64,000 bases of DNA from assembly GCF_001050195.2 (NCBI RefSeq), contig NZ_DF967966.1, positions 20,118 to 84,117 on the forward strand, read 5' to 3'. The translations under genes were made by a program, and so were the position numbers. Below, one piece after another: positions 1-64,000 of the stretch. The first letter of the stretch is position 1; each line of letters opens with the position of its first letter. Under the pieces are notes generated by a model, which was not told the DNA's origin, did no database searches, and saw nothing but the letters and a program-made list of their open reading frames with translations. The DNA is from Anaerolinea thermolimosa (GTDB taxonomy: Bacteria; Chloroflexota; Anaerolineae; Anaerolineales; Anaerolineaceae).

Positions 1-128
1 GTGGGGGTAGGGATAAAAAGCGGCGGGGTGGCCGGCACCACCACCTGGTTGACGTAAAGCGCCGCACCCACCAGCAACACCAGCACCACCAGGCGGAAAG
101 GGTTGGCGCGCCGGCGGCGGCGGTTCAT
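1..128 (-). CDS. Membrane-anchored protein N-terminus (partial)
   Basis: Only the first 42 codons are present; the gene runs off the left edge. The start is the ATG at 128-126. The peptide opens with a run of arginines (MNRRRRRANPFR), followed by one hydrophobic segment at about residues 13-25 and then a Pro/Thr-rich stretch ending in PLFIPTP. This is a signal-anchor followed by an extracytoplasmic linker. Similar N-termini occur on TPR proteins of Anaerolineae, but the part seen here cannot prove that, so the function is left open. It is divergent from trmD. Confidence 0.55.
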   Translation of the reverse strand, partial: MNRRRRRANPFRLVVLVLLVGAALYVNQVVVPATPPLFIPTP

Positions 129-245
129 GCTCCATTTACTTCCACTTAAATACATATTTTCATCTTAACGGAGAACCCCGGCAGCGTCAAGAGAAGCTCA
201 CCCCGGCTGACGGCTTTCTCATCCCCGCTTAATTCCATTCCATTG

Positions 246-251
246 TACAAT
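246..251 (+). promoter_or_regulatory. -10 box of leaderless trmD
   Basis: TACAAT ends 6 bases before the ATG at 258. No Shine-Dalgarno sequence lies between or before. No clear -35 is visible. Transcription would start at or next to the A of the start codon. Confidence 0.55.
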
Positions 252-257
252 CAAACC

Positions 258-1007
258 ATGCGCTTCGATGTTTTTACCCTCTTTCCCAATCTGATCCATC
301 CTTACCTTTCCGAAAGCATCCTTCAGCGCGCCCGCGAACGCGGCCTGCTGGAGGTATTTGTTCACGATATCCGTGCCTATACCACCGATAAACACCACAT
401 CACCGATGAACCTCCTTATGGCGGAGGCGGTGGGATGGTGATGAAATGTGAGCCCATTTTCAACGCCATCGAAAGTGTGCTCGGTGCACCGCCATCCTGC
501 CCGGTCATCCTGCTCACCCCGCAGGGACGCACCTTCACCCAGCAGGTGGCCCAGGAACTGGCCCGTGAACCGCACCTGGCTCTGCTCTGCGGGCGTTACG
601 AAGGGGTGGATGAGCGCGTGCGCGAACACCTGGTGAGTGATCAGATCTCGGTGGGCGATTACGTCCTCACCGGCGGTGAACTCCCCGCCCTCATCCTTAT
701 CGATGCGATCACCCGCCTGCTCCCCGGCGCCCTGGGCGACCCGGACGGCGCCACAGACGACTCCTACGCTTCTGGCCTGCTTGAATACCCTCACTACACC
801 CGCCCGGCAGAATTCAGAGGCTGGAAGGTGCCCGAAGTGCTCCTTTCGGGCAACCATGCGCAGATCGCCCGCTGGCGGCGCGAACAGGCCCTTCTGCGCA
901 CCCTGCTCAAACGCCCCGATCTGCTCCAGCGCGCCGACCTGAGCGAGCAGGATAAAAAAATCCTCAAGAAGCTTTCGGAAAACCCCGAAGAAAACTTCCC
1001 CTCCTGA
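258..1007 (+). CDS. trmD: tRNA (guanine-N1)-methyltransferase TrmD
   Basis: TrmD methylates G37 of tRNAs from S-adenosylmethionine and prevents frameshifting. The 249-residue protein starts [13 protein letters not shown] and has the family signatures [12 protein letters not shown] near residue 55 and [10 protein letters not shown] followed by the knotted SAM site [15 protein letters not shown]. Length matches the family. The ATG at 258 fits family N-termini better than the in-frame TTG at 243. The usual partners rpsP, rimM and rplS are not next to it here; the following gene is a transporter 63 bases downstream. Identification is secure. Confidence 0.96.
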
Positions 1008-1070
1008 TCTTCACCCCCTTCTTCCAGAGTGCTTTTGATCTTCGAGACCCATCTTCTCTGCGAGGCCCCC

Positions 1071-2318
1071 ATGAAATTCAGCTTTTCCAAAACTTTCCTC
1101 CTTGGCTTCGGTTTTTTTGGTGTGAGCGTGATCTGGATGGTCTACAACGCCTTCGTCCCACTTTTCCTTGCCAACCGCTTCCACATTGAACCCTGGCTGA
1201 TCGGCCTGTTCATGACCTTTGACAACATCGCCGCCCTGTTCATCCAGCCACCCGTGGGGGCATGGTCCGACCGTCTGCGCACTCCAATCGGGCGGCGCAT
1301 GCCGTTCATTCTCATCGGGGCACCCATCGGAGCGATCGCCTTCGGCTTCATTCCGCTGGCCGCCGTTCTGCCGCTCTTTGTGGCCTGCACCAGCACCCTG
1401 CTCCTCAGCATGGCTTTCTGGCGCACCCCGGTAGTGGCCCTGATGCCCGATATTACTCCCTCAGCCTATCGTTCGCAGGCGAACGGCATTATTAACTTTA
1501 TGGGCGGTGTGGGAGCCATCATCGCCACCCTGGGCGGCGGGGCACTCTACAAGCTCAACCCGGCTTATCCCTTCTGGATGGGTTCCATTCTGGTGATCGT
1601 GGCCACCCTGCTTCTATTCCTCTTCATCCGGGAACCCCGGGAATACGAAATTACCTCCAGCGAGCGCCCGGCTTTATTCCGCAGCCTCAAAGAAGTGGTC
1701 AAAGACCCGGATAAGAGCGCCTTCCGCATTCTCCTGGCGATCTTCTTCTGGTTCGTCGCCTACAATGCCATCGAGGCCTTCTTCACCCTCTACGCACAGA
1801 ATCATCTCGGCCTGCCCGGTGGTGACGGTGCCCGTCTGCTGGGGCAGCTTTCGCTGATTTTTGTGCTCTTTGCGCTTCCAGCGGGATACATCGGGGGCAG
1901 CTGGGGGCGGCGGCGCACGATCATCACCGGCATCCTTCTCCTCTCGGCCTGCATGTTACTCATGTTCCTGCTGCCTGCGCCAACCCTCCTCATCCAGGTG
2001 ACCCGGCTGCCCGTGCTGGGGGTGGTGCCGATCATCGGCGTGATTCTCATGATTGCGGGGGCAAGCTGGGCACTGATCAACGTCAACTCCCTCCCCATGG
2101 TCGTCGACATGACCGACAACCTGCGCGTGGGCACCTACACCGGCCTGTATTACCTCTTTTCCACGCTGGCGGCCATTGTCGGACCCAATATCAATGGATG
2201 GATCATCCAGCTCACCGGCAAGGATTACAACCGGGTGATGCTGGTTGGACCCATCTTCATGTTCATCGCCCTGCTGATGATGATCGGTGTTCGCCGGGGC
2301 GAGGTTCAGGGAGACTGA
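1071..2318 (+). CDS. SLC45/GPH-like MFS transporter
   Basis: A 415-residue polytopic membrane protein with about 12 hydrophobic segments. It has the major facilitator loop signature between TM2 and TM3 (GAWSDRLRTPIGRRMPF) and the SLC45-like stretch MPDITPSAYRSQANGI after TM4. Members of this group move sugars such as sucrose or maltose with protons, but the substrate is not visible in the sequence. The ATG at 1071 is preceded by GAGG with 5 bases spacing; an in-frame GTG at 1029 is less likely. A second, related transporter lies at 42447-43886. It may be cotranscribed with trmD. Confidence 0.85.
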   Translation: MKFSFSKTFLLGFGFFGVSVIWMVYNAFVPLFLANRFHIEPWLIGLFMTFDNIAALFIQPPVGAWSDRLRTPIGRRMPFILIGAPIGAIAFGFIPLAAVLPLFVACTSTLLLSMAFWRTPVVALMPDITPSAYRSQANGIINFMGGVGAIIATLGGGALYKLNPAYPFWMGSILVIVATLLLFLFIREPREYEITSSERPALFRSLKEVVKDPDKSAFRILLAIFFWFVAYNAIEAFFTLYAQNHLGLPGGDGARLLGQLSLIFVLFALPAGYIGGSWGRRRTIITGILLLSACMLLMFLLPAPTLLIQVTRLPVLGVVPIIGVILMIAGASWALINVNSLPMVVDMTDNLRVGTYTGLYYLFSTLAAIVGPNINGWIIQLTGKDYNRVMLVGPIFMFIALLMMIGVRRGEVQGD

Positions 2319-2345
2319 CGCACCCGCCCCGGGCAGAGAGGGCTT

Positions 2346-2786
2346 TCACCGCCCGTACGAACCGGTAATGTAGCCCTCCAGATCGTGAATCTTGTGCAGC
2401 TGGTCATCGATGACCCAGCGCACCACATCACCGATAGAAACCAGCCCCACCAGGCGCCCCTCTTCCAGCACCGGCAGGTGGCGGATGCGTTTCTCGGTCA
2501 TAAGCTTCATGCAGTCATCCAGAGACTGGCGTGGGGTCACTGTGATTACCTCTCGCACCATCAGCTCATGCACAGGCAGATCGAGCGGGCAGACCCCTTT
2601 GCGTGCAATCATGCGCACTACATCGCGCTCGGAGAGGATGCCTGCGATTTTCTCCCCATCGGTCACCAGCAATGCCCCCACGTTCTTTTCCGCCAGCCGT
2701 TGCAGGGCTTCGAGCAGGGGGGTGTCGGGGCTCACCGTCCACACGTTGTGCCCTTTTTCCTTCAAAATATCGCTGACCAGATACAT
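2346..2786 (-). CDS. CBS-domain protein
   Basis: A 146-residue soluble protein made of two CBS domains: residues about 8-60 (ending GILSERDVVRMIA) and about 75-130 (ending GLVSIGDVVRWVI). CBS pairs bind adenine nucleotides such as AMP, ATP or NADH, and stand-alone ones act as energy sensors or partner regulators. The start ATG at 2786 has AGGAGG 4-5 bases upstream; an in-frame upstream GTG/ATG option at 2807 is weaker. Upstream there is a TATAAT box and a perfect CRP/FNR-type palindrome, so expression probably responds to cAMP or to oxygen/redox. The act respiratory operon ends just upstream on the same strand. Confidence 0.9.
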   Translation of the reverse strand: MYLVSDILKEKGHNVWTVSPDTPLLEALQRLAEKNVGALLVTDGEKIAGILSERDVVRMIARKGVCPLDLPVHELMVREVITVTPRQSLDDCMKLMTEKRIRHLPVLEEGRLVGLVSIGDVVRWVIDDQLHKIHDLEGYITGSYGR

Positions 2787-2828
2787 ACTTACCTCCTGAA
2801 CCCTCACCTGAACAGGAACGCTGATTTC

Positions 2829-2834
2829 ATTATA
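2829..2834 (-). promoter_or_regulatory. -10 box for CBS gene
   Basis: TATAAT on the minus strand, about 43 bases before the ATG at 2786. The -35 region (TATGAT at 17 bases) is weak, which fits activator-dependent transcription from the CRP/FNR-type site upstream. Confidence 0.5.
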
Positions 2835-2869
2835 GCAAAATAAAGATTAATATCATAACTTTTGTCATA

Positions 2870-2887
2870 TTGTGAAAATTATCACAA
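2870..2887. promoter_or_regulatory. CRP/FNR-family operator
   Basis: TTGTGAAAATTATCACAA is a perfect 18-base palindrome of the form TGTGA-N6-TCACA, the consensus for CRP-family regulators. It is centred about 56 bases before the predicted transcription start of the CBS gene and lies between it and the terminator of the act operon. It could act as an activator site for the CBS gene. Confidence 0.6.
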
Positions 2888-2900
2888 AATCACCAGAAAA

Positions 2901-2930
2901 CAAAAAGCCCCCGGTTGTCTGCGGGGGCTA
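2901..2930 (-). terminator. Rho-independent terminator of act operon
   Basis: On the minus strand an 8-bp stem (AGCCCCC-G with C-GGGGGCT) and an 8-base loop are followed by a run of Ts broken by one G. It sits about 20 bases after the actE stop codon and closes the respiratory operon. Confidence 0.8.
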
Positions 2931-2948
2931 AACATTCCCTGAAGGACC

Positions 2949-3461
2949 TCACGGGCCTTTTTGCAGTGAACGGACGTAGTTTACTACATCCCAGCGCATT
3001 TCTGGCGTGGGCAGGTTTTCTTTCAAAGAGGGCATTTTCCCCACCCCGTTCGTAATGGTCATAAAAATTTCACCATCCGAAAGGGTGAGCGGACGTCCTT
3101 CCAGCAGGCTGGGGGGTTTCTTCTCCACCAGGAAAGCCGCAAACGGCCCGTTGCCCTTGCCAGTTGCCCCGTGGCAAATAACGCAGTTGATCTCAAACTG
3201 GGTCTTTCCGCGCTCCAGAGAGGCGGCATCGGCGGGCACCGGGTTGGGGGGTGCGCCCAGTTCAGGGATATACGCCGCCCCCTGGATGGGCACCGATCGG
3301 GCTGGAAGCGGCAGAGGGGCTTCCTGAGCGATGAAGGACGGCTGGATCTCCATGAAGCTGATCCACTCGATCTTGATAATATCGTACGTAAACAGCAGGC
3401 CGATCAGCAGGGGGGTCACTGCCAGCCCCAGCACGATGAGCAGACGTTTCAGAACAGCCAT
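2949..3461 (-). CDS. actE: Alternative complex III subunit ActE, monoheme cytochrome c
   Basis: A 170-residue membrane-anchored c-type cytochrome, a periplasmic electron carrier subunit of alternative complex III. One N-terminal membrane segment (residues about 5-25) is followed by a linker, the heme motif CVICH at 93-97 with TGKGNGP after it, and a likely distal ligand Met143 in GVGKMPSL. Its start overlaps the actD stop by 13 bases, so translation is coupled. It is the last gene of the operon and is followed by a strong terminator. Confidence 0.88.
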   Translation of the reverse strand: MAVLKRLLIVLGLAVTPLLIGLLFTYDIIKIEWISFMEIQPSFIAQEAPLPLPARSVPIQGAAYIPELGAPPNPVPADAASLERGKTQFEINCVICHGATGKGNGPFAAFLVEKKPPSLLEGRPLTLSDGEIFMTITNGVGKMPSLKENLPTPEMRWDVVNYVRSLQKGP

Positions 3462-3988
3462 AACTTTTTTGCCTCCGCACCATGAATGATCTCCGCACCC
3501 AGGCCAGTCAGAGCCTCATGCAGGCGAGGGTCGAGTTCCGGCGGGGCCCAGAAGAGCACACCGATATGTCCATCGGTAATGCGTGGGTCGTACCCCTGTG
3601 GGCCAAAGGAAGGGGAGATCATCTCCACAAACACCCCCAGAAACGTACTGATGAGCAACCCCAGCATGGTGAGCTCAAAAAAGACCACAAACGAGGTCGG
3701 CAGGGTCTGATACGCCATACCCCCCACGCGGATGGGGTAGAGCAGCGGGGTTCCGAAATTGAAAAACAATGCGGTGAGAAACCCCATCAGAGCTCCGGCG
3801 ATGCCGATGATGGAAATCCGCGTCCAGGCCATGGGGCGCCCGAGCATCTTTTCGGAAAAGGGCGTGCCCGAAATGACCGTCATATCGCGGTCGGTAATCC
3901 CCATCCCGCGCAGGGTTTCCAGAGCCTCTGCGGCCTGGTCAAGCGCGTCTTCGGGGAACAATGCCAGGTGTATGATCCGTCTGGACAT
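3449..3988 (-). CDS. actD: Alternative complex III subunit ActD (DUF3341)
   Basis: A 179-residue protein of the ActD/DUF3341 family. It has a soluble N-terminal part, two transmembrane segments (about residues 58-80 and 100-125) and a cytoplasmic C-terminal part with HIGVLFWAPP. In known alternative complex III structures ActD sits against the ActC membrane subunit. The ATG at 3988 has GGAGGG 5 bases upstream; codons further upstream in frame belong to the end of actC. It overlaps actE and lies 11 bases after actC. Confidence 0.85.
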   Translation of the reverse strand: MSRRIIHLALFPEDALDQAAEALETLRGMGITDRDMTVISGTPFSEKMLGRPMAWTRISIIGIAGALMGFLTALFFNFGTPLLYPIRVGGMAYQTLPTSFVVFFELTMLGLLISTFLGVFVEMISPSFGPQGYDPRITDGHIGVLFWAPPELDPRLHEALTGLGAEIIHGAEAKKLWLF

Positions 3989-3998
3989 ATCGCCCTCC

Positions 3999-5444
3999 TC
4001 ACTCCAGCTCCGATACCGAAGGCACCACCGTCTTTCCCACTTTGACCACCTTGTGCGCTTCCTGCCCCTCACGCACCTCCCACACCGGCACCAGCGGGAT
4101 CAACCGCGAGGCCAGCAGATAGAGCAAAATAAAGAGGCAGAGCGTCCCAAAGGCAATGCTGATCTCCGGCAGGCGGGGGGAATATTCTCCCCAGTCGAAG
4201 GGGAAACGCTGATGGCCCAGAGTCATCGGAATGATGGTGTACCGTTCGAAATACATGCCCACATTGATGAGCACGGTGATGATAAACATGGCCCACGGGG
4301 TGCGGCGGATTTTGCGACTCCACAGCGTGAGCCACGGAATCACCACATTGAAAAACAACATACAATACCACACCCACGCCGTCGGCCCGGTGGCATGGAG
4401 CGTAAGGATGCGGCGCGTGACCTCATACCCCCCGTACCAGCTCACCAGGTAGTCGTTGAAGAAGAAGTAAGCCCAGGCCATGGAGAACACCAGCACCAGT
4501 TTTCCCAGGGCATCGAGGTGCTCGGGACGGATGAAGTAATCCATGTGTTTGAGGGTGGCGCGCAATATCACGAGGATGGTAATCACCGCCGACACACCGG
4601 AGAGGATGGCGCCGATGATGAAGTAGGGGCCGAAAATCGTGGAATTCCACCCGCCAACCTGCCCCACAGCGAAGTCCCAGGAGACGATGGTATGCACCGA
4701 GAACATCACCGGGATGATGGCAAAGGCGAAGATGTTAATCGCCTTACGCAAACGGAACCACTCCGCCTCGGTGCCGCGCCATCCCAGCGCCAGGGCTTTA
4801 TAAACGGCGTGGCGCCAGCCCTGCGTTCGGTCGCGCGCCATGGCCAGGTCTGGCAGAAGGGGCAAATAGAGGTAAATGGTGCTGGAAAGAAGGTAGGTGG
4901 TGATGGCCAGAAAATCCCATACCAGCGGAGAGCGGAAGTTCGGCCACAACCAGCGCGCATTGGGATAAGGGATCATCCAGTAGAAGACCCACACCCGGCC
5001 GAGGTGAATGAGCGGGTAAAGCGCACCAGCGGCCAGGCCAAAGGTGGTCATCAATTCGGCGGCGCGGGTGAACGGGCGGCGAAATTCTGCCTTAAAGACG
5101 CGCAAAATGGCCGAGACGAAGGTACCCGCGTGGCTGATGCCGATCCAGAACACGAAGGTGACGATGAACACCCCCCAGTAAATCGGTTTGCGAATGCCTG
5201 CGATGCCGATGCCGGTGAAAATCATATATCCCCACATACCTACCAGGCAAACCAGTACGAGGGCGGTAAGCACGCCCACGGCCACCCAGTAGCGCGGCGA
5301 GGTACTGTACATGGATTCCATCACCATGCGATTCAGTTCCTCACGCGGGCGCGGGTCGAACATCAATTGTTCACGCAGGGCTTCCTCTTCTTCCCGTGCG
5401 GGCTGGTTCAGAGCCGGTGAGACAGGTTGCGTTTCAACCGCCAT
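3999..5444 (-). CDS. actC: Alternative complex III quinol-binding subunit ActC (NrfD-like)
   Basis: A 481-residue integral membrane protein of the NrfD/PsrC family with about ten hydrophobic segments. ActC binds menaquinol and probably takes part in proton movement. After a charged N-terminal tail of about 50 residues comes RYWVAVGVLTALVLVC, and later FWIGISHAGTFVSAILR, a hallmark of NrfD proteins. The ATG at 5444 has GGGAGG 8 bases upstream and overlaps the end of actB2 by 11 bases, so translation is coupled. In most act operons a second NrfD-type subunit, ActF, follows ActE; none is found here. Confidence 0.92.
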   Translation of the reverse strand: MAVETQPVSPALNQPAREEEEALREQLMFDPRPREELNRMVMESMYSTSPRYWVAVGVLTALVLVCLVGMWGYMIFTGIGIAGIRKPIYWGVFIVTFVFWIGISHAGTFVSAILRVFKAEFRRPFTRAAELMTTFGLAAGALYPLIHLGRVWVFYWMIPYPNARWLWPNFRSPLVWDFLAITTYLLSSTIYLYLPLLPDLAMARDRTQGWRHAVYKALALGWRGTEAEWFRLRKAINIFAFAIIPVMFSVHTIVSWDFAVGQVGGWNSTIFGPYFIIGAILSGVSAVITILVILRATLKHMDYFIRPEHLDALGKLVLVFSMAWAYFFFNDYLVSWYGGYEVTRRILTLHATGPTAWVWYCMLFFNVVIPWLTLWSRKIRRTPWAMFIITVLINVGMYFERYTIIPMTLGHQRFPFDWGEYSPRLPEISIAFGTLCLFILLYLLASRLIPLVPVWEVREGQEAHKVVKVGKTVVPSVSELE

Positions 5445-6159
5445 AATAACCGCCTCCCTTCAGATAAGTCACTTTGGGCTGGGTACCCAGCTCTTCAAGC
5501 AGGGTGGTTCCGCGCTGACTGCGGGCCGCTTTGCTCACCCGGCTTTCGGGGTCACTCAGATCTCCGAAGATAATGGCATCTGCCGGGCAGGCCTGTGCAC
5601 AGGCGGGGATGACCTCACCATCCTGCAGGGTGCGCCCCGCGGCTTTGGCCTGTTCCTGGCCGGCACGGATGCGCTGAACGCAGAAGGTACATTTTTCCAT
5701 CACCCCGCGCCGCCGCACGGTGACGTTAGGGTTAAGGTAATAATTCATGGGCGCGGGAATCTGATAGGTATAGTCGTACCAGTTGAAACTGCGCGCGGTG
5801 TAGGGGCAGTTGTTGGCACAGTAGCGCGTTCCAATACAGCGGTTGTACACCTGAAGATTGATCTGCTCCTCTTCACTGTGAACGGTTGCAAAGACGGGGC
5901 AAACCGGCTCGCAGGGCGCGCGCCCGCACTGCTGGCACATCACCGGCTGGTAAGCAGGCGACACCTCCGGGTACTCCCCCTCCCAGGTACGCTGGACACG
6001 AATCCAGAACATGTTGCGCCCGTAACCGGCTTCTTCCTCTCCTACCCAGGGAATGTTATTTTCCATCGCACAGGCGGTGACACAGGCATTGCAGCCGGTG
6101 CACAGGTCTAAATCTACCACCATTCCCCAGCGTTCTCTGGTTTCCTGTTGTTCAGCCAT
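5434..6159 (-). CDS. actB2: Alternative complex III iron-sulfur subunit (ActB C-terminal part)
   Basis: A 241-residue ferredoxin-like protein that carries electrons from ActC towards the cytochromes. Four cysteine clusters are visible: CTGCNACVTAC, CQQCGRAPCEPVCP, CIGTRYCANNCP, and CTFC pairing with CAQACP. In most organisms this is the C-terminal half of a fused ActB; here it is a separate gene 30 bases after actB1. The ATG at 6159 has AAAGGAG 8 bases upstream and is preferred to the in-frame TTG at 6183. No signal peptide is visible, so export would depend on the Tat signal of its partner ActB1. Confidence 0.9.
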   Translation of the reverse strand: MAEQQETRERWGMVVDLDLCTGCNACVTACAMENNIPWVGEEEAGYGRNMFWIRVQRTWEGEYPEVSPAYQPVMCQQCGRAPCEPVCPVFATVHSEEEQINLQVYNRCIGTRYCANNCPYTARSFNWYDYTYQIPAPMNYYLNPNVTVRRRGVMEKCTFCVQRIRAGQEQAKAAGRTLQDGEVIPACAQACPADAIIFGDLSDPESRVSKAARSQRGTTLLEELGTQPKVTYLKGGGYYGG

Positions 6160-6189
6160 GGTTTCAACTCCTTTGGTTTCCAAGTACCG

Positions 6190-8304
6190 TTAATGTTCAC
6201 CGTACACGCCCGCCCGGCTCTCCAGGCGCGAAAGGGGGCGCCGCCGCCCGGTGGGCGACAGAGTCACAAGCACATCTCCGTAAGCCAGATCGCCCGCCTC
6301 GTTGAGCTGTGCCCCCAGCAAAACTGCCGGGTTGGCACCCCGCCCTTCTGCCCAGCGCCCCAGGGCCGTGTGCCCCTGACCGAAGGGAATGGCCACGGTA
6401 TCGGGCCGGATCGCCGGGAAGAGATACACCACGGCTTCGATGGAGCCCGATGGCGAAGTAACCCGAACCACATCATCATCCTTGAGGCCCAGCTTCTCGG
6501 CCAGCTGAGGGTGCACTTCAACCCAGGTGTTCCACATCACCGTGGTTGAGGGCGAGGGTGTTTCTTGCAACCACGGGCGGTTAGCCCCGCTGCCGTCTCC
6601 CAGGTGGGTGGGATAAGTGATCAAACGGAATTGCCCTTCAGGAGCCGCCGCCCCCTGAGCCATCTCCACCTGCAGGTCAGGCTGGTTGGTGGGAGTCGTC
6701 AGACCGGCCTGCTGGGTCCACCAGCCGCCAGCCTGCAGGTAACGCGCCCAGAAGGTGGCAATTTCGGTAGCTTCTACCGTCACCCCCGGTTCATTGAGCA
6801 GGGTGGCCAGCTTGCTCTGCAGGAAGGTTACCTCGTCATTGTACGGGAGCTTACCGGCTGAAAGAAGCACATCAGCCGTGGCCCGAGTATCGTAGAGAGG
6901 AACAACCACCGGCTGGAGGCTGGAAAAAATCATCCGATCTGACCCGGCCAGGGTGCGCTGATACCCCCACGATTCAAGCGGGGTATGATCGGGGAGTACG
7001 TAATCGCTCTGAAGGGCGGTTTCATCAGGGAAGGAAGCAAAAGAGATGACGCGCGGAACGTTGGCCAGCGCCTCCGTAAAGCCCAGCGCAGGGGGCAATT
7101 CAAAAACGGGGTTGGCGCCGTGGATGAAGAGAGTCTCCACCTTTCCAGCGCGCATCTGTTCGATGAGCGCCTGCACATCTCTCAACGAGCCAGAATCCGG
7201 GCGGGAAGGACTGAGGAAGATACCGCCGGGGCGCCCCATGTTTCCTGCGGCCAGGTTGAGCAGGAGGATGTTCCGCGCCGCCACCAGCCCACCGGCGTGA
7301 GCCAGAGCCTGCCCGCCGGGGAGAAACAGAGGGTGCTCCGCACGGGCGATGCGGTCGGCAAGCTGTTCCAGCCTTTCCATAGAAATTCCTGCCGCGGCAG
7401 CGCTGGCCTCCACATCCACCTGACCTGCGCCCAGGGGCACCTTCCACCCCCTGCTCTGAAGCAGGCTTCCCAGCGCCAGCGCCACCTGACCTTCGGTGCC
7501 CGGCGGCACCGGCAGCCATTCATCCGCCACACCTGAAGTGAGCGAGCGGCGCGCTTCAAAAGAGATGAGATACCCGCGTTTCTTTCCATCCGTGCGGCGG
7601 AACTGGCTGAAGCCGCGGGTATACGCCACCGGAGAAAGCCAGGTCTCCAGGAAGTTGGCTCCAAATGAGACCACCACATCGGCACCGGCCAGGTCGAAGT
7701 AGGGGAAGCGCGCCTCGCCGAACACCTGTCGTACGGCTTCCACCAGGGTAGCGCGCGCTTCGAACATTCCCAGGGCACCAAAACGCACCGGCGGGGGAGC
7801 GCCAATGGCCTGAGTGAGCTCAAGCACCAGGTCATAGAGATGATCAGGCGCCAGCCCCAGATAAAAAGCCACCCCCGCCCCCGCACCGTTCAGCGCCTCG
7901 CGGACCACACCCAGCGCCGTGTCCCAGTCCAGCGGCTCCAGAGTCGGGTTGCCGCGGCGGGCACGTTTACCCGGGCGCTGGATGCGGTCGGGGTTATACA
8001 GGCCCTGCACACCGGTTAAACCGCGTGAGCAGAGTTTCCCGTGGTTGACCGGATGGGCAGGGTTGCCTTCGGCTTTGATCGCCCGCCCCTCAAAGGTGCG
8101 CATGATCAGGCCGCAGCCAGCCGGGCACTCGATGCAGGTGGTGGCAAAATAGGTGCTTTCACCTAAAACGGCATATTCGGGCATTTCATAGTAGGGGCGG
8201 CGCGTCACATAGCGCGCTGCCGGGCCACAACCCGTCAGCACGGCAGCAGCGGCGCTCAGTCCGCTCAATTTGAGAAAGTTTCGCCGAGAAATCGTATCGC
8301 TCAT
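6190..8304 (-). CDS. actB1: Alternative complex III molybdopterin-oxidoreductase-like subunit (ActB N-terminal part)
   Basis: A 704-residue protein of the molybdopterin oxidoreductase superfamily. It opens with a Tat signal (SRRNFLK at 6-12) and a lipobox-like LTGC at 23-26, so it should be exported folded and may be lipid-anchored. Residues 57-92 keep a CX2CX3CX27C pattern (CIECPAGC then C92), which binds a 4Fe-4S cluster in true molybdoenzymes. ActB of known complexes lacks the molybdenum cofactor. The ATG at 8304 has AAGGA 8 bases upstream. It lies between actA and the Fe-S gene. Confidence 0.9.
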   Translation of the reverse strand: MSDTISRRNFLKLSGLSAAAAVLTGCGPAARYVTRRPYYEMPEYAVLGESTYFATTCIECPAGCGLIMRTFEGRAIKAEGNPAHPVNHGKLCSRGLTGVQGLYNPDRIQRPGKRARRGNPTLEPLDWDTALGVVREALNGAGAGVAFYLGLAPDHLYDLVLELTQAIGAPPPVRFGALGMFEARATLVEAVRQVFGEARFPYFDLAGADVVVSFGANFLETWLSPVAYTRGFSQFRRTDGKKRGYLISFEARRSLTSGVADEWLPVPPGTEGQVALALGSLLQSRGWKVPLGAGQVDVEASAAAAGISMERLEQLADRIARAEHPLFLPGGQALAHAGGLVAARNILLLNLAAGNMGRPGGIFLSPSRPDSGSLRDVQALIEQMRAGKVETLFIHGANPVFELPPALGFTEALANVPRVISFASFPDETALQSDYVLPDHTPLESWGYQRTLAGSDRMIFSSLQPVVVPLYDTRATADVLLSAGKLPYNDEVTFLQSKLATLLNEPGVTVEATEIATFWARYLQAGGWWTQQAGLTTPTNQPDLQVEMAQGAAAPEGQFRLITYPTHLGDGSGANRPWLQETPSPSTTVMWNTWVEVHPQLAEKLGLKDDDVVRVTSPSGSIEAVVYLFPAIRPDTVAIPFGQGHTALGRWAEGRGANPAVLLGAQLNEAGDLAYGDVLVTLSPTGRRRPLSRLESRAGVYGEH

Positions 8305-8326
8305 GCAAACGTCCTTGTCTAGCGGA

Positions 8327-8869
8327 TCAATAATGGCAGAGGGAACAATCCGAGAGGCGCGTCCACTTCTCCGGAGCCTGCTTTGCGTGGCAGGAGAGGC
8401 ACCAGCCCATGTTCTGGCGCGGAATCGGCTGCGCCACCGTGACCTTCTTCATATCGCCGTGGCAGGTTTCACAGGCTACCCCGGCGGCCACGTGCGGGCG
8501 ATGGTTGAAGTGAACGAACTCCGGTTGAATGAAAACCGGCACCCAGGGAATGCCCTCGCCCTTTTCCACGTAGGCCACCAGTTTTTGAAGCTCTGGAGAT
8601 GTTTTGGTTTTGGCCACCTGTTGATGACACCCCCAGCACTTTTGCGTGGAAGGCAGGCCAGCCACCGGCCCCCACTGGGCCCCTGGATGACAGTACAGGC
8701 ATGGGATGCCCGCCCCCACATGAAAGTTGTGCGGGAACTGAATGGGCTGTTGAGGGACGGTCTGGGTCAGGTAAATACCTCCCACAGCGCCCCCCAGCAG
8801 GATCAAAACGATCAGTCCGGCAGTCACCCGCACCCAGGGACGCAGCCACCATGGCAATGTTTTTTTCAT
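8327..8869 (-). CDS. actA: Alternative complex III pentaheme cytochrome ActA
   Basis: A 180-residue membrane-anchored c-type cytochrome. One N-terminal membrane helix (residues about 14-34) is followed by five heme motifs: CLYCH 57-61, CWGCH 78-82, CETCH 133-137, CLSCH 157-161 and CSLCH 175-179, the last at the very C-terminus. Five hemes is the count known for ActA. The ATG at 8869 has AAAGGA 8 bases upstream; the longer reading frame to 8926 has no such site. It lies 22 bases before actB1. Confidence 0.92.
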   Translation of the reverse strand: MKKTLPWWLRPWVRVTAGLIVLILLGGAVGGIYLTQTVPQQPIQFPHNFHVGAGIPCLYCHPGAQWGPVAGLPSTQKCWGCHQQVAKTKTSPELQKLVAYVEKGEGIPWVPVFIQPEFVHFNHRPHVAAGVACETCHGDMKKVTVAQPIPRQNMGWCLSCHAKQAPEKWTRLSDCSLCHY

Positions 8870-8939
8870 GGACGGGTTCCTTTCTTTGGTCAAAGTCGCG
8901 ATGCGTTGCGTCTGAAAATCCACCAAGGCGCGGAGCTAC

Positions 8940-9929
8940 TCATCCTTTTTTGCCACTTCCGCGCACAAGCCAAACAATGACGAAGAGCACACCCACCAGG
9001 AAGACCCCCAGCACCACAGCAAAACCCAACCCGGTGGCCACCGCTCCGAGCGCAGTGAGGATGCCCGTCAGGAAGCTGGTTGCCGGGCCGCCGGGCCGCG
9101 CCTGGGTTTCGGCCGGGAGCTCACCCAGCGCCCCACCCTGCTGTTCAGTGACCAGGCCACTGGGCAGGCTCTGAGCATAGAGAAGCACATCCCGCCCGTC
9201 CTGCGGCGTCCAGCCGAGGTCAAAACCCACCACCATGTCGGTTCCGGGGGTGCCAAAGCGCGTCTTGTGCAGAAAACGCCACGGGTCCACCACCGCCAGC
9301 GTTCCAAGGGTGGCATCGCGCCCCTCGAAACGAAAGGCAATTTTCGCTCCATCCGCGCCATGACAACGAGCACACTGGTCATTGTAAAGCTGGCTCCCAT
9401 GCCCGGCATTTCCACCCTTCACCCGCAGGGTTTGCAGATCAATGTACTGAGTGTCATCGATGAGCGCGCTCTTGAGAAAAACCGCCAGGTCATTCAGGCT
9501 GGCATCATCGAGATAGGCGGAGAAATTATGCTCGGGGTCAGCGCTCCCTTTAAGGATAGCCACCAGTTCTTCGGCGCTCTTGCTCTGGGCCGCGGCATAC
9601 ACTCCCGGAAAGCCCGTGTATCGCCCGCTTCCCTGCCGGTAGGCCCCGTCTTTTCCCTGGTAATCCCACCCATGGCAGGAAACACACCGCCAGGTCTCTT
9701 CTCCACTGCGTGTGTTGGTGGTTTGCCGCCCCCAGATGGGCATGTTTCCCGAAGGGGGGGTAACGCCCAGGGTTGCGTACCAGTTGTCGTAGAGTTTGGC
9801 CCCACGGGTGATGCTTCCCTGTTCCTGGGCCAAGCGCCCTGCCAGCACCGGCCTGATGAACCCGGCCAGCACCACCAGCACTGCCAAACCCGCCGACAGG
9901 CCCCAGATGATCAGACTCCTGTGTTTCAT
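8940..9929 (-). CDS. Diheme cytochrome c, first large gene of act operon
   Basis: A 329-residue protein with an N-terminal signal or anchor (residues 8-30), two cytochrome c domains with heme motifs CVSCH 82-86 and CARCH 186-190, and a hydrophobic C-terminal helix at about 290-320 followed by RGSGKKG. It should face the outside with its C-terminus anchored in the membrane. Its place directly before actA suggests it feeds or accepts electrons from the complex, either as an extra subunit or as the soluble-domain link to an oxidase. The ATG at 9929 has GAGGAGA upstream; an earlier in-frame start at 10007 would add an unlikely charged leader. Confidence 0.82.
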   Translation of the reverse strand: MKHRSLIIWGLSAGLAVLVVLAGFIRPVLAGRLAQEQGSITRGAKLYDNWYATLGVTPPSGNMPIWGRQTTNTRSGEETWRCVSCHGWDYQGKDGAYRQGSGRYTGFPGVYAAAQSKSAEELVAILKGSADPEHNFSAYLDDASLNDLAVFLKSALIDDTQYIDLQTLRVKGGNAGHGSQLYNDQCARCHGADGAKIAFRFEGRDATLGTLAVVDPWRFLHKTRFGTPGTDMVVGFDLGWTPQDGRDVLLYAQSLPSGLVTEQQGGALGELPAETQARPGGPATSFLTGILTALGAVATGLGFAVVLGVFLVGVLFVIVWLVRGSGKKG

Positions 9930-9993
9930 GGGCAGTCTCCTCTCTCCAGGCTCAAGCCTTGCGTTTGGGAAAAAATTACCCCATCTTTTGTAA

Positions 9994-10021
9994 ATTATAT
10001 CCAACATTAACCTTTTCTAAA
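9994..10021 (-). promoter_or_regulatory. Possible internal promoter of act operon
   Basis: On the minus strand TTTAGA (10021-10016) is followed after 16 bases by TATAAT (9999-9994), about 65 bases before the diheme cytochrome start. The -35 match is weak. It could drive the cytochrome genes independently of the small upstream gene. Confidence 0.35.
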
Positions 10022-10196
10022 CATCCAGTTCAGGGGTGATCTTCGGGTGATTACCCCGGATGATCCACCAGACACCAAAAGGGGCGACTCTTCCCCGCAG
10101 GGCCGCGCCCAAATATAGAAAAGGCCATCCCATCCGTTGCAAGCAGGTGAGCACCCTCCCCACCCGGTGCGCGATGGGGTTGATCAGGTTCGACAT
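10017..10196 (-). CDS. Small hypothetical protein at head of act operon
   Basis: A 59-residue reading frame starting MSNLINPIAHRVGRVL and ending KITPELDV. The ATG at 10196 has AAGGAG about 10 bases upstream. It is basic, with a hydrophobic and aromatic middle (GWPFLYLGAALRGRVAPF, then GVWWII) that could form one membrane-associated helix. I do not recognise a family. It is on the same strand as the respiratory operon, 87 bases before the diheme cytochrome gene, so it may be a small accessory or assembly protein of the complex. The good ribosome site and clean frame argue that it is real. Confidence 0.6.
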   Translation of the reverse strand: MSNLINPIAHRVGRVLTCLQRMGWPFLYLGAALRGRVAPFGVWWIIRGNHPKITPELDV

Positions 10197-10210
10197 GGCC
10201 TGGTTTCTCC

Positions 10211-10240
10211 TTGATCAAAGGGGTTGCACCCTTCTATAAT
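10211..10240 (+). promoter_or_regulatory. Sigma70-type promoter for SDR gene
   Basis: TTGATC at 10211-10216 and TATAAT at 10235-10240 are separated by 18 bases. Transcription would start near 10247, 60 bases before the ATG at 10307. It overlaps the upstream region of the divergent small gene. Confidence 0.6.
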
Positions 10241-10306
10241 TACAGAGCCATTCAAGTTATTCGCCGCTTTCATAATCCATCTTTTCATGCATGAGGAATC
10301 CCTTCG

Positions 10307-11176
10307 ATGAGTGCATTATTATCCGGTAAAGTTGCCGTCATCACCGGCTCAAGCCGCGGACTGGGCCTGAGCATGGCTCAACGTTTTGCGCGCGAAGGCG
10401 CTGCGGTGGTCATCTCTTCTCGCGGACAACAGGCCTGCCAGCAAGCCGCCGAAGACCTCTCCCGCCAGGGATATGCCGCGGCCGCCTGCGCCTGTGATGT
10501 GGCTGACCCTCAACAGGTAGAAGCCCTGGCCGATTTCGCCGTGCGAACCTTCGGCAGGCTGGATATCTGGGTCAACAACGCCGCTCTTTCCTGTGCGTAC
10601 GGGCCTACCCTGGCCATTGACCCCCGTGAGTTTGAGCGGGTGACCCGCACCAATATTCTCGGCACTTACTACGGTTCTATGACGGCCCTGCGCCGCTTCA
10701 CCGCGCAGGGTTCAGGTAAACTGATCAACCTCGTGGGGCGGGGCGCCGATCGCCCGGCTCCTTTCCAAAATGCCTACGCCTCGAGCAAAATCTGGGTGGT
10801 GTGGTTCACCCGCGCCCTGGTGGAAGAAACCCGCAACCGCGGAGTTGAGGTTCATCTCCTTAACCCCGGGCTGATGTTCACCGATCTGGTCGGTGAGGTG
10901 CAGGCGGTTGAGGGTTTTGAGGACAAACTCAGGCCTTTCGAGACGGTGCTCCGTATGTGGGGGCGCCCACCTGAGCTGGCGGCAGAAAAGGCACTCTGGC
11001 TGGCCTCTGCCGCCACCGATGGCCGCACCGGGCAATACATCAACGTGCTCACCCCGGGGGTGATCCTCAGCGGCCTGTTCCGCGAGGGCCTGCGGCGGTT
11101 GTTCAGACGCCCTCAACCCGGGGTTGATATTCACATCACCACCGTTCCTGAATTCAACGGGAAACAACCCCATTAA
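10307..11176 (+). CDS. Short-chain dehydrogenase/reductase
   Basis: A 289-residue SDR-family protein with a Rossmann fold. The cofactor motif GSSRGLG is at 14-20, NNA at 90-92 and the catalytic pair Y157-K161 in NAYASSK. The serine usually found about 13 residues before the tyrosine is not there: the stretch reads LVGRGADRPAPF. Activity may therefore be altered, or the serine role moved. Substrate is unknown. The ATG at 10307 has GAGGA upstream and a clear sigma70-type promoter. The next gene, rlmD-like, starts 17 bases after its stop but has its own -10 box. Confidence 0.85.
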   Translation: MSALLSGKVAVITGSSRGLGLSMAQRFAREGAAVVISSRGQQACQQAAEDLSRQGYAAAACACDVADPQQVEALADFAVRTFGRLDIWVNNAALSCAYGPTLAIDPREFERVTRTNILGTYYGSMTALRRFTAQGSGKLINLVGRGADRPAPFQNAYASSKIWVVWFTRALVEETRNRGVEVHLLNPGLMFTDLVGEVQAVEGFEDKLRPFETVLRMWGRPPELAAEKALWLASAATDGRTGQYINVLTPGVILSGLFREGLRRLFRRPQPGVDIHITTVPEFNGKQPH

Positions 11177-11181
11177 TCGGT

Positions 11182-11187
11182 TATCAT
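11182..11187 (+). promoter_or_regulatory. -10 box of leaderless RNA methyltransferase gene
   Basis: TATCAT ends 6 bases before the ATG at 11194, with no Shine-Dalgarno sequence. It lies just after the stop of the SDR gene, so the methyltransferase could be transcribed on its own as a leaderless message. Confidence 0.5.
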
Positions 11188-11193
11188 ACCTTT

Positions 11194-12429
11194 ATGATCT
11201 ATGAGATTGAACTCACCACGCTGACCTACGGCGGCGAAGCCCTGGGACGATTGCCCGACGGGCGTGCCGTGTTTGTACCTTTTGCCCTGCCGGGAGAACG
11301 TGTTCGGGTGGAACTGGTGGAAGATAAACGCGGTTACGCGCGCGGCAGGCTGGTTGAGGTGCTCCGTCCGGCTCCCGGGCGCATTGCCCCGCGTTGTGCC
11401 CACTTTACTGCCTGCGGCGGATGCCATTACCAGCACCTCTCTTATGCCGATCAGCTGGAGGCCAAAACCAGCATCCTGAAAGACCAGCTGGAACGCATTG
11501 CGGGGATAACCAACCCGCCCATGCGGCCCATTGTGCCTTCAGCCAGCCCCTGGTACTATCGAAACACCGTTCAGTTTCACCTCGACCCGCAGGGGAAACT
11601 GGGGTTTCAGGCCGTGGATGGAAAGACGGTTGTGGCGATCAGGGAATGCCACCTCCCTGAGGAACCCCTCAATGAGCTCTGGCCACAGCTCGATTTCGAG
11701 CCGCTCCCTGGCCTGGAACGCATTGCCCTGCGGCTGGATGCGCGTGGCGAAGTACTGGTGACGCTGGAAAGCACGACCCCCGAAGCTCCTGCCCTGAGCG
11801 TGGAAGAACTGCCGGTTTCGGTGGTCTTCCTCAGCCCCGAAGGCCCCACTGTACTGGCCGGCGAGGCCTTCGCCGTGCTGGAGGTGCTCAGGCGTCCCTT
11901 CCGCGTCTCAGCCGGGTCTTTCTTCCAGGTCAATACCGCCATGGCCGGGGCGATGGTGACCCATCTGCTCGAAACGTTGCCCCTGAAAGACGGGCAGACC
12001 ATCCTCGATCTCTACTGCGGGGTGGGCCTGTTCAGTGCGTTTCTCGCTCCGCGCGCAGGGCGGCTGATCGCCGTGGAGTCGGCCCCCTCTGCCTGCGAAG
12101 ACTTCATCTTCAACCTGGATGAATTCGATCATGTAGAGCTCTACCAGGGAGAAGCCGGGGTGGTGTTGCCCTCTCTGGAGGTACAACCCCAGATCGCCAT
12201 CGTCGACCCGCCGCGCGCCGGATTGGAGAGGCCCGCCCTCGACGCCCTCCTGCGGTTGCGACCCGACGTGCTGGCCTACGTCTCCTGTGACCCGGCCACC
12301 CTGGCCCGCGATTGCAAGCGTCTGCTCTCCGGCGGGTATGCCCTGCAACAGGTGACCCCTTTCGATCTCTTTCCACAAACTTACCATGTGGAGAGTGTGG
12401 TATTGATGACAAATGTAAAAAACAAGTGA
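11194..12429 (+). CDS. 23S rRNA (uracil-C5)-methyltransferase, RlmD/TrmA family
   Basis: A 411-residue class I methyltransferase that makes 5-methyluridine in RNA. It has an N-terminal TRAM RNA-binding domain (about 1-58), an iron-sulfur cysteine motif with CAHFTACGGCHYQH near 67-80, the sequence FFQVNTAMA, the SAM loop LDLYCGVGLFSAF, DPPRAGL and the catalytic-cysteine motif YVSCDPATLARD. These fit RlmD/RumA-type enzymes. Bacteria with one member of this family can modify more than one 23S site, so the exact uridine is not certain. Immediately after its stop the base composition changes to a foreign island. Confidence 0.92.
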   Translation: MIYEIELTTLTYGGEALGRLPDGRAVFVPFALPGERVRVELVEDKRGYARGRLVEVLRPAPGRIAPRCAHFTACGGCHYQHLSYADQLEAKTSILKDQLERIAGITNPPMRPIVPSASPWYYRNTVQFHLDPQGKLGFQAVDGKTVVAIRECHLPEEPLNELWPQLDFEPLPGLERIALRLDARGEVLVTLESTTPEAPALSVEELPVSVVFLSPEGPTVLAGEAFAVLEVLRRPFRVSAGSFFQVNTAMAGAMVTHLLETLPLKDGQTILDLYCGVGLFSAFLAPRAGRLIAVESAPSACEDFIFNLDEFDHVELYQGEAGVVLPSLEVQPQIAIVDPPRAGLERPALDALLRLRPDVLAYVSCDPATLARDCKRLLSGGYALQQVTPFDLFPQTYHVESVVLMTNVKNK

Positions 12430-12922
12430 GCGCCTGAAAAACGGCTTCAATTCAGGGTTTTCCCGTGATTTGCCGCCCGCGGGAAATTTGCTTTTTGGCG
12501 ACGGAGATGCCGGGAAGCCCTGTATTTTTATGTGTTTGATTATTCAAGGAAACACATCTACAGTCTTTGGGAGCGGCTCTCGGCGGGCGGGGTTGTGTAG
12601 ACGAAAAAGACGGCGGTTGATTGTTTGCGGGAACATGTCTACTGTTATTTTAATTTATATGAGGTTTATGAATTATCAAGGCATGATTAAATGAATATTA
12701 AAGAACCGTATCATAAGTAGTCGATTTTATAATAGTCAAGACTTAACAAGGTTAAAATTGAATTAGACAATTGCATGAATTATTATGTGATTCATACAAA
12801 TGTATGCTTTTAAAAAAGGTGGTATTTGCATGTATACTTGTTTTATATCATATGGTTTGTAACAACCTGAGAGATCCCCTCCTGATAAAGTTATTCTTAA
12901 AAACTTTAAATAAAAGGAGGAT
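12430..12922. other. Non-coding stretch at left edge of foreign island
   Basis: No convincing gene. The first 40 bases hold a weak hairpin (CCTGAA with TTCAGG, 12433-12456, followed by GTTTT) that could end the methyltransferase transcript. Between about 12545 and 12645 a motif like ACATCTACAGT recurs, once as ACATGTCTACTGT and once inverted as TTGTGTAGAC. From about 12640 the sequence becomes very AT-rich. The last part is the leader of the gene at 12923. Confidence 0.6.
12876..12920 (+). promoter_or_regulatory. Possible RBS-sequestering hairpin
   Basis: CCTCCT (12878-12883) can pair with AGGAGG (12915-12920), the ribosome site of the gene at 12923. Inside, AAAGTT (12887-12892) can pair with AACTTT. 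Together they form a nested stem-loop that would hide the ribosome site, as in translational attenuators of some resistance genes. Whether it does so in the cell is not known. Confidence 0.4.
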
Positions 12923-13699
12923 ATGACTGTGAAGAAAATATTAGCAAATAAAGAATTATACGATTCCTTGATTAATGAAGTAAACGAAAAGTTTGAAGGA
13001 TGGGATTTTATATATTTGGAATCAACCAAAAGAATGCAAGAGTTCCCACTGAGTTGGAATTATAGAAATAAAGTGAAGACTAGAATGTTCGGAACATCTT
13101 CGTTATTAGATATGGGAACAGGTGGCGGAGAGTTTTTATCTTCATTAAGTCCATTACCTGAATATACTTGTGCCACGGAGGGATATGAGCCCAATATAGT
13201 CATTGCAAGGAAAAGACTAGAACCTCTGGGTGTAAAAGTATATAAAGTTGATGATGATGAATCCTTGCCATTTAGCGCTGAAACTTTTGATTTAATAATA
13301 AACAGGCATGAATCTTATTTTGCGCGGGAAGTAGAAAGGATTCTCAAAAAACAAGGAACTTTTATAACTCAGCAGGTTGGCGGCTTAAATGATAAGGAAA
13401 TCAATGAACTTTTAGGTGCCCCTAAGAGTCAGTATTATAACTGGAATTTAGAAACTGCAGTTAGAGAGTTAAGTGAGGCTGGATTAAAAGTAACTGAGCA
13501 AAAGGAAGATATAGTTAAAACGAGATTTTATGATATTGGAGCCATTGTATTTTATTTAAAAGCAATACCGTGGCAGGTACCGGATTTTACAGTAGAAAAA
13601 TATTTTGAAAGACTTAAAGAAATTAATAATCTAATCCAAAAAGAAGGATATATCGACTTTACGTGTCACAGGTTTTTTATTATAGCAAATAAACAATAA
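12923..13699 (+). CDS. SAM-dependent methyltransferase (imported)
   Basis: A 258-residue class I methyltransferase. The SAM-binding motif LLDMGTGGGEF lies near residues 61-71, with an acidic residue in ATEGYEPN and the post-motif FDLIINRHESYF. The substrate is not evident; distant relatives include RNA and small-molecule methyltransferases. The ATG at 12923 has a perfect AAGGAGG just upstream. The gene is strikingly AT-rich with A/T-ending codons, unlike its neighbours, and resembles Firmicutes genes, so it was probably acquired by transfer. A leader hairpin may control its translation. Confidence 0.8.
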   Translation: MTVKKILANKELYDSLINEVNEKFEGWDFIYLESTKRMQEFPLSWNYRNKVKTRMFGTSSLLDMGTGGGEFLSSLSPLPEYTCATEGYEPNIVIARKRLEPLGVKVYKVDDDESLPFSAETFDLIINRHESYFAREVERILKKQGTFITQQVGGLNDKEINELLGAPKSQYYNWNLETAVRELSEAGLKVTEQKEDIVKTRFYDIGAIVFYLKAIPWQVPDFTVEKYFERLKEINNLIQKEGYIDFTCHRFFIIANKQ

Positions 13700-13732
13700 T
13701 AATTTTTAATACCCTGACTTTTATTTATATCA

Positions 13733-14005
13733 GGATTTCCCAAGGCAATTGAGCTTCTGGAGAATGGATTGGAGGATTCTCTGGCTTTCTATGCGTTTCC
13801 GGATCTGGACGCTCGCAAAATCTCTTCCACCAACATGCTGGAACGGCTGAATAAAGAAATCCGCCGCAGAACCAGCGTTGTCGGAATCTTTCCGAATCCG
13901 GATTCATACCTGCGGCTGGTGACGACATACCTCATGGAATATGCCGAGGACTGGTCCGCCTCACGCGCGTATCTCAGTCCTCAAGCTCTTCAGGCACCAT
14001 CTTAG
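13733..14005 (+). pseudogene. IS256-family transposase, C-terminal remnant
   Basis: About 90 codons matching the end of Mutator/IS256 transposases: PKAIELLENGLEDSL, then STNMLERLNKEIRRR, VVGIFPN and a final helix before the stop at 14003-14005. The catalytic DDE residues before the last glutamate region are missing, since the frame begins abruptly at about 13733 after AT-rich sequence. It is a dead fragment. Its GC-rich codons differ from the AT-rich methyltransferase gene next to it, showing at least two sources of DNA. Confidence 0.85.
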
Positions 14006-14688
14006 AGTCGCAATGTCATTTACACTGCCGCATGGCAACAAAACAGAAATTTATTTATCGATAATTAGTTTCATTGCATAATGGGATGATTGTGCATACG
14101 CCTTATAAATTATGCTTCTGAATTTATTAGATAGGCGAAGTTAAAATATACTACCCATCCGCCCTTACACCCGTTTCCCTACGCATATCGAGACGGTAGT
14201 ATTGATGTCAAGAGTGGAAAAGCAGATGTAAAAAAGCCTTTTAAGGCAATGCTTTTACCACACATGGTAATAAAAACCACCAGTCGAAAACGAGATTTTT
14301 TCACTTTGAGGGAATAAGTCCATTATGGCAGTCTTTGATAGTTAAGTGGTCAGTTTAGATGTCAGTGCCCCGCGAATATACAGGTTAGATGTCAGTCTTT
14401 GTGAGTGGTCGATTTGGATATTTTTCGGATTTGACAGGGGTTGTGTGGTCGGGTTGGATATTAGTATAATGCTGTGTTCATGATTAAAGCGATAAATCGG
14501 AATTTGTCTTTTTATTAGATAAATAGATGATGCCGAGAATAATTTGCAAGACTTTAGTTCTTCCTCGGCAACATATCAAACATCATACCACGACTAAAAA
14601 ATTCGAATGTTAATAAGCGTTGCTTGTGGCAACGGGCAGTTCTTCATAATAATAGTGCTAACGACTGAAAGAAATGAGGTTATCCACA
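14006..14688. other. Non-coding stretch with decayed sequence
   Basis: No complete gene is seen. A frame without a start codon is open from 14135 to a stop at 14315-14317 and encodes about 60 residues including DGSIDVKSGKADVKKPF; it may be the tail of a lost gene but is not recognised. IS21-like end repeats follow at 14346-14464. The rest is AT-rich and leads into the XRE gene. Confidence 0.55.
14346..14464. repeat. IS21-like terminal repeats without transposase
   Basis: A degenerate motif recurs in the same direction: GTGGTCAGTTTAGATGTCAG at 14346-14365, CAGGTTAGATGTCAG at 14381-14395, GTGGTCGATTTGGATAT from 14405, and GTGGTCGGGTTGGATATTAG at 14445-14464. Several spaced copies of about 20 bases at an element end are typical of IS21-family transposase-binding sites. 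No istA or istB gene is present, so this is a remnant end. Confidence 0.5.
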
Positions 14689-15198
14689 ATGTTAAAAGAA
14701 AACATTAAAGCAATCAGAAAATCAAAAGGACTTTCGCAAGAAGAACTTGCTATAAAGTTGAATGTGGTGCGACAAACAATCTCTAAATGGGAGCAAGGAC
14801 TGTCAGTTCCTGATTCGGAGATGCTAATTTCCTTATCGGAAGTGCTTGAAACACCCGTAAGCACTTTGCTTGGGGAAACTGTTATGGAGTCGAAAGTTGA
14901 TGATTTAAAAGCGATTTCCGAAAAACTGGAAATTATAAACTTACAGCTTGCACAGAGAAAGACCACGCGAAGAAAAATACTTCATTGGCTACTTATCTCA
15001 TTGTGCACGGTCATAATAATAATTTCTGCGGTCTTAATAGCATTAAACAGTCCTTACTTAGCCTGGAGTTATAGTGACCCTGAAACTGCCGTTGCCGGAG
15101 CAGCTTTTCACGCATTTGAATGGCTGTTTGTCAGATTAGCACCGATTATACTTATTGGGGCAATCGTTGGAATTTTTTTGACACGGAAGAAAGTATAA
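14689..15198 (+). CDS. XRE-family regulator with C-terminal membrane helices
   Basis: A 169-residue protein with a Cro/C1-type helix-turn-helix at residues 2-57 (IRKSKGLSQEELAIKL, RQTISKWEQG) followed by a short linker and two hydrophobic segments at about 102-122 and 145-165. Membrane-tethered XRE regulators of this kind are common in Firmicutes. The ATG at 14689 is chosen because GAGG lies 9 bases upstream; an in-frame ATG at 14674 is an alternative. AT-rich, within the foreign island. Targets are unknown. Confidence 0.8.
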   Translation: MLKENIKAIRKSKGLSQEELAIKLNVVRQTISKWEQGLSVPDSEMLISLSEVLETPVSTLLGETVMESKVDDLKAISEKLEIINLQLAQRKTTRRKILHWLLISLCTVIIIISAVLIALNSPYLAWSYSDPETAVAGAAFHAFEWLFVRLAPIILIGAIVGIFLTRKKV

Positions 15199-15332
15199 AA
15201 CGGCTCTACTTTTGGGATACCGCTCAAAATCTTGATAACGATGAAGTTGACAGCAACCTCATGATATCGACGACGGAATCCTTGGCTCAGGCTGAAAATG
15301 AAAGCCGAAGCGGTAATATTCTGATCTTATGA
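15199..15332 (+). pseudogene. C-terminal remnant of an unknown gene
   Basis: A frame running through here, with AQNLDNDEVDSNL and ending ENESRSGNILIL, stops with a TGA that overlaps the ATG of the next gene as ATGA. Such an overlap is typical of coupled genes, so this is probably the tail of a partner gene whose front was lost when the XRE segment joined. No start codon belongs to it and no family is recognised. Confidence 0.35.
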
Positions 15333-15802
15333 GTAATACCGAAAGAGGCCGACTGGCCGAATTTATAGTAGCCATGGCGCCTGGTATTACAGAGGGTATT
15401 AGCACATCATGGGATCAATATGATTTGCTTTCCAAAGAAGGCATTCGTATAGAAGTCAAGACTTCTGCATATCTTCAGTCCTGGAACCAACAGAATTTGT
15501 CAAAAATTAGCTTTAGTATTCAGCCTACCTACGGCTGGAATAGCATTACAAACGAATATGATGCAGAACAAAAGCGCCAGTCCGACGTCTATGTGTTTTG
15601 CGTCCTGAAACATATAGATCAGGCGACCCTTAATCCGCTTGATCTGTCCCGGTGGGAATTTTATGTCTTGTCAACAGCTGTTTTGAATAAAACTGTGCCG
15701 GGGCAAAAAACGATCTTGCTTAACAAGCTTTTCAATATTGGAGTCAAAAAGTGCGAATATGCTGCATTGAATAAAACTATTAAGCATGAGGCAGCGCATT
15801 AA
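15329..15802 (+). CDS. PD-(D/E)XK nuclease-like protein
   Basis: A 157-residue soluble protein. Residues YD32, then IE42VK44 in GIRIEVKTS, fit the D-X(n)-E-X-K active site of the PD-(D/E)XK nuclease fold, with E11 in GRLAEFIVA as a possible helper. Other conserved-looking parts are SDVYVFCVLKH and WEFYVLST. The function is probably DNA cleavage, as in orphan restriction enzymes, but no methyltransferase partner is adjacent. Its ATG overlaps the stop of an upstream remnant, suggesting it was once part of a two-gene unit. Moderate GC, unlike both flanks. Confidence 0.6.
   Translation: MSNTERGRLAEFIVAMAPGITEGISTSWDQYDLLSKEGIRIEVKTSAYLQSWNQQNLSKISFSIQPTYGWNSITNEYDAEQKRQSDVYVFCVLKHIDQATLNPLDLSRWEFYVLSTAVLNKTVPGQKTILLNKLFNIGVKKCEYAALNKTIKHEAAH
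15782..15794 (+). repeat. 13-base direct repeat, copy 1
   Basis: AAGCATGAGGCAG occurs here, inside the last codons of the nuclease-like gene, and again at 15841-15853. The pair marks the junction between the foreign island and core sequence. Confidence 0.6.
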
Positions 15803-15840
15803 TGGATATTAACTCAATCAGACTTCCTCCCCCATCTGTG

Positions 15841-15853
15841 AAGCATGAGGCAG
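15841..15853 (+). repeat. 13-base direct repeat, copy 2
   Basis: Second exact copy of AAGCATGAGGCAG, 59 bases after the first and just before normal GC-rich sequence resumes. It could be a slippage duplication, a target-site remnant or an insertion scar. Confidence 0.6.
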
Positions 15854-15969
15854 AGTTTTTTAAGGTTCGAGCGTCTCTTTGCGCGCTATGATAAACCTTA
15901 AACCGTGCGCTTCGCCGCCTTCTTTGCCCCCTCGAACCGACCCTTAACCGTGCCTTCCGGGAGGTTGCG

Positions 15970-17256
15970 ATGATTACCGAGAAAGCTGAAACCGAAGCGA
16001 AGGAACTGACCCTCCAATTGCTCCAGCGCCTTTTCAACGGCGCGCCCGAACTCAACGTCCGCCTGTGGGATGGTACTTTCTGGCCCGACTCTACCCCTCA
16101 CCGCGTAACACTGGTGCTCAACCACCCGGGGGCGCTGCGCGCCATGCTCCTGCCCGGTACCGAAGTTGGTCTGGTTGAAGCCTACCTTTACAATGACATC
16201 GACCTCGAAGGTGAGATCGAGAGCGTTTACGGAGCGGCTGAGCAGCTTGCCGCCCAGACCGATAACTGGAAGAAGAAACTCGGCGTGGCCCGCGACCTGT
16301 TGCGCCTGCCCGACCAGCAAAACCCCCGTATTTCTCGCCGCGGCCCGGCCAGGTTGAGCGGGAAGCCTCATTCCATCGAACGCGACCGTCAGGCCATTGC
16401 CTACCATTACAACGTCTCCAACGACTTTTACGCTCTCTTCCTCGGGAAGCGCATGGTGTATTCCTGCGCGTATTTCCGCACCCCGGAAGACGACCTGGAT
16501 ACCGCGCAGGAGCAAAAATTGGAACACATCTGCCGGAAACTGGGCCTCAAAGCCGGGCAGCGCTTGCTGGATATCGGTTGCGGCTGGGGCGGGCTGGTGA
16601 TCTACGCGGCTGAGCGCTACGGGGTCGATGCCACGGGCATCACTCTGAGCCAGCCCCAGGCCGAGCTGGCCAGCCAGCGCATTGCTGAAGCCGGGCTCGA
16701 GGGACGTGCCCGTGTGCTCCTTAAAGATTATCGCGAGGTAAACGACTTCGGCGCTTACGACCGGCTGGTGAGCGTGGGAATGTTCGAACATGTGGGTGAG
16801 GCACTGTTACCGGTGTACTTTGAACGCGCCTGGCGACTGCTTAAGCCGGGCGGGTTGTTCCTCAACCATGGCATCGCCCGACGGGCTGTGGCCCGCGGGT
16901 GGGACCCACAGTCGTTCAGCAACGCCTACGTTTTCCCGGATGGAGAGTTATTGCCCATTTCTCATACCCTGCGTGTGGCAGAGGAGAGCGGCTTTGAAGT
17001 CCGTGACGTAGAGAGCCTGCGCGAACATTACGCCATGACCCTGCGCCACTGGGTGCACAACCTCGAAAGCCATCACGACCGGGCCATCCAGTTTGTAGAT
17101 GAACCCACCTACCGCGTCTGGCGGGTATTTATGTCGGGCTCAGCCCACGGCTTTGCCAGCGGACGACTGAATGTGTATCAGAGTCTGCTGGTAAAGCCAG
17201 ACGAGCACGGCGCGAGCGGCCTGCCGCTCACCCGCGAGGCCTGGTATCGGGCTTGA
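15970..17256 (+). CDS. cfa: Cyclopropane-fatty-acyl-phospholipid synthase family
   Basis: A 428-residue enzyme of the CFA synthase family, which adds a methylene from SAM across double bonds of membrane lipid acyl chains. The N-terminal lipid-binding domain covers about 1-140; YHYNVSNDFYALFLG, MVYSCAYF and the SAM loop LLDIGCGWGG (199-208) follow, with FEHVG further on. Length and order match the family. The ATG at 15970 has GGGAGG 5 bases upstream. It is convergent with the DNA glycosylase gene, with 15 bases between stops. It directly follows the foreign island. Confidence 0.92.
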   Translation: MITEKAETEAKELTLQLLQRLFNGAPELNVRLWDGTFWPDSTPHRVTLVLNHPGALRAMLLPGTEVGLVEAYLYNDIDLEGEIESVYGAAEQLAAQTDNWKKKLGVARDLLRLPDQQNPRISRRGPARLSGKPHSIERDRQAIAYHYNVSNDFYALFLGKRMVYSCAYFRTPEDDLDTAQEQKLEHICRKLGLKAGQRLLDIGCGWGGLVIYAAERYGVDATGITLSQPQAELASQRIAEAGLEGRARVLLKDYREVNDFGAYDRLVSVGMFEHVGEALLPVYFERAWRLLKPGGLFLNHGIARRAVARGWDPQSFSNAYVFPDGELLPISHTLRVAEESGFEVRDVESLREHYAMTLRHWVHNLESHHDRAIQFVDEPTYRVWRVFMSGSAHGFASGRLNVYQSLLVKPDEHGASGLPLTREAWYRA

Positions 17257-17271
17257 ATCGACGTATGACTC

Positions 17272-18075
17272 TCACACCTGGCAGGCCGGGCAGATGAAAC
17301 TGCTCGTACTGCCGGTTTTTATTTTCTGGATCGAAGTACCACAGCGGGGGCAGGGTTGCCCCTCACGATACCCCACGATGACCCTCTCAAAGGTGAAACC
17401 GCCCTTCTTCCCGTCCAGATCCACTTCATAAAAGGCTCCGCCCAGCTCAAGGCTGGGGCGCAGGCCATCCTGAATGGCGCGATAAAGGCGCTGAAGGTCG
17501 GGCAGGGTAAGGGTATCGATCTTCCGCAGAGGGTGAAGGCCAGCCAGCCAGAGAATATCATGAATGTAGGCATTCCCAATACCGGCGATTTTACTCTGGT
17601 CGAGCAAAAAATCTTTCACCCTCCCCCGCGCCCCGTTCATGCGCTGGATAAAAGCTTCCTCACTCAACGCCAGTGCGTTGGGGCCAAGCTTCCCCAGCAA
17701 GGGGTGCTGTTCCAGCCCATCTTCAGGGGCGTAATGAGCGTAGCCAAACCACCAGAAGTTTACCGAGAGACAGGTGTTATCGGAAAAATCAAAAATCAGG
17801 CGGCGTTTGGCCGGCAGGCTGGCGCGGGTGACGAGCAGAATTTCTCCCCCCATGCCTAAATTAAGCAACAGCCAGCCGCGATCCGTGTGGATTACAATCC
17901 ATTTGCCACGGTAGTGAGCCGGGCCGATCCGCGCCCCGATCAGTGCGGCTTTAAAGGCTTCCTCGGGTAAATTCAGGCATCTGGGTTGCGCTACTTCGAT
18001 ATCTACAATCTGCTTTCCGGGCAGGCGCTCATGAATCTGCCGGGTGAGGTTGGCAATTTCGGGTAGTTCGGGCAT
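17272..18075 (-). CDS. Fpg/Nei-family DNA glycosylase
   Basis: A 267-residue base-excision repair enzyme. The N-terminal catalytic PELPEI (P2, E3), the Lys in YRGKWIV (K58), a helix-two-turn-helix region with GIGNAYIHDILW, and a C-terminal zinc finger CX2CX16CX2C are present. In typical Fpg the finger carries a lysis arginine in a GQRxTxxC stretch; here the equivalent reads GSTSSFIC, so that Arg is replaced. Lesion preference may therefore differ from MutM. The start has GAGG about 10 bases upstream, and the gene follows the DUF3795 gene by 6 bases, forming a small operon. Confidence 0.88.
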   Translation of the reverse strand: MPELPEIANLTRQIHERLPGKQIVDIEVAQPRCLNLPEEAFKAALIGARIGPAHYRGKWIVIHTDRGWLLLNLGMGGEILLVTRASLPAKRRLIFDFSDNTCLSVNFWWFGYAHYAPEDGLEQHPLLGKLGPNALALSEEAFIQRMNGARGRVKDFLLDQSKIAGIGNAYIHDILWLAGLHPLRKIDTLTLPDLQRLYRAIQDGLRPSLELGGAFYEVDLDGKKGGFTFERVIVGYREGQPCPRCGTSIQKIKTGSTSSFICPACQV

Positions 18076-18081
18076 GGCAGA

Positions 18082-18423
18082 TCAACCTCGTAAAGCGTCA
18101 AGGGTATCTTTGAGCTGAGGGGCCATCTGAAAAAACGCGCGAATGGTTTCGCAATCGTAATCGGGGCACTGCGCGCAGTGCTCCACCCCGTGTTCGATGG
18201 CACACGCCCGCACCGGGCAGGCCGGGCAGTACCCCCCAAGCCGCCCGCTGGTCGAAGTACAACCATCACAGGTGACGGTCATGATATTGAAATCCGGGTT
18301 GTTGTATTCCACCCGCCATTGCGCCGCAATGCGCTCCTTCCAGGCCGGGTCATCCGCCTGAGTTGCCTGGTAGGCTTCACAGGTGGCGCAGTCGAGCCCA
18401 CAGTAAGCCCGTAAAATGGTCAT
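18082..18423 (-). CDS. DUF3795-like cysteine-rich protein
   Basis: A 113-residue soluble protein with 13 cysteines in motifs such as YCGLDCATCEAY, CDGC, YCPACPVRAC and HCAQCPDYDC. Such proteins are usually annotated DUF3795 and probably bind zinc or an iron-sulfur cluster; their role is unknown. The ATG at 18423 has AGGAGG 5 bases upstream, and the longer frame to 18450 is less likely. It is the first gene of a two-gene operon with the DNA glycosylase. Confidence 0.75.
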   Translation of the reverse strand: MTILRAYCGLDCATCEAYQATQADDPAWKERIAAQWRVEYNNPDFNIMTVTCDGCTSTSGRLGGYCPACPVRACAIEHGVEHCAQCPDYDCETIRAFFQMAPQLKDTLDALRG

Positions 18424-18528
18424 GGCTCCCTCCTCTGAAGCAGACAACAAAAGAAAAATATTGCATCAATTATAGAACTTATGTTCAAAATAATCAAGTG
18501 GTTTTGGGGCGTTCTTCCCTGCTGTTGA

Positions 18529-18534
18529 TATAAT
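18529..18534 (+). promoter_or_regulatory. -10 box of leaderless LysM lipoprotein gene
   Basis: TATAAT ends 7 bases before the ATG at 18542, with no Shine-Dalgarno sequence. A TTGGGG 19 bases upstream is a poor -35. Confidence 0.5.
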
Positions 18535-18541
18535 CGTGGTT

Positions 18542-20008
18542 ATGGTGAGATGTGGGCAGCGCTCTTTTCTCTTTTGCTTCTTGATTTGGCTTTTGACCTC
18601 CTGCCAGCCCCTGCCCGGGCAACCCGCTCCTCCTGCCCGGGCCGATCTTCCCACCCCTGTTGAGGCAACCTTCACTTCTGCTCCAACCCTTACCCCGCAA
18701 CCCACCATTCCACAGCCCACCCCCCAGCCCACTCCCATTCCCACCACAGTGTACGCCGGGCCAGCCGGATGCCTGACCGCCGCAGAACAAACCGGGCGGT
18801 CAACAGCGGAGATGCTTGCCTACGCCGACCAGCTCCTTGGATGGAAACAGCCTCTCGCGCGCCGCCTGCTTCCGCGTGCCCGAAATGCGCTGACGGGAGC
18901 ATACGTCCTCACCGGAGAGGATGTGCTGGCATTGTCTACAGCCGATATTCAAAACCGCTACCTGATTCAAGACGCACTCAACGCCCTGCACGTGGCCGGT
19001 TTCGTGGCCTGGTTGCGGAAAGATGAGAAACTCGGCGAGCACATCCTGGCTGTTCCTCTGCGGCCTGGGGTTCTGGATAGCCCCTGGAGCGAGTATGTGC
19101 GCGCCTACTTTGCCAGCAGTGACACTTTCCCCGAAGACAATGCTCTGGTAATGGGCACGCTCAGGCTCACTCCCTGTGAATGGATGGTGCAGGCCGGGCT
19201 GGCACCCCGCCTGCCTGCCGGAACGCTGGAAGAGGCCGACTGGTCTCAGCCCGATTTCGCCACCGCGGCGCTGGCTTACCTGGCGCCCGCCCCTGCCGAA
19301 GCCGACGCGGTAGCGCATCGCATCGGCTGGCTTGATGGGCGCACCGAGTCGCCAGCGCTCATGTGCGGCCCGCTGGCCTGGGCCATCCTCAACGATGCCC
19401 GGGCTTTCCCGCCAGGATACGGGGGCTGGGTGGGCACCCCCAAATCTTTCTGGTTGCCCAAACCCAGCGAAAATGGCCGCCCCTGGTCACTTTTCCCACC
19501 TGATACGTACACCCTCCGTCACTTTGACCAGCCTCTGGGCACCTTCGACCTGCATACCTTTCCCCTGGAAGTCGGAGACCTGTTATATACCTATTCAGGC
19601 AGTAACGGGTTCGATCATGTGCTGATCGTCAGTGAACGCGATGCCCGGGGTAATCGTTTTGCTGTCACCAACCTGGTTCAGGTGGAACCGGTGAAGCAGG
19701 TGACCATCCAGCGGGTGTTGCTTTATAACGATCAGGACCCCACTGCGGGCATCCTGCGGAACGCCTGGGCGCGCGATCTGGTCAACGGGCGCACCGGCGA
19801 TAAAGCGTTCGAGGTCTTCCGCTGGAACTGGCGAGAGAAAGATCTCCGCCAGCAGGCGGCGCAGTACCGCGTCAAGCCCGGAGACACACTTCCCCTCGTG
19901 GCTGCGCGCTGGCATACTCCCCCTGAGGCCATCGTATCAGCCAACCGGCTCGATCCTTCCCTCCCCTTAAAAATAGGGCAGGAACTGACGATCCCGCCCA
20001 ACCCTTGA
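18542..20008 (+). CDS. LysM-domain lipoprotein
   Basis: A 488-residue secreted protein. A signal peptide ends in the lipobox LTSC near residue 20, followed by a Pro/Thr-rich linker (about 22-68) and a large domain of about 320 residues that is not recognised but contains SPALMCGPLAWAIL and NGFDHVLIVSERD, reminiscent of cysteine-peptidase folds such as NlpC or CHAP-like enzymes with Cys and His. A single C-terminal LysM domain (about 440-486, YRVKPGDTLPLVAARW) should bind cell-wall glycan. It may be a cell-wall peptidase, but this is not certain. It is convergent with ppc. Confidence 0.75.
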   Translation: MVRCGQRSFLFCFLIWLLTSCQPLPGQPAPPARADLPTPVEATFTSAPTLTPQPTIPQPTPQPTPIPTTVYAGPAGCLTAAEQTGRSTAEMLAYADQLLGWKQPLARRLLPRARNALTGAYVLTGEDVLALSTADIQNRYLIQDALNALHVAGFVAWLRKDEKLGEHILAVPLRPGVLDSPWSEYVRAYFASSDTFPEDNALVMGTLRLTPCEWMVQAGLAPRLPAGTLEEADWSQPDFATAALAYLAPAPAEADAVAHRIGWLDGRTESPALMCGPLAWAILNDARAFPPGYGGWVGTPKSFWLPKPSENGRPWSLFPPDTYTLRHFDQPLGTFDLHTFPLEVGDLLYTYSGSNGFDHVLIVSERDARGNRFAVTNLVQVEPVKQVTIQRVLLYNDQDPTAGILRNAWARDLVNGRTGDKAFEVFRWNWREKDLRQQAAQYRVKPGDTLPLVAARWHTPPEAIVSANRLDPSLPLKIGQELTIPPNP

Positions 20009-20029
20009 TTCCTCTCCCGGGCGGCACGA

Positions 20030-22810
20030 TCAACCGGTGTTGCGCAAACCGGCGGCAATACCGTTGATGGTCACCATGATCACCTCACGCAACGCCCGCG
20101 CTTCTTCGCTTTCACCTTCGGGCAGGGCACGCAAACGGCGCAGCATTTCAACCTGAATATAGTTCAACGGGTCAACGTAGGGGTTGCGCAGGCGAATAGA
20201 ACGTTGCAATACCGGCTCGGCCTGCATCAGTTCACTTTCGCCTTTGATGGCCATCACCCAGTGAGAGGCGCGGCGGTATTCGTCCTGGATATCGGAAAAA
20301 ATGCGTTCCGCCAGGGTGCGGTCAGGAACGAGGTCAGCATAAAGCGAGGCAATGGGCATATCAGCCTTGGTCAGAGATAGCTCGGCATTGTCCAGCAAAT
20401 TTCGGAAAAACGGCCAGCAGGCATACCATTCCTGAAGCATGGCGAGCGCCCCCGGCTGAGCCTGCAAAAGCGCCTCCAGGCCTGCCCCCAGCCCGTACCA
20501 ACCCGGCAGGTTAAAGCGGCTCTGCATCCAGGAAAACACCCAGGGAATGGCGCGAATGCGGCTCACATGCACCACCCCCGGCTGACGTGAAGCCGGACGT
20601 GAGCCAATGGGCATAAGCTTAATTTCTTCCAGCGGAGTGGCGGCCTTCCAGAATTCCAGAAAGCCGGGCGTCTCGTATACCAGCCGACGGTAGGCCGCTT
20701 GAGAGGCAGTACTCATCTGCTCCATGGCCATCCGCCAGGCTTCCGGAATAGTCCGGGGTGAGACCTGCTTCTCGCGCGGGATGGAATGCGTCGATTCCCC
20801 CTTGCAGGGAATTTCGGCAGAGGCCACCAGAACCGCCCCGACGATCTGTTCCAGGTTGCGAAGTGCCAGCGGAATGCTGGAATAACGCGAAGTAAGCACT
20901 TCACCCTGCTCAGTAAGGCGGTAGCGCCCTGCCACCGAACCCCCGGGCTGAGCCAGAATGGAGCGGTTGGTCGGGCCGCCGCCGCGCGCCACCGTCCCCC
21001 CGCGCCCGTGAAAAAGCGTCAGTTGCACACCAAACGTATGACACACCTGCACAATGCGTTCCTGGGCACGGTAAATGGCCCAGTTCGACATCAAAAATCC
21101 CCCATCTTTGTTGCTGTCGGAATATCCCACCATGACCATCTGTCCATCGGGGCAGGTGGCGAGGTGCGCCCGGTAAACCGGCAGGCGGAACAATTCTTCC
21201 ATCATCAGGGGGGCATTTTCTAAGGCGCGAATAGTCTCAAAGAGAGGCACGATCTGTAATCCCTCCGCACAACCCGTCCAGCGGGCCATGAGCAACACCC
21301 CCAGCACATCGGCGGTACACTGCGCCATGGAGATGATGAATGGACCAAAAAGATCTGCGCCATAAATGGAACGTGCGCGGGCGATAAGGCGAAAGAGCGC
21401 CCAGGTTTCGGCAGCCTCCGGTGAGACACCGGGATTGAGCGAAAGGGGTGGGGCGGGCTGGTCGAGGAGGCGCAATAAAAGATCGCGCCGCGAGCGATCA
21501 TCGAGCTGTTCGTAGAAGGGTTCAATGGCCAGAGCACGCAGCACTTCACCCAGTGATGCATTTAAACGGGTGGCGTCTTCACGCAGGTCAAGCCGGGCGC
21601 CATGCAGGCCGAACATCTCCAGCTGCCGCCGCGCCCTCAGCAAAGGTCCTTCGGCGATGGCCCGGGGAAAAACCTCCGCCATCGCTTCCAGCGGTGCGAG
21701 GAGTTCTTCAAGGTTGACCTTTGCCGAATGCGGCTCCTGAGAGAGCAAGCGTGCGGCCATGTCGTCCTGCGAGGCCTCGGCCAGGTCAGCGGCCAGGGTG
21801 GCCAGGATCAAGCGATACGGCTCTGCCGGATAACGCTGGCGGATCATGGCAAGGTGTGGAGAAAAGTTCTGACGGCGCTCTAACCAGCTGCGGAGCAGGG
21901 GCGAGAGAGGTATATGCCGATCACTCACACTTAACCGCCGCGAGAGTTCCTGAAAGGTCTGACGGTGGGTTTCAATGGCCAGGCCCCGGTGCAAGCGGAG
22001 CGTTTCAGCGGTGACCCGGGCGGTGACATTAGGGTTGCCATCCCGGTCACCCCCGATCCAGGAAGCCAGGCGTAACCAGCGAGCGGGGGGCTTCAGACCG
22101 GGGTAGTGCCGATCGAGGGCTTTTTGCAGCATTTCATGGATACGGGGCAGAGCCGTCCAGAAAACCTGGCCGATGAAATACAGTGTAGTGCGCACCTCAT
22201 CGGTGACAGCGGGCTGGCTGGTACGGGCGCGGTCGGTGAGCCAGAGCGCACTGATTTCGAAGTGAAGCTCCGCCATCAGGTTCTCTTGCTCTTCAGGGAG
22301 GAGACGGGTTTGGGCCAGAGCTTCGAGGATGGCGGCCACGCGTTGAATTTTCGAAAGGATGGTACGCCGCCGCGCCTCGGTGGGATGAGCTGTCAGCACC
22401 AGTTCTACCTGCAATTTCGAGAGCACTTCAGCCATTTGCTCTGGCAAAACCCCCTGAGCTTTAAGGTACCGAATGGCCTCCTCAATCGAGTCATGCACCG
22501 GAAGTGGGGCTTTCTCCATGGCTTCTCGACGCAGGCGTTCCAGCCGCTGGTTATCTTCAGCCACATTGACCAGATCAAAATAGAGAGCAAAGGCACCGGC
22601 TACCTCACCCGCTCTGTCAACCGGAAGCGAAGCAATGGTCTGGGCCAGTTCGCGCCCGGCGCCCCCGGCCTGAGGGGAAGCCTCACTGCGCCAGGCTTTG
22701 GCCAGTGCCCGGATGCGCTCCTCGGTATCATAAAGCTCCGGCGACTCCAGTTCCAAAAGCACGCGACCGAGGACGTTTCCCAGCAGGCGAATGGTATCAG
22801 CCAGTTCCAT
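20030..22810 (-). CDS. ppc: Phosphoenolpyruvate carboxylase
   Basis: A 926-residue enzyme that makes oxaloacetate from phosphoenolpyruvate and bicarbonate, refilling the TCA cycle. Signatures include the catalytic histidine in LVLTAHPTEARRRT, IGGDRDGNPNVT, FHGRGGTVARGGGPTN and the C-terminal RNTG that normally carries the aspartate-effector region end. Length is right. The ATG at 22810 is leaderless by appearance, with TATATT 6 bases upstream. It stands alone, convergent with the LysM lipoprotein gene and divergent from a ferredoxin gene. Confidence 0.96.
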   Translation of the reverse strand: MELADTIRLLGNVLGRVLLELESPELYDTEERIRALAKAWRSEASPQAGGAGRELAQTIASLPVDRAGEVAGAFALYFDLVNVAEDNQRLERLRREAMEKAPLPVHDSIEEAIRYLKAQGVLPEQMAEVLSKLQVELVLTAHPTEARRRTILSKIQRVAAILEALAQTRLLPEEQENLMAELHFEISALWLTDRARTSQPAVTDEVRTTLYFIGQVFWTALPRIHEMLQKALDRHYPGLKPPARWLRLASWIGGDRDGNPNVTARVTAETLRLHRGLAIETHRQTFQELSRRLSVSDRHIPLSPLLRSWLERRQNFSPHLAMIRQRYPAEPYRLILATLAADLAEASQDDMAARLLSQEPHSAKVNLEELLAPLEAMAEVFPRAIAEGPLLRARRQLEMFGLHGARLDLREDATRLNASLGEVLRALAIEPFYEQLDDRSRRDLLLRLLDQPAPPLSLNPGVSPEAAETWALFRLIARARSIYGADLFGPFIISMAQCTADVLGVLLMARWTGCAEGLQIVPLFETIRALENAPLMMEELFRLPVYRAHLATCPDGQMVMVGYSDSNKDGGFLMSNWAIYRAQERIVQVCHTFGVQLTLFHGRGGTVARGGGPTNRSILAQPGGSVAGRYRLTEQGEVLTSRYSSIPLALRNLEQIVGAVLVASAEIPCKGESTHSIPREKQVSPRTIPEAWRMAMEQMSTASQAAYRRLVYETPGFLEFWKAATPLEEIKLMPIGSRPASRQPGVVHVSRIRAIPWVFSWMQSRFNLPGWYGLGAGLEALLQAQPGALAMLQEWYACWPFFRNLLDNAELSLTKADMPIASLYADLVPDRTLAERIFSDIQDEYRRASHWVMAIKGESELMQAEPVLQRSIRLRNPYVDPLNYIQVEMLRRLRALPEGESEEARALREVIMVTINGIAAGLRNTG

Positions 22811-22816
22811 GCTCTA

Positions 22817-22822
22817 AATATA
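22817..22822 (-). promoter_or_regulatory. -10 box of leaderless ppc
   Basis: On the minus strand TATATT ends 6 bases before the ppc ATG; no Shine-Dalgarno sequence is present. Confidence 0.5.
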
Positions 22823-22968
22823 GCATTCTTTTCTTTCAATGGGGAGAGATTTTATACAATTTACCGAATTAATCCATATTCGGCCTTCTACCCCATCGCC
22901 AGAGACCCATTCCGGTCAATCGTGACATTCATGCCCCCGATTTGATGACAATCGGCCAGCCGCATCCG

Positions 22969-22998
22969 TTGACTCACCCCTTGCCTTTGTAGTATCCT
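22969..22998 (+). promoter_or_regulatory. Promoter of ferredoxin gene
   Basis: TTGACT at 22969-22974 is followed after 18 bases by TATCCT (22993-22998); an overlapping TAGTAT at 22990 gives a 15-base spacer. A leader of about 55 bases with AAGGAG before the ATG follows. Confidence 0.5.
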
Positions 22999-23060
22999 AC
23001 ACTCAGCAAGTCGGGCAATCATTCAGGATTGGTTGATCCATTTTTATCAAGGAGTGTGCT

Positions 23061-23234
23061 ATGGCATACGTAATTTCGAAAGATGAGTGCATTCAGTGCG
23101 GCGCCTGCGAAAGCGAGTGCCCCGAGGGAGCCATTTCGCTGGAGGGTGAATATTACGTCATCGATCCGGCCAAGTGCCAGGATTGTGGTTCCTGCGCTGA
23201 AGTATGCCCCACGGGCAGTATCTCCAAAGCCTGA
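23061..23234 (+). CDS. 2[4Fe-4S] ferredoxin
   Basis: A 57-residue clostridial-type ferredoxin that carries low-potential electrons in the cytoplasm. Two clusters are bound by C10, C13, C16 (with C49) and C39, C42, C45 (with C20), in CIQCGACESECP and CQDCGSCAEVCP. The ATG has AAGGAG 6 bases upstream and a strong terminator follows 22 bases after the stop, so it is a single-gene unit. Its presence points to an anaerobic or facultative metabolism with ferredoxin-linked enzymes. Confidence 0.95.
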   Translation: MAYVISKDECIQCGACESECPEGAISLEGEYYVIDPAKCQDCGSCAEVCPTGSISKA

Positions 23235-23255
23235 TTTCTCCTGCGGAAGTCGCCC

Positions 23256-23285
23256 GGAGCCCCCACTCAGGGGGCTCCTTTTTTT
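23256..23285 (+). terminator. Rho-independent terminator after ferredoxin
   Basis: A 9-bp GC-rich stem (GGAGCCCCC with GGGGGCTCC), a 5-base loop and seven Ts. Confidence 0.9.
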
Positions 23286-23323
23286 CTGGCGTGCAGGGGG
23301 GAATCGTTCAGGCGTTTCTTCGG

Positions 23324-23329
23324 TATAAT
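23324..23329 (+). promoter_or_regulatory. -10 box of leaderless DsbA-like gene
   Basis: TATAAT ends 7 bases before the ATG at 23337; no Shine-Dalgarno sequence lies between. Confidence 0.55.
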
Positions 23330-23336
23330 CGGACGT

Positions 23337-24110
23337 ATGGACACAGAATTACCCGAAAGCTCTCTACCGGCAGGAGTTCCATCTGAGACAACTGCCAAAC
23401 CCCGGCGCAGCCTGCGCTGGCTTTACTGGTTGCCCCTTGCCTTTGGGCTTGGAATGGTATTAAGTTATGTGCTTTTCTCACTCCCGTTGCGGAAGCAGGT
23501 CAACAGCCTGCGCATTCAACTGGCTTCAGCACAGGCCGCACTTGAAGAGCAAGGAGCCGCCCCCCAGCAGGTCAAACGCTACGATGTACCCCTGGATAAC
23601 GACCCCATTTACGGCCCGGCCAATGCACCCATTACCATCATCGAATTCAGCGACTACGAATGTCCCTTCTGCCGTAAATGGCATAATGAGGTCTGGCCGC
23701 GCATCAAAACAGAGTATGGAGACAAGGTACGCCTGGTTTACCGCGATTTTCCTCTCTACGGCCTGCATGCAAATGCCGAGTCAGCGGCGCTGGCGGCCAA
23801 CTGCGCCGGTGAGCAGGGAAAGTACTGGGAATACAACGATGCCCTGTTCGCTACCACCGAGCGCTTCAGCCGCGATACTTATGAACTGCTCGCCGCTCAA
23901 CTCAGCCTTGATGTTGCCTCCTTCAAAACCTGCATGGACGAAGAACGCTACCAGAACGAAATTCAGGCCGATTACCAGTATGCCGCAGAGCTGGGGATCA
24001 GTTCTACCCCCACCTTTTTCATCAACGGTCTGGCGCTGGTCGGTGCACAGCCGTACGAAGTCTTCAAACAGGTTATCGACATGGAACTGAACGGGGAAAT
24101 CCCAAAATAA
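23337..24110 (+). CDS. Membrane-anchored DsbA-like thiol-disulfide oxidoreductase
   Basis: A 257-residue protein with one N-terminal membrane helix (about 28-48), a short coiled region and an extracytoplasmic DsbA/DsbG-like thioredoxin domain. The active site is CPFC (C109-C112) in FSDYECPFCRKW, and the cis-proline loop reads ISSTPTFFING. It probably makes or repairs disulfide bonds, or reduces apocytochromes, outside the membrane; the window has several multiheme cytochromes that need such chemistry, though they are not adjacent. The deoxynucleoside kinase gene follows after 15 bases. Confidence 0.9.
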   Translation: MDTELPESSLPAGVPSETTAKPRRSLRWLYWLPLAFGLGMVLSYVLFSLPLRKQVNSLRIQLASAQAALEEQGAAPQQVKRYDVPLDNDPIYGPANAPITIIEFSDYECPFCRKWHNEVWPRIKTEYGDKVRLVYRDFPLYGLHANAESAALAANCAGEQGKYWEYNDALFATTERFSRDTYELLAAQLSLDVASFKTCMDEERYQNEIQADYQYAAELGISSTPTFFINGLALVGAQPYEVFKQVIDMELNGEIPK

Positions 24111-24125
24111 GCAGGGAAAAGCAGG

Positions 24126-24782
24126 ATGAAACGTTACATCACCGTGGCTGGAAACATTGGAGTGGGTAAATCTACCCTGGTTCAGTTGTTGTGTCAGAAG
24201 CTGGGCTGGCAACCTTTTTACGAGCCGGAATCCCGGAACCCCTACCTGGCCGACTTTTATCAGAACATGGCCGCCTGGGGTTTTCATTCACAGGTATTCT
24301 TCCTGGCCAACCGCCTGCAAATTCACCGTCAGATCATCCGCTGTGCCGAATCGGTCATTCAAGACCGCAGCATCTACGAAGACGCAGAAATTTTTGCCGC
24401 AAACCTTCACCAGCAGGGACTGATTGACGCACGTGACTGGGAGACTTACCGCGCCCTATACCACGGATTGATTGAATTTCTCCCCCCGCCCGACCTGGTC
24501 ATCTACCTGCGGGCCACCCCTGAGACCCTGCTTGAACGGATTGCCCGGCGCAACCGTGATTATGAACGGGGCATCAGCCGGGCCTACCTCGAGAGTCTGA
24601 ACGAGTTATATGAGCGGTGGATCGAGAACTTCACCCTTTGCCCGGTGCTCACCGTGCCCGCCGATCAATTAAATTACGTTGCGCGCCCCATGCACCTGGA
24701 GCTGGTGGCGCGCAAAATCCATGAAAAACTGGCGGGCAAAGACGTGGTCATCTTTGCCCCCGATGAAATCGCTCAGATTTAG
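24126..24782 (+). CDS. Deoxynucleoside kinase
   Basis: A 218-residue P-loop kinase of the deoxyguanosine/deoxyadenosine kinase family (dNK). The Walker A motif GNIGVGKS is at 9-16, followed by the substrate-binding YEPESRNPYL, QDRSIYEDAEIF and the lid ERIARRNRDYE. It phosphorylates salvaged deoxynucleosides. It is cotranscribed with the DsbA-like gene (15-base gap, weak GCAGG ribosome site). A second paralogue is at 26711-27358, on the other side of the likely origin; pairs with different base preferences are known in Firmicutes. Confidence 0.9.
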   Translation: MKRYITVAGNIGVGKSTLVQLLCQKLGWQPFYEPESRNPYLADFYQNMAAWGFHSQVFFLANRLQIHRQIIRCAESVIQDRSIYEDAEIFAANLHQQGLIDARDWETYRALYHGLIEFLPPPDLVIYLRATPETLLERIARRNRDYERGISRAYLESLNELYERWIENFTLCPVLTVPADQLNYVARPMHLELVARKIHEKLAGKDVVIFAPDEIAQI

Positions 24783-24799
24783 GTTCAAACATCCATATA

Positions 24800-25060
24800 T
24801 CAGCGTGGCTCAACCACCAGCTTGATGGCGGTACGCACCTTCCCTTCAATTTCTACATCTACAAACTCCGGTACGGCAACGATGGGAATTCCATCCTCTG
24901 CCAGGTACCCTTTTGCCAGCACCAGCGCCTTAATGGCCTGGTTCACTGCACCTGCGCCGATCGCCTGCACTTCAGCACGTTTGTGCTCCCGAACCACACC
25001 GGCAATCGCCCCCGCCACGGCTGCAGTGCGGGAATTTGCTTTGACCTTGATCACGTCCAT
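24800..25060 (-). CDS. spoVS: SpoVS family protein
   Basis: An 86-residue protein of the SpoVS family (MDVIKVKANSRT, VAGAIAGVVREH, KALVLAKGYLAEDG, then VEIEGKVRTAIKLVVEP). SpoVS is a small Alba-like-fold protein needed for coat assembly in Bacillus, but it is also found in non-sporulating bacteria such as Thermus and Chloroflexota, where its role is unclear and nucleic-acid binding is suspected. GGAG lies 10 bases before the ATG, and a TTGAAT-17-TACAAT promoter is present. It lies next to the DnaA-box cluster. Confidence 0.92.
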   Translation of the reverse strand: MDVIKVKANSRTAAVAGAIAGVVREHKRAEVQAIGAGAVNQAIKALVLAKGYLAEDGIPIVAVPEFVDVEIEGKVRTAIKLVVEPR

Positions 25061-25140
25061 TGCAATGGTTCTCCTTCCTTGAAATCGATGACGCGCGCGA
25101 AGCTATTTTCATGCCAAGGGGGCATTACGCCTGCATTCTG

Positions 25141-25169
25141 ATTGTAACGAAAAGCTATTCGAGATTCAA
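25141..25169 (-). promoter_or_regulatory. Promoter of spoVS
   Basis: On the minus strand TTGAAT (25169-25164) and TACAAT (25146-25141) are 17 bases apart, giving a start near 25134 and a leader of about 74 bases. Confidence 0.5.
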
Positions 25170-25302
25170 GAGATAATCTATATCAAATGGATACAATTTG
25201 GCCATGAGAAGATTCCAGACTGAGCTGGCAGGCTTTTCCCTTATCCATGCTCATTAATCAATGATAAGGATGGATTCGTATTAACAGTAGGGGCTGGGGA
25301 TA

Positions 25303-25603
25303 TGTGGATAACTCGTAAATCTGGCTTTAAAAACGCCAGATATGGGGGATACTCCCCCTTAACCACCGGTATCCGGGGTTTGAAGAGGCCTTTTTTATCC
25401 ACAGGGCGTTTGGGATAGTTCGGAAATAAGTTATCCACATTTTCCACAGGGTTTTCCGCACAGAAAAGATATGGCGCGGTGTGAAAATACCCCCCCAGAT
25501 CTGGGGGGGTGGGCTGGAAAGGCCGGATGAGTTTTCGGACAAAATTTCTGGACTTATCCACATTCAAAGGGGGTTATCCACAGTTTTCCTCATTTTATCC
25601 ACA
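25303..25603. other. oriC: Candidate oriC: cluster of six perfect DnaA boxes
   Basis: TTATCCACA occurs perfectly at 25395-25403, 25431-25439, 25554-25562, 25574-25582 and 25595-25603 on the plus strand and at 25303-25311 on the minus strand. TTTTCCACA at 25440-25448 is a further consensus variant. Six perfect 9-mers in 300 bases of non-coding DNA is the hallmark of a bacterial replication origin. The AT-rich stretch at 25140-25200 could be the unwinding element. dnaA and dnaN are not in the window, so a DnaA-titration site is the main alternative. Confidence 0.75.
25489..25510. repeat. GC-rich perfect palindrome inside oriC candidate
   Basis: A 22-base perfect palindrome: seven Cs, AGATCT, seven Gs, flanked by A and T. 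It lies between the two groups of DnaA boxes. It could form a cruciform or bind a dimeric protein. Confidence 0.7.
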
Positions 25604-25653
25604 ATTTTACCGGGTTCTTACTGTGCGTGAACGTTTCCATATCTGGGGGTGGT

Positions 25654-26676
25654 TCACTCTTGAAAGGGTATGACGCCATGGTTTTCTCCCCAGGCATCGA
25701 GGATTTCTTCTACCTGATCAAGATAGGCATCCAGGGCCTCCAGACGGCTTGCGAAGTGGTTTCGATCCAGGCCCACCATCTGGCAGGTTTCCTGCCAGGG
25801 TAAAATAACCGGAGAGTCTGCCGGAACGTGCGCCACAGAGAGCGTCCAGATGCGCATTAAAACCCAGAAGGCCGCTCCGGGGTTTCCTTCCCACAGGGCA
25901 CTGGCGGCGCGGCTGTAATACGCACTGCGGCAGGAGTGTAAGCGGGTGGGGAAGGTCTCCTGCGAAGAAACCTGCTGGAAGGCTTCATCCCAGTGACGCA
26001 TCCAGCTTTGCCAGACATCATCGCTCACCTCCACTTCACCGGCCAGCAACGCAGAGAGGCTGGCCGAAAGCTGTGGCCTGCCCAGTGCTGCGGCCCGACG
26101 GGGAAGCTCCAGTAAAAAACGCCGTTCGGTGAGCGGTGGGCCGGTGAGAACGGCGAAGGCGTTCCCGGCGTTCTCAAGTGCCTTCAGAAAACCAACCACC
26201 CGACGGCGATGGTCAGAAGAGGGGGCAAAAGCGAGATTGCTCCATTCCTGGCGGGCGAGGCTGGCCAGAGCCCGTGCTCGCGCCAGCACGTACTCTGGCT
26301 GGAGGAACTGTGCCCCCGTGGCGGCCTGGATGTAATCGAACCAGTGACGCGAGTCGTAAAGCACCAGGGGTTTGTTATAGATGAAAGGCCCCAGCCAGGG
26401 GTGAGTGCGTAATTGCCGCGGCTGGCGGAACAACGCTTCGGAGTAGTGACTGATATCCAGGTGGATTTCATCGCTCAGTCGCACCATTTCGCGGGGTTCG
26501 AGGGGTTCACTGTCGTGGATGATCACCAGATCAATATCTGTGGTACCCCCCAGCAGGGGGTCTTCGCTCAGGCAGGAACCCACCAGGTAAATACAGATCA
26601 ACCTGCGGCTGATCTTTGCCCGTTGTTCGGCTGTTTCGCGGGCAATGCGGAGCAGAGTATCGCGAGTGATGCGCAT
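25654..26676 (-). CDS. Nucleotidyltransferase-domain protein
   Basis: A 340-residue protein with an N-terminal polymerase-beta-type nucleotidyltransferase domain (VGSCLSEDPLLGGTTDIDLV near 32-51, giving G-S and D-x-D metal ligands) and a helical C-terminal region of about 200 residues, reminiscent of HEPN-type or substrate-binding helices. Substrate unknown; relatives modify antibiotics, tRNA or proteins. The ATG at 26676 has GGGAGG 4 bases upstream, better than an in-frame start at 26709. It follows the second deoxynucleoside kinase gene by 34 bases and may be cotranscribed. Confidence 0.75.
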   Translation of the reverse strand: MRITRDTLLRIARETAEQRAKISRRLICIYLVGSCLSEDPLLGGTTDIDLVIIHDSEPLEPREMVRLSDEIHLDISHYSEALFRQPRQLRTHPWLGPFIYNKPLVLYDSRHWFDYIQAATGAQFLQPEYVLARARALASLARQEWSNLAFAPSSDHRRRVVGFLKALENAGNAFAVLTGPPLTERRFLLELPRRAAALGRPQLSASLSALLAGEVEVSDDVWQSWMRHWDEAFQQVSSQETFPTRLHSCRSAYYSRAASALWEGNPGAAFWVLMRIWTLSVAHVPADSPVILPWQETCQMVGLDRNHFASRLEALDAYLDQVEEILDAWGENHGVIPFQE

Positions 26677-26710
26677 GAAACCTCCCTGATTTGAATGCGC
26701 CGTCTCCAAT

Positions 26711-27358
26711 CTACTCGTGCAGGGGCAGGGGCAGTTCGGGCTGGTAGGGCGCCAGCTCTAACGCCTGGCGGATGCGGTTCTCGATCCAGTGCAAATCTTC
26801 GGGAAAACGCACGAAATCGAGCCGGTCTGCCTCAATAACCAGCACCGGAGCAGTGTGCACGTGCCGGTGTAAGAAGAATTCGTCGTAAGCCCGGTTAAGC
26901 TCAGCGATGTATGCGCGTTCCATGTTGCGTTCGTAAGGGCGATCGCGCTGGGTGATGCGTGCCATGAGCAGGTCGGTGCTGGCGCGCAGGTAAACGATCA
27001 GATCAGGCGATTGGACTTTCTCGGCCAGGGCCTCATGCACCCGATGATACATTTCCAGTTCGTCTCCCTGCAGGTTGATGCCCGCGAATAGCGCGTCTTT
27101 CTCGAATGTGTAATCGCTGATCAGATTTTTCCCGTCACGGGTCAGCTCTGGAATGCCCCGCCGCTGCTGATGGTAGCGGCTGAGGAGGAAGAAGATCTGC
27201 GTCTGAAACGCATAACGTGCACGATCTTCATAGAATTTACTGAGAAATGGATTTTCTTCGAAGACTTCCAGCAGCAGATTGGCCTGGAAGGAGGGTTGAA
27301 GCAGACGCGCCAGGGTGGTCTTTCCGACGCCAATCACGCCCTCAATTGCAAGGTACAT
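26711..27358 (-). CDS. Deoxynucleoside kinase (second paralogue)
   Basis: A 215-residue kinase of the dNK family with Walker A GVIGVGKT at 7-14, EVFEENPFLSKFYED, ISDYTFEKDALF and the lid RITQRDRPYERNM. It phosphorylates salvaged deoxynucleosides and probably differs in base choice from the copy at 24126. The start codon has AGGAG 6 bases upstream (ATG at 27358). It heads a two-gene minus-strand unit with the nucleotidyltransferase gene. Confidence 0.9.
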   Translation of the reverse strand: MYLAIEGVIGVGKTTLARLLQPSFQANLLLEVFEENPFLSKFYEDRARYAFQTQIFFLLSRYHQQRRGIPELTRDGKNLISDYTFEKDALFAGINLQGDELEMYHRVHEALAEKVQSPDLIVYLRASTDLLMARITQRDRPYERNMERAYIAELNRAYDEFFLHRHVHTAPVLVIEADRLDFVRFPEDLHWIENRIRQALELAPYQPELPLPLHE

Positions 27359-27504
27359 GCTCATCTCCTGAGGTGATCTCACTCAATATATACCATAGTT
27401 TTCTCCACAGACTGTGGAGAACTCCGAATCGGAGAAGCTGCTCGCGTTTGCTGAGTTGCTTCTCCTTTACAGGCAGGTGCCGAACCTTCTGGCCGGTGAA
27501 AACT

Positions 27505-29283
27505 TCATGAAACAGGGATCTGCTCTAACTGGCTCACAAGTTCGTTGATGACGGCGAAGCCGCCCTGCCAGAAGTCTGCCTGGTGAATATCGATTCCGGC
27601 TTCGGCCAGCAATTTTGCGGGTGCCATCGAGCCGCCTGCCGCCAGGATTTTCTTGAACCGCGGTTTAAAAGCCTCTCCTTCCTGCTTGAACTGCCGGTAG
27701 AGCGAAAGCACCAGCAGCTGGCCGAAGGCATAGGCGTACACATAGAAAGGTGTGGAGAAAATATGCGGGATGGAAACCCATTCCCAGCGGAATTCGTCGC
27801 TCACTTCCACCGCCTCGCCAAACTGTTCCTTCAGGTTTTCAAGGTAGGCGGCGGCCATCTCGTCCACCGAAGCGTTCTGATGTACCATCTCGTGCGCCTG
27901 TTTTTCGAAGAGGGCAAAATAGGCCTGCCGCTGGATGGTGGCGTAAGAGTCGTCCACCTGCCGGAAGAGAATATCGCGGCGCACGGCTTCGTCTGTTTCC
28001 TCGGCCAGCAGGCGGTCAACGAGCATCATTTCGCCGAAGGTTGAGGCTGTTTCGGCCAGTGGAAGCGAAGCATGGAAGGTGAAGATACTGTGATCGGCGG
28101 CCATCATCGAATGAATGGCGTGTCCCAGTTCGTGCGCCATGGTAGCCACATCATCGGCCCTGCCCTGATAGTTAAGCAATACCCACGGGGTGATGCGCGG
28201 GTTGACTGTTGAGCAGAAAGCCCCGCTTTGTTTTCCTTTGCGCACTTCACTATCCAGGTGGTTTTCCTCGAAGACCCGCCTTGCCAGCGTGCTGAATTGT
28301 GGGTCAAACTGCTGGAACGAGTCGAGCACCATTTCGGCGGCGTGCTCGAATGCATAGCGTTTATCAGACCTGGCCACCGGCGCATAAATATCGTAACGGC
28401 GAAGGCGTTCCATGCCCAGCCAGCGTGCCTTGAGATTAAAGTAGCGCTGGAAGACGGGGGTATTCTTACGGCACACATCCAGCAGGGTTTCAACCACATC
28501 ATCGGGAATATCGTTGGCCAGGTTGCGCACCGCGATGGGTGAGGAATAACCGCGCAGGATCAGGTTTTCATTGCGCCAGTCACGTGCCAGCGCCTGATAC
28601 ATCTGCCCCAGGATGGCGCCATCCTTCCCGTAAACCCGGTAAAGCTCCTGGTAGGCACGGGCGCGCAGATCGGGGTCGTGCTGGCGCACATAGACCATTA
28701 ACTCGCCGCGAGTTAGCTCTTTCACCTCGCCGTCCACCTCCAGGGTAAAGGTGTAACGGTTGGTGTACGAGTCGTAAAGGCGTTCGATGGCGCTGGCGCC
28801 GGTGACATTTTTGAGATTGATGATTTTCTCTTCCGGTTCAGAGAGGGTGTACGGCTTGAAGTGCCGCATCTCTTCCAGCCAGTAGGTAAAATCACCGGCA
28901 TCTTTCATCAGGCGGGCGGCGTTTTCATCATCAAGAGCCTTCCACCACAGACTGAAAAAGAGAATGCGATTGCTCATCTCAGCCAGGAACTGCTCTACCC
29001 GGCCGATCAATGTCAGCGCGTTTTGATCCTGGGTATTGGCGGCGAAGGAAAGCCCCGCATACCCGTAGAGGCGGTAGCCAAGCTCCTGAATGGCTTCCAT
29101 TTTTTGCACCATTTTCAGGAACTCCTCTGAGGAAATCTCGGGGCGCAAAAGCGGACGCAGGCCCTCAAATTCCTGCACCAGAGTTTCCAGCGTGGAGAAA
29201 GCAGCTTCGATCTCCTCGGGTTTTCCCGAAAACAGATCATTCAAAGACCAGCGTGTGCTCTGATAAGTTGATGGCGTGCTCAT
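27505..29283 (-). CDS. pepF: Oligoendopeptidase F-type M3 metallopeptidase
   Basis: A 592-residue cytoplasmic zinc peptidase of family M3 that degrades short peptides. The zinc motif HELGH is at 384-388 (MAHELGHAIHSMMA), with the third ligand region AETASTFGEM after it. Length and the C-terminal helical bundle match the PepF/M3B group. Its ATG overlaps the stop codon of the preceding inositol-monophosphatase-family gene as ATGA, so the two are translationally coupled. Confidence 0.92.
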   Translation of the reverse strand: MSTPSTYQSTRWSLNDLFSGKPEEIEAAFSTLETLVQEFEGLRPLLRPEISSEEFLKMVQKMEAIQELGYRLYGYAGLSFAANTQDQNALTLIGRVEQFLAEMSNRILFFSLWWKALDDENAARLMKDAGDFTYWLEEMRHFKPYTLSEPEEKIINLKNVTGASAIERLYDSYTNRYTFTLEVDGEVKELTRGELMVYVRQHDPDLRARAYQELYRVYGKDGAILGQMYQALARDWRNENLILRGYSSPIAVRNLANDIPDDVVETLLDVCRKNTPVFQRYFNLKARWLGMERLRRYDIYAPVARSDKRYAFEHAAEMVLDSFQQFDPQFSTLARRVFEENHLDSEVRKGKQSGAFCSTVNPRITPWVLLNYQGRADDVATMAHELGHAIHSMMAADHSIFTFHASLPLAETASTFGEMMLVDRLLAEETDEAVRRDILFRQVDDSYATIQRQAYFALFEKQAHEMVHQNASVDEMAAAYLENLKEQFGEAVEVSDEFRWEWVSIPHIFSTPFYVYAYAFGQLLVLSLYRQFKQEGEAFKPRFKKILAAGGSMAPAKLLAEAGIDIHQADFWQGGFAVINELVSQLEQIPVS

Positions 29284-30104
29284 TTTTTCCCTTTCCTCAA
29301 ATCATGGTGGTTCTGTAGGCCGGGTAAGGCACCTTCGGCATGGATGGTTTGGAACAGCACATCATGTAAAACAGGGTTGGCCGCCAGGATGTTACAGGGC
29401 GGTGTGAGATAATCTGCTCCACCCTGCAAGTTGGTGACGAGCGCACCGGCTTCGGCGGCAATCAGTCCTCCGGCAGCCAGGTCCCAGGGCTGAACCGAAA
29501 CCTCCCAGTAGCCATCCACCCGCCCCGCGGCCACATAACACAGATCGAGCGCGGCTGAACCCAGCCGGCGCACCCCTTGAGTCAGCCGCTGGAGGCGGTC
29601 GAAGAGCTTAAGGTTGGTGTCAATCACCCAGTCGTCATAGGCAAAACCTGTGGTGAGAAGACTCTGTAACAGGTCTGAAGCAGGAGACACATGCAGGGGC
29701 TTCCCATTCAGCCAGGCACCGAAGCCGCGTTCGGCGCTGAACATCTCATCGCGAGTGGGGTCGTAGACTACTCCCAGACGCACACCCTGCCGGTCGGCAT
29801 ACGCGATGGAGACGGCAAAGATGGGCAGTCCGTGAGCAAAGTTGGTGGTTCCATCCAGGGGGTCAATGTACCAGCGATGATCTTCATCTCCCGGGTGCGA
29901 GCCCGTTTCTTCAGAAAGAATGCTGTGACCGGGAAAGCGCGAACGGATCATTCCGAGGAGGATCTCCTCGGAGCGCTTGTCGTACTCTGTAACGAGGTCG
30001 ATACGTCCTTTGTGTTCGAAGGTGTGTTGAAGCCCGTAGCCCTGACACAAAAATTCACCGGCCTGACGGGCGCAGGCCTGTAGATCGGCAAGAGTGGGTT
30101 GCAT
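29280..30104 (-). CDS. Inositol monophosphatase family protein
   Basis: A 274-residue metal-dependent phosphatase. The motifs EETG near 62, DPLDGTTNFAHG near 83-94 and WDLAAGGLIAAEAGA near 200 bind the metals and phosphate. Family members act on inositol phosphate, fructose-1,6-bisphosphate or adenosine 3',5'-bisphosphate; the sequence does not decide which. The start at 30104 is leaderless by appearance (TATAAT 8 bases upstream). It heads an operon with pepF. Confidence 0.9.
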   Translation of the reverse strand: MQPTLADLQACARQAGEFLCQGYGLQHTFEHKGRIDLVTEYDKRSEEILLGMIRSRFPGHSILSEETGSHPGDEDHRWYIDPLDGTTNFAHGLPIFAVSIAYADRQGVRLGVVYDPTRDEMFSAERGFGAWLNGKPLHVSPASDLLQSLLTTGFAYDDWVIDTNLKLFDRLQRLTQGVRRLGSAALDLCYVAAGRVDGYWEVSVQPWDLAAGGLIAAEAGALVTNLQGGADYLTPPCNILAANPVLHDVLFQTIHAEGALPGLQNHHDLRKGKK

Positions 30105-30112
30105 AGACCCGT

Positions 30113-30118
30113 ATTATA
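30113..30118 (-). promoter_or_regulatory. -10 box of leaderless phosphatase-pepF operon
   Basis: On the minus strand TATAAT ends 8 bases before the ATG at 30104, with no Shine-Dalgarno sequence. Confidence 0.5.
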
Positions 30119-30256
30119 CCCCCTGTGGCCAGTGCAGGCCAAAGGGCCGGGCATGGTTGGATACGCTCCTCAACCGGCCACCTGGCGAGCGGCTCAAATG
30201 CCCTTCCATGGGAAGAGGAGAAAGAGATAAGCAGGCTCAAAAAGGGATGGAGGGGA

Positions 30257-30895
30257 TCAGCCTTGAGGAGGAGAGGTTTTCCACTCGTCAAGAATCTGGA
30301 GGAGCTGATCGAGTTCACGCTGAATTTCGTCGCGGTCGGCGATGGCACTTTTGAGCAGCGCCTCGAAGGCTGGCTTTTGTTCTTCAGGGAGGCTGGCCAG
30401 CAGCCGTTCGGTGCGGAGGATCTGGGTGTTCTTGTGGCGCAATTTTTGCTCCAGACGTTCGCGGTATCCCTGATAAAACTCTCGCTCCTGCATGGGCGGG
30501 GGCAGGCTGGGAGCGCCGGAGGTTAAAATCTCGGCCACGGTGAGCAAGAATTCTTCCGTATCGATGGGTTTTTCCATGAAGCGCACGGCCCCCAGGCTGA
30601 GGGCAAACTGCTTGTCTTCGGGGGTCACGTAGGTGGCCGAGAGGAAAATGATGGGGATTTGCCGGGTGAGCGGGTCTTTCCTCAGGTGGTGTGCCATGGC
30701 AAACCCGTCCATCCTGGGCATGAGAATATCGGCAATGATCAGGGCAGGCTTCTCACGCGCTACCTGTTCCAGGGCTTCTTCGCCATTACGCGCTGTGATG
30801 ACCGGATAGCCCTTGAAACGCAGGGTAACTTCCAGCAGTTCCAGCACGTGCGGAACGTCTTCCACGACCAGAATTGGACCGTAAGGTACACTCAT
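30257..30895 (-). CDS. Response regulator with coiled-coil C-terminus
   Basis: A 212-residue protein with a CheY-like receiver domain at 7-125: acidic pocket E12-D13, phosphorylated D56 in IIADILMPRMDG, T/S in FLSATY and K in FMEKP. The rest (about 135-205) is charged, helical and probably coiled-coil, without a DNA-binding or enzymatic domain. It may bind a partner protein in chemosensory or biofilm signalling. No kinase is next to it; the closest is at 37641-40322. Confidence 0.85.
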   Translation of the reverse strand: MSVPYGPILVVEDVPHVLELLEVTLRFKGYPVITARNGEEALEQVAREKPALIIADILMPRMDGFAMAHHLRKDPLTRQIPIIFLSATYVTPEDKQFALSLGAVRFMEKPIDTEEFLLTVAEILTSGAPSLPPPMQEREFYQGYRERLEQKLRHKNTQILRTERLLASLPEEQKPAFEALLKSAIADRDEIQRELDQLLQILDEWKTSPPQG

Positions 30896-30901
30896 GGTTT
30901 G

Positions 30902-30907
30902 ATTTTA
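30902..30907 (-). promoter_or_regulatory. -10 box of leaderless response regulator gene
   Basis: On the minus strand TAAAAT ends 6 bases before the ATG at 30895, with no Shine-Dalgarno sequence. Confidence 0.45.
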
Positions 30908-30992
30908 GCCGAGCTTTGCCCTCTCTTCAAGAAAATTGGCTCTACAATATTGAAAGGTGAGCGACCTGCTGAAGATTTCACCCCTGTTATAT

Positions 30993-30998
30993 TACAAT
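30993..30998 (+). promoter_or_regulatory. -10 box of leaderless membrane protein gene
   Basis: TACAAT ends 6 bases before the ATG at 31005. An in-frame start at 30957 would lie upstream of this box and is rejected for that reason. Confidence 0.5.
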
Positions 30999-31004
30999 CG
31001 AACC

Positions 31005-31961
31005 ATGAAACAGGCTTCACGTTCTTTCTTTCTCCTCCTTGGCGTAGCGGCTGGTTTTGCAATCGCGGGCAGTTTTCTGCCGGGTGGTTTTGATGCATTG
31101 TATTTCTTTATGCGTTCTCCTCGAACCGACACAGTAGTTCCTGCTCAGGCTTATCTTTTCACGGTTCCGCTTTCATGGCTGGGGTGGCCCCGTAGCTGGC
31201 AGGTGCTCATTTTCCTCACCATCTTGGGGGCTGGCCTTGCGGCTCTGGCCTGGGATAACCGAAACTGGTGGTTTGCGGTTTTCTCTGCGCCTATGGTGTG
31301 GAATATCTGGCTGGGGCAGATTGAGATTTTCTCGATTGCGGGCCTGCTGGTTGCGGCGCTTCTGATCAAAAGGCGGGTTCATCCTGCATGGGTCGGCCTG
31401 ATGTGGCTTCTGTTTTCGGTTAAACCTCAGGTGGGGCTGGGGCCATTGTTGCTTGTCTCGTGGTGGGTAGGGCGAGACCGGGGGTTCAAAGCTTTGCTGT
31501 GGGGGTTGCCGGTAGCTGGGCTGGCTTTAGCCCTCACCTTTTTGTTCTGGCCCGGCTGGGTCGAGCGATGGCTGGTTAGTCTTCAGATTGTTCATCCTAA
31601 TCCAGCCTGGGTTGCAGCTATCTGGCCTTATGGATTGGTGTTTATTCCACTGGCGGTGTTGCCGAGGGTGGCTGATCAGAAGAAGCGCCTGCGCATGATT
31701 GCCGCGGCAACCTTGCTCGCCAGCCCTTATTTTACACTTTATCATTCCTCAACATTGCTGGTCCTGGTTTCTTCTCCGCTGGGGCTGCTTCTATCCTGGG
31801 CGCTTGTATATCCGGCCAGTGCCCTTGCTGAGACCTGGAGAATGTGGGGCTGGGTCTTACCGGCAGCCATCCTGCTGGTGGATTTTACTTCGCATTATCA
31901 ACCCATTCTTGCTCGCTTTTTTCACCGCCTGTGGCCTGACCATAAAAATACAGTCATTTAA
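31005..31961 (+). CDS. Polytopic membrane protein, DUF2029/GT87-like
   Basis: A 318-residue integral membrane protein with about nine hydrophobic segments. The layout (short loop with DALYFFMRSPRTD after TM1, then SVKPQVGLGPLLLVSWW) resembles DUF2029/GT87 proteins, which are polyprenyl-phosphate-dependent mannosyltransferases or relatives. No firm catalytic motif is visible, so this is a suggestion. It lies just upstream of a nucleotidyltransferase/kinase fusion gene that may make an activated sugar. Confidence 0.55.
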   Translation: MKQASRSFFLLLGVAAGFAIAGSFLPGGFDALYFFMRSPRTDTVVPAQAYLFTVPLSWLGWPRSWQVLIFLTILGAGLAALAWDNRNWWFAVFSAPMVWNIWLGQIEIFSIAGLLVAALLIKRRVHPAWVGLMWLLFSVKPQVGLGPLLLVSWWVGRDRGFKALLWGLPVAGLALALTFLFWPGWVERWLVSLQIVHPNPAWVAAIWPYGLVFIPLAVLPRVADQKKRLRMIAAATLLASPYFTLYHSSTLLVLVSSPLGLLLSWALVYPASALAETWRMWGWVLPAAILLVDFTSHYQPILARFFHRLWPDHKNTVI

Positions 31962-32068
31962 TTTCTCTTGAGGTGTAATATTCATGGTTGTGGCACGTCT
32001 TCCAGCTTACCCTGAAGCTGAGTACAATGGGTTGTGTCTATCCTGCCTTTTCTGGAGAATCCCCCACC

Positions 32069-33211
32069 ATGCCTAAAAAAGTATTCGTCAGTGGCTTCTT
32101 TGACCTGCTTCACAGTGGCCACGTGGCTTTCCTTGAAGAAGCAGCCCGTTATGGGGACGTGTATGTGGCCGTAGGTTCTGACCGCACGTTCTATGAGCTT
32201 AAGGGGTACCCCCCGGTCAACAGCGAAGAGGAACGCCTGTACATGCTGCAATCATTGGGGAGCGTTAAACGGGCTTTTCTTTCGCAGGGTTCGGGAGTGC
32301 TCGATTTTCTCGACGAATTCAAACGCATTCGGCCCGATATATTCATCGTCAACGAAGACGGTAACCTACAGGCCAAACGCCGCCTGTGTGAAGAATATGG
32401 CGTGGAATACATTGTTTTACAGCGCACACCGCGCCCCGGGCTGATTGCCCGCTCTTCTACCGGGATGCGCTCGGTGGTGACCATGCCGTTCCGGGTGGAT
32501 ATTGCCGGGGGATGGCTCGACCAGCCCTTTGTTTCAAAATTTTATCCCGGCCCCGTCATTACCGTATCGATTGAGCCAACCGTTGAGTTCAACGATCGGA
32601 GCGGCATGGCTTCCAGCACGCGCCGCGCCGCGCTTGACCTGTGGGGGCCGCGTTTACCCGTGGGCGATTCCGAAAAGCTGGCGAAGATTCTTTTCTGCTA
32701 CGATAACCCCCCAGGTAAACCCTTTATCTCAGGCTCTCAGGATAGCATTGGCATTGTTTTTCCGGGACTGAATATCTCGCATTACCGGGGAGAGTACTGG
32801 CCAGAGCGTATTGAATCGGTGCACGATGAACCAACCCTGCAATTCATTGAACAATCGCTCTACCTGGTGCCCCTGGGGCCCCGCGGGCAGGAGTTCGACG
32901 TACTCTCTCGCACACACATTGACCGCGACCGCGCCAAAGCCCTCTCCGATGCGGCGCTGGCCTGCTGGGATGCCATCCTGGCGCACGACATTCAACGCTT
33001 TGGACGTCATTTTCGCGAGTCCTTCGAAGCTCAGGTGGCCATGTTCCCGCTCATGATGACCGATATGGTGGCTGAGATGATCGATCAGTATCGGGAACGC
33101 GCCCTCGGCTGGAAGCTCTCCGGCGCGGGCGGCGGGGGGTACCTCATCCTCGTGGCCGACAAACCCATCGAACAGGCGATCCGGATTTTGATTCGCCGGA
33201 AATCCGATTAA
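32069..33211 (+). CDS. Cytidylyltransferase-like/GHMP kinase fusion
   Basis: A 380-residue two-domain protein. Residues 1-130 are a nucleotidyltransferase of the CTP_transf_like fold with HSGH at 15-18 (the HxGH motif) and an RSSTGMRS stretch in place of the usual ISTT-type motif. From about 140 a GHMP-kinase domain follows: PFRVDIAGGWLDQP, SGMASSTRRAAL resembling the phosphate-binding glycine/serine loop, and the C-terminal SGAGGGGYLILV. Together they could phosphorylate a sugar or cyclitol and couple it to a nucleotide, like HddA plus HddC in heptose synthesis. The ATG at 32069 has GGAG upstream. A sugar dehydrogenase gene follows after 25 bases. Confidence 0.75.
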   Translation: MPKKVFVSGFFDLLHSGHVAFLEEAARYGDVYVAVGSDRTFYELKGYPPVNSEEERLYMLQSLGSVKRAFLSQGSGVLDFLDEFKRIRPDIFIVNEDGNLQAKRRLCEEYGVEYIVLQRTPRPGLIARSSTGMRSVVTMPFRVDIAGGWLDQPFVSKFYPGPVITVSIEPTVEFNDRSGMASSTRRAALDLWGPRLPVGDSEKLAKILFCYDNPPGKPFISGSQDSIGIVFPGLNISHYRGEYWPERIESVHDEPTLQFIEQSLYLVPLGPRGQEFDVLSRTHIDRDRAKALSDAALACWDAILAHDIQRFGRHFRESFEAQVAMFPLMMTDMVAEMIDQYRERALGWKLSGAGGGGYLILVADKPIEQAIRILIRRKSD

Positions 33212-33236
33212 CCCACTTTTTCAGGAGCAAACATTC

Positions 33237-34277
33237 ATGGAGAAACTTCGTATTGGTGTCATTGGGCTGGGCATGGGGCGGCATCACATTGCCGGTTATC
33301 AGGCTCACCCCGGGGCGGAGGTTGTAGCCGCTGCCGACGTGGACGAAAAACGCCTCAACGAGATCTGTGATCAATACCATGTGTCTCATCGCTATACCAG
33401 CGCCCAGCAAATGCTGGAAGAAGAGAAGCTGGATCTGGTGAGTGTGGCAACCCCCAATAAATTCCACCGCGACCTCACGGTGGCCGCTTTGGAGGCGGGG
33501 TGCCATGTGCTGTGTGAAAAACCCATGGCTATGAGTGCGGCAGAAGGCCGTGAAATGCTGGCCGCGGCGCAGAAGGCCGGTAAGCGATTGATGATCAATT
33601 TCTCTTACCGGTTTTCCGAGCAAAGCCGGGCGCTCAAACAGCAGGTGGATTCGGGCATTCTGGGCGATGTTTACTTCGCGCGCACGGTCTGGCACCGCCG
33701 GCGGGGCTTGCCGGGATTTGGTGGCTGGTTTGGTCAGAAGGCGCTTTCGGGAGGTGGGCCGCTCATCGACCTGGGGGTGCACCGCCTCGACCTGGCGCTG
33801 TGGCTGATGGGATACCCCAGGCCGGTCTGGGTGTTGGGCAGTACATATAACCCCATCGGTTCTGAACTGGCTGCGCGCATGGGGAAAGCCTTCGATGTGG
33901 AAGATCTTGCCGTGGGGTTGATTAAATTTGCCAACGGCGCCACCCTCGTTTTAGAGGCTTCCTGGGCGGCGAATATCAAAGAAAGCGAATTGATGGAAAC
34001 ACGCCTCTACGGCACGAAAGCCGGCCTGGTGCAACGCAATGTGGATGAAACGTATAAATTTGAGGCTGAGATTTACCTTGAAAAAGACGGCGCCCAATTT
34101 GACATGAAATTGCATCCACCTCTGCCCGGCGCGGTGAGTTCTTATTATCATTTTGTCGATGCCATCCTCAACGACCGCCCGCACACAGCCACCGGCGAAG
34201 AAGGCCTGCTGGTGATGGAAATTTTAGATGCGCTGTACCGTTCAGCGGCGGAAGGCGGCCCGGTGCAGATTGCCTGA
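33237..34277 (+). CDS. Gfo/Idh/MocA-family oxidoreductase
   Basis: A 346-residue NAD(P)-dependent dehydrogenase acting on a sugar or inositol. The Rossmann motif GVIGLGMG is at 7-14, the signature CEKPMAMSAAEG near 97-108 and the catalytic GGPLIDLGVHRLDL near 177-190. The substrate is unknown. AGGAG lies about 9 bases upstream of the ATG. It is the second gene after the nucleotidyltransferase/kinase fusion, which suggests a shared carbohydrate or cyclitol pathway. It is convergent with the phosphotriesterase-like gene. Confidence 0.9.
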   Translation: MEKLRIGVIGLGMGRHHIAGYQAHPGAEVVAAADVDEKRLNEICDQYHVSHRYTSAQQMLEEEKLDLVSVATPNKFHRDLTVAALEAGCHVLCEKPMAMSAAEGREMLAAAQKAGKRLMINFSYRFSEQSRALKQQVDSGILGDVYFARTVWHRRRGLPGFGGWFGQKALSGGGPLIDLGVHRLDLALWLMGYPRPVWVLGSTYNPIGSELAARMGKAFDVEDLAVGLIKFANGATLVLEASWAANIKESELMETRLYGTKAGLVQRNVDETYKFEAEIYLEKDGAQFDMKLHPPLPGAVSSYYHFVDAILNDRPHTATGEEGLLVMEILDALYRSAAEGGPVQIA

Positions 34278-34303
34278 AAGGGATATGGCCGGGGTTTTTC
34301 CCT

Positions 34304-35275
34304 TCAGCCAGCCAGGCGCTGGAGCACGTTTTCGCCCAGCATAGCCTGCACCTCCGCAGGGTTGAAGCCCCGCTCGAACAGGCGTGCCCGGATGATTGAG
34401 GGCAGGCTGGCCAGCCCCGGCCCTTTGCCGGTGGAGGCCCACATGGAAAGGTCGGCCAGGTCGGTGGCGAGCGCTATCGAGCCGCACAGGTCGGCCTTTC
34501 CCATGGCCTCGAGCAGGGGCCAGAGCCTTTCTTCAGGATGATACTGGGGGCGGAAGAAGGTATCATATTCGAGTAAGACGCCCGCCCGGGCCAGTTCCTG
34601 GTGCAGGAGAGGATCGGGGCGCTTATCCATATGGCAGAGCATTAACCGGGTGGGTGGCAGACCCTGACGATGGAAAAAATCTACAATTTGCTCAGCGCTG
34701 GCGCCTTTTTCGGTGTGCACGGCCACCATCGCCCCTGTCTGCCGGGCCGCGCAGGCTGCCGCCTCGAAAAGATGGCGGGGCGAAGCCTCCAGGGTGGCTT
34801 CACATGCGGCTTTGATGAACCCCGCCCGCACAGGGGCCGGGTCTCTTTCTGAAAGGGTTTCCTCGGTGCCCAGGGTAATTTCTCTGATGAACAGATCAGA
34901 GGCGGCCTCGGTTGAAAGCTCCCACAGAGGGCTTTCGGGGGGGTAATACTTGCGCAGGTGAAAGCCCGTGCAGGTGATGAGATGCACACCGCTTTCGCGA
35001 GCCAGTTGCCGGAGGACGCGCGCATCGCGCCCGCAACCATAGGGCTGAAAATCCAGCAGGGCTCTGCCGCCCGCCTGATGAAACAGGAGAAGTTCTCGAA
35101 GCGAAGCCCCGTAATCGTTTAAAACCGGGGCGCCGGGCGCCACTCCGGCTGGCGGATTGATCCAGACGTGGTTATGGGCGTCGGTCAGGCCGATGGCATG
35201 CAGCGGCACCACTCCGAGAACGGTAGACACGGTTTTTGAAGTCGGGAGAGGTGGGGTTGAAGAAGGGGAAATCAT
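34304..35275 (-). CDS. Phosphotriesterase-like amidohydrolase
   Basis: A 323-residue TIM-barrel metal hydrolase of the phosphotriesterase-like lactonase group. Visible metal ligands are H34 and H36 in TDAHNH, a lysine that may be carbamylated in RAGFIKAACE, histidines in VAVHTEKG and LCHMDKR, and the aspartate in ALATDLADLS. Members hydrolyse lactones of sugars or acyl-homoserine lactones. Its ATG overlaps the original stop codon of the upstream GGDEF gene (ATGA), so the two were coupled before that gene was damaged. No signal peptide. Confidence 0.85.
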   Translation of the reverse strand: MISPSSTPPLPTSKTVSTVLGVVPLHAIGLTDAHNHVWINPPAGVAPGAPVLNDYGASLRELLLFHQAGGRALLDFQPYGCGRDARVLRQLARESGVHLITCTGFHLRKYYPPESPLWELSTEAASDLFIREITLGTEETLSERDPAPVRAGFIKAACEATLEASPRHLFEAAACAARQTGAMVAVHTEKGASAEQIVDFFHRQGLPPTRLMLCHMDKRPDPLLHQELARAGVLLEYDTFFRPQYHPEERLWPLLEAMGKADLCGSIALATDLADLSMWASTGKGPGLASLPSIIRARLFERGFNPAEVQAMLGENVLQRLAG

Positions 35276-37172
35276 CCTTGTTCCTTTTTGGCACGTTTTT
35301 CAGTGTACATGCGTGCGTCGGCGCGTGAAGGGGGTGGGTGGCGTTGAACTCTTCCACCTGCTCCGCCAGCCGCCGTGCCAGGGGGCCGGTCTCGGGCTTC
35401 TCACTCATCATTGCCAGCACGGCAAATTCATCTCCGCCCATACGCGCGATGACATCGGCAGTGCGGTACGTTTGCCTGAGAATGTGGGCGGCGTCTTTCA
35501 GGGCCTGGTCGCCCATCTGGTGACCGAGGGTATCGTTGATCTCTTTCATCCCGTCAATGTCGGCAAAGATGAGCAAAAGCCCCGAGTTGAGCCGCTCGGC
35601 CACGCGGATTTGCTGCTGGGCCAGGGTGAAAAACCCCCGCCGGTTGTACAGACCGGTCAGTTCGTCCATGATGGCCAGTTTTTGGATTTCGTTATAGAGC
35701 CGGGCGTTTTCTAAAGCGGCGGTGACCTGACCGGCAAAGACGGTGAAGGCGGGCACATCATTTTCGACCAGGTCATTGCCCCAGATGAGCAGGGCGCCTA
35801 CCGGGCGGTCCTTCACCATCATTGGCAAAAAGATGGAACAGGTCTCAGGGGTGATGCGCAGTTTGGCCAGCGCGGTATGGATGACCTCGCGGGGTATATC
35901 TCCGAAGGTACTGGCGAACATTTGCCATACCTGGTTGTTGAAGCGCGGCTTCCGTTCTTCCAGCAAACGCAGGGGATGTTGAAGCACATCACCCCGGTGC
36001 AGGCTGGGGATGGGGTGGCCGACCAGAGCTTCGGCTTCGGCCAGGGCGTGTTGATCCAGTGAAATGTACTGAACCACCAAATCCCCACTTTCGGGATCGA
36101 GGCGGGCAATTTCCAGAAAAACCCCCAGGTTTTGTAATTCAGCGCCTACCGTTTCCATGATCTGTTCGGTATCCATGGTGGCCTGAAGGCGGCTGGAGAC
36201 CCCGTTCAGAGCGGCGATCACCCGGTTCGAACGCGCCAGTTCCAGGCTGCGCTGTTTTTCTGCTTCCAGAAGGCGGGCTTTCTCAACCACAAGCGCGGCC
36301 TGGTCAGCCAGCATACTCGCCAGGCGCACTTCATCGGCGTCGAACAGGCCGGTGTGACGGTCGTCACTGATGTGGATGACCCCGATCACCCGGCCCTGTA
36401 CCTTCAAGGGAATGGCCAGCACGCGCTTGAACGGTGCACTGGCAAATACCGCCGCGTGATACGGCCAGTGCTCATAATCGGGCACGTTCATGAGCTGCCC
36501 CGTCTGGGCGACTCGCCCGGTCACCCCTTCACCGGGTTGAATGACTGCTCCGATATAGCGTGCCATCTCATCATGCGCCACGGTGAGAATCAGACTTTCA
36601 TCTTCTGGGTTGAGCAGGAACAACCCCACCATGGGGGCATTGATGAGGTGTGCCACCCGTTCCACGATCGAGTTTAATACGGTGGAGAGTTCGAAGCCTG
36701 TGTTGATCTCCAGAAAAGTCTGGTAAAGGGCTTCCAGTTCGCTGGCGCGCCGGTTGAGCGCTGACTCGATGCGTTTCCGTTCAATGGCATACCGAATGGC
36801 GCGTTCCAGCAGCGCGCTATTAACCTGTCCTTTGACCAGGTAATCCTGTGCACCGGCCTGCACGGCCCTGAGGGCCAGTTCTTCATCATCATTGCCGGTC
36901 ATCACCAGAATAGCGGTATTCGGGGCCAGGCTGCGCACTTTGAGGAGGGTATCTAAACCGCGGCTGTCAGGTAGATTCAGGTCGAGTAAAATGGCGTCAA
37001 AGGTCTCAGCCACCATGTGGGCCAGTCCCTGTTCCAGGCGCGGCACCCAGTGGATGTGGATGCTCTGGGGAGGACGCGCAGGCATATCTGGAAGGGCCAG
37101 TGTTTCCATCAACAAATCGGCATCCGCCGGGTTGTCCTCAATGTTCAGCACGTGAAGGATCTCTCTGCTCAA
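35172..37172 (-). CDS. Receiver-GAF-GAF-GGDEF protein with frameshifted end
   Basis: Domains in order: a receiver at about 1-125 (D in AILLDLNLPDSRG), two GAF sensor domains (about 150-310 and 330-500) and a GGDEF domain (LTGLYNRRG, FADIDGMKEIND, RMGGDEFAV). It should make cyclic-di-GMP. After FNATHP the frame is wrong: the other frame continues SRADARMYTEKRAKKEQG and a stop, the expected end of GGDEF proteins. About 30 residues between are missing, so a deletion shifted the frame and translation runs on to 35172 inside the next gene. The start is taken as TTG at 37172 with GAGG 5 bases before it. The cyclase may be inactive. Confidence 0.8.
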   Translation of the reverse strand: MSREILHVLNIEDNPADADLLMETLALPDMPARPPQSIHIHWVPRLEQGLAHMVAETFDAILLDLNLPDSRGLDTLLKVRSLAPNTAILVMTGNDDEELALRAVQAGAQDYLVKGQVNSALLERAIRYAIERKRIESALNRRASELEALYQTFLEINTGFELSTVLNSIVERVAHLINAPMVGLFLLNPEDESLILTVAHDEMARYIGAVIQPGEGVTGRVAQTGQLMNVPDYEHWPYHAAVFASAPFKRVLAIPLKVQGRVIGVIHISDDRHTGLFDADEVRLASMLADQAALVVEKARLLEAEKQRSLELARSNRVIAALNGVSSRLQATMDTEQIMETVGAELQNLGVFLEIARLDPESGDLVVQYISLDQHALAEAEALVGHPIPSLHRGDVLQHPLRLLEERKPRFNNQVWQMFASTFGDIPREVIHTALAKLRITPETCSIFLPMMVKDRPVGALLIWGNDLVENDVPAFTVFAGQVTAALENARLYNEIQKLAIMDELTGLYNRRGFFTLAQQQIRVAERLNSGLLLIFADIDGMKEINDTLGHQMGDQALKDAAHILRQTYRTADVIARMGGDEFAVLAMMSEKPETGPLARRLAEQVEEFNATHPLHAPTHACTLKNVPKRNKDDFPFFNPTSPDFKNRVYRSRSGAAACHRPDRRP

Positions 37173-37182
37173 GGGCGCCTCA

Positions 37183-37644
37183 TTAATAAAGGGCTTTCCC
37201 GGTTTGGGGGGAAGGCAAGCGGGCTGTCTCCAGCCAGAAGGAACGAATGGATTGCACAAACTGGGCGAATTGATCCAGGCCGGTTGGTTTCACCACATAG
37301 GCGTTGGCGTGCAGTTGATAACTGCGGTCAATATCTTCCTGGGCCGATGAACTGGTCAGAATCACCACCGGGATGCTTTGCAGGTTTCCATCGCGGCGGA
37401 GCTCCTGGAGAAAATCGAAGCCGTTCATACCGGGCATTTTGAGATCAAGCAGGATTAAATCGGGCATTGCTGGCTGGGCCGGTGAAACTCCCTTTAAAAT
37501 GGCCATGGCCTGGCTGCTCCCGCGCGCCGCAAAGAGTGTTGCGGCAACTGCCTGGTCTTCGAAGGACTCGCGAACCAGCTCAATATCTGCCGGGTTGTCA
37601 TCGATCATCAAAATATTCACGTGCCGTTCGGGCTTGGCTCTCAT
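37183..37644 (-). CDS. Rcp1-type response regulator
   Basis: A 153-residue single receiver domain of the Rcp1 group that pairs with phytochrome-like and PAS histidine kinases. The acidic pair DD (IDDNPADIELV), the phosphorylated aspartate in LILLDLKMPGMNG, the TSS and the lysine in VVKPTGLDQF are present. Its ATG overlaps the stop of the kinase gene (ATGA) and has a strong GAGGAGG ribosome site. It should take phosphate from the kinase and pass the signal to the GGDEF protein or another partner. Confidence 0.9.
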   Translation of the reverse strand: MRAKPERHVNILMIDDNPADIELVRESFEDQAVAATLFAARGSSQAMAILKGVSPAQPAMPDLILLDLKMPGMNGFDFLQELRRDGNLQSIPVVILTSSSAQEDIDRSYQLHANAYVVKPTGLDQFAQFVQSIRSFWLETARLPSPQTGKALY

Positions 37645-40322
37645 GAGCTATCCTCCTCAGGCTGATCAGGAATGGTAAAGAAAAAGGTAGAACCTTTTCC
37701 GGGGGTGGAATCAAACCAGATCTCTCCGCCGTGTTTACGGATAATTTTTCGGCACAGGGCAAGGCCGATGCCTGTTCCGGGGTATTCATCAGGGGTGTGC
37801 AGGCGTTGAAACAGGTTAAAGATGCGCTCTTTGAACTGAGGGTCAATCCCGATGCCGTTATCGGCGATGGCAAAGCGCCAGGCCTGCGCTTCGCGGCTGG
37901 CCGAAACCTGCACCAGCGGAGAAACCCCCTCACGCCGGAATTTGAGGGCGTTGCCGATCAAATTTTGAAATACCTGAAAGAGCTGAGGCTCGTCTGCCTT
38001 GATTACCGGCAGTGGAGAGACCTCCACTCTTCCGCCGCTTTCCTGGAGGGTTGCCTGCAGATTGAAAATGACCTGCTCAACCAGCCGGTTACAGTCCACG
38101 GCTACCAGTGGCCGGGCGTGGGTGCTTACCCGTGAATAAGCCAGCAGGTCATGGATCATTTGTTGCATGCGCTGGGTTCCCTGGACAATGTAGCCCATAT
38201 ACTTTCGGCCGCGTTCATCCATCTGGCCGCCGTAGCGGCGTTCGAGGAGCTGGGTAAAGCTTGCAATCATGCGCAGGGGTTCCTGCAGGTCGTGAGAAAC
38301 GACCGAGGCAAACTGCTCCAGTTCAGCGTTGGAGCGCGCCAGTTCGGTATTCAATGCCGCCAGACTCTGAGCTGTGCGTTTAATCTCAGTGATATCCTCA
38401 TAAGTACCCAGTACACCAAAGACGTGGCCATCGCGTTCGCGCAGGGGAATTTTACTCGTCTGCAGCCAGAGAGTGTGCCCGTCGGGGCGTGTCTGGGGCT
38501 CTTCATAGCCCAGCTTTTCTTCCCCGCTTTCCATGACGGCGCGGTCGTCCGCCTGGTATTGTGCGGCGTTGGCCTTCCAGGGGAGGTCTGTATCCAGTTT
38601 GCCGATCAGCTCCTCGACGGAATTCAGCCCGGCATCTTCCAGAAATGCCCGGTTGGCTCCCAGGAAGCGCAGTTGGGTATCTTTCCAGAATACCCGCTGG
38701 GGGATGTGGTCGAGGATCAACTGCAACATGTGGCGAGAGCGATACAGGTCTTCTTCGATCTGTTTGCGGCGCGAGACGTCCCGCGAGACCCCCAGTACAT
38801 GGGTGAGATGGTTTTCCTCGTCGTGTACGGGCACCAGGATGGTATCCAGCCAGAAGGGTACGCCGTGGAAGATGTTTTTACTTTCAAAAGCCAGAGCCTG
38901 GCCGCTCCGTACCACCTGACGGATACGCTTCCAGAGGCGCTGACCGGCGTCTTCGGGGAACAGGTGGATCACCGACTGGCCGTTCAGTTCTTCCACGCTT
39001 TTCCCGAAGAAAAACGCCGCCCGCTGGTTGGCGTATTCGATCTTTCCCTCGGTAGAAATCACCATGACGATATCGGGCGCGGCCTCGGCCAGGGTGCGGT
39101 AAAGGGTTTCACTGCGGCGTAATTCGGCGGTGCGCTCGGCCACGCGTTTTTCCAGCTCATCGCGTGCGCGGCGCAGTTCTTCAGCCAGGCGATGCGCTTC
39201 ACGGGTATCACGGGCATGGAAAGAAAAATGGTTGATCGTGCCGCTGTCGGACGAGTGTGCCAGCAGGACGAGGGAGACGGGCATCTCTTCGCCCCCTGCC
39301 GAAAGCAGGGCGGCCTGGCTGCTCCAGAATCCTTCGCGCAGGGCGGCGGGGATACCCTCCTGCTGGATACGTTCGACTTCCCTGCGGGGGGCCAGGTTTT
39401 CCAGCGAAAGGTGATTCAGGCTGCCCATGCCCACCCCGAAAAACTCGCGTGCTGCCCAGTTGAGATAGACCACTTCACCGCTGGTGGCAAGGGTGCCAAT
39501 GACATCGGGGGTGCTCTCGATGATTTCGATCAGCCGCAGTTGTTCCTCTTCCTCCCGGTGCTGTTCATGGATGCTCTGAAGGGCGCTTAACACCTGAGTT
39601 GCTTCACCGCCAGGGGCGCGTGAGAAGGCTGTCTCGTGAATGAGAAACCAGCGCCATTCGCCGCCGGTGTGGGGCAAACGACATTCGAGGGTGTGTACTT
39701 CTCCATCGGCCGCACCCGCCATCGTCCGGTCATGCGCCTGCAGGCGTTCACGATCTTCAGGGTGGCAGAGGGTGTACAAAGAGCTTTTTTCAAGATCATC
39801 CGACAGGGGCAGCGGAAACCGGGAATGAACCCCCGGCGGCCAGGTGAGAGGATGAAGCTGACCGGTATGGAGGGTGCGTATCACCACCGGAAAGGGGAGT
39901 TTGGCCAAAATATTGAGGGGATCAACTGGATCAGCCTGAGGGAACGTCTGCCCGGCGATCAACAGCCAGCCGGGTTGGCCGGAGAGCGGCTCAACGGTCA
40001 GACGGGTTGAAATTGGATGTCCCGCGGATGAACGCCAGGATACCCAGAAAGCCCCCGGACGGTTCGTCTGGCGCACTTCATCCAGCCTTTTCTGGAAATG
40101 AACACCATCCCCTTCTGAAAGCCAACGCTCCAGGATCGTCCCCTGGAGCGTTTCCCATTCGATATTCAGGAGAGACAACAACCCCTGGTTGGCGCGCCGG
40201 ATGCAATTCGATTCATCCAGCACAGCCAGCAGAACCCCTCTGGCCCCGGCAAGAGTTGCCCACACCGATGTTCCGTTTTCTTCAGCCAGGCTTCCCTCCC
40301 TGAGCGTGCTCTGATCGTCCAA
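37641..40322 (-). CDS. Multi-PAS sensor histidine kinase
   Basis: An 893-residue soluble kinase without clear membrane helices. About five PAS-like domains (roughly 20-130, 140-260, 265-385, 410-530, 540-655) with a coiled linker EELRRARDELEKRVAERT, then a HisKA domain with the phosphorylated histidine in VVSHDLQEPLRMI near 680 and an HATPase domain (N box NLIGNALKF, G1 ADNGIGI, F/G2 GTGIGLAL). It senses a cytoplasmic cue such as redox or ligand. The start appears to be TTG at 40322 with AAGGA upstream. It heads an operon with the two genes after it. Confidence 0.9.
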   Translation of the reverse strand: MDDQSTLREGSLAEENGTSVWATLAGARGVLLAVLDESNCIRRANQGLLSLLNIEWETLQGTILERWLSEGDGVHFQKRLDEVRQTNRPGAFWVSWRSSAGHPISTRLTVEPLSGQPGWLLIAGQTFPQADPVDPLNILAKLPFPVVIRTLHTGQLHPLTWPPGVHSRFPLPLSDDLEKSSLYTLCHPEDRERLQAHDRTMAGAADGEVHTLECRLPHTGGEWRWFLIHETAFSRAPGGEATQVLSALQSIHEQHREEEEQLRLIEIIESTPDVIGTLATSGEVVYLNWAAREFFGVGMGSLNHLSLENLAPRREVERIQQEGIPAALREGFWSSQAALLSAGGEEMPVSLVLLAHSSDSGTINHFSFHARDTREAHRLAEELRRARDELEKRVAERTAELRRSETLYRTLAEAAPDIVMVISTEGKIEYANQRAAFFFGKSVEELNGQSVIHLFPEDAGQRLWKRIRQVVRSGQALAFESKNIFHGVPFWLDTILVPVHDEENHLTHVLGVSRDVSRRKQIEEDLYRSRHMLQLILDHIPQRVFWKDTQLRFLGANRAFLEDAGLNSVEELIGKLDTDLPWKANAAQYQADDRAVMESGEEKLGYEEPQTRPDGHTLWLQTSKIPLRERDGHVFGVLGTYEDITEIKRTAQSLAALNTELARSNAELEQFASVVSHDLQEPLRMIASFTQLLERRYGGQMDERGRKYMGYIVQGTQRMQQMIHDLLAYSRVSTHARPLVAVDCNRLVEQVIFNLQATLQESGGRVEVSPLPVIKADEPQLFQVFQNLIGNALKFRREGVSPLVQVSASREAQAWRFAIADNGIGIDPQFKERIFNLFQRLHTPDEYPGTGIGLALCRKIIRKHGGEIWFDSTPGKGSTFFFTIPDQPEEDSS

Positions 40323-40405
40323 AAGTTTCCTTTCTGTGGCCGCTCCCCCTTTGGCATGTCTGCAACATGGCAGGATTGCGGGTAAAAAATGATCTACTTT
40401 ATTAA

Positions 40406-40434
40406 ACTATAACAAGTTCCCTGTGATTTGTCCA
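40406..40434 (-). promoter_or_regulatory. Sigma70-type promoter of kinase operon
   Basis: On the minus strand TGGACA (40434-40429) and TATAGT (40411-40406) are exactly 17 bases apart. The leader would be about 77 bases. Confidence 0.65.
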
Positions 40435-40534
40435 CTAAATAGCGAGGGTTTGGGTGAATTTCAGGCCTGAGGTGAGACTGCCCTTCCTGGAGTCGGGGGT
40501 GAAAGAGAAAACCGTGGCGGGTTTATCCGCGCTC

Positions 40535-40563
40535 TGGACTTCCCTTTTGGCTTGTAGTAGACT
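40535..40563 (+). promoter_or_regulatory. Promoter of leaderless phosphatase gene
   Basis: TGGACT (40535-40540) and TAGACT (40558-40563) are 17 bases apart; the ATG follows 8 bases after the -10, with no Shine-Dalgarno sequence. Confidence 0.45.
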
Positions 40564-40571
40564 CAATTCCC

Positions 40572-41660
40572 ATGAAGCCAGGAAGTCCAACGAACGAATA
40601 CGTTTCTCTTTCCCTCCCCAGGGTCATTCGACCGGTTGAACCTTCGGGAGATGCCCTTACCTCCCCGCTGCAGAGTCATGCCTGGCCCAGCATTCGAGAG
40701 CATATCGCCGCCGAGTGGCGCGCTATTTTGAATGCCGATGAATTCATCGAGCGCAGCCACCCGCGTCCGGTCACTTTTCGCTGGGAGCCGCCAGCCGGTG
40801 AACCTGACCATGCCCGTTACGATCTGATCATCTCCCGCTATCCCGATTTCCAGGAGCCCCTCATTCTTGCCGGGCTCGACAGCACCCATGCTGAGGCGAA
40901 AAACCTGATGGTAGGCACCCGCTATTACTGGAAAGTCATTCAGCACCGCGAGGGAGCACCTGCCGCCGAGTCGCCGGTGGCATCGTTCGTCACCCATCCC
41001 GCCCCGCCGCGCTGGATTCGGGTGCCGGGTATTCCCAACGTGCGAGACCTGGGCGGCTGGAAAGTGGGTGATCATCACCGGGTGCGCCAGGGGTTGATGT
41101 ATCGCTCGGCAGAACTCAACACGCACACCGTGCTGCTGCCCGAAGGCGAGCGGGTGCTGGTTGAGGAATTGAACATCCGCACCGACCTTGACCTGCGGGG
41201 CACCGCCGAGGATGAGTCTCCGGCTCCTGCGCTCAATCCGTCTCGAGTGAACTGGGCGCCCTGCCCGCTCTATGCCTATCGCGATATCTTTACCCCGGAA
41301 GGCAAAGAATCGATTCGCCGCGCCTTTCAGGTGCTGGCCGATCCCGATCGCTACCCGGTGCTCATCCACTGCTGGGCCGGTGCCGACCGTACCGGTACGC
41401 TGGCTTTTCTGGTCAACGGTATGCTCGGGGTGAGCCTGCCCGACCTGATCCACGATTACGAACTCACTTCGCTTTCGCGCATCGGTCTGCGGCTGGATAA
41501 GGGCTTCGGGCTGGACGATATTCTGGAAGGGTTGAAGGCTTACGGCGGTGACGGAGCCCCCCTGCAACAACGCATCGAAGCTTACCTGCACGAAGCCGGA
41601 GTGCCCCACGAGGCGCTGGAAGGTATGCGGTTGCGGCTTATTGAACCTTTCGAGGTTTAG
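40572..41660 (+). CDS. Tyrosine phosphatase family protein
   Basis: A 362-residue protein. The C-terminal two thirds are a dual-specificity/tyrosine phosphatase of the family PF13350 type: GIPNVRDLGGW near 152, LMYRSAELN, and the active loop VLIHCWAGADRTG with catalytic Cys and Arg. The N-terminal part (about 55-140) looks like a fibronectin-III-like beta domain. No signal peptide is seen. Substrates may be phosphoproteins or phospholipids. The gene stands alone and appears leaderless; the next gene, plsY, has its own ribosome site and a TATAAT box upstream. Confidence 0.88.
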   Translation: MKPGSPTNEYVSLSLPRVIRPVEPSGDALTSPLQSHAWPSIREHIAAEWRAILNADEFIERSHPRPVTFRWEPPAGEPDHARYDLIISRYPDFQEPLILAGLDSTHAEAKNLMVGTRYYWKVIQHREGAPAAESPVASFVTHPAPPRWIRVPGIPNVRDLGGWKVGDHHRVRQGLMYRSAELNTHTVLLPEGERVLVEELNIRTDLDLRGTAEDESPAPALNPSRVNWAPCPLYAYRDIFTPEGKESIRRAFQVLADPDRYPVLIHCWAGADRTGTLAFLVNGMLGVSLPDLIHDYELTSLSRIGLRLDKGFGLDDILEGLKAYGGDGAPLQQRIEAYLHEAGVPHEALEGMRLRLIEPFEV

Positions 41661-41787
41661 CCCGCTTTTTCTCATACTGCCGATTGATGTACTGCCCCGC
41701 AACGCTGTTGAGCTGGCGGGGTATAATATTTTTAGAACAGACTTTCATCGATGATGCTCTTTTTCAGGCAGTTTCAGGAGGTGAGTG

Positions 41788-42363
41788 ATGTTCACACCCT
41801 GGTTGATTCTGCTGGCGGCTTATCTGATGGGGTCATTTCCTACCGCGCTGATCGTCTCGCGGCAGGTGGCGGGAGTGGATATCCGGCAAATAGGCGATGC
41901 GAACATGGGCGCGCGCAATGCCGCCCATGTCCTCGGGTTTAAATACGGGCTTCTGATCGCCATCATAGATATTTCCAAAGGCGCCCTGGCTGTGATGCTG
42001 GCCGATGCCTTTGGTCTCTCGCTCGCCTGGAAGATCGGGGCGGCTGGTTGTTCTCTGCTCGGGCATGACTTCCCGATCTTTGCCGGGTTTCAGGGCGGGC
42101 AGGGGCTGGCCACCCTCACCGGCAACCTGCTTGCCTTTGCTCCGCTGGAGACGCTGATCGGTCTATCAGTTTACGGTTTGCTTTATGCCGTGGTGCATAA
42201 TTCCAACATTGCCGCGGCCAGCGCCATGGGTCTGCAGGTGGTGCTGATGATCCTCTGGGCCGAAGCCTGGCCGGTGATTGCCTATGCTGTGCTGGCAAAT
42301 CTTTCCATCCCGCTGAAAATGTACCTTGACCAGCCGCGCCGCGAGCGTCTGCGCCGCGCCTGA
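41788..42363 (+). CDS. plsY: Glycerol-3-phosphate acyltransferase PlsY
   Basis: A 191-residue membrane protein with about five helices that transfers an acyl group from acyl phosphate to glycerol-3-phosphate, the first step of phospholipid synthesis. Family motifs are AYLMGSFPTALIVSR near 11-25, GDANMGARNAAHVLG near 37-51 and the substrate motif GHDFPIFAGFQGGQGLAT. In most PlsY the second motif reads SGNxGATN; here it is DANMGARN, a slight variant. AGGAGG lies 6 bases before the ATG at 41788. A strong terminator follows. Confidence 0.92.
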   Translation: MFTPWLILLAAYLMGSFPTALIVSRQVAGVDIRQIGDANMGARNAAHVLGFKYGLLIAIIDISKGALAVMLADAFGLSLAWKIGAAGCSLLGHDFPIFAGFQGGQGLATLTGNLLAFAPLETLIGLSVYGLLYAVVHNSNIAAASAMGLQVVLMILWAEAWPVIAYAVLANLSIPLKMYLDQPRRERLRRA

Positions 42364-42395
42364 TGCCGCCCAAAACCCTGGGCGGAGAACGTTTA

Positions 42396-42434
42396 CCGCC
42401 CCCGGCCTTTTTGAGGCAGGGGGCGGCTCTTTTT
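42396..42434 (+). terminator. Rho-independent terminator after plsY
   Basis: An 8-bp stem CCGCCCCC with GGGGGCGG, a 15-base loop that can pair further, and CTCTTTTT. It separates plsY from the convergent transporter gene. Confidence 0.85.
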
Positions 42435-42446
42435 GGGGAAACTGGA

Positions 42447-43886
42447 TTATCGCTTTACCCAGCGCAGGCTGACCACGCTGAGGGCAAAGAGGACAGCGTA
42501 GGCGGCGAAAAGGGCAAAATACCCCACGCCGGGAGCATAGCCATTGAGCAGGTCGGCTACCGGACCGCCAATGCCCGATCCGACCATGCCGGCCCCCGCT
42601 CCGGCCAGATTGGAAACCCCCAGATAGCGTCCGGCTTCTTCCTGAGGTACCAGGTTGGTGCCCAGGGCCCAGTTTGAGGCGGTAAATGACCCCACGGCCA
42701 GCCCCAGCACCACGCCAGCGGTGTAGAGCAACCAGGTTTCGGGGCGCCAGATGATGACCAGGATCAGGATGGTGCCGATGACCGCAGTGACTCCACTCCA
42801 GGCAGTCATTCGCCGGTGGCCGAAACGGTCACCCAGCCAGCCGCCGGGGAGGGCGGTGATCATGGTGGCCACACCCACCGCCGCCACTAGCTGGCCGGTC
42901 ATGCGTGCGGCTTCCTCACGTGAGATATGGAAGGTATACATCAGGAAGAAAGGCGCAAAGGCCTGAATGGAGGTAATGGCGCTGAAAAAGAAGAGGCGGT
43001 TGACCACCCACCAGACGAACGGGCGATTCTGAAGCACGGTCTTCCAGCTGAGGGTCGCCGCTGTGCCTGCCCAGACGCCTGCCCCCACCGCCACAATCAT
43101 CGCCACTGCCCCACCCAGGCCAATGCCCACTGCTCTTGCCAGAGGACTCCCCCCCAGGGGTGAAACCATCAGCCAGGCGATTCCGCCAAGGATGCCGCCA
43201 GCCACCAGTCCGGCGGCCGCTCCGGCGGCGATGCCCGCGAGCATTCCCAGCACGCGCAGGAGCGTGGGGGCAAGGGGCAGGTCGGGTTTCTGGCGCAGGG
43301 GTTCCTCTTTAACCAGCAGGACGGTGATCAACATAATGATCAGCAGAGACAGTCCGGTGACGAGCACAGCCAGCCTGAAGCGCCCTGCCCCAACCAGGTT
43401 GGCAATGGTCAGGGCTACCAGGATGAGCGGGAGAAGCTCCATCACCCCTTTGATGCCCGAAGCCACCCCGCGCTGTTTTTCGGGAATCAGGTCTGGAATT
43501 AACCCCTGCACGGCGCCGTGCGAAATGTTTGCGCTGAACTGGATCAGGAGGGTGGCTACCAGCAGGGCCCAGAAGTCCCAGGCGTAGGCGATCATGGCCA
43601 GGAAGAGCAGGTCGAGCAGCACACCCACGAAGATAAAAGGCCGCCGCCTGCCAAAGCGAGAGGTGGAACGGTCGCTGAGCAGGCCCATGGCCGGTTGCAC
43701 CAGCATGGCGATAATCAGCCCGGCGGTGCGGATAACCCCCAGCGACGTGTTTCGCACATCTTCTGAGACGAAGGCCGCCAGCAGGTAGGGGGTGAAGATG
43801 GTTCCCACCGCATTGTTGCGGATGTTCAACCCCAACCAGAAAAGATTGACCAGAAGAAGATCGTACCAGTGCGCACGTTTTTCCAT
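42447..43886 (-). CDS. SLC45-like MFS transporter (second)
   Basis: A 479-residue membrane transporter with 12 or more hydrophobic segments. The loop signature GLLSDRSTSRFGRRRPF follows TM2, and GLIPDLIPEKQRGVASGI follows TM4, as in SLC45/GPH sugar transporters; a second loop GDRFGHRR lies between TM8 and TM9. The central part has an unusual glycine/alanine-rich pair of helices (about 215-275) not seen in the first paralogue at 1071. Substrate unknown. The ATG at 43886 is leaderless by appearance. Divergent from serine dehydratase. Confidence 0.85.
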   Translation of the reverse strand: MEKRAHWYDLLLVNLFWLGLNIRNNAVGTIFTPYLLAAFVSEDVRNTSLGVIRTAGLIIAMLVQPAMGLLSDRSTSRFGRRRPFIFVGVLLDLLFLAMIAYAWDFWALLVATLLIQFSANISHGAVQGLIPDLIPEKQRGVASGIKGVMELLPLILVALTIANLVGAGRFRLAVLVTGLSLLIIMLITVLLVKEEPLRQKPDLPLAPTLLRVLGMLAGIAAGAAAGLVAGGILGGIAWLMVSPLGGSPLARAVGIGLGGAVAMIVAVGAGVWAGTAATLSWKTVLQNRPFVWWVVNRLFFFSAITSIQAFAPFFLMYTFHISREEAARMTGQLVAAVGVATMITALPGGWLGDRFGHRRMTAWSGVTAVIGTILILVIIWRPETWLLYTAGVVLGLAVGSFTASNWALGTNLVPQEEAGRYLGVSNLAGAGAGMVGSGIGGPVADLLNGYAPGVGYFALFAAYAVLFALSVVSLRWVKR

Positions 43887-43893
43887 GAGGAAG

Positions 43894-43899
43894 AGTATA
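43894..43899 (-). promoter_or_regulatory. -10 box of leaderless MFS gene
   Basis: On the minus strand TATACT ends 7 bases before the ATG at 43886, with no Shine-Dalgarno sequence. Confidence 0.5.
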
Positions 43900-43993
43900 G
43901 CAAAAGATGAGAAAAGGGATGCCCCGGAAAGGGCAGTTTTTTGAGCCAGAGATGGAGCTCACCCCTTCCCTCCCCGCGAAGGTCAGAACCGTT

Positions 43994-43999
43994 TACAAT
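43994..43999 (+). promoter_or_regulatory. -10 box of leaderless serine dehydratase gene
   Basis: TACAAT ends 6 bases before the ATG at 44006; it supports that start over longer in-frame options from 43907. Confidence 0.5.
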
Positions 44000-44005
44000 G
44001 GAAGC

Positions 44006-45238
44006 ATGGAATCGATTCGTGAACTCTACCGCATCGGGCATGGGCCTTCCAGCAGTCACACCATGGCGCCGCGGTTTGCAGCGGAACAGTTTGGTGCGCG
44101 AAACCCTCAGGCACATGCGTTCCGTGTCACCCTTTATGGCAGTCTGGCCGCCACCGGGCGCGGCCACCTGACCGACGTAGCCATTCAGGAGGCGCTCTCT
44201 CCCCGCCGGGTGGAAATCGTCTGGTTGCCCGATCAGGAGTTGCCGCTTCATCCCAACGGTATGGAATTTACCGCGCTTTCGAAAGAGGGGGAAACCATAG
44301 ATTTCTGGCGTGTTTATTCCACGGGTGGAGGGGCGCTTCGCGCAGAAGACGAACCCTCAGAGCGTCCGTCCCCTTACCCTTTCCAGACCATGGGTGAGAT
44401 CCTCAAATATTGCACGGCCAACGGTTTGACCTTCTGGGAGTATGTTGAGCAATGTGAGGGGAGGGAAATCTGGGATTTTCTGGCCGAAGTTAACCGGGTG
44501 ATGCATCTGGCGATCGAGCGTGGACTGCAGGAAGAAGGGGTGTTGCCGGGAGGGCTGGGGGTTTCACGCCGAGCCTGGGCTTTTTACCGAAAGATCGACC
44601 TGAGCGGTGGAAAGATGGTGCGGGAGGGCTTTCTGCCTGCCTATGCCCTGGCGGTGGCCGAAGAGAATGCCACCGGCGGATTGATTGTCGCCGCTCCCAC
44701 CTGTGGTTCCAGCGGTGTGTTGCCGGCGGTGATCCGGCATATTGAGGATACGCTCTCGACCACCGAGCGCCACATACTGCGGGCACTGGCCACCGCCGGG
44801 CTCATCGGCAACCTCATTAAACATAATGCTTCTATTTCGGGGGCCGAGGTGGGCTGCCAGGGTGAAATCGGCGCGGCCTGTGCCATGGCTGCAGGCGCCG
44901 CGGCCCAGCTGATGGGCGCAACCATCCGTCAGATTGAGTATGCCGCAGAGATGGGGCTGGAACATCACCTCGGCCTGACCTGCGACCCCGTGAACGGCCT
45001 GGTGCAGATTCCCTGCATTGAGCGCAACGTTTTTGCCGCCACACGCGCCCTGGATTGCGCTACCTTCGCTCACTACTCCGATGGCAGTCATCGGGTTTCT
45101 TTCGATGAGGTGGTCAAAGTGATGAAGCAAACCGGCAGTGACCTGCCCCGTCTCTACCGTGAGACCGCCGGTGGCGGGCTGGCCATCACCTATCGCTTTC
45201 CGCCGAAGACTGGAATCCCGCGCTCCCCGGCGCGTTAA
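44006..45238 (+). CDS. sdaA: L-serine ammonia-lyase, iron-sulfur type
   Basis: A 410-residue enzyme that converts L-serine to pyruvate and ammonia with an oxygen-sensitive 4Fe-4S cluster. The beta-like domain comes first (ELYRIGHGPSSSHTMAP), then the alpha catalytic domain with APTCGSSGVLPAV, GCQGEIGAACAMAAG and LTCDPVNGLVQIPCIERN, which supply the cluster cysteines. The single-chain fusion is as in E. coli SdaA, but the regulatory part is shorter. The start at MESIREL (44006) matches the family. It stands alone and is convergent with the NBR1-Ig lipoprotein gene, with 3 bases between stops. Confidence 0.92.
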   Translation: MESIRELYRIGHGPSSSHTMAPRFAAEQFGARNPQAHAFRVTLYGSLAATGRGHLTDVAIQEALSPRRVEIVWLPDQELPLHPNGMEFTALSKEGETIDFWRVYSTGGGALRAEDEPSERPSPYPFQTMGEILKYCTANGLTFWEYVEQCEGREIWDFLAEVNRVMHLAIERGLQEEGVLPGGLGVSRRAWAFYRKIDLSGGKMVREGFLPAYALAVAEENATGGLIVAAPTCGSSGVLPAVIRHIEDTLSTTERHILRALATAGLIGNLIKHNASISGAEVGCQGEIGAACAMAAGAAAQLMGATIRQIEYAAEMGLEHHLGLTCDPVNGLVQIPCIERNVFAATRALDCATFAHYSDGSHRVSFDEVVKVMKQTGSDLPRLYRETAGGGLAITYRFPPKTGIPRSPAR

Positions 45239-45241
45239 TCC

Positions 45242-45907
45242 TCACGGGCTTGCCCAGACCTCAATGTACACCGGGCAGAAAGAGAAGGCAGTCTCTACTT
45301 CTACCAGTTTCCAGTCGGTTCGGTAAGGGCCGGTGATTTCAGGGATCTTCAGGACGACCACCACTTCGACTGTTTCTCCCGGTTTGACGGTCTGGGGCAG
45401 GTCAATGACCCCTTTTTCGGCGATTTTTGCTCCCCCCACCTGGTAAAAGTCAATCGCTTTGGCATCCCAGGTGGCCGTGCCGATGTTCTTGAGCGTCCAG
45501 CGCACGGTTACCTTGCTCTCAGGTTTGACGGTAGCCCCATCCCGGGGTGATTGTTCTACCAGCAGGCACGTATAAGGAGAGGGCGTGCCTGTGGGGGTCG
45601 CTGAGGGTGGCGGAGTGGGGGTTCTGGAAGGGATGCGCGTGATGGTTGGGGTGAAGGTGGGGGTGGGTGTGCGTGTGTGGGTAGGGGGCAGGGTGAAGGT
45701 AGGGCTGGGGGTGACCTGCTGGTTCAATTTGGCGCGTGCAGTGAGCAGAGCGGCCTGTTCAGAAGCGGCCACCGTTTGCCGGGCCGCGGCCTCCAGCGTG
45801 GCTGCTTTGCTGTCAAACGTGGGCGTAGTATTGCCCCTGCAAGAAGCCAGCCCCAGCACCAGAATGACCATCCCGGAAGTGATCAGCCAGTTCCATTTCC
45901 ACTGCAT
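45242..45907 (-). CDS. Lipoprotein with NBR1-type Ig-like domain
   Basis: A 221-residue secreted lipoprotein. The signal peptide ends in LASC (about 20-23), a helical stretch and a long Thr/Pro linker (PTHTRTPTPTFTPT and more, about 68-105) follow, and the C-terminal 110 residues form an Ig-like domain of the type next to BRCA1 (RWTLKNIGTATWDAKAIDF, then VKPGETVEVVVVLKIP). This domain is frequent in extracellular Chloroflexota proteins and probably mediates binding. The ATG at 45907 has GGGGAGG upstream. Confidence 0.85.
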   Translation of the reverse strand: MQWKWNWLITSGMVILVLGLASCRGNTTPTFDSKAATLEAAARQTVAASEQAALLTARAKLNQQVTPSPTFTLPPTHTRTPTPTFTPTITRIPSRTPTPPPSATPTGTPSPYTCLLVEQSPRDGATVKPESKVTVRWTLKNIGTATWDAKAIDFYQVGGAKIAEKGVIDLPQTVKPGETVEVVVVLKIPEITGPYRTDWKLVEVETAFSFCPVYIEVWASP

Positions 45908-45969
45908 GGGTTGCCTCCCCACTGTTTCTCTACTGAATTTGGGCCTTTTTGCTTAAGATCGGGCAGGGA

Positions 45970-46560
45970 TCAGGTTATGTAAACACGCACTTCATCGCCA
46001 TCGGGTTCGTTGACCTCGACGGCAATGGGATCGTGGTTTTTATCCATCTCTTTCAGGAGGGGATCGATGTTTTCGAGCACGGCCTGCTGTTCGCTCAGCC
46101 CCGGAATGCGATGCCCGAAAAGCTGGAAAGCCCAGCGCGTGAGGCGGAGAGGAAGGGGGAAGCTAAGACTCACCCGGTGCCCGCTGTGCTCCCGAATGCG
46201 CAGATGCACCCAGTGGGCTCTCTGGCTCCACCAGGCCACCAGCATGGCGGCCAGCCCGAACAACAGAGGAAAGAAACCGCAAACAAACCAGAACTTCCAC
46301 TGATAGAGATCTCCCAGAGCAATCAACGCCGCCCCTATGGCAAAGACTCCCATTCCTGCCCACAGCGGGATCATCCACCAGCGTTTCCAGAAAGCCAGAC
46401 GCTCTTCGAGATCGTCCTCGATAGCCTGCCCGGCAGGCGGAGGTGGCTCATCGGGTGGAGGCGGGGTAGCCTTGCTTCCACCAAGGAGGGCCGCCCCTTC
46501 CTGGACGCTCAGTTCACCCTGTTCGACCTTTCGTAAAATATCGCGCAAATCCTCACTCAT
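45970..46560 (-). CDS. SHOCT-like domain membrane protein
   Basis: A 196-residue protein. The N-terminal LRDILRKVEQGELSVQEGAALL resembles the short SHOCT-type helical motif seen on many membrane and regulatory proteins. A proline-rich stretch follows, then two membrane helices (about 75-95 and 102-122) and a basic C-terminal part of about 70 residues. Function unknown. The ATG at 46560 has GGAGGAGG upstream, and TACAAT at 46587-46582 could be its -10 box. It may be cotranscribed with the lipoprotein gene after it (62-base gap). Confidence 0.65.
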   Translation of the reverse strand: MSEDLRDILRKVEQGELSVQEGAALLGGSKATPPPPDEPPPPAGQAIEDDLEERLAFWKRWWMIPLWAGMGVFAIGAALIALGDLYQWKFWFVCGFFPLLFGLAAMLVAWWSQRAHWVHLRIREHSGHRVSLSFPLPLRLTRWAFQLFGHRIPGLSEQQAVLENIDPLLKEMDKNHDPIAVEVNEPDGDEVRVYIT

Positions 46561-46605
46561 GCCAATCCTCCTCCTGCTCTCATTGTACATCAAGTTAATA
46601 CGACA

Positions 46606-46640
46606 GCCTCCGCTGAGGGCGGTGAAAACTCAGCGGAGGC
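46606..46640. repeat. 12-bp perfect inverted repeat
   Basis: GCCTCCGCTGAG (46606-46617) and CTCAGCGGAGGC (46629-46640) are perfect complements around an 11-base loop. No good T-run follows in either direction on its own (plus side: TTTCGCC), so it is a strong RNA hairpin or a binding site rather than a standard terminator. Confidence 0.65.
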
Positions 46641-46663
46641 TTTCGCCAAAGGAGGAGACAGCC

Positions 46664-46690
46664 ATGATCAAAACGGAGGTGTGTTCTTGA
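46664..46690 (+). CDS. Possible 8-residue peptide (MIKTEVCS)
   Basis: ATG at 46664 is preceded by AAAGGAGGA with 7 bases spacing, one of the strongest ribosome sites in the window, yet the frame closes after eight codons. It follows a strong hairpin. It may be a leader peptide, a very small protein or the front of a lost gene. No promoter is clear. Confidence 0.3.
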   Translation: MIKTEVCS

Positions 46691-46840
46691 TCGTCTCCGA
46701 TGCCAATCATACCGCGTTTCAATCTTCCGGGTAGATGGATTTTGTCATTCTTCAGGCGTGATCTTACTCACGGAACAACCTGGCATTCCTCTTGCAACGC
46801 AATGGATCATCAATCGGTCATTTTGAAACGGCAGATGCGC

Positions 46841-46869
46841 TTGACGCAATCGAACGCTTATGCTACTAT
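46841..46869 (+). promoter_or_regulatory. Sigma70-type promoter of LysM lipoprotein
   Basis: TTGACG (46841-46846) and TACTAT (46864-46869) are exactly 17 bases apart. The transcript would begin near 46876, giving a leader of about 107 bases with AAGGAG before the ATG at 46983. Confidence 0.7.
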
Positions 46870-46982
46870 CGAATCGCAATCTTAATAGATATACGTTTGG
46901 TCCTTTTCTTAAGGATGCGAGCCGCGTTTGTCCGCTCCTCTTTGCGGCAGGCGCCTGCCATTCACAGAAGGAGAATACGAAG

Positions 46983-47624
46983 ATGAAAAAGGGAATGCAA
47001 TTTGTTGTTCTGGCGGGCCTCTTCCTTGCGCTGATGTTGACTTCGGCGTGCACCCTGCGCGCTTCCAAAGCGCCTGCCCTTACCCCCTCGCCGACCAGCG
47101 AGTTGCTCTTTCTAACCTCCACGCCGGTAGCCGACGCCCTTGCCACGCAAACTGCCGCGGCCAAACCGGCGGTGGCTACTGCCACCCCTGAACCCCTCCC
47201 GCAGCCAACAGAAGCGCAGGCAGGCGGTGGGCAGGAACAGGGCGCGGCTCAGCCAGCGGCCAATCCCATTCCCACACTGACGCGTCCCACCACCTATACC
47301 CTTCAAAAAGGCGAGTGGCCCATTTGCATTGCCCGCCGTTATGATCTCAATCTGAGCAGTTTCTTCGCGCTGAATGGCCTGAATATGAATTCGCGCCCAC
47401 AGGTGGGAGCGGTGTTGAAGATCCCCGCGACCGGCAACTGGGACACCAGTGCACACGGCGCCCGTGCCCTGCGCGCCCACACCGATTACACCGTCAAATC
47501 GGGGGATACTATCTATACCATCGCCTGCTATTACGGAGACGTCTCTCCGGAGGGAATTCTGGCGGCGAATGGTCTCAGCAGCCCGGCGGATATCAAAGTG
47601 GGGATGAAACTGAAGATCCCATAA
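46983..47624 (+). CDS. Lipoprotein with two LysM domains
   Basis: A 213-residue secreted lipoprotein. The signal peptide ends at LTSAC (about 19-23), followed by a Thr/Pro/Ala linker to about residue 100 and two LysM domains, about 105-150 (YTLQKGEWPICIARRY) and 167-213 (YTVKSGDTIYTIACYY). It should bind peptidoglycan or other N-acetylglucosamine polymers at the cell surface. No enzymatic domain is present. AAGGAG lies 9 bases before the ATG, and a strong terminator follows. Confidence 0.88.
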   Translation: MKKGMQFVVLAGLFLALMLTSACTLRASKAPALTPSPTSELLFLTSTPVADALATQTAAAKPAVATATPEPLPQPTEAQAGGGQEQGAAQPAANPIPTLTRPTTYTLQKGEWPICIARRYDLNLSSFFALNGLNMNSRPQVGAVLKIPATGNWDTSAHGARALRAHTDYTVKSGDTIYTIACYYGDVSPEGILAANGLSSPADIKVGMKLKIP

Positions 47625-47670
47625 TCCACATACGGGGCCGGTCAGGATTGAAGCCCTGAATCCAGAATCA

Positions 47671-47695
47671 GGCGGGGCCAGCCCCGCCTTTTTTC
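47671..47695 (+). terminator. Rho-independent terminator after LysM lipoprotein
   Basis: GGCGGGG-CCAG-CCCCGCC followed by six Ts, 46 bases after the stop codon. Confidence 0.9.
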
Positions 47696-47802
47696 TTTTC
47701 GGTTCGGCTTCCAGGAGCCTCCCTTTTTCGGGTTTCTTCCCTCGTCTGGCGTACCGTCTTCGGGCAGGGTAAAATAAAGCTCTGAGAGAGGAGATCCCCG
47801 CG

Positions 47803-48333
47803 ATGAAGCATCAGCTTTTGCAACGATCCGTCGTTTACAATGGAAGGGCCTTCAGTGTGGCCTTGCACCAGTTGCGCCTGCCCGATGGCCGTACCCGTTC
47901 GTATGATGTGGTGGAGCATAACCCCGCCGTTACCGTGGTCCCATTGACCGCTGAAGGCGAGGTGCTCTTTGTGCGGCAATTCCGGGTTGGGTCTGGCACC
48001 GAATTGCTTGAACTGCCCGCCGGTGTACTGCAGGATGGAGAAGATCCTGCCGAAGGGGCGGCGCGCGAAATCCGCGAAGAGACGGGCTTTGCCGCGGGCC
48101 AGCTTCATTCGCTGGGCGGGTTCTTTATGGCTCCCGGTTACTCTACCGAGTACATGCACCTGTTCCTCGCCACCCATCTTTCACCCGATCCCCTTCCGCA
48201 GGACGATGACGAATTTTTACAGCTGGTGCGCCTGCCAGCCGGTCAGGCCGTGGCGATGGCTCTGGGGGGAGAAATTCAGGATGGAAAGACCCTGGTGGCC
48301 CTCCTGCTGGCGCGCTCTTTCCTCCCTCTCTAA
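47803..48333 (+). CDS. Nudix hydrolase, ADP-ribose pyrophosphatase type
   Basis: A 176-residue enzyme that hydrolyses nucleoside diphosphates linked to another group, most likely ADP-ribose or ADP-sugars. The Nudix box GVLQDGEDPAEGAAREIREE is followed by TGF, with the REIREE metal-binding glutamates. The region before it, ELLELPAG, and the proline-rich MAPGYSTEYMHLFLA after it fit the ADPRase subgroup. AGGAGA lies upstream of the ATG. The GH36 gene starts 30 bases after its stop. Confidence 0.9.
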   Translation: MKHQLLQRSVVYNGRAFSVALHQLRLPDGRTRSYDVVEHNPAVTVVPLTAEGEVLFVRQFRVGSGTELLELPAGVLQDGEDPAEGAAREIREETGFAAGQLHSLGGFFMAPGYSTEYMHLFLATHLSPDPLPQDDDEFLQLVRLPAGQAVAMALGGEIQDGKTLVALLLARSFLPL

Positions 48334-48363
48334 AGCGTATCTTCTCTGAAAGGCATTCCAGTT

Positions 48364-50481
48364 ATGTTCCTTACCACCCGTTTCACCTTCGGAACCCATC
48401 TGCTAGAGGCGTACGTGCCCGGCGCGTTTATCTCGCTGGCGCATCTCAACCGTCAGGATCGCGTTTACACGTTCACCAGCCCGGTTTTCGAGGTCAACGG
48501 AGAAACGCGCGGAAACTTCCTCTTCCATCATGTCACCGGTCAGCGTACTCACAAAGGAGGCTGGGAAGACCTTCAGCTGGGCTTTACCTCTGTCGGTGAT
48601 CCTGATCTTTACCTGCGCATTACCTTCCGCAGTTACCATAATTCAGAGATCCTGCGGATGCGCTTCCGCCTGACGGCTTCTGCCCCCTGCCAGTTGACCA
48701 GGGTCAGCGGCCAGAATCACCTGACGTACTTCGGGTTGAAGCTGCCCCCGGGCCTGGTGGAGGGGCTTTCTGAGGTTGCTTTCAGTCAGTATGAGCCGGT
48801 GCTTCATTCGTACCTGCCCGGGGTAGAGTATTACCCGCTGGAAGATACGTTTACCGGGCAGGTCTTCCCCGGCCCGCTCCTCCTGCTGGATAGCCCGGAA
48901 TCCAGCTTTCTGGTGGCTTACGAACATGGGGCGGATTACCCCGATTCATTCCTTGCCTTCACTTTAACGGAGGACGAAAGCGGGGGGCGTCAGCTTCTCC
49001 TCAATGCCCGAAAAGGCAATTACTTCCACGGCCAGCCGGTTGGCCCCGACCAGGCCTTTGAGTCGGTCTGGTTTGAAGTCGGGTTAGTGGAAGGCCAGCT
49101 TGGAGACCTGCTCCAGCGGTATCGAAGCTTTTTGCACCACGAAGTCAGCATGAGCGTTGCCTCGCGCCAGCCCTTCCTTGCTTACAACACCTGGAATTTT
49201 CAGGAGCGCAACCACCTTTATCACGGCAAGCCGTACCTTGAGTCCATGCATCTGGAGCGTATTCTGAAAGAGATCGATGTGGCGCACCGGCTGGGCATCG
49301 AGACGTTCGTCATCGATACTGGCTGGTTTGATCGCCCCGGCGACTGGAACGTGAACCTCACGCGCTTCCCGGATGGGTTGAAAGAAGTAAAACGCCGGCT
49401 GGAGGACTGCGGAATGAAGCTTGGTCTGTGGTTCAACCCGCAGGCGGTGGGGGTGCGATCGAAGATTTTTTCGGAGCACTCTGAATATGAGATGACCTGG
49501 CAGGGGAATCCCCACGATCACTGGGTGGTCTGGGAAACCGAGGAGAGCACTGCTTTCTGCCTGGCTTCCGATTACGCCGATGCTTTTGCCAGTGTCATGC
49601 TGCGCTTCCGTGAGGAGCTGGGGGTGATGTATTTCAAGTGGGATGGCCTCGGGCAATTCGGGTGCGACTCGCCCCATCATCACCACGGGAATGAGAAGAA
49701 CTCCCCGGAGGAGCGGGCCGATAGTTATGCTTATCAGATGGGTCTGCATCTCATCCAGATCGCCGAAAAGGTCACCTCACGTTACCCCGATGTGGTGATA
49801 GATTTCGATGTGACCGAATGCGGGCGCTTTATGGGCCTGGGATTTCTCTCGGTGGGGCGGTATTTCCTGATTAACAATGGTGCGTATGCCAGAGATTTCG
49901 ATACGCCCGAATCGCTGGGTATAGATGCCTGGATGAACATGTTCTTTTACCCCGGTGCGGCGCGGGCGCGGGTGTGTCGGCGGAACGCATTGTATGATCT
50001 GCTGGCTCCGGCCAACCTGTTTATGGTGCACTTTTTACCCGATGGACCCCGGCTTTCGCTTGAGAACAATCTGGCTTCGCTGGTGCTGGGCGGGAATGCT
50101 CTGTGGGGCGACCTGCTTTCTCTCTCGGAAGAAGAAATCACATTCTGGGCGCAGGCGCTGGCCGATTACAAGCGGGTTCGGCAGGCCACGACGCGGGCCT
50201 ATCCCCTCACGCGCGGTTTTATCGGCGCCAGCCCGGAGATCCACGAAAAGATTGACCCAGAAGCGGGATGTGGCCTGGTGACCTTCTTCACCACCACTCC
50301 GGGCGAATTTACTTACCTTACCCGGAGCCTCAACCTTGAGAAACTGGGCGAGATCAAAGGCGCCGATGCCTGGGAGATGACCCATGACGGGCGCCTGAAG
50401 CTCACCGTGCACCTCGGCCGAGACGGTGCGCGGACGGTTTTCCTGCTCCCGAAAGAATCTACCGACAGACAAGGAGGGTAA
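48364..50481 (+). CDS. GH36-family glycosidase (alpha-galactosidase-like)
   Basis: A 705-residue enzyme with an N-terminal beta-sandwich (about 1-270) and a TIM barrel. The family features FVIDTGWFDRPGDW, GLWFNPQAV and YFKWDG are present; D427 in YFKWDG is the expected nucleophile. In classical alpha-galactosidases the acid/base region reads SGGGRxD; here it reads DFDVTECGRFMGLGF (480 on), so specificity may differ. No signal peptide, so it acts inside the cell on imported oligosaccharides. A small membrane-protein gene follows after only 3 bases. Confidence 0.85.
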   Translation: MFLTTRFTFGTHLLEAYVPGAFISLAHLNRQDRVYTFTSPVFEVNGETRGNFLFHHVTGQRTHKGGWEDLQLGFTSVGDPDLYLRITFRSYHNSEILRMRFRLTASAPCQLTRVSGQNHLTYFGLKLPPGLVEGLSEVAFSQYEPVLHSYLPGVEYYPLEDTFTGQVFPGPLLLLDSPESSFLVAYEHGADYPDSFLAFTLTEDESGGRQLLLNARKGNYFHGQPVGPDQAFESVWFEVGLVEGQLGDLLQRYRSFLHHEVSMSVASRQPFLAYNTWNFQERNHLYHGKPYLESMHLERILKEIDVAHRLGIETFVIDTGWFDRPGDWNVNLTRFPDGLKEVKRRLEDCGMKLGLWFNPQAVGVRSKIFSEHSEYEMTWQGNPHDHWVVWETEESTAFCLASDYADAFASVMLRFREELGVMYFKWDGLGQFGCDSPHHHHGNEKNSPEERADSYAYQMGLHLIQIAEKVTSRYPDVVIDFDVTECGRFMGLGFLSVGRYFLINNGAYARDFDTPESLGIDAWMNMFFYPGAARARVCRRNALYDLLAPANLFMVHFLPDGPRLSLENNLASLVLGGNALWGDLLSLSEEEITFWAQALADYKRVRQATTRAYPLTRGFIGASPEIHEKIDPEAGCGLVTFFTTTPGEFTYLTRSLNLEKLGEIKGADAWEMTHDGRLKLTVHLGRDGARTVFLLPKESTDRQGG

Positions 50482-50484
50482 TCG

Positions 50485-50949
50485 ATGGGATATTCTTTTT
50501 TGCTTCCTCTGCACAACCTGCTGCGCTGGTTGCTGCTGGCGGCGGCCCTGTTTGCCGTGATCCGCGCCGCGATGGGCTGGTTCGGAAAGAAGAGCTGGGC
50601 CCCCCTGGATGATCGGGCGGGGTTCTGGTTCACGATGGTGATGGATTTGCAGGTGCTGGTAGGGCTGATTCTGTATCTTTTCTTCAGCCCACTGACGCTG
50701 AGCGCCTTCCAGAACTTTTCGGGGGCCATGCAAAACCTGACGATGCGCTTTTTTGCTGTTGAGCACATCGGGATGATGATTGTGGCGCTGGTGCTGGCGC
50801 ACATCGGGCGCGCCAGGGTGCGAAAAGCCAGCGATGCTTCCCTTCGCCATCGCCGCGCCCTGGTGTGGTATGGGCTGGCGTTGCTGGTAGTGCTTCTGGC
50901 CATCCCCTGGCCATTCAGCGGGGTTCCCCGCCCCTGGATTCGTTTTTAG
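50485..50949 (+). CDS. Four-helix membrane protein, cytochrome b-like
   Basis: A 154-residue membrane protein with four helices (about 7-30, 50-70, 88-108, 125-145). It contains conserved-looking histidines H10 in PLHNLLRWLLL, H93 in AVEHIGMM and H102 in LAHIGRARVRK; relatives in Bacteroidota are sometimes annotated as cytochrome b-like, but heme binding is not proven. AAGGAGG overlaps the stop of the GH36 gene, so the two are coupled. It is followed by a hairpin terminator. Confidence 0.6.
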   Translation: MGYSFLLPLHNLLRWLLLAAALFAVIRAAMGWFGKKSWAPLDDRAGFWFTMVMDLQVLVGLILYLFFSPLTLSAFQNFSGAMQNLTMRFFAVEHIGMMIVALVLAHIGRARVRKASDASLRHRRALVWYGLALLVVLLAIPWPFSGVPRPWIRF

Positions 50950-50961
50950 CAGGGTGTTTTT

Positions 50962-50990
50962 CCGGCGCGGTAAAAATACCGCGCCGGTTT
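50962..50990 (+). terminator. Hairpin terminator between convergent genes
   Basis: An 11-bp perfect stem (CCGGCGCGGTA with TACCGCGCCGG) with an AAAA loop, followed by TTTGTTC. It lies between the 4-TM gene and the convergent GH5 gene. Confidence 0.75.
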
Positions 50991-51010
50991 GTTCATCCTG
51001 CAGGGGGGAA

Positions 51011-52054
51011 TTACCCTCTGGAGCTGACGATCTTCACCAGTTCTTCGCTGACGAGCGAGCCATCCAGGCGCACAAGGGCGAAGTTCATTTCTTTGTACGA
51101 CCACACCGCCCGGCCGATGCCATGCTGGTTGAGCAGATCGCAGAAGGCGCGGTGCCAGTTCAACCGGCTGGTCAGCGGCGCATGATCAATGGCTCCGTAT
51201 TCACCGCAGTAAAGGGGCAGATGGGTTTCGTTCAGGAAGTCCACCGCTGGTTGAAGGAAATAACGCAACATGGCTTCATCCATGCGCTTGCCGCGGTAAG
51301 CGGCGAAGGCTTCCTGATATTGCGGATGGTTTTGTAAAAATTCTTCCAGCCCGGGCAGGTCGCCGGGGAATTCCGTGACTCTGTCGTAGGCCTTCAGGAA
51401 GTCTACCCAGGGGGCGCGCTGATGGGTGAAGGGCATGGGTTCGTAAAAATGGAAGGTGTAGACGATGTGCGGGTCATCCACACGTGCGATCTCTTTGAGC
51501 TTCCAGGCCGAGTTGTACCAGTTGCCCCCGATCATGATCCAGCGATGACGATCCACGGCGCGGATGCGCTCCACGGCGCGGTGCGCCAGGCGATTCCACG
51601 GGTCGCTGGTGGGCAGAACCACTTCGTTCATTAGCTCCAGGATCAGCTCCGGCTTGCCCACACCGGCATATCGCCGGGCGATGGCCTCCCACAGCGCCAG
51701 GAAGCGCTCCTGAGCGGCGGGGTCGTCGAAAAGGGTGTTGCGATCGAGGGTCGAAAAGCTGAAGCCCGGCGCATGGTGCAGGTCGAGCACCAGGTTCAAC
51801 CCGGCTTTGCGGCACCATTCGATGCAAGAGTCAATATAGGCGAAGCCGCTTTCTTTGTAGACAAAGGGGTGTTCATCGTCTTCCAGCACAGGGTAATCAA
51901 CCGGCAGGCGAACGTGATCCATACCCCAGCTGGCGATGCGCTGGATATCTTCTTCGAGGATGAAGCGCCGAAAATGTTCATGGTCATAATGCCCGTACTG
52001 AGAAATCCATCCGCCCAGGTTGACCCCTACCTGAAATCCACTGAAGTTTTCCAT
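51011..52054 (-). CDS. GH5-family glycoside hydrolase
   Basis: A 347-residue TIM-barrel enzyme of glycoside hydrolase family 5 (cellulase/exo-beta-glucanase type). Typical motifs are GVNLGGWI near 10, MDHVRLPVDY, LVLDLHHAPG, the acid/base E144 in ELMNEV and the nucleophile E285 in LYCGEYGA. No signal peptide, so it acts in the cytoplasm on short beta-linked oligosaccharides. GGGAGG precedes the ATG. It is the last gene of a three-gene operon with the DUF5107-TPR and APH-like genes. Confidence 0.9.
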   Translation of the reverse strand: MENFSGFQVGVNLGGWISQYGHYDHEHFRRFILEEDIQRIASWGMDHVRLPVDYPVLEDDEHPFVYKESGFAYIDSCIEWCRKAGLNLVLDLHHAPGFSFSTLDRNTLFDDPAAQERFLALWEAIARRYAGVGKPELILELMNEVVLPTSDPWNRLAHRAVERIRAVDRHRWIMIGGNWYNSAWKLKEIARVDDPHIVYTFHFYEPMPFTHQRAPWVDFLKAYDRVTEFPGDLPGLEEFLQNHPQYQEAFAAYRGKRMDEAMLRYFLQPAVDFLNETHLPLYCGEYGAIDHAPLTSRLNWHRAFCDLLNQHGIGRAVWSYKEMNFALVRLDGSLVSEELVKIVSSRG

Positions 52055-52098
52055 AGATTATCCTCCCGGTGAAAAAGGTGAATCACAATTTTCGATCC

Positions 52099-53085
52099 TC
52101 AAACGCCCCACCATACCCCGGCCAGTTCTTCCAGGCTTTTGACCCGGCTCAGAACAGCGCGGCAGGCGGGGCTGTCGAACACGTTGAATAGATGGAGAAG
52201 GCTGGCGCTCATGGCGCGATGAGCAAATGCCGTGCCGGTGGGGCCGCAGTAGCCATAGGCGTCGAGAAAGGCCTCCAGCAGGGGTTTTTCACCGCCCCAT
52301 CCCTGAAGGTGCAGTGCGGGCAATTCATAGAACAGGCTTCCGGTGCGAGCGTCGCCAAAATCAATGATCCCGGCGGTTTCCCAGTGGCCGTCAACCAGCC
52401 GCCCCAGAAGGTGATCGGCGGTGAGGTCGGCGTGGACGAGGTGAGGGGCTTCTCCGGGCAGAAGGAAATGATGGGTTGGGCAAAGGAAAGACTCGATCTC
52501 ATCACAGAGGGAAGCGGGCAGGGTTCCCCACGCACGCTGACGTCCGGCACAGCCTTTGCGCTGACCGTCCAGAAAGTGGAGATACGCCCCCCAGTCGGTT
52601 TCAAAAGCGCCTTCTGCCGGTAGCGGCAGGGAGTGCAGTGCGCGCAGCCAGGCGCCCATCTGGCGGGCGATGGAGAGGCGCTCGGCATGGGAGATTGCGG
52701 CCCAAACCTCCCCCAGGCTCACACCGGGGAGCAATTCAAAGATCAGATAGGGCCAGTGCCAGTCGGCGCCGGGCGGTTCAAGCGCGCCTGAGGCCAGTAA
52801 GGCCGGGGTGGGCAACACCGGACGGGCGCGTAAGAGTTCGGCGGCGGCCTGTTCTGCCATGAATCCGCGTTCACCATCCAATAACCGCCCATAAAATTTG
52901 ACCAGCCAGCGCTCTTCCACGATGAACACCGGATAGGTGCCGACGATTCCGGTGCGGATGACCTCGCAGGGAGTGAAGCGATGGCGACGGCACACCTCAC
53001 GCACGTAAGGCCGCCAGAAGGCAACGTCGGCAAACAGGCGCACGTAGCCCTCGCGGGTGGAGAGGTGATCGAGCGGGTGAGTCAT
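52099..53085 (-). CDS. Aminoglycoside phosphotransferase-fold kinase
   Basis: A 328-residue protein with the APH/choline-kinase fold. The ATP-binding lysine is in RWLVKFYG, the catalytic loop is VHADLTADHLL (H-x-D, with His at the usual Asn position, as in some macrolide phosphotransferases), and the metal-binding aspartate is in IIDFGDAR. Sitting between two carbohydrate genes, it more likely phosphorylates a sugar or other small molecule than an antibiotic, but this is inference. It starts 16 bases after the DUF5107-TPR gene. Confidence 0.8.
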   Translation of the reverse strand: MTHPLDHLSTREGYVRLFADVAFWRPYVREVCRRHRFTPCEVIRTGIVGTYPVFIVEERWLVKFYGRLLDGERGFMAEQAAAELLRARPVLPTPALLASGALEPPGADWHWPYLIFELLPGVSLGEVWAAISHAERLSIARQMGAWLRALHSLPLPAEGAFETDWGAYLHFLDGQRKGCAGRQRAWGTLPASLCDEIESFLCPTHHFLLPGEAPHLVHADLTADHLLGRLVDGHWETAGIIDFGDARTGSLFYELPALHLQGWGGEKPLLEAFLDAYGYCGPTGTAFAHRAMSASLLHLFNVFDSPACRAVLSRVKSLEELAGVWWGV

Positions 53086-53101
53086 GGCCGGTTTCTACGG
53101 G

Positions 53102-56100
53102 TCATAACCTCCGGTATTCTTCCCAGGCATAGAGGTTGGCCGGGTCGAGGGCGAGCACCAGGCCGAGTGCGCTCTTTGCACCGGGGCGGTCCTTCAGGGC
53201 GGCGGCGGCCAGCCCGGCGATGAGAGTCTGATTAAGGCGATGAATTTTTTGCTGATCGTCATCGAAAACCGGGCTGGGGTGGCCGGAATAGAAATAATTC
53301 CAGCGGAAGGGCTCTTCTGCGGCTTTTTCAGCGCGGCGTTTTAGTTCCTTCAGGGCGGCGCGGCCTTCATCGGGGCGGCCAAGCTGGATCAGTGCCAGCC
53401 CAAAGCAGGGAGAAAAGTGCTCCAGGTGCCGCTTTGGGTCAATTATCCATTCAAACGCGGCGCGGGCGTCATCCCTCCGGTTCAGAGCCAAAAGCGCCAA
53501 TCCCCGGTAGTAAACGGCATGGGCGATGATCCCATCCCACGGGTGCTCACCGAGGTTCGCCGGGAAGCGGGTGGCTTCCTCCAGGTGGTGAAGGGCGGTC
53601 AGGGCATCGCCGCCTTCCAGCGCGCGGCGGCCAATGAGCCAGTGGGCATCGGTGTACTGCCCCGAGACGCTCCCCTCACCGCCTTCCCAGGCATGGAAGG
53701 TGCGCCGGGTGGCGATCTCGAGGGTTTTTTCGGGTTGCCCCAGGCGGTTGTAAAGGCTCATGAGGGTGACCACGAGGTCGTCACGCTGGTCTACCACCTC
53801 CCGACGGCTCTCCAGCAGGGCCAGGCGCTCTGCCGGGTCAACCGCTTTTCGGCGCAGCAGTCCGTCGTACTCCATGAGCAGACGTGGGTCCTGTGGGGCG
53901 GCCTGCAGGGCCTTCTGGTAATGTTCCAGGGCGGTATCGAGGTCTTTTTCAAGGTTATAAGCGGCCAGCCCCAGGTTGCGCCACGGGATCGAAAAGTTGG
54001 GTTCGCCCCGAGCGGCTTCTTTCCAGTGGGTGACGGCCTCAGCGTGGCGGCGTTTATCGTACAAAAGGTTGCCGAGGTAAGAATGGGCGCGGGCATCCTG
54101 CGGGTTGGCTTTAAGGGCCGCTTCCAGCACGGTCATTTCTTCCAGCCGCCACGGAAAACAGTACTTCGGGCTGGCCCCGGATGCCTGCGCATACCACCTG
54201 CTGGCCTGCTCTGTTTTGCCCTGTTTCTCAGCCAGCCAGCCCAGGGTGTAGGCAACCATCGGGTAAAGGGGAGAGATCTCAGCCGCCAGCTCCAGCAGAG
54301 AGGTGGCTTCGGCGTAGAGCCCGGCTGAGGCATAATCGAAAGCGAGATCAAGGTAAAGCTGGATATCATCTCCGGTGATCTGGCGGAATTCTTTCAGGTA
54401 CTGTTCCGCCAGCGCAGTGTTTCCCTGCGCTCTGGCGATGAGGATTCGCTCAAGGCGTGACCCTGCGTCCAGCCGGTCGAGGGCGGCCGTCTCCGCGGCT
54501 AGCTTCTCTGCGGCGGCCAGATCTCCCTGTCGCCGCAGGGTTGCAGTCATGAGATGACGCGTTTTAAGGCATTCCATGTTCACCGAAAAGGCCTGCCGCA
54601 GGCGCTCCAGGGCGGCGGCCGGGTTGCCCTCCCGCAGATCGAGCTGAGCCAGTGCCAGAGAAGCCGGGGCTTTCCATCCGGCATTCCAGGTGGCTTTGGC
54701 AAAAGCCGGGCGGGCTTCATCGTATCGCTGCTGGTAGAAGAGCGCCAGCCCCAGCCCATAATGAGCTTCGCCGTCGTAGGGGTTATAGTTCCAGGAAGTA
54801 AGGCGCTCCACCGCCTTATGGAAGTGCGCTTCAGCCTCGGCGAACAGACCGCGCCGCAGGAACGAACGCCCCAGAGCAATGTGGCAACGCGATTCGCCCG
54901 GGTCGCGGCGCAGGGCTTCTTCCCAGTAAGCTTCTGCCGAGAGGGTTGGATGGCGGTATTGCTCGATGTGCAGGCCGCTCAAATAAAGCTGTTCAATCTC
55001 CACTGTTTCTTGCGGAGAGAGCGGGGGTTTGTAGGGTTCGGCCATAGTGCCATCCCAGGGTGGTTCAGGCCGGTACTGGATCAGTACCTCGCCGGTGGGG
55101 GAGAGCAGGCACAGGCAAAGTTCCTGTTCAGTGATCCCTGCGGGCAGGGCCACACGGGCTGTGAAGGGACGACCCGGCCCCAGCGAAACGGACTCATCAA
55201 GGAGGGTCTGCGCTCCGGCAGTCAGCCGCACTCGCGCGTCCTCCAGGGCCTCTACGGCGTACACACCCACGCTGGCTTCTCCCTCGAGCACCTCCAGGTT
55301 GAGCGCTCCATGCAGATTGGCGTTTTTCACCCCGCCGATCTCCTGCACAGGGAACCAGAACTGGCTGAAGGTTTTCGTCTCGTAGGGCATGATCCATGAG
55401 AAATCGGGCTGGTTGTCGGTGTAGACCCCGGCCATCAGCTCCAGATATTCGCCGGTGTCGTCCATGAGGTTGCGTTGCCACTGATGCCCGAAATCTCCAT
55501 TGCCCCAGGTGAAGAATTTTTTCCCCGGTGAGATGCCCGGGTCTGCCACGTGCACCACCCCGGCGCGGCGGGCATGATCGTACCCGCCAAAAAACGGGTA
55601 ACGCGAAGGCCCGGCAAAGAAAGAAGTGGCCACCGGTGAATTGGCCCAGTAACTGATGTCGGTGCCCTCGCCGTAATCCCAGCCGTTGAACTCGCCGCGC
55701 GCGATGGGGTAACTGGTGACCGGGTTTTTGACATGGTAGACCGCGTAATGCACGTCAGGAGGGAAGATGACCTGGTACTGTTCGTTGATGTGCACCCCGG
55801 CGTTGGCCCACCACATGAAGGTCTGCGGGAAGGGGGTGCGGTTATAGAGCCGCGCCTTTGTCTCGACAAAGGCCTTGCCCGGGTGCAGGCAGATTCCCAC
55901 CATTCCTTTGGTGCGCTGGAGCGGCTCGTGTTCACCCATCCACACAGTAATGGCGCCATCGGGGTGTTCTTCGATGGCAAAGTGGGTGGGGTCGAAGGTG
56001 GTGGGGCGATGGTGCTGGGGCCAGTTGAATTCCACCCCGCCCGAAATCCACGGCCCGAAGAGCCCGATGAGCGCGGGCTTGATCACCCTGTGGCGGTAGA

Positions 56101-56389
56101 AAAAGTCATACCGGTTGGTTTTGTCCAGCCCGGCGAAGATGCGCCCGCCGAGCTCAGGGAGCAGGATCATCTGAAGATATTCGTTTTCCAGCACCACGGC
56201 GGTGTAATCCCGCTCTACCTTCTCACTCGAAAGACGGTCGATGTAGGGGTGGGGGTAGATATTACCTTTCGCCCCCTGGATGTTACGGTTTTCGAAGAAC
56301 ATGGGGTTAGGATCGGGCGGGAAGGCCGGGTAGGTGGGGATGGTCATGCGTTCAACCCGCACTGTGACAGAATTCCTGGATGCTCCCAT
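53102..56389 (-). CDS. DUF5107 and TPR-repeat protein
   Basis: A 1095-residue protein in two parts. Residues about 25-330 form a beta-rich DUF5107 domain (LPELGGRIFAGLDK, GPWISGGVEFNWPQHH, EFNGWDYGEGTDISYW), a fold like galactose-mutarotase/glycosidase beta-sandwiches that probably binds a carbohydrate. From about 450 to the end there are many TPR-like helical repeats (for instance AHSYLGNLLYDKRRHAEAVTHW), a protein-interaction scaffold. No signal peptide. It heads an operon with an APH-like kinase and a GH5 enzyme. GAGG lies 9 bases before the ATG. Enzyme activity is possible but unproven. Confidence 0.8.
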   Translation of the reverse strand: MGASRNSVTVRVERMTIPTYPAFPPDPNPMFFENRNIQGAKGNIYPHPYIDRLSSEKVERDYTAVVLENEYLQMILLPELGGRIFAGLDKTNRYDFFYRHRVIKPALIGLFGPWISGGVEFNWPQHHRPTTFDPTHFAIEEHPDGAITVWMGEHEPLQRTKGMVGICLHPGKAFVETKARLYNRTPFPQTFMWWANAGVHINEQYQVIFPPDVHYAVYHVKNPVTSYPIARGEFNGWDYGEGTDISYWANSPVATSFFAGPSRYPFFGGYDHARRAGVVHVADPGISPGKKFFTWGNGDFGHQWQRNLMDDTGEYLELMAGVYTDNQPDFSWIMPYETKTFSQFWFPVQEIGGVKNANLHGALNLEVLEGEASVGVYAVEALEDARVRLTAGAQTLLDESVSLGPGRPFTARVALPAGITEQELCLCLLSPTGEVLIQYRPEPPWDGTMAEPYKPPLSPQETVEIEQLYLSGLHIEQYRHPTLSAEAYWEEALRRDPGESRCHIALGRSFLRRGLFAEAEAHFHKAVERLTSWNYNPYDGEAHYGLGLALFYQQRYDEARPAFAKATWNAGWKAPASLALAQLDLREGNPAAALERLRQAFSVNMECLKTRHLMTATLRRQGDLAAAEKLAAETAALDRLDAGSRLERILIARAQGNTALAEQYLKEFRQITGDDIQLYLDLAFDYASAGLYAEATSLLELAAEISPLYPMVAYTLGWLAEKQGKTEQASRWYAQASGASPKYCFPWRLEEMTVLEAALKANPQDARAHSYLGNLLYDKRRHAEAVTHWKEAARGEPNFSIPWRNLGLAAYNLEKDLDTALEHYQKALQAAPQDPRLLMEYDGLLRRKAVDPAERLALLESRREVVDQRDDLVVTLMSLYNRLGQPEKTLEIATRRTFHAWEGGEGSVSGQYTDAHWLIGRRALEGGDALTALHHLEEATRFPANLGEHPWDGIIAHAVYYRGLALLALNRRDDARAAFEWIIDPKRHLEHFSPCFGLALIQLGRPDEGRAALKELKRRAEKAAEEPFRWNYFYSGHPSPVFDDDQQKIHRLNQTLIAGLAAAALKDRPGAKSALGLVLALDPANLYAWEEYRRL

Positions 56390-56454
56390 AGCAGATCACC
56401 TCATGCAGAAAAACGGGGGAAAAATCGATGGGTTCGAGGACGGCATTAAGAATC

Positions 56455-56470
56455 GTATAATGGATTATAC
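56455..56470. promoter_or_regulatory. Back-to-back -10 boxes as inverted repeat
   Basis: GTATAAT-GG-ATTATAC places a TATAAT on each strand (plus 56456-56461, minus 56469-56464). It lies between the divergent DUF5107 operon and the GH13 gene, and could be a shared promoter core or an operator. The -35 regions are weak on both sides. Confidence 0.45.
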
Positions 56471-56515
56471 GGGCCGTCAATTGAAAAAAAGCGGCTTTTT
56501 TGAAAGGAGCAAAGG

Positions 56516-58150
56516 ATGAGCCGGTTCCAGAAGTGGGTTGTGGGCTGGTGGGTGTGTTCCTGGTTTATAAGCCTCATGCTCACCGGCTGTCAGAAGCGCC
56601 CCTGGCAGGATGTGCCTTCGGACGTGTGGTGGAAGGATGCCGTGTTTTATGAGGTTTTCGTGCGTAGTTTTTACGACAGCAATGGAGACGGAATCGGTGA
56701 TTTCAAAGGGCTGATAGAAAAACTGGACTATCTCAACGATGGTGATCCTCAAACCACGACCGATCTGGGCGTAACTGCACTCTGGCTGATGCCCATCCAT
56801 CCTTCACCTTCGTATCACGGGTACGACGTCACTGATTACCGCACGGTCAACCCGGATTATGGCACGCTGGATGATTTCAGAGCCTTGCTTCAGGCGGCTC
56901 ATGCGCGGGGGATGAAGGTGATTATCGATTTTGTGATCAATCATACCTCGGTAGAACACCCCTGGTTTAAGGCTTCAGCTGCGGGGGATGAACGTTACCG
57001 CAACTGGTACCTGTGGGCTGACGAAAACCCGGGTTATCCTGGTCCGTGGGGTGACCCGGCCTGGCATGAATTTAACGGGCGTTATTACTACGGGGTGTTC
57101 TGGTCGGGAATGCCGGATCTGAATTACAACAACCCGGAGGTCACCGCTGAAATCAAGTCGATTGCTGCCTTCTGGCTTAAGGATGTGGGGGTAGATGGCT
57201 TCCGCCTGGACGGTGCGAAACACCTGATCGAAGATGGGCAGACTCAGGAGAACACCGCCCAAACGCATGCCTGGTTGAAATCTTTTCACGCCTTTGTGAA
57301 AGGTTTGGCTCCTGAGGCCGTGGTGGTTGGCGAGGTCTGGTCACCTTCGGAACAGACCGCCCCTTACGTGCAAAACGGTGAGCTGGACCTGGCGTTTAAC
57401 TTTCCGCTGGCCGATGAGATGATCTCAGCAGTCAGCTTTTACGACGGGCGGCGGATGAGCACAGCCTTGATGCAGCAGGCGCGAATTTACGGAGATGCCC
57501 CCTACGCGCCTTTCCTTTCCAACCATGATCAGCCCCGGGTGATGACCCGCCTGCTCGGAGATGAAGATCGGGCGCGGGGGGCCGCCAGCCTTCTGCTTAC
57601 CGCTCCCGGAGTGCCTTTCCTTTACTACGGAGAAGAAATTGGGATGAGCGGCGGGAAACCCGACCCTTCCATTCGTACCCCCATGCAGTGGTCTGCTGAT
57701 GAGCAGGCTGGTTTTACCACCGGTGTACCCTGGGAGCCGGTCAACCCGGACTACCCGCAGAAGAATGTAGCCGTGCAGAGCAGGGATAACGCGTCTCTGC
57801 TTGCCCATTACCGCCAGCTCATTGCCATTCGGAACCAGCATTATGCCCTGCGTAGCGGAGCCTATGTGCCCGTGAAGGCCAGCAACAGCCGCCTGTTCGC
57901 CTCGCTCCGCACCGCCGAAAAAGAAACCATCCTGGTGCTGGTTAACCTGGGGAAAGAGCCTGTCTCAGCTGCAGCGTTGAGCTGGGAAGAAAGCCCTCTG
58001 CGCGGGGAATACAGGCCAGCTCTGTTGCTGGGGAAGGGCACACCCGCCCGGCTCAGGGTGGGAGCGAAGGGAGAGGTCAGCGAGTTTCGCCCTGTTGAAG
58101 AGATCGCCCCTTTTTCAACGATCATCATCCAGTACCGTCCGTCCGAGTGA
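56516..58150 (+). CDS. GH13 alpha-amylase-family lipoprotein
   Basis: A 544-residue exported enzyme. The signal peptide ends in the lipobox LTGC (C25). The catalytic barrel has the GH13 regions DFVINH (139-144), GFRLDGAKH with nucleophile D232, VVGEVW with acid/base E273 and LSNHD with D338. Motifs such as MPDLNYNNPEV and TPMQWSADEQAGF are typical of oligo-1,6-glucosidase/neopullulanase-like members, so it probably trims alpha-glucans or dextrins at the cell surface. GGAG lies 7 bases before the ATG. Divergent from the DUF5107 operon. Confidence 0.93.
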   Translation: MSRFQKWVVGWWVCSWFISLMLTGCQKRPWQDVPSDVWWKDAVFYEVFVRSFYDSNGDGIGDFKGLIEKLDYLNDGDPQTTTDLGVTALWLMPIHPSPSYHGYDVTDYRTVNPDYGTLDDFRALLQAAHARGMKVIIDFVINHTSVEHPWFKASAAGDERYRNWYLWADENPGYPGPWGDPAWHEFNGRYYYGVFWSGMPDLNYNNPEVTAEIKSIAAFWLKDVGVDGFRLDGAKHLIEDGQTQENTAQTHAWLKSFHAFVKGLAPEAVVVGEVWSPSEQTAPYVQNGELDLAFNFPLADEMISAVSFYDGRRMSTALMQQARIYGDAPYAPFLSNHDQPRVMTRLLGDEDRARGAASLLLTAPGVPFLYYGEEIGMSGGKPDPSIRTPMQWSADEQAGFTTGVPWEPVNPDYPQKNVAVQSRDNASLLAHYRQLIAIRNQHYALRSGAYVPVKASNSRLFASLRTAEKETILVLVNLGKEPVSAAALSWEESPLRGEYRPALLLGKGTPARLRVGAKGEVSEFRPVEEIAPFSTIIIQYRPSE

Positions 58151-58297
58151 TCGGGCCGGGCCTGAGGTGGCCCTTTGCACGCTGGGCGAAGGATCGGCTT
58201 TGAGGAAGTTTTGTTCAGAAAGAACATTCAACTGGAAAAAGTTGACTCATTAAGTTATGATTGACCCCGTCGTCTTTTGATCCGAAAGGGGTCTCCT

Positions 58298-59464
58298 GTG
58301 CCAAATCTTTCACGACGATCTTCCATTTTTATCCTCTTCTCCGTCCTCTTGCTGGTGGGGCAGGCCTGTGTGCTGGGCTCTCAGGCTTCTACCCCTGACT
58401 CTGCCGCGCCTGCAAGCCCCCGCGCTGGAACTGCCACACCGGTGATCAGGACTTTGCCCTCAGCGACAACCGATCCGGCATCGCGCTGTCCTACGCCCTC
58501 CGGTGCAACCAGCCTGTTCCTCAGCCGGGAAAACGGATTTTGTTTTCTTTACCCATCGGATTATCCCATTCAGCCCGATGGATTACGCCCTGAAGAAGCT
58601 TTTTCCATCCTTGGGCCGCACGAGCCGGGAGATTTTATGGAGCCGGTCGCACTGGTTCTGGGTATTTCTTATAATGGCCCTGCCGATGGCCTGACCAGTG
58701 CGGCGTATGCCGAACGCTGGTTTCAGCTCTATACCGCCGGGAGCGAAGCTTCTTATGAACCCTCCTCTGCCCGCATGGATGGTCAGGAGGCGGTCATCCT
58801 GTCCAACCTGCCGGGCTTTCCCGCCAGAAAAGCGGCTTTTGTGGTGGCCAACGGCATAAAGTATCAGATTTCTCTCTCCCCCCAGCCCGAGGCCTCAGCC
58901 ATTCTGGCCGAAGACGCCACGCATTTATGGGAGACCGTCACCGGTTCGCTGGTGTTTTTCCCGCCTGAAAATGACCGTGTAACCGTGCGCGCCGATGAGG
59001 TGTGTCCGTCTCCAACGGCGGATACAGCGCTTTACCGCAATGATCTGGAGGGCTACTGTTTCCTTTATCCGGCAAGCTTTCAACCCGATCCGGCTTTGCC
59101 CGGCAGGGTAGAGGGTGGGCCGGTGGTGCTCAATCACCCGGACTTCGGTGAAGTGCGCATCTCGCTGACTCTGGGAACGATGGGGGTTTTCCCCGGTAAG
59201 ACCCCCCGCCAGGTGATCGAAATGCGCGATGGTGGGATTGAATCGCTCAGCGAAATAACCATCGGGGGGTACCCGGCGGTGACCTTCCGCAACACCGAGG
59301 GGCCCTGGGCATCGCGGCAGGCGCTGATCCTGGTGCATGACGCGGCTTACACCATTGTGGCGCAACCCGATGAACCGGCGGCCTACGCTACGGAGTTCCC
59401 TTATTTCAATCAATTGTGGGATACGGTGGTGGGATCGCTGGCTTTTTTCACGCCCTGGCGCTAG
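58298..59464 (+). CDS. Lipoprotein with duplicated domain
   Basis: A 388-residue secreted lipoprotein. The start is taken as GTG at 58298 with AAGGGG 6 bases upstream. The signal peptide ends near VGQAC and a Pro/Thr-rich linker follows. The remainder is two similar domains of about 150 residues, each opening with a C-P-(T/S)-P then a FCFLYP or YCFLYP motif and ending in an LWETVTGSLVFF or LWDTVVGSLAFF pattern. The pair of cysteines in each may form disulfides. Function unknown. It overlaps the convergent ABC-F gene by 17 bases at the stops. Confidence 0.7.
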   Translation: MPNLSRRSSIFILFSVLLLVGQACVLGSQASTPDSAAPASPRAGTATPVIRTLPSATTDPASRCPTPSGATSLFLSRENGFCFLYPSDYPIQPDGLRPEEAFSILGPHEPGDFMEPVALVLGISYNGPADGLTSAAYAERWFQLYTAGSEASYEPSSARMDGQEAVILSNLPGFPARKAAFVVANGIKYQISLSPQPEASAILAEDATHLWETVTGSLVFFPPENDRVTVRADEVCPSPTADTALYRNDLEGYCFLYPASFQPDPALPGRVEGGPVVLNHPDFGEVRISLTLGTMGVFPGKTPRQVIEMRDGGIESLSEITIGGYPAVTFRNTEGPWASRQALILVHDAAYTIVAQPDEPAAYATEFPYFNQLWDTVVGSLAFFTPWR

Positions 59465-61373
59465 GTGCGGAGGGTTCGGCCCCCTGCTGAAGGGCATCCC
59501 ACTCGTGCAGGCGGGCATCAATGGTGGCCTGCAGTTGCACATATTGCTGGCCCAGCTCCTGCACCCTGGCGGGGTCGGGCGGGGGAGTTTCTAACAGGCG
59601 CCCTACCTGCGCCAGTTGTTTTTCCAGGGTTTCAATCTCCTGTTCGAGCTGTTGAATTCGCTGCTGGCGCTGGCGTTCGCGGTTGGTCGAGCGTCCTTCG
59701 GTGCGGCGGGTGGGAGGGGCAACCGGACGGGCGGGTTTTTCAGCGGTGGTTCGCGCGGCTTCTTCTTCGGCCAGCGTCTGTTTGTACTGGCTGTAACTCC
59801 CTTCGAACAGGCGCAGCGTGCCTGCTTCGGGGAGTACTTCCCAGATCTGCGTGGCCAGTGCATCGATCAGGTAGCGATCGTGAGACACGAGCAAAATCGT
59901 GCCTGAGAACGCCGCCAGTACGGCCTGGAGCACCTCCTGTGAGGGCAGGTCGAGGTGGTTGGTTGGCTCATCCAGGAGGAGCAGGTTGGCGTTGCTGAGC
60001 GCCAGAATGGCCAGCGCCAGGCGGCCCCGTTCACCGCCTGAAAGCACCTCCACCTTTTTAAAGACGTCTTCGCCGGTGAAAAGGAATTTTGCCAGGTAGT
60101 CACGAATTTCAGCCGGGCGCATTTGCGGGGCCGCGGCGCCAATTTCTTCCATGAGGGTTCGCTCGGGGCGTAAACCTTCGTGGGCCTGAGCGAAATAACC
60201 GATTTCCAGGCTCGAGCCGAGCAGCACCTCACCCTGCAGGGGTGGAATTTGCCCCAGAATGGTCTTCAGGAAGGTGGTCTTACCGGCGCCGTTCGGGCCA
60301 ATGACTGCGGCGCATTCGCCGCGCCGCAGGGTGAGATCGGGCACGCGGAAAAGGATACGTCCCTCATCCTGATACCCCACCCCCAACCCTGAGGTGCGTA
60401 ACACCAGATCTCCGGAACGCATGGCCGGGGTAAGGCGGAACTTCAGACTGCGCGGCTGAACGGGCGGGGTGATGAGCGCGGTTTCGAGCAGGCGCTCCAA
60501 CCGCTTGAGGCGTCCCCGCGCCTGTTGCGTGTTTTGCCCGGCGATGTTCCGCCGGATAAATTCGTCCTCTTTTTCGATCAGTGCCTGCTGGGCTTCGTAT
60601 TCTTCCATGCGCCGTCGATACCGTTCTTCTCGCTGGCGGAGGTAGGCGCTGTAGTTGCCGTTGTACTGTTCCAGCGCGGGGGTCATCTCCCAGATTTCGT
60701 GGACTACCTGGTCGAGGAAGTACCGGTCATGAGAAACGACCACCACCGCACCGGGCCAGTCGCGCAGGTAATTCTCCAGCCATTCTACGGCCTGAATATC
60801 CAGGTGATTGGTTGGCTCGTCGAGAAGGAGCAGGTCGGGCTCGCTGAGCAACAGGCGCGCCAGAAAAGCCCGGGTGCGTTCCCCGCCCGAAGCCCGGCTG
60901 AGCGGACGGTGGTAGTCGGCTTCGTCGAATCCCAGACCGGTGAGTGCCTGGCGGATGCGCGCTTCAAAGGTGTACCCTCCTGCCCGCTCAAAGGCTTCCT
61001 GCAGCCGCCCATAAGACTCGATCAGTTCATGATCGCCGGGGCGCTGGCTCATGGCGTGCTCCAGCCGGGCCAGCTCTGCCTGTTGATTAAGCAGGGAGCG
61101 GAAGGCGCTCAGGCATTCATCCCAGATGGTGCGGGTGCTCTCCAGAGTAGGGTTCTGCGGCAGATAGCCGATCTGCACCCCTCTGGCAAGGTGAACCTTT
61201 CCCTCCGAAGGCTCTTCTTCTCCGGCCAGCACGCGCAGCAGGGTGGTTTTACCCACCCCGTTGGCCCCCACCAGGCCGATGCGCGCCTGCCGGGGGATCG
61301 AGAGGTTGAGGTCTTTGAAAATATCCAGAGGGCCGTAGGATTTCCCCAGACCGGTGGCAGTTAAAAGGGACAT
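59448..61373 (-). CDS. ABC-F family ATPase
   Basis: A 641-residue protein with two ABC ATPase domains and no membrane part, as in ABC-F ribosome-associated factors. Walker A motifs GANGVGKT (about 34-41) and GPNGAGKT (about 360-367), signatures ASGGER and LSGGERGR, and Walker B LLLLDEPTNHLD occur twice. A linker rich in Arg/Glu lies between, and a C-terminal coiled coil (RQQRIQQLEQEIETLEKQL) ends it, as in Uup-type or EttA-like members. It probably helps translation under stress; antibiotic protection cannot be read from sequence. The phosphoribosyltransferase gene precedes it by 24 bases. Confidence 0.9.
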   Translation of the reverse strand: MSLLTATGLGKSYGPLDIFKDLNLSIPRQARIGLVGANGVGKTTLLRVLAGEEEPSEGKVHLARGVQIGYLPQNPTLESTRTIWDECLSAFRSLLNQQAELARLEHAMSQRPGDHELIESYGRLQEAFERAGGYTFEARIRQALTGLGFDEADYHRPLSRASGGERTRAFLARLLLSEPDLLLLDEPTNHLDIQAVEWLENYLRDWPGAVVVVSHDRYFLDQVVHEIWEMTPALEQYNGNYSAYLRQREERYRRRMEEYEAQQALIEKEDEFIRRNIAGQNTQQARGRLKRLERLLETALITPPVQPRSLKFRLTPAMRSGDLVLRTSGLGVGYQDEGRILFRVPDLTLRRGECAAVIGPNGAGKTTFLKTILGQIPPLQGEVLLGSSLEIGYFAQAHEGLRPERTLMEEIGAAAPQMRPAEIRDYLAKFLFTGEDVFKKVEVLSGGERGRLALAILALSNANLLLLDEPTNHLDLPSQEVLQAVLAAFSGTILLVSHDRYLIDALATQIWEVLPEAGTLRLFEGSYSQYKQTLAEEEAARTTAEKPARPVAPPTRRTEGRSTNRERQRQQRIQQLEQEIETLEKQLAQVGRLLETPPPDPARVQELGQQYVQLQATIDARLHEWDALQQGAEPSAPSARA

Positions 61374-61397
61374 AACAACCGACGTTGAAGGCGGGGG

Positions 61398-61907
61398 TTA
61401 GAAATCACGCAGGAGCACTGCTTCAGGGCCACGCCTGACCTCCCACGGGTAAACGATGTGAGCGTCGGTCACGGCGGCGTAATAATCAGGGCGCAGGGTT
61501 CCAAACAGACTGCGGTAGGGGTTGAAGTGGAGCACGCAGGTATAGGCGATCCCGGCGCTGCCGGTAATGCGATTCTTGACAGCGGTCATGGTGCGCCCCG
61601 AACCCCAGACGTCATCGACCACCAGAATGCGCCGACCACGCAGCAGGGTTTCATCGGGGAATTGCAGGAATTTAGGCCAGGCCAGCAGACGGGTTTTTTC
61701 GCGCTGTTTTTCCAGTTCCATCTCTGCCGGGAAATCTACTGAAGCCATGAAAAGATCGTTGATCTTAAGCGCTTCGGCCAGGATACCTCCGGGCACAATA
61801 CCGCCATGGGTGATCACCACCATGGCTTCAAATTCCACCTCGAACTGCGGGATGAGATGATCGATTAATTGATCTACATCGTTCCAGGTTAAGATTTCTC
61901 GCCGCAT
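61398..61907 (-). CDS. Phosphoribosyltransferase family protein
   Basis: A 169-residue type I phosphoribosyltransferase. The PRPP-binding motif RILVVDDVWGSGRT lies near residue 95, with the upstream loop VVITHGGIVPGG. It could act on hypoxanthine, xanthine or guanine in purine salvage, or be a related regulator. The ATG at 61907 is the family-like start, with AGGA 7 bases upstream; an in-frame start at 61937 is less likely. The promoter at 61953-61983 lies inside the end of priA. Cotranscribed with the ABC-F gene. Confidence 0.85.
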   Translation of the reverse strand: MRREILTWNDVDQLIDHLIPQFEVEFEAMVVITHGGIVPGGILAEALKINDLFMASVDFPAEMELEKQREKTRLLAWPKFLQFPDETLLRGRRILVVDDVWGSGRTMTAVKNRITGSAGIAYTCVLHFNPYRSLFGTLRPDYYAAVTDAHIVYPWEVRRGPEAVLLRDF

Positions 61908-61952
61908 GAACCGATCCTGTATGGATTGGATAAACAAATAATGGCTTTCGCA

Positions 61953-61983
61953 ATTATAGCTTATAACAACGAAAGCGGGTCAA
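61953..61983 (-). promoter_or_regulatory. Promoter of phosphoribosyltransferase operon
   Basis: On the minus strand TTGACC (61983-61978) and TATAAT (61958-61953) are 19 bases apart. It overlaps the 3' end of priA. Confidence 0.5.
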
Positions 61984-64000
61984 CCTGAACATACCACTCG
62001 CCCAGGGGACGCCCGCGCAGTACCGAGGCCGGGTCGGGGCCGCGGAGGATGATTTGCCAGCGGTATTCTCCTCCCCGGCGGCTGAAGAAGCACGGCGCCG
62101 GGCCGATGATCTCGGTGGCGCGGAAGTCGCCCTCGTCGAGCCAGGTCTGAATCTGCTGGCTCATCCGGCGGGCTTCCTGCTCCAGGCGGCGTTCATCTCG
62201 ATCACGCAGTTCCAGGCGCACCAGGCGCGCGAAGGGCGGATACCCCAGCTTTCGGCGGTAGGCCAGCTCTTGCCGCATGAAGCCCTCAAAGTCGTATCGG
62301 CTGGCGGCCTGGATGGCGTAGTGGTCGGGCAGGTAGGTCTGGAGCACTACCTTGCCCCCCAGCGGGCTGCGTCCGGCGCGCCCGGCCACCTGAGTGAGCA
62401 GTTGAAAACCGCGTTCCGCGGCGCGGTAATCGGGCAGTTGCAGGCCCACATCCGCGAGGATCACCCCCACCAGGGTGACGAGGGGCAAATCCAGACCTTT
62501 GGCCACCATCTGGGTGCCGATGAGCACATCGGCGCGGTGAGCGGTGAAGTGGGAGAGGATGAGGTCGTGGCTGTCTTTCTGGCGGGTGGTTTCCCAGTCC
62601 CAGCGCAGGGTGCGCACACCGGGGAAGCGCGCCTGCACCTCGGCTTCAACCCGTTCAGTGCCCAGACCCATCTGCCGAATGGAGGTGCTGTTGCAGGCGG
62701 GGCAGCGTTCGGGGAGCTTTCGGCGGTAATTGCAGGAATGGCAGATGAGGGCTTCTGGCCCGCTATGGTAGGTGAGGGGCAGGTCACAGCGGGGGCACTT
62801 CAACACGGCGCCGCACGCCCGGCAGAAAACATAGGTGGCCGCTCCTCGCCGGTTGAGGAAAAGGATGGCCTGCTGACCGTTTTCCAGCACCTGCTCCAGC
62901 TCTTTTTGCAGGATGCGGCTGAAGATGGTGCGGTTGCCGGCCTTCAACTCCTGGCGCATATCCACCACCTGCACGGGGGGAAGGTCGAGAATGGCGCGCT
63001 CCCCTTCCCGGGTTAACTCTGGCAGGGGGCGCCCCAGCTGCCGGAACTGGTGTGCCACAGCCTGGCGATGAGCCAGGATGCGCGTGGGCAGAGAAAGTAC
63101 CGGCCACTGGCGTTGACGGGCACGGTAGAGCAGGTTAAGGTCTGGGGTGGCTGAACCCAGCAACACCACTGCGCGCGCCAGCCGCCCCAGCGCCAGGGCG
63201 GCTTCGACCGCGGAGTAGGCAGGGGGGAAGTCTTCCTGGTAATAGGATTCGTCGTGAAATTCATCCAGCACGATCAGCCCGGGATGAGGCAGAGGCATGA
63301 AAAGGGCACTGCGCGGCCCGATGATGATGGGGAGCTCACCTGAGCGCGCCCTGCGCCAGGTATCGTAACGTTCACCGGGGGAGAGGCGTGAGTGCACCAG
63401 CCCCACCTTGCCCGGGAAGCGGGCGGCGAAGCGCCGTACGGTTTGTGGGGTGAGGGCAATTTCAGGCACAAGCACCAGGGCCTGGCGGCCCTGCCGCAGG
63501 GTTTCGCCCACGGCCTGCAGGTAGATTTCTGTTTTTCCCGAACCGGTGATGCCGTGAAGAATGTGCGGGGGGGGCGCTTCTCCCTGCGCCGCCCGTTGAA
63601 TGGCCGCTAGCACTGCTTCCCAGGCGGCTCCCTGGTCGCGCGTCAGATCGGGGGCTTCGTTGAGTACAAATTCAACCCTTTCCAGAGGGTCTCGCCAGAT
63701 TTCCACTTCCTCGTAGGCGATCAGTCCGGCTTCAGCCAGGCGCTGAAGGTCAGTCGCGTTGCCGCCGCCTGCACTGGCAAACACCCAGGCTGGTTGCACC
63801 GGCTCATTCTGCCCGGCCAGAAAAGTCAAAATAGCCTTCCGGCGTGCCAGGACATGGGGCTTTTGACGGGGAATGGCCGCCAGACGGGTATCGATCTCTT
63901 CGGGAGGGATGGCCAGGCGCACCGCACGCGCCTGTTTGGGACGTGCAGTGGGCGGCAGTAACACCGCGTGAGCCACCAGCCAGCCGCGGCGCACCATGGC
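61961..64000 (-). CDS. priA: Primosomal helicase PriA (partial)
   Basis: At least 679 residues; the N-terminus lies beyond the right edge. PriA restarts stalled replication forks. Walker A GITGSGKTE, IGPRSALFMPL, the helicase DEFH (instead of the usual DEEH) in VLDEFHDESY, the zinc-binding pairs CRACGAVLKCPRC and CHSCNYRRKLPERCPAC, TQMVAKGLD and QVAGRAGR are visible. The N-terminal DNA-binding domain is mostly missing from the window. After DEFHDESY the sequence DFPPAYSAVEAAL differs from the usual RYHARDVA, a lineage variant. Its end carries the promoter of the next operon. Confidence 0.93.
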   Translation of the reverse strand, partial: AMVRRGWLVAHAVLLPPTARPKQARAVRLAIPPEEIDTRLAAIPRQKPHVLARRKAILTFLAGQNEPVQPAWVFASAGGGNATDLQRLAEAGLIAYEEVEIWRDPLERVEFVLNEAPDLTRDQGAAWEAVLAAIQRAAQGEAPPPHILHGITGSGKTEIYLQAVGETLRQGRQALVLVPEIALTPQTVRRFAARFPGKVGLVHSRLSPGERYDTWRRARSGELPIIIGPRSALFMPLPHPGLIVLDEFHDESYYQEDFPPAYSAVEAALALGRLARAVVLLGSATPDLNLLYRARQRQWPVLSLPTRILAHRQAVAHQFRQLGRPLPELTREGERAILDLPPVQVVDMRQELKAGNRTIFSRILQKELEQVLENGQQAILFLNRRGAATYVFCRACGAVLKCPRCDLPLTYHSGPEALICHSCNYRRKLPERCPACNSTSIRQMGLGTERVEAEVQARFPGVRTLRWDWETTRQKDSHDLILSHFTAHRADVLIGTQMVAKGLDLPLVTLVGVILADVGLQLPDYRAAERGFQLLTQVAGRAGRSPLGGKVVLQTYLPDHYAIQAASRYDFEGFMRQELAYRRKLGYPPFARLVRLELRDRDERRLEQEARRMSQQIQTWLDEGDFRATEIIGPAPCFFSRRGGEYRWQIILRGPDPASVLRGRPLGEWYVQVDPLSLL

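Follow-up and report, generated by a model that had tools for sequence, protein, structure and literature searches.

A probable chromosomal replication origin away from dnaA in Anaerolinea thermolimosa, with NrdR-box-like palindromes

A chromosomal replication origin, separated from dnaA, very probably lies at positions 25241-25650 of the DNA analysed here, a stretch of 64,000 nucleotides from Anaerolinea thermolimosa (hereafter the window, C2:20118-84117 of genome G000). Between its DnaA boxes, the origin holds palindromes of the CCCCCATATATGGGGG type (C-rich, ATATAT, then G-rich in the alignment), and we put at roughly three in four the probability that an origin together with NrdR-box palindromes, two strong and one weak, jointly explains the region. 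The new element would be these NrdR-like sites, which appear to tie together the origin, dnaA and nrdR. In the open-licence literature we found no paper on an Anaerolineales origin, nor on a link between NrdR and an origin.

Features are listed in Table 1. The first-pass annotation had reported six TTATCCACA boxes (five direct, one inverted) and one TTTTCCACA within 25303-25603, and all these positions were confirmed. The motif TTWTNCACA is present 9 times in the window against 2.63 expected, a count reached in 0 of 100 shuffles. Because the whole genome (4.17 Mb, six contigs) has only 108 TTWTCCACA, the clustering of the seven boxes in 301 bp does not result from chance, which is excluded by a Poisson estimate of ~1e-12 for the genome. 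In the mechanical ORF list, minus-strand ORFs of 108 and 78 aa cross the boxes; we consider the box interval between spoVS and the 351-aa ORF as probably non-coding. The only source for the name nucleotidyltransferase, given earlier to the 351-aa ORF, is that first-pass annotation, and searches of Pfam and NCBIfam with the ORF returned no match. Deoxynucleoside kinase genes stand on both sides of the block formed by spoVS, the origin and the 351-aa ORF, and one or both kinase homologues adjoin the cluster in G007, G035, G014, G047, G016 and G008.

Table 1. Features of the predicted origin and its surroundings, in window positions.
Feature	Position	Strand	Basis
Second deoxynucleoside kinase	24126-24782	+	
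spoVS, conserved neighbour on the unwinding side	24800-25060	-	Pfam SpoVS, E 1.3e-33
Putative spoVS promoter: -10 TACAAT 25141-25146, -35 TTGAAT 25164-25169, spacer 17 bp	25141-25169	-	12-region alignment
Candidate AT-rich unwinding stretch, 68% AT	25241-25281	.	position beside the DnaA-trio
DnaA-trio run TAACAGTAG, complement 5'-CTACTGTTA-3'	25282-25290	-	three triplets
G-rich stretch after the trio run	25290-25300		
Putative degenerate DnaA box adjoining box 25303	25294-25302	-	alignment
DnaA box TTATCCACA, inverted, beside the unwinding module	25303-25311	-	motif scan
NrdR-box-like site A ACGCCAGATATGGGGG, 17.5 bits	25333-25348	.	matrix
DnaA box TTATCCACA	25395-25403	+	motif scan
Abutting DnaA box pair, TTATCCACA at 25431 then TTTTCCACA at 25440	25431-25448	+	motif scan
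NrdR-box-like site B CCCCCAGATCTGGGGG, 20.4 bits	25492-25507	.	matrix; one of two strict places
DnaA box triplet TTATCCACA, starts 25554, 25574, 25595 (steps of 20 and 21 bp)	25554-25603	+	
Weak NrdR-box-like site C TTTCCATATCTGGGGG, 8.8 bits	25634-25649	.	matrix
351-aa ORF	25654-26709	-	homologue adjoins box cluster in six relatives with spoVS elsewhere
Deoxynucleoside kinase	26711-27382	-	Pfam dNK

Upon alignment of 12 regions, the order on the top strand is AT-rich, TAG/TAA triplets, G-rich, often a box-like TGTGGATA, and then TGTGGATAA. Read from the box, the module is TTATCCACA, a C-rich stretch and CTACTATTA, and we take this order of box, GC stretch and DnaA-trio to be the one described for Bacillus subtilis and Helicobacter pylori (excerpt of PMC8235120). 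Several relatives have a better box, of the TGTGGA type, at the position of the degenerate one. Runs of at least four triplets are found in 4 of 16 regions, and the genome under study has only three triplets. A regular expression detected the module in 31 of the 44 named loci with at least 3 boxes, and a relaxed form of it in 47 of 71 loci. The stretch 25140-25200 (70.5% AT), proposed in the first pass as the one that could unwind, coincides with an element conserved in the 12-region alignment and read as the spoVS promoter. Since that stretch is mostly conserved promoter, the opening site is more likely to be 25241-25290.

Cumulative skew, a check suggested by the first-pass annotation, has its minimum at C2:45195, window position 25078, 225 bases from the first box; it was computed on C2:1-424,000 (of 431,281), and C1 was only sampled. 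In the stretches of C1 that were sampled, skew was positive over 0.05-1.2 Mb, mixed over 1.28-1.36 Mb and negative over 1.4-3.44 Mb; the first 20 kb of this contig had a negative skew and a GC content of 39.5%. On C2, the running G-C count went up to 220 kb, dropped partially to 300 kb and went up again to 420 kb, the dip between 220 and 300 kb being a local disturbance of the skew. Under the assumption that C1 and C2, the two contigs covered (four further ones make up 300 kb), form one circle, the skew fits an origin at the box cluster and a terminus near C1:1.3 Mb. Elsewhere in the window, a low-GC island at ~12000-16000 (38-42% GC per 2-kb step, where the window as a whole has 58%) has positive skew within a negative stretch, and looks like acquired DNA.

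Neither dnaA nor dnaN is next to the boxes. The dnaA gene is at C1:433939-435273, on the other large contig, with no TTWTCCACA nearby, and a dnaN-type match is at C2:124620-125249, 79 kb from the cluster. The earlier statement that the origin would be apart from its usual neighbours is right for dnaA, and needs correction for the dnaN-type match, which shares the contig. A perfect parS palindrome and a copy with one mismatch were found 72 kb off, at C2:118014 and 118081; looser parS matches were no commoner than the control. An intergenic box cluster, the skew minimum of the replicon and an unwinding module come together in this region, and the proposal of a candidate origin away from dnaA is supported by the skew minimum, the boxless dnaA, the conserved layout and neighbours, the trio module and parS. 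The dnaA locus itself was ruled out as the origin by skew and boxes, both in this genome and in G033. Two weak Bac_DnaA matches in one frame at C2:219754-220683 of G000 correspond to another protein, perhaps of the AAA+ type.

We searched for the palindrome in its strict form, CCYAKATMTRGGG. The whole genome has it at only two places, C2:45610, in the origin, and C1:435612, ~340 bp upstream of dnaA, against one place for the reversed control; being hardly commoner than its control in this genome, it speaks only by its position. Among 81 genomes, there were 129 forward matches versus 23 for the reversed control. The third place of the palindrome in relatives is upstream of nrdR: among the matches listed, the 88 strict places in the 41 own-family genomes with a match, to which this classing was limited, were distributed between box pairs (25), nrdR (22), dnaA (16) and elsewhere (25), one of the last, G033:C1:677608, lying in the G033 box cluster. 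Sites A and B have C and G nine positions apart around an A/T-rich centre, AGATAT and AGATCT respectively, that is not pure A/T. The palindrome was also considered as a DnaA-ATP 6-mer, as site B contains AGATCT, and this was rejected, most aligned relatives having ATAT-type centres.

A longer search, with the 16-mer CCCCHATATATDGGGG in 301 genomes of the phylum, matched 17 of them, the genome under study not being among these. With one place counted per genome (further places in G007, G014 and G189 were left out), 13 of the 17 loci had at least 2 DnaA boxes within 250 bp, two were at dnaA and two at neither. Six of the 17 genomes had been searched before (G003, G007, G014, G047, G059 and G072); for the others, 9 of 11 loci were at DnaA boxes. 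Two of the 13 box-associated loci belong to a family outside the order, within the class. Because only these 17 of the 301 genomes contain the 16-mer, and the one under study does not, we make no claim beyond the class.

Sites were then scored by a 16-position matrix trained on the nrdR promoters of 29 relatives, with the single best site taken from each and the own genome excluded. As background, the own genome yielded 3 sites scoring 12 bits or more over 416,700 positions. Within the family, 38 of 49 genomes were scored, and box clusters with a site of at least 12 bits amounted to 19 of 24, 7 of 11 and 3 of 3 in successive sets (G045, G010 and G046 being outside the first set and added later); the total is 29 of 38, and 9 of 38 clusters have no such site. 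For the first set of 24 clusters, 0.14 sites were expected. When 27 regions were shuffled by dinucleotides, the mean was 0.22 sites and the maximum 2, versus 27 found. Of the 80 named spoVS loci, 76 were scanned (L125, L140, L164 and L174 have too little upstream DNA): a site of this strength was present in 43 of the 44 with at least 3 boxes, versus 8 of the 32 without boxes. It was also present within 600 bp upstream of dnaA in 27 of 30 cases, mostly ~330-360 bp before the start. In other families, box pairs adjacent to dnaA had a site in 1 case out of 9 (G057, with three sites), and the region upstream of nrdR reached 12 bits in 9 of 16 genomes.

The third gene was recognized as nrdR by ORF reading, and this was confirmed by TIGR00244 in three proteins (L286, L298 and own). 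In the own genome, the order is ftsZ, nrdR and a nrdJ-like ORF, where the putative ftsZ is named after its likeness to the L298 neighbour (TIGR00065) and the ORF following nrdR is read, from its sequence, as the B12-dependent reductase nrdJ. Upstream of this nrdR are GTCGTATATATACGGC and CCGCCAGATATGGGGG, 31 bp apart, the second site having G and C swapped at positions described as conserved. When distances of 14-70 bp were searched in nrdR promoters, the highest-scoring second site fell 30-31 bp from the first in 25 of 30; it fell at this distance also in 13 of 16 genomes from other families, where the range searched was 25-45 bp. NrdR boxes are described as pairs separated by three turns (excerpts of PMC12051234 and PMC9110341), with conserved G-C pairs (excerpt of PMC9110341); the spacing is an integer number of turns, sometimes four.

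We read the palindromes as sites for NrdR, which represses ribonucleotide reductase and senses ATP and dATP, an assignment that is likely and somewhat less firm than that of the origin. The best of the other explanations accepts the origin as described, and has the palindromes bound by another factor, in control of nrdR, dnaA and the origin. NrdR is indeed tied to the sites by sequence alone. As to pairing, only 10 of the 25 second nrdR sites at 30-31 bp reach 4 bits, dnaA sites have weak partners at 32-33 bp in 14 of 30 cases and at 39-41 bp in 10 of 30, and origin sites, mainly 118-176 bp apart, are for the most part single at the three-turn scale, without a 31-bp partner. An origin pair of two good sites three turns apart was found only in G022 (identical to L187), G032 and L114, and a weaker one in G024. 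In G059, moreover, the origin site is perfect and the nrdR sites are below 7 bits. We nevertheless hold another factor to be unlikely, since the motif upstream of nrdR, with its partner at 30-31 bp, has the known NrdR geometry, and since the core C-N-ATATAT-N-G places C and G nine positions apart, like the G-C pairs of NrdR boxes (excerpt of PMC9110341).

The NrdR protein itself may account for part of the difference between these palindromes and known boxes. Residue 17 of the own NrdR is Ser; elsewhere among the N-termini read (24 of 30 loci), it is Thr, Ser, Ala or Asn. In PDB chain 9gex, which we take to be E. coli NrdR, it is Arg. In the structure of Streptomyces coelicolor NrdR, Arg17 is one of two specificity residues (excerpt of PMC9110341). 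The lack of this Arg could explain the altered flanks of the boxes, the relation being one of correlation only.

Of the 47 relaxed-module loci, some genomes being counted twice, 32 have site A at a distance that matches helical steps: it follows the trio/G run by 29-31 bp in 16 loci, 39-42 bp in 11, 59-61 bp in 4 and 72 bp in 1. After removal of near copies, the gaps that flank the strongest site had a best period of 10.75 bp on the left (n=41) and 10.95 bp on the right (n=36). In 3000 uniform draws, no case was as regular, in tests that ignore shared ancestry. Left and right gaps pooled gave no clear single period. This geometry suggests that the sites are constrained to a given face of the helix, like NrdR boxes (excerpt of PMC12051234).

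A second cluster of similar size, at C2:16848-17016, has six TTWTCCACA on one strand, mostly 21-22 bp apart. It is situated 28.5 kb from the first, 3.1 kb left of the window, and is flanked by genes for a P450 and a TPR protein. Together with the extra clusters of several relatives, it raises the idea that the first cluster is a DnaA titration or reactivation site, similar to datA or DARS, and that the true origin is elsewhere, for instance at this second cluster. We judge this very improbable. Skew reaches its minimum at the first cluster and not at the second, whereas a datA/DARS-like cluster would be away from the origin; no trio module was seen by eye in the second cluster, where the sole matrix match, of 14.1 bits, overlaps a box; and the first cluster has conserved neighbours, spoVS or the 351-aa ORF. 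The second cluster is possibly itself a DnaA-titration or regulatory site. Among 10 secondary clusters scanned, sites of at least 12 bits were found only in G016 (two) and in the own second cluster (one). The G016 cluster (G016:C6:42229-42855) has nine DnaA boxes and two NrdR-like sites 32 bp apart, the one of G008 (G008:C31:58626-59184) has eight DnaA boxes, and in G001 a box pair likewise adjoins a TPR homologue.

The origin layout recurs among relatives. At least 3 TTWTCCACA within 400 bp were found at 18 of 30 spoVS loci, own included, and of the 80 named loci, 45 carry a cluster of at least 3 boxes in the 2.5 kb that precede spoVS, with boxes frequent at ~-430, -409 and -253, and inverted at ~-138; named and unnamed sets overlap, as judged from coordinates or from identical site offsets (L182=G033, L150=G002, L187=G022, L181=G005, L189=G016 and L177=G023). 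The spacing of the triple box, 20 and 21 bp, is found again in many relatives. That the boxes, upstream of spoVS and its conserved promoter, would be operators for the control of spoVS by DnaA is barely credible, as the cluster stays by the 351-aa-ORF homologue in G003 (within 0.8 kb) and in G007, G035, G014, G047 and G017 (within 0.1 kb), all with spoVS on another contig or 140 kb away, and as the skew minimum would be left unexplained. In G001, G034, G024 and G045, the stretch around the cluster contained no spoVS, and BLAST gave no homologue of the 351-aa ORF there; these four were counted as candidate origins by box layout alone. G045 has two further boxes upstream of spoVS, and its matrix score refers to that region.

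The relatives' skew was tested in three genomes. In G033 (Longilinea arvoryzae KOME-1), 12.5 kb separate the local minimum (664,869) from the cluster (677,410-677,710), and dnaA, at 3.83 Mb, is within the negative arm. In G059, a local minimum at 501,263 is 4 kb from the boxes at 505,323, in a weak global profile, and in G048 the local minimum (986,009) and the cluster (1,036,303) are 50 kb apart, in an irregular profile. A box pair within 0.6 kb of dnaA exists in 9 of 32 other-family genomes (G050, G051, G057, G058, G062, G063, G064, G076 and G077), and in none of the own-family genomes for which dnaA and a box pair are both listed. At one other-family locus, L371 (G057:C424:1-8000), dnaA is between the boxes and spoVS, and three NrdR-like sites are 169 and 171 bp apart; an ancestral arrangement is a possible reading of this layout. 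A simple model in which origin and spoVS became neighbours once an intervening dnaA was lost does not agree with G057, where dnaA is on the triple-box side. The succession of spoVS, trio, boxes and 351-aa ORF provides a landmark to place origins in Anaerolineales genomes where dnaA misleads.

By the standard mechanism, as far as the sequence suggests it, DnaA would first occupy the three grouped boxes together with the middle ones; the inverted box next to the G-rich/DnaA-trio module would follow, after which DnaA would open the AT-rich stretch towards spoVS. With both dATP and ATP, NrdR assembles into tetramers, which attach to two boxes and kink the DNA; with ATP alone, it is in a non-binding form (excerpt of PMC9110341). 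At high dATP, tetramers loaded with dATP and ATP would bind and kink the sites, and NrdR could bridge sites A and B, 159 bp apart, into a loop around the middle boxes. Such a loop would make it harder for the DnaA filament to reach the trio and for DnaA to assemble at the origin, and NrdR at the site upstream of dnaA would lower DnaA synthesis; upon a fall of dATP, NrdR would release its sites. The sites, with their positions, conservation and spacing, are observed, and the identity of the protein, the looping and the direction of the effect are inferred.

Extended to the Anaerolineales, the proposal is that a dATP-sensing NrdR acts as a built-in regulator that binds phased sites at oriC and in front of dnaA, with bridging loops of ~12-16 helical turns, and we give it even odds. 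If true, one nucleotide sensor would set both precursor synthesis and the start of replication, and how replication start is matched to precursor supply is an old question. In E. coli, there is reportedly a link from DnaA to the nrd genes. The present sites suggest the opposite link, from a nucleotide sensor to the origin and dnaA, and the exact predicted sites are given here, open to testing. In Caulobacter, excess dNTPs delay S-phase entry (PMC12186491), and the excerpted text of that paper makes no claim of NrdR at the origin.

Compared with known systems, the predicted origin shares DnaA boxes, a GC stretch, a DnaA-trio (5'-YTR-3' in complementary form) and an AT-rich stretch with the basal unwinding system of B. 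subtilis and H. pylori oriC (excerpts of PMC8235120 and PMC10225481). It differs from them in not being beside dnaA or dnaN, and in the NrdR-like palindromes embedded in it. E. coli oriC is located between gidA and mioC. With this origin and the oriC of Synechococcus elongatus, near dnaN, the present one would share a DnaA-dependent start away from dnaA (excerpt of PMC10225481). Its neighbours are instead spoVS, the 351-aa ORF and deoxynucleoside kinases, with the dnaN-type match at 79 kb. Known NrdR boxes have an ATATAT-like core. Those before ribonucleotide reductase genes in S. coelicolor, E. coli and Listeria are, like the sites described here, palindromes with conserved G-C pairs, and they are paired at three turns, as here mainly those upstream of nrdR (excerpts of PMC9110341 and PMC12051234). 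The sites found here differ by C/G-rich flanks, by a residue 17 of NrdR that is T, S, A or N and not R in the N-termini read, and by further occurrences at oriC and dnaA. CtrA, Spo0A, MtrA and HP1021 are other transcription factors that also bind the origin, and to our knowledge none of them is a direct dNTP sensor, as NrdR would be.
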